This document shows positions 1 through 20,250 of a stretch of 20,250 nucleotides of DNA, in pieces. Below the pieces are notes generated by a model. That model worked only from the letters and a program-made list of their open reading frames with translations, did not search any database and was not told the DNA's origin. The translations under genes were made by a program, and so were the position numbers. Numbering within the stretch: the stretch's first letter is position 1; every line of letters starts with the position of its first letter. The stretch is from a virus. The stretch covers positions 1 through 20,250 of IMG/VR virus record IMGVR_UViG_3300034190_000779; one strand, given 5' to 3'.

Positions 1-139
1 AAAAGGTTAGCAAAACCGCCGATTTTAACGAGCCGACCCCCAAAAACGCTTTCGTGTCATTATATATATGGATTCCAATCCACAGCGGTGGGTATTTTTA
101 GGTATTAACCTAAGTTAATGGGTTGAACGTAAGTTAATT
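1..139. other. Leader/intergenic segment with palindromes, no gene recognised
   Basis: No convincing gene is visible. The first 60 bases are richer in G and C than the rest of the window. A forward frame is open from base 3 to a TAG at 99-101, so the 3' end of an upstream gene cannot be excluded, but I do not recognise its translation. A short TA-alternating run (60-69) leads into a palindrome TGGATT-CC-AATCCA (69-82). A second palindrome and a tandem repeat follow. The segment lies directly ahead of the packaging genes, so it may hold a promoter, operator or packaging-site element; that is inference from position only. Confidence 0.4.
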
Positions 140-144
140 GTGTG
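104..144. repeat. 19-bp imperfect tandem repeat with palindromic first copy
   Basis: Two adjacent 19-bp units, 107-125 and 126-144, agree at 15 of 19 positions and share the core TAAGTTAAT (111-119 and 130-138). The first core lies in a palindrome ATTAAC-CTAA-GTTAAT (104-119). The second copy keeps only a degenerate version of the inverted arm. Two similarly spaced half-conserved palindromes just ahead of a gene are typical of a dimeric repressor operator. The ribbon-helix-helix protein encoded at 453-623 is an obvious candidate ligand, but nothing in the sequence proves the pairing. Confidence 0.4.
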
Positions 145-157
145 CTATATACAAGAT

Positions 158-460
158 ATGGCTGATAAAGCATGGAAACAAAGAGAACGACAAGTAGCTG
201 CTTATTTTGGTGGTCAGAGGACTCCATTAAGTGGTGGTAATGGTAAGATTACAAGAGCAGATGTAATTCACGACAAATTATTTATAGAATGTAAGTTACG
301 CAAGAAGCACACAGCTATTACCCTTTGGGATGACACAAATGAAATGGCAAAGAAAGAGGGTAAGACCCCAGTCATTGCATTGTGTGAAAAGGGCAGGGCA
401 GGGTTTTGGGTAATGGTGCATAGTGATGATCTTGATAAAATAAGAGATAAGGATGCCTAG
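158..460 (+). CDS. PD-(D/E)XK-fold nuclease, Holliday-junction-resolvase-like
   Basis: A 100-aa protein read from ATG 158; an in-frame GTG at 140 would add six residues. Neither start has a clear ribosome binding site, and ATG was preferred because the conserved N-terminal helix (K-Q-R-E-R-Q) begins just after it. The pattern is that of small archaeal/phage Hjc-type resolvases: a helix with Glu10, then R-T-P-L-S-G-G (21-27), Asp35 in R-A-D-V, and Glu44-Cys-Lys46, giving the D...ExK metal-binding set. Such enzymes cut branched DNA. Next to a terminase it would plausibly clear junctions from concatemers before packaging. The last 8 nt overlap the next small gene, implying co-translation. The fold call is fairly firm; the exact substrate is inferred. 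Confidence 0.7.
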   Translation: MADKAWKQRERQVAAYFGGQRTPLSGGNGKITRADVIHDKLFIECKLRKKHTAITLWDDTNEMAKKEGKTPVIALCEKGRAGFWVMVHSDDLDKIRDKDA

Positions 461-623
461 ACCAAATAAATTAAATGTTCCATATACTACTTATAATTTA
501 GTTATACCTATAAAAATGAAAGAGCAGTTATCTAAAATTGCTCATGATAGAAGTGTTATAGAAAATCAACAAATATCTATAGCCGATATAATTAGGGAAA
601 GTGTTAATGAACGATTTAGCTAG
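453..623 (+). CDS. Small ribbon-helix-helix (Arc/CopG-like) DNA-binding protein
   Basis: A 56-aa frame from ATG 453 to TAG 621-623 that fills the apparent gap before the terminase gene. It overlaps the nuclease gene by 8 nt and the terminase start (607) by 17 nt. The protein has a ribbon-helix-helix layout: a short strand T-Y-N-L-V-I-P at about 13-19, helix A (K-M-K-E-Q-L-S-K-I-A), a loop, then S-I-A-D-I-I-R-E-S-V-N as helix B. It lines up well by eye with phage P22 Arc (strand F-N-L-R-W-P, then S-V-N-S-E-I). RHH proteins bind operator DNA as dimers through the paired strands. The role could be repressing the packaging operon or recognising a packaging site as a small-terminase substitute; the sequence does not decide between these. 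The family call rests on pattern alone. Confidence 0.65.
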   Translation: MPRPNKLNVPYTTYNLVIPIKMKEQLSKIAHDRSVIENQQISIADIIRESVNERFS

Positions 624-2019
624 AGCAGTAGAAATTGCTAAAGAATTGCAATATCGTCAAGAAACAAATCAAATGGAATTGTATAAACCATATGACTATC
701 AGATAAAGTTTCATAACAGTAATGCAACGCAACGATTGTTAATGGCAGGTAATAGGGTAGGTAAATCGTTTTGTGGTGCTATGGAAATGGCATATCATTG
801 TACAGGGTTATATCCAGAGTGGTGGAAAGGTCGTAGGTTTGATAGACCTGTAAGATGTTGGGCAGGTGGGGTATCTAATGAAACAACACGAGATGTATGT
901 CAAAAAGAATTAGTAGGGCAACCAGATGATCCTAGTGCTAGAGGTAAGGGAAGTATTCCGTTAAAACTTATTGGAGATACTGTACGAAAAGCAGGTGTAC
1001 CTAATGCAATGAATAGTTTAGTTATAAAACATAAAAACGGAGGGTACAGTAGAATAGGTTTTAAAGCGTATGAGATGGGTAAAGAAAAATGGATGGGTGA
1101 GTCATTAGATGTTATCTGGTTAGATGAAGAACCGCCACAAGCTATATACTCACAAGCATTAACTCGTACTGCTGATAAAGGTGGTATTGTATATATGACA
1201 TTTACTCCAGAGCAAGGTATGACAGAAACAGTTGCACAGTTTGTAAATAATTTAAAAGATAGCCAAGACCTTATACAGGCAACGTGGGATGATGCTCCAC
1301 ATATGACTAAAGAAGTACGAGATCAAATTTTACAGGCATTACCACCGCATGAAAGAAAAATGCGTGAAAAAGGAATACCACAATTAGGATCTGGTCTAGT
1401 ATTTCCTGTAGCTGAAGAAGATATTGTATGTGATCCATTTGATATACCAGACTATTATCCACGAATATGCGGAATAGATTTTGGTTGGGATCACCCAACA
1501 GCGTGTGCATGGTTAGCATGGGATAGAGATAGTGATATAGTATATGTGTATGATAGTTATAGTATGCGACAAGAAACTGTACCTGTTCATGCATCTGCAA
1601 TAAAATCAAGAAACAGATGGATTCCTGTTATATACCCTATGGATGGTAGGCAAGCAGATAAAGGTAGTGGTAAAAGTTTAGCTATGCAATATAGAGAAGA
1701 AGGTGTTAATTTATTAAAAGAACATTTTACAAATCCACCGCAACAAGGAATGAAAGAAGGTAGTGGGGGTATAAGTGTTGAAGCAGGGGTAATGGAAATG
1801 TTAACAAGATTTCAAACAAAAAGGTTGAAAATTTTTGCAAATCAGAATAAACTTATGGAAGAAATTAGAATGTATCATAGAAAGGAAGGTAAAATTATTC
1901 CTATGAATGATGATGTTATTTCTGCAATGCGATATGCAGTAATGTCATTACGAAAAGCTAGGGTTAAAAATACCGAACCAATCCAGATAGAATCTGATTC
2001 TGAATTTAATCTTTTTTAA
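607..2019 (+). CDS. terL: Terminase large subunit (packaging ATPase/nuclease)
   Basis: A 470-aa protein of normal length for TerL, the motor that pumps DNA through the portal and cuts the concatemer. ATG 607 is chosen because AGGGA at 594-598 is correctly spaced from it; the in-frame GTG at 601 would be only 2 nt away. The ATPase half shows Walker A G-N-R-V-G-K-S (48-54), Walker B V-I-W-L-D-E-E (169-175) and coupling motif T-F-T-P-E-Q-G (198-204). The nuclease half shows RNase H-type acidic positions: Asp291 in G-I-D-F-G-W-D-H-P, Asp346/Asp351 in the M-D-G-R-Q-A-D segment, and Asp435-Asp436 in N-D-D-V-I-S-A near the C-terminus. No conventional small terminase is visible in the window. Confidence 0.95.
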   Translation: MNDLARAVEIAKELQYRQETNQMELYKPYDYQIKFHNSNATQRLLMAGNRVGKSFCGAMEMAYHCTGLYPEWWKGRRFDRPVRCWAGGVSNETTRDVCQKELVGQPDDPSARGKGSIPLKLIGDTVRKAGVPNAMNSLVIKHKNGGYSRIGFKAYEMGKEKWMGESLDVIWLDEEPPQAIYSQALTRTADKGGIVYMTFTPEQGMTETVAQFVNNLKDSQDLIQATWDDAPHMTKEVRDQILQALPPHERKMREKGIPQLGSGLVFPVAEEDIVCDPFDIPDYYPRICGIDFGWDHPTACAWLAWDRDSDIVYVYDSYSMRQETVPVHASAIKSRNRWIPVIYPMDGRQADKGSGKSLAMQYREEGVNLLKEHFTNPPQQGMKEGSGGISVEAGVMEMLTRFQTKRLKIFANQNKLMEEIRMYHRKEGKIIPMNDDVISAMRYAVMSLRKARVKNTEPIQIESDSEFNLF

Positions 2020-2028
2020 GGAGATACT

Positions 2029-2091
2029 ATGTATAAAACTAAATCTAAAATGATGAAAAAAATGAAAAAAAAAGGAAAGGGTAAAAAATAA
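2029..2091 (+). CDS. 20-aa lysine-rich microprotein (first of three)
   Basis: ATG 2029 follows a strong AAGGAG (2018-2023) that overlaps the terminase stop, and the TAA at 2089-2091 shares one base with the next ATG. The product is almost entirely Lys, Met, Gly and Ser/Thr, with 10 Lys in 20 residues and a K-K-K-G-K-G-K-K end. I do not recognise a family. The good ribosome binding site and the seamless relay into two further microgenes argue for real translation. It could bind nucleic acid by charge, or be a translational leader whose purine-rich codons supply the ribosome site of the next gene. A 9-A run (2065-2073) lies inside it. Confidence 0.5.
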   Translation: MYKTKSKMMKKMKKKGKGKK

Positions 2092-2165
2092 TGCCACAAG
2101 GAAAAGGAACATATGGAAAAAAAATTGGTAGACCACCAATGAAAAAGAAAAAAGGGAAAAAATAA
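2091..2165 (+). CDS. 24-aa basic microprotein, GKGTYG/GRPP type
   Basis: Starts in a TAATG overlap at 2091 and ends in another TAATG at 2163-2167. The purine-rich 3' end of the preceding gene (GGAAAGGG at 2074-2081) acts as its ribosome binding site. The peptide begins M-P-Q-G-K-G-T-Y-G, then K-K-I-G-R-P-P, then a run of lysines. G-R-P-P flanked by basic residues resembles an AT-hook core (G-R-P), which binds the minor groove of AT-rich DNA. From memory, short peptides beginning P-x-G-K-G-T-Y-G are annotated as hypothetical proteins in other marine phage structural modules; this was not checked here. Confidence 0.6.
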   Translation: MPQGKGTYGKKIGRPPMKKKKGKK

Positions 2166-2299
2166 TGGCAAAAGGACTTTATGCTAATATTAATCGTAGA
2201 AAAAAATTAGGTATATCACGACCTAAATCTAAATCTACAATAACAAAGAAAGCATATGCTAATATGAAAGCAGGTTTTCCTAAAAAAAAGAAAGGGTAA
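2165..2299 (+). CDS. 44-aa basic microprotein, KGLYANI type
   Basis: Starts at ATG 2165, overlapping the preceding stop by one base; AAAGGG (2154-2159) in the previous gene provides the ribosome site. The peptide opens M-A-K-G-L-Y-A-N-I-N, has a basic middle (R-R-K-K-L-G-I-S-R-P-K-S-K-S), then repeats a related motif, A-Y-A-N-M-K-A-G-F, and ends P-K-K-K-K-G. Two Y-A-N-[IM] motifs in 44 residues suggest an internal duplication. Peptides beginning K-G-L-Y-A-N-I occur, as I recall, in many phage head-gene clusters without known function. It could be a minor head-internal or DNA-associated peptide, but that is inference from charge and position. Confidence 0.65.
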   Translation: MAKGLYANINRRKKLGISRPKSKSTITKKAYANMKAGFPKKKKG

Positions 2300-2302
2300 G
2301 TT

Positions 2303-2506
2303 ATGGGATTTTTTTCTGCACCTAAGAGGCGTGCACCAGCCCCACCACCACCACCACCTCCTCCAAAGCAAGAAGATCCTAAAAAATCTGCTGCTAAAGA
2401 GAGAAGAAAAGCAGGTAAAGTGAGAGGTATGGGATATGGTCAAGGTAGTACACTTGGTGGCACTGACGAAAGTGCAAGTATAGCAAGAACTATTCTTGGG
2501 CAATGA
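2303..2506 (+). CDS. Small proline-rich virion-module protein with C-terminal TxLG motif
   Basis: A 67-aa protein from ATG 2303, with AAAGGG (2290-2295) upstream. It starts M-G-F-F-S-A-P-K-R-R-A-P-A and then has eight consecutive prolines (residues 14-21), a charged linker and a glycine-rich end, S-T-L-G-G...A-R-T-I-L-G-Q. The layout (short hydrophobic start, polyproline, basic linker, S/T-x-L-x-G-G, terminal T-x-L-G) matches small podophage proteins of unknown function found between terminase and portal. The 74-aa product at 3163-3387 has the same tail plan. Eight prolines in a row normally stall ribosomes without elongation factor P. The stop overlaps the next start as ATGA. Confidence 0.75.
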   Translation: MGFFSAPKRRAPAPPPPPPPPKQEDPKKSAAKERRKAGKVRGMGYGQGSTLGGTDESASIARTILGQ

Positions 2507-2928
2507 TTATTGCTAAGACTAATAAAGAATTGGCAAAAGAGGTTTTAAGTTTTGTTAGTCCGAGAGCAATGATACAAGGTGTTCAAGATCAATATTCACA
2601 TATTGGATATTATAAAAATAATAAAATTGTAGGCGGTGTAATATTTTCACATTATGACGGACACAATATTTGGATGCATCTTGCATTAGATAATCCTAGA
2701 GCAATGAGAAGAAGTTATGCTAAACAAGTATTTGAGTATTGCTTTTATACTTGTAAGTGTGTTAGAATAACCGCAATGACAAAACCAACCAATGTTAGAT
2801 GCATAAAATTAATTGAATCGGCAGGGTTTAAAAAAGAAGGTAGGATAAGAAAAGTGATAAAAGAAAACTTACAATATTCAGATGGTTTGATATACGGATT
2901 GTTAAGAAAAGAATGCAGGTATTTGTAA
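2503..2928 (+). CDS. GNAT-like acetyltransferase of the phage head-module type
   Basis: A 141-aa protein starting in an ATGA overlap with the preceding gene. The second half follows the GCN5-related N-acetyltransferase plan: K-I-V-G-G-V strand (41-46), an alpha helix around 66-81, N97 in T-N-V-R-C-I-K-L, G-F at 108-109, E-G-R-I-R-K (112-117), and a closing D-G-L-I-Y-G-L-L-R-K-E-C. That ending is, as I recall, a hallmark of GNAT-like proteins encoded beside podophage portals. The usual acetyl-CoA loop (R/Q-x-x-G-x-G/A) is not evident; the equivalent stretch reads N-P-R-A-M-R-R-S-Y and lacks glycines, so catalysis is uncertain. Its target is unknown, and a structural role is possible. Confidence 0.75.
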   Translation: MIIAKTNKELAKEVLSFVSPRAMIQGVQDQYSHIGYYKNNKIVGGVIFSHYDGHNIWMHLALDNPRAMRRSYAKQVFEYCFYTCKCVRITAMTKPTNVRCIKLIESAGFKKEGRIRKVIKENLQYSDGLIYGLLRKECRYL

Positions 2929-3161
2929 TGGGAGGTAATGCAAATGCCAGACAAAAAGGTATGGAATCATTAGCAAGTGGTGGTAAATTTGGCAAAACTA
3001 AAACACCACCTACTGTACAAGAAAAAAAACCAGAACCAGATAGAGAGCAAGTTGGTATGACAGCGCAACGAAAAAAAACAGAACAAACTAAAAAACAACA
3101 AAAAGCATCATTAACAGGCACTTCACTTGAAGATGGTGGTAAAACAGTATTAGGAGGATAA
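2928..3161 (+). CDS. Small charged protein of the head module with TVLGG tail
   Basis: A 77-aa protein. ATG 2928 forms a TAATG overlap with the GNAT-like gene; an in-frame ATG at 2913 inside that gene is a less likely start. The sequence opens M-G-G-N-A-N-A-R-Q-K-G-M-E-S-L-A, is then rich in Lys, Gln, Glu and Pro with no predicted fold, and ends S-L-E-D-G-G-K-T-V-L-G-G. I do not recognise a family. The terminal K-T-V-L-G-G resembles the ends of its two neighbours. The last two codons (GGA GGA) form the strong ribosome site for the next gene, so this tail may be partly constrained by that job. Confidence 0.65.
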   Translation: MGGNANARQKGMESLASGGKFGKTKTPPTVQEKKPEPDREQVGMTAQRKKTEQTKKQQKASLTGTSLEDGGKTVLGG

Positions 3162-3162
3162 T

Positions 3163-3387
3163 ATGGGCGGAGGAATGGGAAAATCAGCACCACAAATGCC
3201 ACCACCAATGACAGATGTAACAGATAAAACTGCAGAAGAAGAAGCAAAATTAGCTGCGGAAAAACAAAGAATGTTAGATACTAAAAAAAAAGGACAGTAT
3301 GCAACAATATTAACATCTGGTGAAGGTTTAGATGAACCTGTAGAAACACAAAAAACTACATTGGGTGGTCAAACTACAATAACATAA
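3163..3387 (+). CDS. Small virion-module protein, ATILTxxxGL...TTLGG type
   Basis: A 74-aa protein from ATG 3163 with AGGAGG at 3152-3157, the clearest ribosome site in this cluster. It has a glycine start (M-G-G-G-M-G-K-S), a short proline patch (M-P-P-P-M), an acidic/basic helix (about 21-42), then K-K-G-Q-Y-A-T-I-L-T-S-G-E-G-L and a tail K-T-T-L-G-G-Q. Proteins with a T-I-L-T-x-x-x-G-L step followed by K-T-x-L-G are, as I recall, common just upstream of podophage portals and have no established function. It appears to be a relative of the 67-aa proline-rich protein at 2303-2506. The stop is one base from the portal start. Confidence 0.75.
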   Translation: MGGGMGKSAPQMPPPMTDVTDKTAEEEAKLAAEKQRMLDTKKKGQYATILTSGEGLDEPVETQKTTLGGQTTIT

Positions 3388-3388
3388 C

Positions 3389-5032
3389 ATGGAAGTTTTT
3401 GATTATATAAAGAAAAGACAATCACGAATGGAAGGTGATCGTCAAACATGGGAAGAACATTGGCAACAAATATTAGATTATGTTATGCCAAGAAAAGCCG
3501 ATATAACTTTTACACGATCACAAGGTGAAGCACGCACAGATATTTTATTTGATTCAACTGCAATTACAGCAAATAATCTTTTAGCCGCAAGTTTACAAGG
3601 TACATTAACATCACCATCACTAGCATGGTTTCATTTAAAACTTAGAGATGACGATTTAAATAATCAAAGGGAAGTACAACTTTGGTTAGAAGATACTGCA
3701 AGACGTATGTATGATATGTTTAATGAATCTAATTTTAATACAGAAGTACATGAGATGTATCTTGATTTAACTTCTATTGGCACAGGTGCAATGTTAGTAG
3801 AAGATGGGGAGGTAGGATTACCAGATGAAGGTGTGCATTTTAGAACATTACATATTGCAGAATACTATATACAAGAAAACATAAATGGACAGGTAGATAC
3901 ATTATATAGAAAATATGCAATGACAGCACGACAAGCGGTACAAGAATTTGGAGAAGAAAATCTAGGGGAAAAAGTATTAAAAGCCGCAAAAGAAAAACCA
4001 GACAAAAGTTTTACATTTATACACGCAGTAGAACCTACTGCAGATTATGAAAGAGCATTAGGAAAATCAAAAACTAAATTACCATTTCATTCTTGTCATG
4101 TATGTGAAGAAGATCAAATGGTTGTTAGAACAAGTGGTTATCAAGAATTTCCATATTTAGTGCCTAGATGGTCTAAAGCAACAGGTGAAATATTTGGTAG
4201 ATCACCTAGTTATAATGCATTACCAGATATTAAAACATTAAATAAAGCGGTAGAAATAGGATTAAAAGCATGGGCAAAAGCTATTGATCCGCCATTACTT
4301 GTAACAGATGATGGTGTTATTGGTAGAGTTAGAATGACACCTGCAGGAATTACAGTAGTTAGAAGTGATGGTGCGGTAAAACCATTACAAGTTGCTAGTA
4401 ATTGGCAAGTTACAGATATGAAAGAAAATCAACTTAGAACTGCAATACGACAAGCGTATTATTCTGACCAATTACAACTACAAGATGGTCCTCAAATGAC
4501 TGCTACAGAAGTACAAGTTAGATACGAATTAATGCAAAGATTATTAGGTCCTACTTTAGGTAGATTCCAAACTGAATTTTTAAATCCATTAATTGAAAGA
4601 GTATTTGGATTAATGTTTAGAAAAGGTCAGTTTATGACACCGCCAGAAGGGATAAGTGAAGCTAATATGGATATTGAGTATGTAGGTCCATTAGCAAGAT
4701 CGCAACGTATGGAAGAAGCTGTTGCGGTAGAAAGATTATATCAATTAGCAATGACAATAGGTCAAGCAGATCCTACTATTATGGATTTAATTGATCATGA
4801 TAGAGCAGTAAGATTAAGAGCAAAATTATTAGGCGTTCCTAAAAATATTTTAAGAGGAGAAGCGGAAGTTAACAATATAAGGCAACAAAGAGCAGAGCAA
4901 CAACAAATGGCTATGCAACAACAACAAGCATTAGATCAAGCTAAAGCAATGAATGAAACTTCAAAAGCCGCAGAAACTGCATCTAAACCGCAAGTTCAAG
5001 AATTAATGGATCAAGTTGCAGGTCTTGAATAG
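3389..5032 (+). CDS. Portal / head-tail connector protein (T7 gp8-like)
   Basis: A 547-aa protein of the size expected for T7-type portals. The portal forms the ring at the head vertex through which DNA is packaged and ejected and to which the tail attaches. Recognisable segments are the N-terminal helix with W-E-E-H-W-Q-Q-I-L-D-Y-V-M-P-R-K (about 21-36), the D-S-T-A-I-T-A-N-N-L-L-A-A-S-L region (about 56-70), L-D-L-T-S-I-G-T-G-A-M, and P-R-W-S-K-A-T-G-E-I-F-G-R-S-P. The late helix around A-T-E-V-Q-V-R-Y-E-L-M-Q-R-L-L-G-P matches head-tail connector proteins well. The C-terminal 60 residues are Gln-rich and probably flexible or coiled. No clear ribosome site precedes ATG 3389; coupling to the preceding gene is likely. 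Confidence 0.93.
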   Translation: MEVFDYIKKRQSRMEGDRQTWEEHWQQILDYVMPRKADITFTRSQGEARTDILFDSTAITANNLLAASLQGTLTSPSLAWFHLKLRDDDLNNQREVQLWLEDTARRMYDMFNESNFNTEVHEMYLDLTSIGTGAMLVEDGEVGLPDEGVHFRTLHIAEYYIQENINGQVDTLYRKYAMTARQAVQEFGEENLGEKVLKAAKEKPDKSFTFIHAVEPTADYERALGKSKTKLPFHSCHVCEEDQMVVRTSGYQEFPYLVPRWSKATGEIFGRSPSYNALPDIKTLNKAVEIGLKAWAKAIDPPLLVTDDGVIGRVRMTPAGITVVRSDGAVKPLQVASNWQVTDMKENQLRTAIRQAYYSDQLQLQDGPQMTATEVQVRYELMQRLLGPTLGRFQTEFLNPLIERVFGLMFRKGQFMTPPEGISEANMDIEYVGPLARSQRMEEAVAVERLYQLAMTIGQADPTIMDLIDHDRAVRLRAKLLGVPKNILRGEAEVNNIRQQRAEQQQMAMQQQQALDQAKAMNETSKAAETASKPQVQELMDQVAGLE

Positions 5033-5232
5033 TGGAATTAAAAGAATTACAAAAAATGTATAGAATTACTTTTGACTCTAATGAGGGTCAACAAGTATTA
5101 GCAGATTTAACATCTGCTTATTATCATAGGAGTTCGTTTACCAAAGATCCTTACGACACAGCTTTTAAGGAAGGTCAACGATCTGTTATTATACGAATAA
5201 TCAATCTACTAAAGGAGCAAAAAAATGATTGA
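5032..5232 (+). CDS. Bbp19-like small phage protein
   Basis: A 66-aa protein starting at GTG 5032, which shares a base with the portal stop (TAGTG); GCAGGT at 5018-5023 is a modest ribosome site. It matches the pattern I know for the Bbp19 family (named from Bordetella phage BPP-1): an aromatic start (Y-R-I-T-F), E-G-Q-Q-V-L-A-D-L, a middle with S-S-F, D-P-Y-D-T-A-F, and a closing E-G-Q-R-S-V-I-I-R-I. The family is conserved beside podophage portals and scaffolds, but its role is not established. The 3' end carries the AAGGAG for the scaffold gene and overlaps it by 8 nt, so the two are probably co-translated. Confidence 0.75.
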   Translation: MELKELQKMYRITFDSNEGQQVLADLTSAYYHRSSFTKDPYDTAFKEGQRSVIIRIINLLKEQKND

Positions 5233-6064
5233 AGAAACGACCACAACAGAAGATAATCCTGTTGCAGAAACTCCTGCAGAAACAACTGCAGAAACTACTG
5301 TATTAGGATCTACTGAAAGTGATAATCAAGATTGGAAATCAACATTATCTGATGATTTAAAAAATGATCCTACATTATCTAATTTTAAAGATGTAGAGTC
5401 ATTAGCTAAAACAGTAGTACATCAACAAAAAGTATTAGGAAGCAGAATGCCTATACCTAAAACTGATGAAGAAAAATTAGAAGTATATAATAAATTAGGT
5501 AGACCAGAAACAGCAGATAAATATGAGGTATCTATACCTAATGATTATCAATCATATATACCAGAACAAAATTTAAATGAATTTAAAAATGTAGCACATA
5601 AAATTGGTTTAAATAATGAACAGGTGAAAGCATTAGTAGATTATCAAATTAATACTATTAATTATGAAATGGAAAATCAACCTGCACAAATTGAAGCAAG
5701 TCGTATAGAATCTGAAAAAACATTAAAAGAAGAATGGGGATATAACTACGATAAAAACGTATCTAAAGCCAAAAGAGCATTACAAGTTTATGGTGATCCA
5801 GAAATTATGGAACTTATGAATACAGAAGCAGGAAATCACCCTGCAGTTATTAAAATGTTTGCAAGACTTGGTGAAGATGTAACAGAGGATATGGCTAGAA
5901 ATACTCAAAATAATAGTTTAGCAGTATCTCCATTAGATGCTCAAGATGAAATTACAAGTATTTATGATGACCCAGAACACGCATATCATGATCCAAAACA
6001 TAGAGATCATGCCGCTGCGGTAGAAAGAGTAAGACAATTACACGAAAAGGTATTCCCAAGTTAA
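5225..6064 (+). CDS. Capsid scaffolding protein
   Basis: A 279-aa acidic protein that should direct procapsid assembly and then leave the head. ATG 5225 follows AAGGAG (5212-5217). After a Thr/Glu-rich, probably disordered start comes W-K-S-T-L-S-D-D-L-K-N-D-P-T-L (37-51), then F-K-D-V-E-S-L-A-K-T-V-V (54-65). The segment P-K-T-D-E-E...N-K-L-G-R-P-E-T-A-D-K-Y (about 78-100) follows; this is a widespread signature of podophage scaffolds. The C-terminal part is helical, ending in a His-rich D-P-K-H-R-D-H-A-A-A-V segment, and the basic C-terminus probably binds the capsid protein. The N-terminus holds a three-unit 12-bp repeat. Position between portal and capsid supports the call. Confidence 0.9.
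   Translation: MIEETTTTEDNPVAETPAETTAETTVLGSTESDNQDWKSTLSDDLKNDPTLSNFKDVESLAKTVVHQQKVLGSRMPIPKTDEEKLEVYNKLGRPETADKYEVSIPNDYQSYIPEQNLNEFKNVAHKIGLNNEQVKALVDYQINTINYEMENQPAQIEASRIESEKTLKEEWGYNYDKNVSKAKRALQVYGDPEIMELMNTEAGNHPAVIKMFARLGEDVTEDMARNTQNNSLAVSPLDAQDEITSIYDDPEHAYHDPKHRDHAAAVERVRQLHEKVFPS
5264..5299 (+). repeat. Three tandem 12-bp repeats inside the scaffold gene
   Basis: Units GCAGAAACTCCT (5264-5275), GCAGAAACAACT (5276-5287) and GCAGAAACTACT (5288-5299) differ at one or two bases and encode A-E-T-P, A-E-T-T, A-E-T-T. They lie in the disordered N-terminus of the scaffold and keep the frame, so copy number could vary without breaking the protein. Confidence 0.85.
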
Positions 6065-6210
6065 ATTTTTTGTGTTATTATATTTTGCAATAAGGTTGCC
6101 CTAACGGATAACAACTAAATTAGTCTAACGACTTTAAATAGGTTTCCCTTTTATAAGGACAAAAACTGCAAAAAAAATAATAATATTAATTTTTAAATAA
6201 GGAGAACTCT
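6065..6210 (+). promoter_or_regulatory. Structured leader of the capsid gene
   Basis: A 146-nt non-coding segment, the longest in the window after the start of the scaffold gene and sitting just before the major capsid gene. It holds a repeated CTAACG (6101-6106, 6125-6130). Both copies lie in small hairpins with a TAAC loop: CC/GG around 6102-6105, and AGTC/GACT around 6126-6129. GTTG (6095-6098) can pair with CAAC (6112-6115) outside the first. A palindrome ACTAA-A-TTAGT occupies 6114-6124, and CCTT/AAGG (6147-6158) forms another small hairpin. AAGGAG (6199-6204) is the capsid ribosome site. A promoter, RNA processing site or RNA-level control element is plausible; no sigma-70 promoter is clear. 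Confidence 0.55.
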
Positions 6211-7074
6211 ATGAGTGTTCAAATTACTACAGCTTTTGTAGAACAGTATAAAAGCAACGTATTCCATTTGGCACAACAAAAAGGTTCAAGACTTAGAGAT
6301 GCAGTAAGAAGTGAAACTGTTACAGGTAAATCACATTTCTTTGAAAGAATCGGAGATACTGCGGCTCTAAAGAGAACGTCAAGACATAGTGATACCCCTC
6401 GTGTTGATACTCCACATTCAAGACGTAAGGTTACTATGGATGACTATGATTGGGCTGATTTAGTTGACCAAGAGGATAAAGTGAGAATGTTAATCTCTCC
6501 ACAATCTGAATATGCACAAGCAGGTGCATGGGCAATGGGAAGAGCAATGGATGATGCAATTATTTCTGCAGCTACAGGCAACGCATTTGGCGGTGTTAGT
6601 GGTGGCACAACAGTAGCATTACCATCTGCACAAAAAGTTGTACATGGATCAGCTAATTTAACAATTGCAAAATTGTTAGATGCAAAAAAGATTTTGGATG
6701 AAGCTGAAACAGATCCAGAAGAACCAAGATATTTGATTTGTAGTGCAAACCAACTATCTGATTTCTTAAATATTAATGAAGTAAAATCTTCAGATTTTAA
6801 TACAATCAAAGCGTTAGTACAAGGTGAGATTGATACATATCTGGGATTTAAATTTATTAGAAGTGAGCGTCTAGGACTTGATGGTGATTCAAACCGACAA
6901 GTTTTAGCTTTTTGTCAATCAGCATTAGGTCTTGCTGTTGGTTCAGATATTTCTACAAAAATTTCTGAAAGAGCAGATAAGAACTATGCAACACAAGTAT
7001 TTCTATCTATGACTATCGGTGCTACTCGTATCGAAGATGAAAAGATGGTAGAAATTGCTTGTACAGAATCGTAG
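6211..7074 (+). CDS. Major capsid protein
   Basis: A 287-aa protein with the best ribosome site of the head block (AAGGAG, 6 nt before ATG). It forms the head shell. The order of elements fits an HK97-type fold. An N-terminal arm is followed by a basic extended-loop region with S-R-H-S-D-T-P-R-V-D-T-P-H-S-R-R (57-72), then D-D-Y-D-W-A-D-L-V-D-Q-E-D-K. The long spine helix E-Y-A-Q-A-G-A-W-A-M-G-R-A-M-D-D is at about 100-115. The peripheral domain contains L-L-D-A-K-K-I-L-D-E and the conserved C-S-A-N-Q-L strand. A glycine-rich stretch (123-132) marks a loop. The family is the short podophage capsid type rather than a close T7 gp10 relative. Codon use contains noticeably more C-ending codons than its neighbours, as expected for a highly expressed gene. 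Confidence 0.92.
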   Translation: MSVQITTAFVEQYKSNVFHLAQQKGSRLRDAVRSETVTGKSHFFERIGDTAALKRTSRHSDTPRVDTPHSRRKVTMDDYDWADLVDQEDKVRMLISPQSEYAQAGAWAMGRAMDDAIISAATGNAFGGVSGGTTVALPSAQKVVHGSANLTIAKLLDAKKILDEAETDPEEPRYLICSANQLSDFLNINEVKSSDFNTIKALVQGEIDTYLGFKFIRSERLGLDGDSNRQVLAFCQSALGLAVGSDISTKISERADKNYATQVFLSMTIGATRIEDEKMVEIACTES

Positions 7075-7083
7075 GGGGTAATT

Positions 7084-7629
7084 ATGGCTACAGCAAAATC
7101 AGTAGAAATTACTAATATGGATTCTACACCTAGAACACTTTCTGAGGTTGGAAATGTTCATGGAAAAATGCGTGTATGGGCGGACACTATTGCCGCAGGT
7201 ACAGGCGATATTGACAATGATGATGTAATTATGATGGCAGAAGTACCATCTAATGCAAAAATTATGTCAATTAAACTTTATAATGATGACCTTGATTCAA
7301 ATGGTTCACCATCATTAGCAACTAATGTAGGTCTATACAATGGAACTACTAAGTTTACTATTGATGGAACAGCTACAGAAGCAAATGCTGTTGTTGATGA
7401 AGATTGTTATGCAACTGCAATAACAACTTTACAAGCAGCAAATACTGCAGGTGTAGAAGTTGCATTTGAAGCAAGAAATGTAAATGCCATTGCAAATCAC
7501 GTTTGGGAAGATGGTGGTCTTTCAGAAGATCCTAAAGTTCCATTAAGAATTGCATTAACAATGTCTAATGTTGCAGCAACTGCAGCGGCAGGAGATATTA
7601 CTATGGTAGTTACTTACGTTACTGACTAA
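7084..7629 (+). CDS. Probable capsid decoration or minor structural protein
   Basis: A 181-aa protein from ATG 7084, with a GGGGG-containing ribosome site directly after the capsid stop. I do not recognise a named family. It is rich in Ala, Thr, Val and Asp with alternating strand-like segments (for example I-M-S-I-K-L-Y-N-D-D-L-D and A-G-V-E-V-A-F-E-A) and ends in I-T-M-V-V-T-Y-V-T-D. It has no signal peptide or membrane segment, so an all-beta virion protein is likely. Its placement between the capsid gene and a terminator, with a strong ribosome site, suggests a high-copy head protein such as a decoration (cement) protein. That role is inferred from context. Confidence 0.65.
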   Translation: MATAKSVEITNMDSTPRTLSEVGNVHGKMRVWADTIAAGTGDIDNDDVIMMAEVPSNAKIMSIKLYNDDLDSNGSPSLATNVGLYNGTTKFTIDGTATEANAVVDEDCYATAITTLQAANTAGVEVAFEARNVNAIANHVWEDGGLSEDPKVPLRIALTMSNVAATAAAGDITMVVTYVTD

Positions 7630-7638
7630 CAATAGATA

Positions 7639-7680
7639 AATAGAAGGGGTTTTTTATTGCAGAGAACCCCTTTTATTGTT
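7639..7680 (+). terminator. Strong intrinsic terminator after the capsid/decoration pair
   Basis: GGGGTT (7646-7651) pairs with AACCCC (7665-7670). The inner T-run pairs on through A and G to a 5-nt loop ATTGC (7656-7660), and the outer A/T bases extend the stem (7639-7645 with 7671-7677, one G-T pair). A T-rich tail TTTTATTGTTAT follows. It is the only clear terminator in the window and sits between the head and tail genes, where partial read-through would lower tail gene expression relative to capsid. Confidence 0.9.
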
Positions 7681-7694
7681 ATATTAAGGGTGTT

Positions 7695-8279
7695 ATGGCT
7701 ACAGAAGTTTCAATTTGTTCAAATGCATTAAGAAAATTAGGTGATAGTCCAATAGCATCACTTACCGAAGATACTGAAAGAGCAAGGTTGTGTAATGCTT
7801 TGTACGAACCTGCAAGGGATTCTTTATTAAGATCTCATGCATGGAATTTTGCAATTACAAGAGCAAGTTTAGCACAAATTTCATCAACTCCTGCATTTGA
7901 ATATTCATATCAATATGCATTACCAACAGATCCATTTTGTTTGCGAGTTTTAAAAATGGAGTTTGATGATTATGAATTTAAAATAGAAAATTTAGCAGGA
8001 CAAGGAAGAGTATTATTAACAAATGAAGGTACAGCTAATATAATATATATTGCAAGAATTACTGACCCAAAATTATTTGATTCTATATTTGTAAGTACAT
8101 TAACTGCAAAATTAGCATCTGAAATGGCATATCCTGTTACAAATAGTGCTGCATTGCAAAAAGAAATGGAAAGAATTTATAAATTAAAACTTACAGAAGC
8201 AAGAAGTATAGATTCAACAGAAGGGTTTACGGATGATATTGTATCAGATACTTTTACAGACTTCCGTAAATTTCAATAA
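7695..8279 (+). CDS. Tail tubular protein A (T7 gp11-like)
   Basis: A 194-aa protein, the size of T7 gp11, which forms the adaptor ring between portal and tail nozzle. ATG 7695 has AAGGG (7686-7690) upstream. The N-terminal helical part I-C-S-N-A-L-R-K-L-G-D-S-P-I (7-20), then R-A-R-L-C-N-A-L-Y-E-P-A-R-D and L-L-R-S-H-A-W-N-F-A (about 44-53), is the family hallmark. It is followed by the typical Y-Q-Y-A-L-P-T-D-P strand and a C-terminal helix pair. It is the first gene after the terminator, and its stop shares a base with the next start, so it is co-translated with tail tubular protein B. Confidence 0.92.
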   Translation: MATEVSICSNALRKLGDSPIASLTEDTERARLCNALYEPARDSLLRSHAWNFAITRASLAQISSTPAFEYSYQYALPTDPFCLRVLKMEFDDYEFKIENLAGQGRVLLTNEGTANIIYIARITDPKLFDSIFVSTLTAKLASEMAYPVTNSAALQKEMERIYKLKLTEARSIDSTEGFTDDIVSDTFTDFRKFQ

Positions 8280-10747
8280 TGGCTAGAGTACATCCTTTTC
8301 AAACTAATTTTACAGCAGGAGAGTTATCACCTAAATTACATGGTCAAGTTGATTTTAAAAAATATAATAATGGTGTAGAAACATTAAAAAATATGATTGT
8401 GTTTCCGCAAGGCGGAGCAACAAGACGATATGGATCAAGATTTGTATGTGAGGTAAAAAATTCTGCAAATGCGACACGATTAATACCTTTTGAATTTAAT
8501 ATTGAACAAACATATATATTAGAGTTTGGTAATCAATATATAAGATTTTATAAAGATAGTGGGCAAATAACAGAAGCTACAAAAAGTATATCGGCTATTA
8601 CAAAAGCAAATCCTGCAGTAGTTACAGCAGCATCTCATGGTTACTCTAATGGAGATCATGTATGGATTAATGATGTTGGGGGTATGACAGAACTAAATGG
8701 TAGACGATTTACAGTTGCAAATAAAACTACAAATACATTTGAATTATCTGGAGTAAATTCAAGTAGTTACACAACTTATACTTCTGGTGGTACAGCAGCT
8801 AAAGTATATGAAATAGCAACAGAATATACATCAGCACAATTATCAGAATTACAATTTGCACAATCTGCAGATGTTATGTATATAGTTCACGAATTACACG
8901 AACCAACCAAATTAACAAGAACAGGACATACATCTTGGAGTATTGCAGATGTAGATTTTGAAAAAGGACCATATCTAGATAAAAATACAACTACTACAAC
9001 ATTAAATCCTTCAGCACATACAGTAGGAACAGGAAGAACAGTTGTGGCTAGTTCAACTACAGGTGTAAATGGAGGAGATGGTTTTCAATCTACAGATGTA
9101 GGTAGATTGGTAAGATTTAGAAGTGGACACGCAAAAATTACAGCCGTAGCAGATACATTAAATTTTACAATAGAAATATTAGTAGATTTAGGATCAGCTA
9201 CTGCATCAGATGATTGGCAGTTAGGTGCATATTCTAATACAACAGGATTTCCAAGAGCAGTTAGTTTTTTTGAACAACGATTAATATTTGCAGGATCAAC
9301 AAGTTATCCGCAAACAATATGGGGATCACAATCTGGAATATATGAAAATTTTGATGAAGGTAGTGCAGAAGCGGCAGATGCATTTATATATACTATTGCA
9401 GCTAACAAAGTAAATGCTATAAGATGGTTAGCACCTTCTAAAGATTTAATTGTAGGAACAGCAGGATCTGAATTTAAAGTAAGCCGACCTACAGGTGAAC
9501 CATTACAACCAGATAATATTAATATACAACAACAAACAACGTATGGTGTATATCCGTTAAGACCAATACAAATTGGTAATTTAATTTTATTTGTACAAAG
9601 ACAGCAGCGTAAAGTAAGACAATTTTATTATAGATTTGAAGATGATGCTTATACTGCTCCAGATATGACAATATTAGCAGAACATATTACAGATACAGGT
9701 ATTAAAGAAGTAGATTATGCACAAGAACCAGATGCTATTTATTGGGCAGTTAGAAATGATGGTGTATTATTAGGAATGACATTTAATAGAGAAGAAGATG
9801 TTGTAGCATGGCATAGACATGAATTTGGTGGTGAAATAAAATATACTTTTAACGGAGCAAGTGCGGTTACAACAAATACAGATGATGCAAATAATAATGG
9901 ATATATAACAATAAGTTCACATGGATTTAGTACAGGAGATAAGGTTACTTATAAAACAGGAGGGGGGACTGCAATAGATGGTCTTGAAGATAGTAAAGAA
10001 TATTATGTATATGCACGAGATGCAAATACTATAGAGTTAGCATTAACTTATAAACAAGCTATAGATAGAACAGTTATACAATTAGCTGATGGTAGTGGAG
10101 CAAGTCATAGTATTGCAAGTATTGCTAAAACAATGAGTGTAGCAAGTATTCCAGAAGGTGGTGAGGATCAAGTATGGTGTATTGTTAAAAGAAGAATAAA
10201 TGGAAATATAGTTCAATATGTAGAATATTTGGATAAAACTATTAATACTGACTCAACATTAGTTGGTGTTGTAAATGGAGATTCTAGTAATTTAACATCA
10301 TTAGATCATTTAGAAGGTCAAAGTTCTACTATTTTAATAGGAGATGCAATATATCCAAAACAAACAGTTACTAGCGGTGCAATTACAATTAGTTTACCAT
10401 CAACTACTTCGACAAAAACTGTTGAAGTAGGATTAGGTTATACATCTACATTAAAAACATTAAGAGTAGAAGCAGGTGGGCAAACAGGCACTTCACAAGG
10501 TCGTAAAAAAAGATATAATGAGGTTATGGTAAGATTGTTAAATACAGTAGGAGCAACAATAAATGGAGATCAATTACCATTCAGAACATCATCTACACCT
10601 ATGGGTCAGAATATACCAGAGTTTACAGGAGATAAACGAGTAACAAATTTAGGTTGGGATAGAGATGGTCAAATTACTGTAGAACAAACACAACCATTAC
10701 CTATGACAATATTAGGAATAACAGGAACATTAGTAACGAGTGATTAA
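8279..10747 (+). CDS. Tail tubular protein B / tail nozzle (T7 gp12-like) with inserted beta modules
   Basis: An 822-aa protein that forms the lower tail tube and nozzle. It begins with the family signature F-T-A-G-E-L-S-P-K-L-H-G-Q-V-D (11-25), L-K-N-M-I-V-F-P-Q-G-G-A-T-R-R (36-50). Later it has D-V-G-R-L-V-R-F, D-W-Q-L-G-A-Y-S and F-F-E-Q-R-L-I-F-A-G, all typical of this group. Two modules look like insertions: about 104-176 (A-S-H-G-Y-S-N-G-D-H-V-W-I...F-E-L-S) and about 531-618 (S-S-H-G-F-S-T-G-D-K-V-T-Y...I-E-L-A). They share S-H-G-[YF]-S-x-G-D-x-V and resemble the small beta domain annotated in phages as FCCH-like (after E1 enzymes). They may decorate the tube surface. The start has no clear ribosome site and relies on a TAATG overlap. 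Confidence 0.9.
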   Translation: MARVHPFQTNFTAGELSPKLHGQVDFKKYNNGVETLKNMIVFPQGGATRRYGSRFVCEVKNSANATRLIPFEFNIEQTYILEFGNQYIRFYKDSGQITEATKSISAITKANPAVVTAASHGYSNGDHVWINDVGGMTELNGRRFTVANKTTNTFELSGVNSSSYTTYTSGGTAAKVYEIATEYTSAQLSELQFAQSADVMYIVHELHEPTKLTRTGHTSWSIADVDFEKGPYLDKNTTTTTLNPSAHTVGTGRTVVASSTTGVNGGDGFQSTDVGRLVRFRSGHAKITAVADTLNFTIEILVDLGSATASDDWQLGAYSNTTGFPRAVSFFEQRLIFAGSTSYPQTIWGSQSGIYENFDEGSAEAADAFIYTIAANKVNAIRWLAPSKDLIVGTAGSEFKVSRPTGEPLQPDNINIQQQTTYGVYPLRPIQIGNLILFVQRQQRKVRQFYYRFEDDAYTAPDMTILAEHITDTGIKEVDYAQEPDAIYWAVRNDGVLLGMTFNREEDVVAWHRHEFGGEIKYTFNGASAVTTNTDDANNNGYITISSHGFSTGDKVTYKTGGGTAIDGLEDSKEYYVYARDANTIELALTYKQAIDRTVIQLADGSGASHSIASIAKTMSVASIPEGGEDQVWCIVKRRINGNIVQYVEYLDKTINTDSTLVGVVNGDSSNLTSLDHLEGQSSTILIGDAIYPKQTVTSGAITISLPSTTSTKTVEVGLGYTSTLKTLRVEAGGQTGTSQGRKKRYNEVMVRLLNTVGATINGDQLPFRTSSTPMGQNIPEFTGDKRVTNLGWDRDGQITVEQTQPLPMTILGITGTLVTSD

Positions 10748-10749
10748 TT

Positions 10750-11208
10750 ATGGCATTTAATTGGGCATTAGCAGGATTTATTTTTAGTGGTGTAACAACT
10801 GTTGGCTCTACAATTATGAGTATATCGCAAGCACGACAAAATAAAAAACAAATACAAGCAAATGCTGCTTGGGAAGCATATAATCAAAAAATGGAATTAG
10901 AAATAGAAAAACAAAGAAGATTAAGAGAACAAACAAAATTAATGAGTGAACAAAGAGCAAGAATAGGAATGTCTGGTGTTCAATACACAGGATCTCCGTT
11001 ACTAGCTGTTAAAGAAGATTATAATGATTTTTTAAGTGATATGCATAATTTAGCAAGAGTAGCACAATCACAAAGCACAGGTTTAGATATAGAAACTCAA
11101 GGATTATTAGCAAATGAAACTAATAATATGATTGGTTCTGTAGTAACAGGTGCAGGAGATTTAGCTTCGGCAGGTATGAATTATAAAATAATGAAAGAAA
11201 TATTATAA
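10750..11208 (+). CDS. Internal virion protein A (T7 gp14-like ejection protein)
   Basis: A 152-aa protein. A hydrophobic stretch at about 6-25 (L-A-G-F-I-F-S-G-V-T-T-V-G) could insert into a membrane and is followed by a charged, probably coiled helix (28-72). R-A-R-I-G-M-S-G-V-Q-Y-T-G-S-P (69-83) is the conserved core seen in small podophage internal proteins. A second mildly hydrophobic stretch lies near the C-terminus (125-143). T7 gp14, the functional counterpart, is ejected first and forms an outer-membrane pore. Order (after gp12-like, before gp15- and gp16-like genes) supports this. The start is 2 nt after the previous stop with only a weak GAG, and the stop overlaps the next ATG. Confidence 0.82.
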   Translation: MAFNWALAGFIFSGVTTVGSTIMSISQARQNKKQIQANAAWEAYNQKMELEIEKQRRLREQTKLMSEQRARIGMSGVQYTGSPLLAVKEDYNDFLSDMHNLARVAQSQSTGLDIETQGLLANETNNMIGSVVTGAGDLASAGMNYKIMKEIL

Positions 11209-13001
11209 TGAGATTACCAAGATATGAACGACAAGGACAAGGGTTAGGAAGAGCATCACGCTCTTTAACTGCAGGTGTACAAACATCAAGTTTAGGTGGG
11301 CAGGTATCAAAAGGCATATCTGATGTAGCTAATAAATTTTTAGAATATCAAGCAAAAATGCAAGTAGCTGAAAGAGATGCAAAAGTAAAATTAAAAACAG
11401 CAGAAGCAAGTAGTCAAATTACAAATAAATTATTAGAATTTCAAGATCCAAGAAATCCTAATTATTTAAATCCAAGTTCTTGGGAAAATGATTATGATAC
11501 TTATGCAGAAAAAATACAAGAACAATATAAAACAGAATTTGGAGATGATTATAAATATATTGCACCATCTTTAATAAACAAGTTAACAGAAGGTAGAATT
11601 AAAACAAAAGAAACTGTATTTAATCAAATATTAAAAAATCAAAAAAATGCTTTTGAAACAGAAAGATCAACATATATAGATGGTATTAATAGTTATACAA
11701 AACCTCAAGAATTTATTACAAATTATGAAATACATAAAAACAGTATGGAATCGTATAGAAAAAATGGATTGTATGGAGATAAAGAATTTGAAGAGCAAAT
11801 AAGAAAAGATAAATATTTTACAAATTATAAATATTTAGAAAATGAAGCTATTGCAAGTGCAACAGTTGTAAGTCCTACAGGTCAAAATAATATAGATTGG
11901 AGTTCTGCATTACAAAGATTAAAAGACACTAAAAATAAATTTTATGATATTGAAGGTAACGAATTAACTGTAGATGATGAATTAAGGCAAAAATTAATTA
12001 AAGATGTAGGGGAAAAATCAAAAACACAAAAGGCATTATTTACAGATGAATTAGGTTTGCAGCAAATAAATAATATAAAATCTGTTCGTAAAGATTTAAT
12101 AGAAATACAAAATAAAACACCTTATGGTATGGAAAAACAAAAAACTTTTTTAGATGAATTAGCAAATGGTGGATATGGTAAATTATCTGATACTCAATTA
12201 AAAGGAGCGGCTTCGTTATTTAGAACAATAATAAAAGAAGATACAGATAGATCGGAAACTCCAGAAGGTATTTTAGCAAATACAATTTTATCAGTTTTTG
12301 TAAATAGTGGAATAATAGATACAGTTGCAGAACAACAAATTATACATGAAGCAGCAAAAGATGGATTGTTAAAATTAGAAAGATATGACAAATTAAACAA
12401 AAAATCAGAAAGTAATATGAAAGTAATAGCAAAAGAAAATTCTGTATATTACAAACGAGCAATGGGAATGGTAGCTAAAGAGTTAGGGCAAAAAGACCCA
12501 ACATCTATTTTTAAAAATTTAGGTCCAGATGCAACTATGGATTCTATATTAGAAGCATTCGATCAAAATTATGACCAAGAAACATTTATGGCGGTAGCTT
12601 ATATAGATGACATTTTAGAATATGGTGAAAGAAAAGGTATAACTATTAAAGAAATGTTAACACCAAAAACTACAATGAATCCAAATGGAATGATTGAAGA
12701 TCTGGTAAAATATGTAAAAGGTATAAAACAAGAAAATGTTGCTAAACAAACATTTAATAATTTTCAATTACCTACTAATTTTAAATTAGAAGATGCATAT
12801 TATTTTTCTGCAGATAATTGGTTTAAAGGAAAAAAACCAACACTACCACAAATGCCGCCTAAAAAACCAGATGAGAAATTAACAGATTATATATTAAGAA
12901 TAAAAGGTCAACTTCCTACAGATGGTTTATCTATTAATAGAGGTATTAATACAATAGATAGTTTAGACACAAATCAATTTATTTTGCCAATATTAGAATG
13001 A
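11208..13001 (+). CDS. Internal virion protein B (T7 gp15-like ejection protein)
   Basis: A 597-aa, largely helical and charged protein whose place between the gp14-like and gp16-like genes marks it as the gp15 counterpart, which forms the periplasmic part of the ejection channel. The N-terminus carries R-Y-E-R-Q-G-Q-G-L-G-R-A-S-R-S-L, then a probable coiled coil at about 43-80 (F-L-E-Y-Q-A-K-M-Q-V-A-E-R-D-A). W-E-N-D-Y-D-T-Y-A-E-K-I (about 93-104) is followed by helix after helix to the C-terminus. There is no signal peptide or enzyme motif. It overlaps the flanking genes by 1 nt and 4 nt, and neither start has a strong ribosome site, so translation is probably coupled. Sequence similarity alone would not name it. 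Confidence 0.75.
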   Translation: MRLPRYERQGQGLGRASRSLTAGVQTSSLGGQVSKGISDVANKFLEYQAKMQVAERDAKVKLKTAEASSQITNKLLEFQDPRNPNYLNPSSWENDYDTYAEKIQEQYKTEFGDDYKYIAPSLINKLTEGRIKTKETVFNQILKNQKNAFETERSTYIDGINSYTKPQEFITNYEIHKNSMESYRKNGLYGDKEFEEQIRKDKYFTNYKYLENEAIASATVVSPTGQNNIDWSSALQRLKDTKNKFYDIEGNELTVDDELRQKLIKDVGEKSKTQKALFTDELGLQQINNIKSVRKDLIEIQNKTPYGMEKQKTFLDELANGGYGKLSDTQLKGAASLFRTIIKEDTDRSETPEGILANTILSVFVNSGIIDTVAEQQIIHEAAKDGLLKLERYDKLNKKSESNMKVIAKENSVYYKRAMGMVAKELGQKDPTSIFKNLGPDATMDSILEAFDQNYDQETFMAVAYIDDILEYGERKGITIKEMLTPKTTMNPNGMIEDLVKYVKGIKQENVAKQTFNNFQLPTNFKLEDAYYFSADNWFKGKKPTLPQMPPKKPDEKLTDYILRIKGQLPTDGLSINRGINTIDSLDTNQFILPILE

Positions 13002-16000
13002 AAATTACAGCATTAGAATTAAGTCAAGCAGGATTTAGAGAAGATACTATCTTAGAAATGATAGAGAAACAAAGACCTGCATTAAAAAAAGCAGGTTTTA
13101 GTGATGTTGAAATTAATGAAGCATATAATATACAACCAACAAGTTCATCTTTATTAACAGACGATATTGTTGATGAAGATCCTCAAAAATATACACCACC
13201 AACAACAGACCCATATGAAAACAATATTAAACAAGAGTTACAACAAAAAGATCCAGAAAATATAAATCAAGAAGCAATTAACAATGAATATGAATTTAAT
13301 GGAGAAAAATTTAAAAATTGGAGAGAGTTAGATAACGATACACGAACTGCAATGGAAAAAGAATTTGCAGATGTGTTACAAGAACTTAAAACAGAAAATG
13401 AAATGCCAGAAAACAAAGAAGTTGAATTAATGGCAACGGCATTAAAAGAAGATAAACCAGACATAGAATTTCATAAAAAAACTTTGCGTTCTGGAATAAA
13501 AAAAAGACGAGAAGAAAATCAACAACGATTATTAAATAAAAAACAAAGAGAATTAGAAGAAGGAATTAAACCATTTGAAATGTTAAATCCATATTTAACA
13601 ACAGGAAAAAACTCAAGAAGGATGAAAGATATATATAAAGATTATTATAAATTTCAACCTTATCAAATGCAAAATATAGAAAATTATTTAAGTATGAAAG
13701 CGGTATTAGAATCAGATAATAGGAATATACATTCAAGCGATCCTAATACTACAGCAGCAGGGTTATGGCAATTTACGGAAGGCACAACAGTAACAGCAAT
13801 TACTAATTATTTTTATACACGAAAACTATATGACAGAAGTTATGTAAATGAAAAATGGGCAGAAGAAGCATTAGAACATAGAGATATGACTAATCTTGAA
13901 CCAGACCAACAAAAAGCATTGTTGTTAGCTCATATGTTTCAACAAGAAGGAAGTGATGAGTTAATAAGAGGTATAGCAAATGGTGATGTTGGTGCTATGA
14001 AAGAATATTATTTAAAATTTCATCATACGCAACCTAATGAAAAATTAAAAGAAAGAGTAGATTATGTTTTTTCATATTGGAATAATAGAGCAGGTCCAAC
14101 TAAATATGTAAATCCTAAAATGGCAACACTTCCTGTAGATACAAGTAAATTTGCTAAAACAGATATAGGAAAAGCAATTACTAAACCTTTGGCATATGCA
14201 ATGGGAGGTATGGGTAATAAAAATGCATTTACTACAGGATATGAGCAATCAGTACATGGAATGTTACAAAAATATGTAAATTTTGTATATGACAATCCAG
14301 ATATGACTAAACAAGAGCGTGTAGATTATTTTAAAGATATGATTATGTATAATGAAAATCAAACATTTGGAGATGAATTAGTTAAAAGTATATCACAAAT
14401 GATTAATGATTTACCTTATATGATTGGAGGGGGTGTAGCATTTCCTGCATTTTTAAATACTATTAGTGGAGGTGTAGCTGCTCCATTAACACCTATGACT
14501 TCAATGGTAGGTGCATTTATGTTACCAGAAATGTTAAGATATCCTCTTGTAGAAGGTATGTTAGATCAAAAACACAATAATTTTGAAGAATATATAAAAA
14601 ATTTTGTATCTATTGAAAATGGTAAAATAGCATTAAAAATGGGTGCAATAGGTGCGGCAACAAGTTTTGGTGGTCATTTAGTAAAAAATATAGCTTCAAG
14701 AAAATTAGGATTTGGAAAAAAATCTACAACAACAGCTAGGTTGTTAGCAGAAACAGGTATAATGACAGAATTAGGATTTGCATTAAATGGTGAAGTCCCT
14801 ACATTTAAAGACTTTGCACATACTGCAATATTGTTATTTGGTTTTCATGCTACACAAACACAAGTAACAAATTTAATTAATATATATAAAAAATATGGCA
14901 GACATCCGTTTGACGTTAAAAATGAAGCGGAACAAAGTGGTACATACAAAGAAACATTAAGAAAATCAGAAATACCAGAATTTTATGAAACAGCACAAGA
15001 AATGGCAGGAAGGAAAGCTGAAAATGTTACAAATAAAAAATTATTACCTGTAGCAGAATTTCAAATAAATGAAATTGTTAACACAACAGTATCTGGTAGA
15101 GATAAAGCAATGATTCTTAATAAAGAAATTATTAATGATGATTCTGTATTTATTGTTCAAGACAACAGGGGAAACACATTTTCTGTATTAGAATCGCAAG
15201 TAAGAAAAATGGATCCGCAAAAAAATATGGAAGCGGAAATAGTTGATGGAAAAATAAATATAAAAGATAAAAAAATACCAGAAGATGCGGAAGCACAAGG
15301 TGTAACAGGCATAAAAGGATCGTTTACTAAAAGACAAGAAAAAGGTGAATTTAATAAAGAGTTACAGCCAATAGAAATAACTAACGATAAAAGTGTAGTT
15401 ATTAAAGGTGAAACTCCAAAAACAAATATACAAAATATACAAAATTTAAAAAAACAAGATAAAGGGCAATTTAGGTATGTAATATCAAACGATAAAAAAA
15501 TAGTTACAGATGGTGCTATGATAGCAACGACAAAATATTATCCACAATTAACTAAAAAAATACAAACATATAAAAAATTAAATAACGACAAACAAGCAAC
15601 ATTAAATGGAATTGCAAAACAAAATTCAAAAGATATATATGAAAAAGCATTTCCTAAAGAATTTAGAAAACAAGGGTTTGATAAACTAATACCAATTCTT
15701 GCAAAAAAACAGGAATTAAGCAATGATCTTGTTTTAAGAAACAAAGCAACAAAAGAATATATACAAATAGATAAAACTCGTTTTGATATTTTACAAACAT
15801 TTAAAAATGCAGAGGGTAAAATACAAAAAGCTGAAATAGGTTATTCTAATAACAGAGTTGTATTTATTAATCCTAATAATAAAGAAATTATAGGAGTATT
15901 AGCAGATAAAAAAATAGATAAAACATCAAAAGAATATAATCAATATAATAAATATTACGAAGAATATTCAGAAAATTTTAATCAAGGAACATCATATTAT

Positions 16001-19000
16001 AGTAAAAGCACACGAGATTCAAATCATGCAGGAATACCTAATGAACCATATACACCAAGAGATTTCACAGCAAGAAATAGAGATACATGGAAAGAAATAT
16101 ATGATAGCGGAACATCATTAAATTCATATGATTTAATAACATTAACACAAGCATTATTAGGTGCGGCACCCAAATTAAAAAAAATGAAAAAGGGACATTT
16201 GGGTGTGTTTAGGCATTTAAAAGATCAAGATTTAACTAAACCTTTATCTAAACAAGCTGAAGTTATTGTAAACAGAGAAATACAAAATAATCCAGAAGAA
16301 TTTTTAAAAACTTTAGCACATGAAATAGGGCATTTAATTGATTTTGTACCTACAAGATCTATGGCAAAAGGTAATATACTTGGTCGTTTTAAAGGAATGA
16401 GAACGTATATGAAAGATTGGATAGATGGGAAAAATGATGGTGCTAAACCAATGAGCGTTGCAGAAAAAAAAGAAATGATGAAAGAAGCTGAAAGAATAGC
16501 TGAAGAAAATAAAGGTCAAACAAATGCAGAAATAAAAGAACTTAATGTAACACCAGAAACAATTTTAGATATTGTAAGAGATCCTAATATACGAAACAAA
16601 ATAGATCCAGAGTTATATAAAACATTTGCACAACTATCAGATGTTGCAAAAAAAGAAGTCATGAAAGATGCTATGAAAGGATTAACAAGTCCTCATCTTA
16701 AAGAGATAGTAGATAAAATAAACAACAAAGATGTAACAAAAGGTTTAAGTCCAGAAGCTGCAGAAGTATTTAAAGAAATGTTTGAAGCAGAAATGATTAA
16801 AAGAAATATTGTTCGTAAAGAGGAAATAGTTGCAGAATTAAAAGAACTAACAATGAAATGGCATCCGTATGATAGAACAACAGCTAAACCAGATTATATT
16901 AAATATAGAGATTCTGCACCAGAATTAATGGCAGAGTTTCAAATGGCATTTTTATTAAGACCACAATGGACAAAATTAAATGCACCTAAGACATATGAAT
17001 TATGGTCATATTATATGAAAAATAGACTTGAAGTAAAAGATTTATGGGAATCAATACAAAATGAATTAAACAATCCTCCAAATATAAGAGAAGCAAAATT
17101 AGCATCAGAAATAAAAGAAATGTATAGAGGTGGAGAAAAAAAGACTAGAGAAAATATTAAAGAAATTGGTAAGCAAGATAAACAAAGAGAGTATGACGAT
17201 TTAGGTACAGAAATGATAGATACTTTCTGGTGGTTGCAAACACGATTAAAAATGGATAATCAAAGAGGTAATAGTCCGTTAGCAAAAGATTTAAAGTTTT
17301 CAATAGAAAATTATAGATATAGGCACGCTGAAGTGTCTTTGTATAAAAGACAAATGTATGAAAAAATATTACATCCATTAGAAAGTATTGGGTATAATAA
17401 ACATGATTTAGGTTTAATGTTGTTATATAAAAATCTAGCACATAGTAAACAAAGAGAAGGAAAGATTACTTGGAAGTTATATAAAATAGAACCACAATTA
17501 TTACAAAAATTAAAAAATGAAACTGATTTTGTTGGGTTGTATGAAAATTATGCACAAGCACATCCACAATTATCTCAAATAGCAGACAAGTTTTTTGAAC
17601 TAAGACAAACAGAAGTAGTGCAAAGATTGCAAGAATCTAAAATGTTAAATGCACAACAAAAAGCAGAATTAGCAGAAAATGTATTTTATATAACTTACAG
17701 ACCTATTGAAAAATTAATACAAAGACACGTTAAATCTGGCATAAGTTCTTGGGGTTCAAAGTATATGAAAAAAACGCAAGGAACTTTTGAAGAAATAATG
17801 AATCCATTAGATATGACAATACTTAATGATATGCAATTATTATCTGAAATAAAAAGACAAGAATTGTATAGTTTGACTATAAAGTTTTTAAACGAAAATA
17901 AAAAATCAATAGAAACATATGGTAAAAATGTAAAACAACCTATTAATGTTATTAACAAACCTAAAATGATAGGTAAAGGAAAGATAGATCCAAACATTCC
18001 TACAGGATTAAAAAGAGTTACATTTATGGAAAATGGTGAAATTAAAACTTTTGACATTCCTAAAACAATAGCAGAAGCAATGGAAGGAAATCCTGTTGCA
18101 ACTTGGAGAAGTCTTAAATATGCAAGTAAAGTAAATTCATTATTTAGAGGAATATTTACAGAACATAATCCGTTGTTCTGGGTGGTAAATTGGGGTTTTA
18201 GAGATGTGCGTAGATCAATGATTACATTACCTAATGGCAAAACATTTAAAAGTCCGCTTACAAGAGGGCAATATATCAAAGAAGTATATAAAAATTTAAA
18301 ACCTGCATTAAAAAGTGTTTATGGAACAGGAACAGAATTAACAAGACATATGGAAAAAAATGGATTTTTTATAGGATTAGAAGAAGGGTATAGGGGAGAT
18401 GCAGGAATGGCTCGGTCAAGACTTGAAATGGATGAAGATAGTTTTGCATTAAAAAGATTTATAGATGAACAATATATACAAAAAGGAAAATTTGGAAAAT
18501 TATATGATGCAACAATGGGTAAATATTTAATGCATTCTGGAAATATAGCACGAGCATTAGAAAGAAGTCATAAAATTGCAGGTTATAAAGTATTAAAAGA
18601 TCAAGTTGCTAAAGGTGAATTAGATCTAACAGATAAAGAAATGATGTATATTGTACAAACGCAAATAGGATCTCCAAGTTTTTTAAGAACAGGTAAAGCA
18701 AACCCTGTATTAAATACTGCTTTTTTATTTTACAATGCAAATAAAGAAGGATATAGAGGAGATTACGAAGCGTTTAAAAATGATCCTGCAGGAGTAGGTG
18801 GTAGATTTGCTGCATATAGTGCTGCTCCAGAAATTTTAAAATTTTTAATAAGCATGGGTTTATTAGGATCTGGTATGCAAGCATATATGAATGCTATTCC
18901 AGATCACGATAAACATAATTTTAATATAATTCCTACAGGTATGCTTACACAAGATGGTAGACCTATTTATATAAGAATACCTATGGATTTTACTTCTCAA

Positions 19001-19771
19001 TTAATATCATCTTTAACTAACATGAGTTTAGAAACTGCTTTTGGTATGCAATCTGCAAAAAATACAGGTGAAAAAATAAAAATGTTTTGGAAAGGATTTG
19101 ATTCTGGCTCGCCTTTTCAAGTAACTCCTATTGCACCTGCGGTATTAGATACATTAAATTTAATATTTGGAGAAGATGCAAAAAATTATTTTGGAGGTCC
19201 TTTAATAGATGAGGATATTATGAAACTAGATATAGATGATTTACAGTATAAAAAACTAAAAGAACTAATGAAATATAATTGGAACACATATGGACCAAAT
19301 TGGATATATAAATTTCAAAGTAATGATAAAGCTGAAATATTAAAACAATATGAAAAAATGACAGGAATACCTTTATTAGATCCTTTAATAAATAAATTTG
19401 TAAAAGTTGGTCCTAATCCTATTTTAGATACAGCAAGAGAATATAATAAATTAGAAAACGATAGGGAAAATTTAATGATCGTAGCAAGAAAAGATGCTCT
19501 AAAAAAAATATTGCAGGGTAAGATTAATTTAACCCAAGATGAATTAAATTCTTTAGGTATGATGAAACAAGATATTGTAGAAAATACAGAGTTTATTAGA
19601 CAATTAGGTCAGTTTGTGGGAGCAGATGAATTGTTAATAGAATATGTTGTAGGTGATAGAAAGCAAAGAATAAATATTTTGAGATCTATGCATAAATATC
19701 GTACACAAATGCCAAGGTTTTATGAAAAATGGGAAGAAGCACGAAAAGGATTGTCTAAATTAGTAAAATAA
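12998..19771 (+). CDS. Giant internal virion protein: lytic transglycosylase, metallopeptidase motif and LPD38-like region (gp16-like)
   Basis: A 2257-aa ejection protein, much longer than T7 gp16 (about 1300 aa). A short helical repeat (A-G-F-x-x-x-x-I, residues 11-39) opens it. A lytic transglycosylase domain follows at about 225-365 with catalytic Glu238 in V-L-E-S-D-N-R and A-G-L-W-Q-F (254-259); it should open peptidoglycan during DNA entry. Hydrophobic segments lie near 471-522 and 601-615. H-E-I-G-H (1108-1112) marks a zinc metallopeptidase; E1313 in A-E-F-Q-M-A-F-L-L-R-P is a candidate third ligand, 200 residues on. The region from N-P-L-F-W-V-V-N-W-G-F-R-D (about 1725) through N-T-A-F-L-F-Y-N-A-N (about 1905) resembles LPD38 of polyvalent proteins. 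It starts in an ATGA overlap. Domain limits are by eye. Confidence 0.88.
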   Translation: MKITALELSQAGFREDTILEMIEKQRPALKKAGFSDVEINEAYNIQPTSSSLLTDDIVDEDPQKYTPPTTDPYENNIKQELQQKDPENINQEAINNEYEFNGEKFKNWRELDNDTRTAMEKEFADVLQELKTENEMPENKEVELMATALKEDKPDIEFHKKTLRSGIKKRREENQQRLLNKKQRELEEGIKPFEMLNPYLTTGKNSRRMKDIYKDYYKFQPYQMQNIENYLSMKAVLESDNRNIHSSDPNTTAAGLWQFTEGTTVTAITNYFYTRKLYDRSYVNEKWAEEALEHRDMTNLEPDQQKALLLAHMFQQEGSDELIRGIANGDVGAMKEYYLKFHHTQPNEKLKERVDYVFSYWNNRAGPTKYVNPKMATLPVDTSKFAKTDIGKAITKPLAYAMGGMGNKNAFTTGYEQSVHGMLQKYVNFVYDNPDMTKQERVDYFKDMIMYNENQTFGDELVKSISQMINDLPYMIGGGVAFPAFLNTISGGVAAPLTPMTSMVGAFMLPEMLRYPLVEGMLDQKHNNFEEYIKNFVSIENGKIALKMGAIGAATSFGGHLVKNIASRKLGFGKKSTTTARLLAETGIMTELGFALNGEVPTFKDFAHTAILLFGFHATQTQVTNLINIYKKYGRHPFDVKNEAEQSGTYKETLRKSEIPEFYETAQEMAGRKAENVTNKKLLPVAEFQINEIVNTTVSGRDKAMILNKEIINDDSVFIVQDNRGNTFSVLESQVRKMDPQKNMEAEIVDGKINIKDKKIPEDAEAQGVTGIKGSFTKRQEKGEFNKELQPIEITNDKSVVIKGETPKTNIQNIQNLKKQDKGQFRYVISNDKKIVTDGAMIATTKYYPQLTKKIQTYKKLNNDKQATLNGIAKQNSKDIYEKAFPKEFRKQGFDKLIPILAKKQELSNDLVLRNKATKEYIQIDKTRFDILQTFKNAEGKIQKAEIGYSNNRVVFINPNNKEIIGVLADKKIDKTSKEYNQYNKYYEEYSENFNQGTSYYSKSTRDSNHAGIPNEPYTPRDFTARNRDTWKEIYDSGTSLNSYDLITLTQALLGAAPKLKKMKKGHLGVFRHLKDQDLTKPLSKQAEVIVNREIQNNPEEFLKTLAHEIGHLIDFVPTRSMAKGNILGRFKGMRTYMKDWIDGKNDGAKPMSVAEKKEMMKEAERIAEENKGQTNAEIKELNVTPETILDIVRDPNIRNKIDPELYKTFAQLSDVAKKEVMKDAMKGLTSPHLKEIVDKINNKDVTKGLSPEAAEVFKEMFEAEMIKRNIVRKEEIVAELKELTMKWHPYDRTTAKPDYIKYRDSAPELMAEFQMAFLLRPQWTKLNAPKTYELWSYYMKNRLEVKDLWESIQNELNNPPNIREAKLASEIKEMYRGGEKKTRENIKEIGKQDKQREYDDLGTEMIDTFWWLQTRLKMDNQRGNSPLAKDLKFSIENYRYRHAEVSLYKRQMYEKILHPLESIGYNKHDLGLMLLYKNLAHSKQREGKITWKLYKIEPQLLQKLKNETDFVGLYENYAQAHPQLSQIADKFFELRQTEVVQRLQESKMLNAQQKAELAENVFYITYRPIEKLIQRHVKSGISSWGSKYMKKTQGTFEEIMNPLDMTILNDMQLLSEIKRQELYSLTIKFLNENKKSIETYGKNVKQPINVINKPKMIGKGKIDPNIPTGLKRVTFMENGEIKTFDIPKTIAEAMEGNPVATWRSLKYASKVNSLFRGIFTEHNPLFWVVNWGFRDVRRSMITLPNGKTFKSPLTRGQYIKEVYKNLKPALKSVYGTGTELTRHMEKNGFFIGLEEGYRGDAGMARSRLEMDEDSFALKRFIDEQYIQKGKFGKLYDATMGKYLMHSGNIARALERSHKIAGYKVLKDQVAKGELDLTDKEMMYIVQTQIGSPSFLRTGKANPVLNTAFLFYNANKEGYRGDYEAFKNDPAGVGGRFAAYSAAPEILKFLISMGLLGSGMQAYMNAIPDHDKHNFNIIPTGMLTQDGRPIYIRIPMDFTSQLISSLTNMSLETAFGMQSAKNTGEKIKMFWKGFDSGSPFQVTPIAPAVLDTLNLIFGEDAKNYFGGPLIDEDIMKLDIDDLQYKKLKELMKYNWNTYGPNWIYKFQSNDKAEILKQYEKMTGIPLLDPLINKFVKVGPNPILDTAREYNKLENDRENLMIVARKDALKKILQGKINLTQDELNSLGMMKQDIVENTEFIRQLGQFVGADELLIEYVVGDRKQRINILRSMHKYRTQMPRFYEKWEEARKGLSKLVK

Positions 19772-19786
19772 AGTAGAATATGTAAA

Positions 19787-20250
19787 ATGACTATTACAAC
19801 AACAACAATTAAAAACAGTTATTCTGGTGATGGTTCGCAAGATACATTTGCATATACATTTAAAATATCTGCAGATGCCGATATAGAAGTAATTATTAGA
19901 TCATCAGCAGGTACAGAAACTGTAAAATCATTAACTACACATTATACTGTAACAGGTGCAGGTGGTGCAAGTGGAGGTAATGTAGTTTTTACAACTGGTA
20001 ATGTACCTACAGCTACAGAAACAGTTGTTATAAGACGTGATACTACTAAAACACAAACATTAGATTTAGTTGAAAATGATCCATTTACAGCAGATAGTGT
20101 TGAAGGAGCGTTTGATAAAAATTTATCTATAACACAAGAATTACAAGAACAAGTAGATAGATCAATAAAAATTAGTAGAACAAATACAATGACTTCTACT
20201 GATTTTACAAATAGTGCAACAGATAGAGCAAGTAAAATATTAGCATTTGA
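19787..20250 (+). CDS. Tail fibre protein, T7 gp17-type N-terminal domain (truncated by window end)
   Basis: An open frame runs from ATG 19787 to the end of the window (154 codons visible) without a stop. The visible part is the tail-attachment domain of T7-like fibres: Y-S-G-D-G-S-Q-D-T-F-A-Y-T-F-K-I, D-A-D-I-E-V-I-I, a G-A-G-G-A-S-G-G-N-V-V-F turn, V-V-I-R-R-D-T-T-K-T-Q, and a helical D-P-F-T-A-D-S-V-E-G-A-F-D-K-N-L ending in Q-E-L-Q-E-Q-V-D-R. This part binds the tail tube, while the receptor-binding distal part lies outside the window. It starts 15 nt after the giant ejection gene. Only a weak purine stretch (GTAGAATA) precedes it, and an ATG at 19780 is followed at once by a stop. Confidence 0.9.
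   Translation, partial: MTITTTTIKNSYSGDGSQDTFAYTFKISADADIEVIIRSSAGTETVKSLTTHYTVTGAGGASGGNVVFTTGNVPTATETVVIRRDTTKTQTLDLVENDPFTADSVEGAFDKNLSITQELQEQVDRSIKISRTNTMTSTDFTNSATDRASKILAF

Follow-up and report, generated by a model that had tools for sequence, protein, structure and literature searches.

Three short, closely linked genes downstream of the terminase large-subunit gene (TerL) of a marine podophage are best explained, with a probability of about 0.6, as genes for genuine small proteins drawn from a reshuffled pool of lysine-rich modules. Their basic tails would be selected as protein, the Shine-Dalgarno (SD) sequence of the following gene would be written into those tails by codon choice, and the proteins are likely to bind nucleic acid in the head or during packaging.

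The locus and its gene map

The whole stretch of DNA that was analysed, hereafter the window, is a 20.25-kb podophage contig. The window phage is marine and of SAR11 type, its closest isolate being Pelagibacter phage EXVC032P Baldr, with a TerL 79% identical. The features of the locus are listed below.

601..2019, + strand: TerL (terminase large subunit), with Terminase_6N and Terminase_6C matches; upstream flank of the island
2018..2023, + strand: ribosome site of g1, AAGGAG, read from the sequence; overlaps the TerL stop codon (2017-2019)
2029..2091, + strand: g1, 20 aa, MYKTKSKMMKKMKKKGKGKK, module A; predicted from ORF, homologues and selection
2076..2081, + strand: AAAGGG in the g1 tail codons, putative g2 ribosome site; ends 9 nt before the g2 ATG
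2089..2093, + strand: TAATG overlap of g1 and g2, from ORF coordinates
2091..2165, + strand: g2, 24 aa, MPQGKGTYGKKIGRPPMKKKKGKK, module B family, MP[QMY]GKGTYGxxxGRP plus basic tail; predicted from homologues and selection
2151..2156, + strand: AAAGGG in the g2 tail codons, putative g3 ribosome site; ends 8 nt before the g3 ATG
2163..2167, + strand: TAATG overlap of g2 and g3, from ORF coordinates
2165..2299, + strand: g3, 44 aa, MAKGLYANINRRKKLGISRPKSKSTITKKAYANMKAGFPKKKKG, GLYANIN...GFPKKKKG, module C family, phrog_25774; predicted from profile match and selection
2291..2296, + strand: AAAGGG in the g3 tail codons, putative ribosome site of the next gene; ends 6 nt before the ATG at 2303
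2303..2506, + strand: proline-rich small protein; downstream border of the microgene island, upstream of portal

The original prediction described a relay of three microgenes of 20, 24 and 44 codons, joined by TAATG overlaps and ending in lysine-rich tails whose codons supply the next SD sequence. The coordinates bear out the lengths, the tails and two overlaps, the last joint being TAA-gtt-ATG with no overlap (next ATG at 2303), and AAAGGG is indeed present in all three tails, 6-9 nt before the next ATG. Lysine/glycine-rich C-terminal tails are common to g1, g2 and g3, for which the predicted pI is 10.7, 10.9 and 11.4, respectively. It should be noted that, of the 18 pairs of neighbouring genes in the window, 12 are separated by 2 nt or less; genes that overlap or almost touch are thus frequent in this phage, and the TAATG overlap is nothing special to the microgene locus. 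An Rfam search of the window for RNA elements gave no match, no terminator-like site was found, and promoter-like sites were at chance level. The antisense ORFs over the locus (1948-2139 and 2216-2503) are complements of K-rich coding.

Elsewhere in the window, the small proteins at 2303-2506, 2931-3161 and 3163-3387, around the acetyltransferase gene, have TILG/TLGG-type C-terminal motifs in common and recur in most TerL relatives. They may be one repeated family, the last of them matching phrog_831 (1e-7). At the end of the structural operon, a single 2257-aa ORF (12998-19771) probably encodes a giant internal virion protein.

Evidence that g1, g2 and g3 are genes

Purifying selection on codons, to which the original prediction had tied its case, is found in all three genes (pN/pS <1) and likewise in module D. 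The ratio is 0.22 for g3 (summed over 13 unique sequences; <1 in 77 of 78 pairs), 0.375 for g2 (first 15 codons after the start, 12 unique sequences; <1 in 64 of 66 pairs) and 0.04 for g1, the last from three unique sequences only, whose pairwise differences add up to 13 synonymous and 3 nonsynonymous ones. The g1 family is rare; its peptide is the same in the related loci L208, L210 and L211 and carries one substitution in L212. When the region was simulated 20,000 times with a first-order Markov model, which is weaker evidence than the homologues, a three-ORF chain of this kind never appeared and a two-ORF chain did so 57 times. Selection and simulation together rule out chance ORFs in A-rich DNA. 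On this sequence evidence, g1, g2 and g3 are regarded as real genes for tiny, strongly basic proteins that are presumably translated.

The basic tail and the ribosome site within it

Two origins of the tail had been proposed originally, a protein feature or a by-product of the translation relay, to be separated through homologues that lack a downstream partner. Homologues were sorted by whether a start codon overlaps their stop, lies near it, or is absent. Unclustered, the mean number of K+R in the last ten residues was 5.90 (n=73), 5.52 (n=27) and 6.39 (n=18), respectively, for g2 homologues, and 5.45 (n=42), 4.95 (n=44) and 5.25 (n=12) for g3 homologues. After clustering of the tails, g2 homologues had 5.79 of 10 when coupled (n=67) and 5.76 of 10 when uncoupled (n=17, p=0.85), and g3 homologues 5.39 of 10 (n=33) versus 4.08 of 10 (n=12). 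The lower basicity of uncoupled g3-family ends arises mostly from C-terminal extensions or the GLYANIH subfamily; in GFP-containing g3 members, 3.4 of the four residues after GFP are basic when coupled and 3.2 when uncoupled (p=0.57). Basic tails are thus kept where the downstream partner is missing. Furthermore, tails stay K/R-rich in phages with a GC content of 0.45 or more, so AT-rich composition is ruled out as the source of the lysines. Since coupling to a downstream gene makes no difference to the basicity of g2 tails, the first of the two proposed origins stands; the ribosome site is real, but the relay does not account for the tail. The basic tail appears, then, to be selected as protein, with the ribosome site overlaid on it.

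The opposite reading, in which the peptides are incidental and the tails owe their existence to the AAA/GGA/GGG codons that build the next ribosome site, could draw on the SD-like AAAGGG of all three window tails and on a codon choice in coupled tails that favours SD pairing. It is nevertheless very improbable, given that the N-terminal parts are under purifying selection, that g2 tails are no less basic without a downstream start, that about 40% of coupled tails have no GG within their last 24 nt, and that the tail of phage P-SCSP1u before TAATG reads aagaaaaagaaaaag.

The contribution of codon choice was analysed by swapping tail codons for synonymous ones according to the contig's own usage and comparing the energy of anti-SD pairing, with a generic anti-SD, usage taken from each contig's longest ORF, and contigs that are related to each other. 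Coupled tails paired at -2.89 kcal/mol as observed versus -2.21 kcal/mol when shuffled (n=145, p=3e-6), and at -2.90 versus -2.24 kcal/mol after clustering (n=117, p=0.002). The excess disappeared when the scored stretch was shifted 15 or 27 nt upstream, and it was absent from uncoupled tails (clustered, n=29, p=0.45). Its restriction to coupled tails and to the right distance indicates that the ribosome signal is a real second layer. In the window's own tails, scored on the identical locus L210, codon choice was not extreme (rank 0.3-0.5); GG is already supplied there by glycine codons, and the SD sequence is not optimised beyond what the amino acids themselves contribute. The anatomy of the TAATG joints suggests translational coupling.

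The g2 family

No match to g2 was obtained in Pfam (E up to 1), PHROG or NCBIfam. A 20-nt degenerate pattern for QGKGTYG, which imposes neither a Met-Pro start nor GRP, found at least 120 stretches in IMG/VR, and among the matches listed the ORF was shorter than 60 aa in 94. Of the 88 unique ORFs in those listed matches, 87 begin with Met-Pro and 85 contain GRP, and beyond the GRP core follows a variable tail that is 40% K+R. A consensus search added 30 isolate phage records (Prochlorococcus, Pelagibacter, Roseobacter and Synechococcus phages), in many of which no gene is annotated at the match. As had been anticipated for genes of this length, homologues were missed in annotation, for example in P-SCSP1u, CRP-171 and SS120-1. 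The closest large neighbours of g2 homologues often encode a portal or head-tail adaptor, a major head protein or a terminase, and these families account for at least 19 of 37 upstream neighbours (non-overlapping family counts). The strict pattern, which demands Q at position 3, had no match in 84,980 bacterial and archaeal genomes, and no mention of the GKGTYG motif was found in the phage literature searched. The g2 family is a large marine-phage family that lacks a Pfam, PHROG or NCBIfam model.

The g3 family

Almost the entire phrog_25774 profile (positions 3-41 of 42) is covered by the match to g3 (E 4e-23). The position of family members varies: they follow TerL in the window, precede portal in Baldr and MEP301, lie between the scaffold and capsid genes of HTVC119P and S35-C6, and precede TerL in Syn5 (gp59). 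AlphaFold predicted two short helices in g3 (residues 5-15 and 28-36; pLDDT 84, pTM 0.36), and Foldseek gave no meaningful match to this model. In HTVC010P, no gene is annotated at L005:3456-3596, where a fusion of modules A and C loses its reading frame in the C part beyond GTSRSKK; that part is a candidate broken g3 copy.

Stand-alone relatives of g3, of the form NSLVNNINARKKKGTSRPKSKKTVxKKSYxKMxxDW, were also seen in genomes of Dyadobacter, Pedobacter, Fimbriiglobus and Flavihumibacter (L315:3001-3123, L320:3001-3105, L322:3001-3114, L316:3001-3123 and L318:3001-3102). Matches occur in about 1% of the sampled Bacteroidota and Planctomycetota genomes, usually as a single copy, and in the two inspected closely, Dyadobacter arcticus and Pedobacter, they are flanked by what look like ordinary cellular genes. 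The tails of these bacterial relatives differ from GFPKKKK, and their presence on bacterial chromosomes implies that the role of g3 is in general not head-specific. The g3 search also matched 30 Escherichia records; the tail-trimmed consensus (E up to 1e-3) lists none, so these matches are probably due to chance.

A cassette island downstream of TerL

Loci were surveyed with TerL as the anchor. Among the 25 with a TerL at least 85% identical, 13 gene arrangements were found, three of the loci being followed only to the second gene. The modules of the island are A (MYKTKSK), B (GKGTYG/GRP), Bp (KQKTLPxxLxxKI), C (GLYANIN), D (VIxxLKKASKxHxxQA), E (KQKKIA..ITGADF), F (KHYFRNGKEHKG), G (YPSAYANMYA, phrog_27331) and H (WVxExWVDIGAP, phrog_23735, with a weak match to DUF5872 below the cut-off), together with a 163-aa protein. 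Fused forms are also observed, the unique ones being B+Bp (10), A+C (8), B+J (2) and A+Bp (1, HTVC119P); a short motif, the KTKSGK N-terminus, is suggestive of module A in the A+C fusion. The island appears to be built from about ten basic modules, separate or fused and mostly unannotated, which are swapped, deleted and fused among related phages. The chain of three microgenes described originally is real, and the wider cassette island and the module fusions extend beyond it. At locus L208, DNA identity to the window is 99.1% in TerL and 97.0% in portal, and 75% in g2, 84% in g3 and 81% in the acetyltransferase gene. In most relatives at a greater distance (TerL 78-82%), the island is missing, another small gene is present or g3 precedes portal. 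At loci L212 and L213, the 163-aa protein (MAVALKKELTK...), possibly an acyltransferase, stands in place of g2 and g3, directly after module A or B and behind TerL.

Locus L209 carries a deletion whose ends lie in A-tracts of the g2 and g3 tails; the two tails are thereby joined, g3 is lost in frame and the remnant MPQGKGTYGKKIGRPPMKKKKKKG precedes the same downstream start. No second g3 copy was found in its 31.9-kb record; L209 is a single metagenomic contig, and an assembly error is therefore possible. That this junction sits in the A-tracts of both tails, and that arrangements shift fast while TerL is about 99% identical, would fit a tail DNA selected as a recombination joint, whose A-rich repeats permit frame-safe exchange or deletion of cassettes and whose peptide is secondary. 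This explanation is improbable: the tail remains K/R in phages with a GC content of at least 0.45, the peptide cores are conserved, and the L209 deletion is the single clear one found. The tails may nonetheless have a role in recombination. A broader proposal combines these layers into a modular peptide kit, in which the lysine-rich segment serves as a three-way joint (protein tail or linker, ribosome site and recombination point) and modules shift between separate and fused states while keeping frame and translation; we put it forward only tentatively.

Proposed mechanism and function

In the preferred reading, a marine podophage clade would keep and reshuffle lysine-rich peptide modules (A, B, Bp, C, D, E, F, G, H and others) in the island between the terminase gene and the proline-rich gene upstream of portal. 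Each module would be carried either as its own ORF, through a stop/start overlap, or fused with another in one ORF, where the lysine-rich stretch becomes a linker. The ribosome site of the next ORF would be fitted into the tail by synonymous codon choice, giving translational coupling. The products would be late proteins that bind nucleic acid in head assembly or packaging, or that are carried inside the head. Such a late head or packaging role is likely, judging from the GRP motif, the charge of the proteins and the head genes found nearby, and DNA binding inside the head is plausible. The modules had no Pfam or NCBIfam match to known nucleoid or histone-like families, and neither a solved structure nor a fold match was found for them.

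The main functional rival, on account of fast module turnover, is a host-directed role, with host ribosomes, RNA or the nucleoid, and not the head, as the place where the basic modules act. Module content turns over fast between near-identical phages, as fits host-directed genes, and g3 relatives are present in bacterial chromosomes; placement in the structural operon beside TerL, portal and capsid genes in many phage types speaks against it, and we consider this role unlikely. Small capsid decoration or cement proteins are far less probable still. Head genes do adjoin the modules, but P-SCSP1u has a block of B, DUF6321 and C' (GLYANIH) genes with TAATG joints between its capsid and tail tubular genes, and its high-resolution capsid structure was reported with no decoration protein (PMC10575957). 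Ordered capsid decoration by the B, DUF6321 and GLYANIH proteins is hence unlikely in P-SCSP1u, the structure being that of P-SCSP1u and not of the window phage. In this cyanophage, the unannotated MPYGKGTYGSKVGRPPKKKKKKK gene (L292:2501-2990) lies between the major capsid gene and the DUF6321 and GLYANIH genes, with TAATG joints and no GG in its lysine tail.

Abundant marine phages that infect SAR11, Prochlorococcus, Synechococcus and roseobacters carry microgenes of the module families, frequently without annotation beside capsid and terminase genes. The near-invariance of 15 residues (MPxGKGTYGxxxGRP) in a family that Pfam, PHROGs and NCBIfam all lack suggests that a component of head assembly or genome packaging has been overlooked. 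The tails would also provide a clean case of overlapping selection, the protein being fixed first and the ribosome site being placed in synonymous positions only where a downstream gene follows.

Comparison with known systems

The g3 protein resembles phrog_25774, of unknown function (e.g. Syn5 gp59), over nearly the full profile length; members of that family elsewhere lie before TerL, before portal or with scaffold and capsid genes, whereas g3 of the window belongs to a linked series after TerL. AT-hook peptides combine a GRP core with basic flanks, and g2 homologues likewise have GRP (85 of 88) and a K-rich C-terminal flank. However, RGRP occurs in only 12 of the 88, the N-terminal GKGTYG is foreign to AT-hooks, and g2 has no Pfam AT-hook match (E up to 1). 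The sequences do not support membership of g2 among AT-hooks, and the AT-hook-like reading of its GRPP motif is not upheld, although GRP is conserved.

DUF6321 (PF19846) and DUF5872 (PF19197) are other small basic marine-phage proteins that accompany the same modules, DUF6321 in P-SCSP1u and DUF5872 only weakly in module H. Both differ in sequence from g1-g3, and neither is present in the window. In the literature searched, no mention of DUF6321 was found, and DUF5872 is mentioned only in an algal-virus genome paper.

Translational coupling through stop/start overlap occurs in phage operons. The window locus likewise has TAATG, with an SD sequence inside the preceding gene at a functional distance. 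It differs in that the codons holding the SD sequence also encode a conserved basic tail, and in that the joint alternates with in-frame fusion in relatives.
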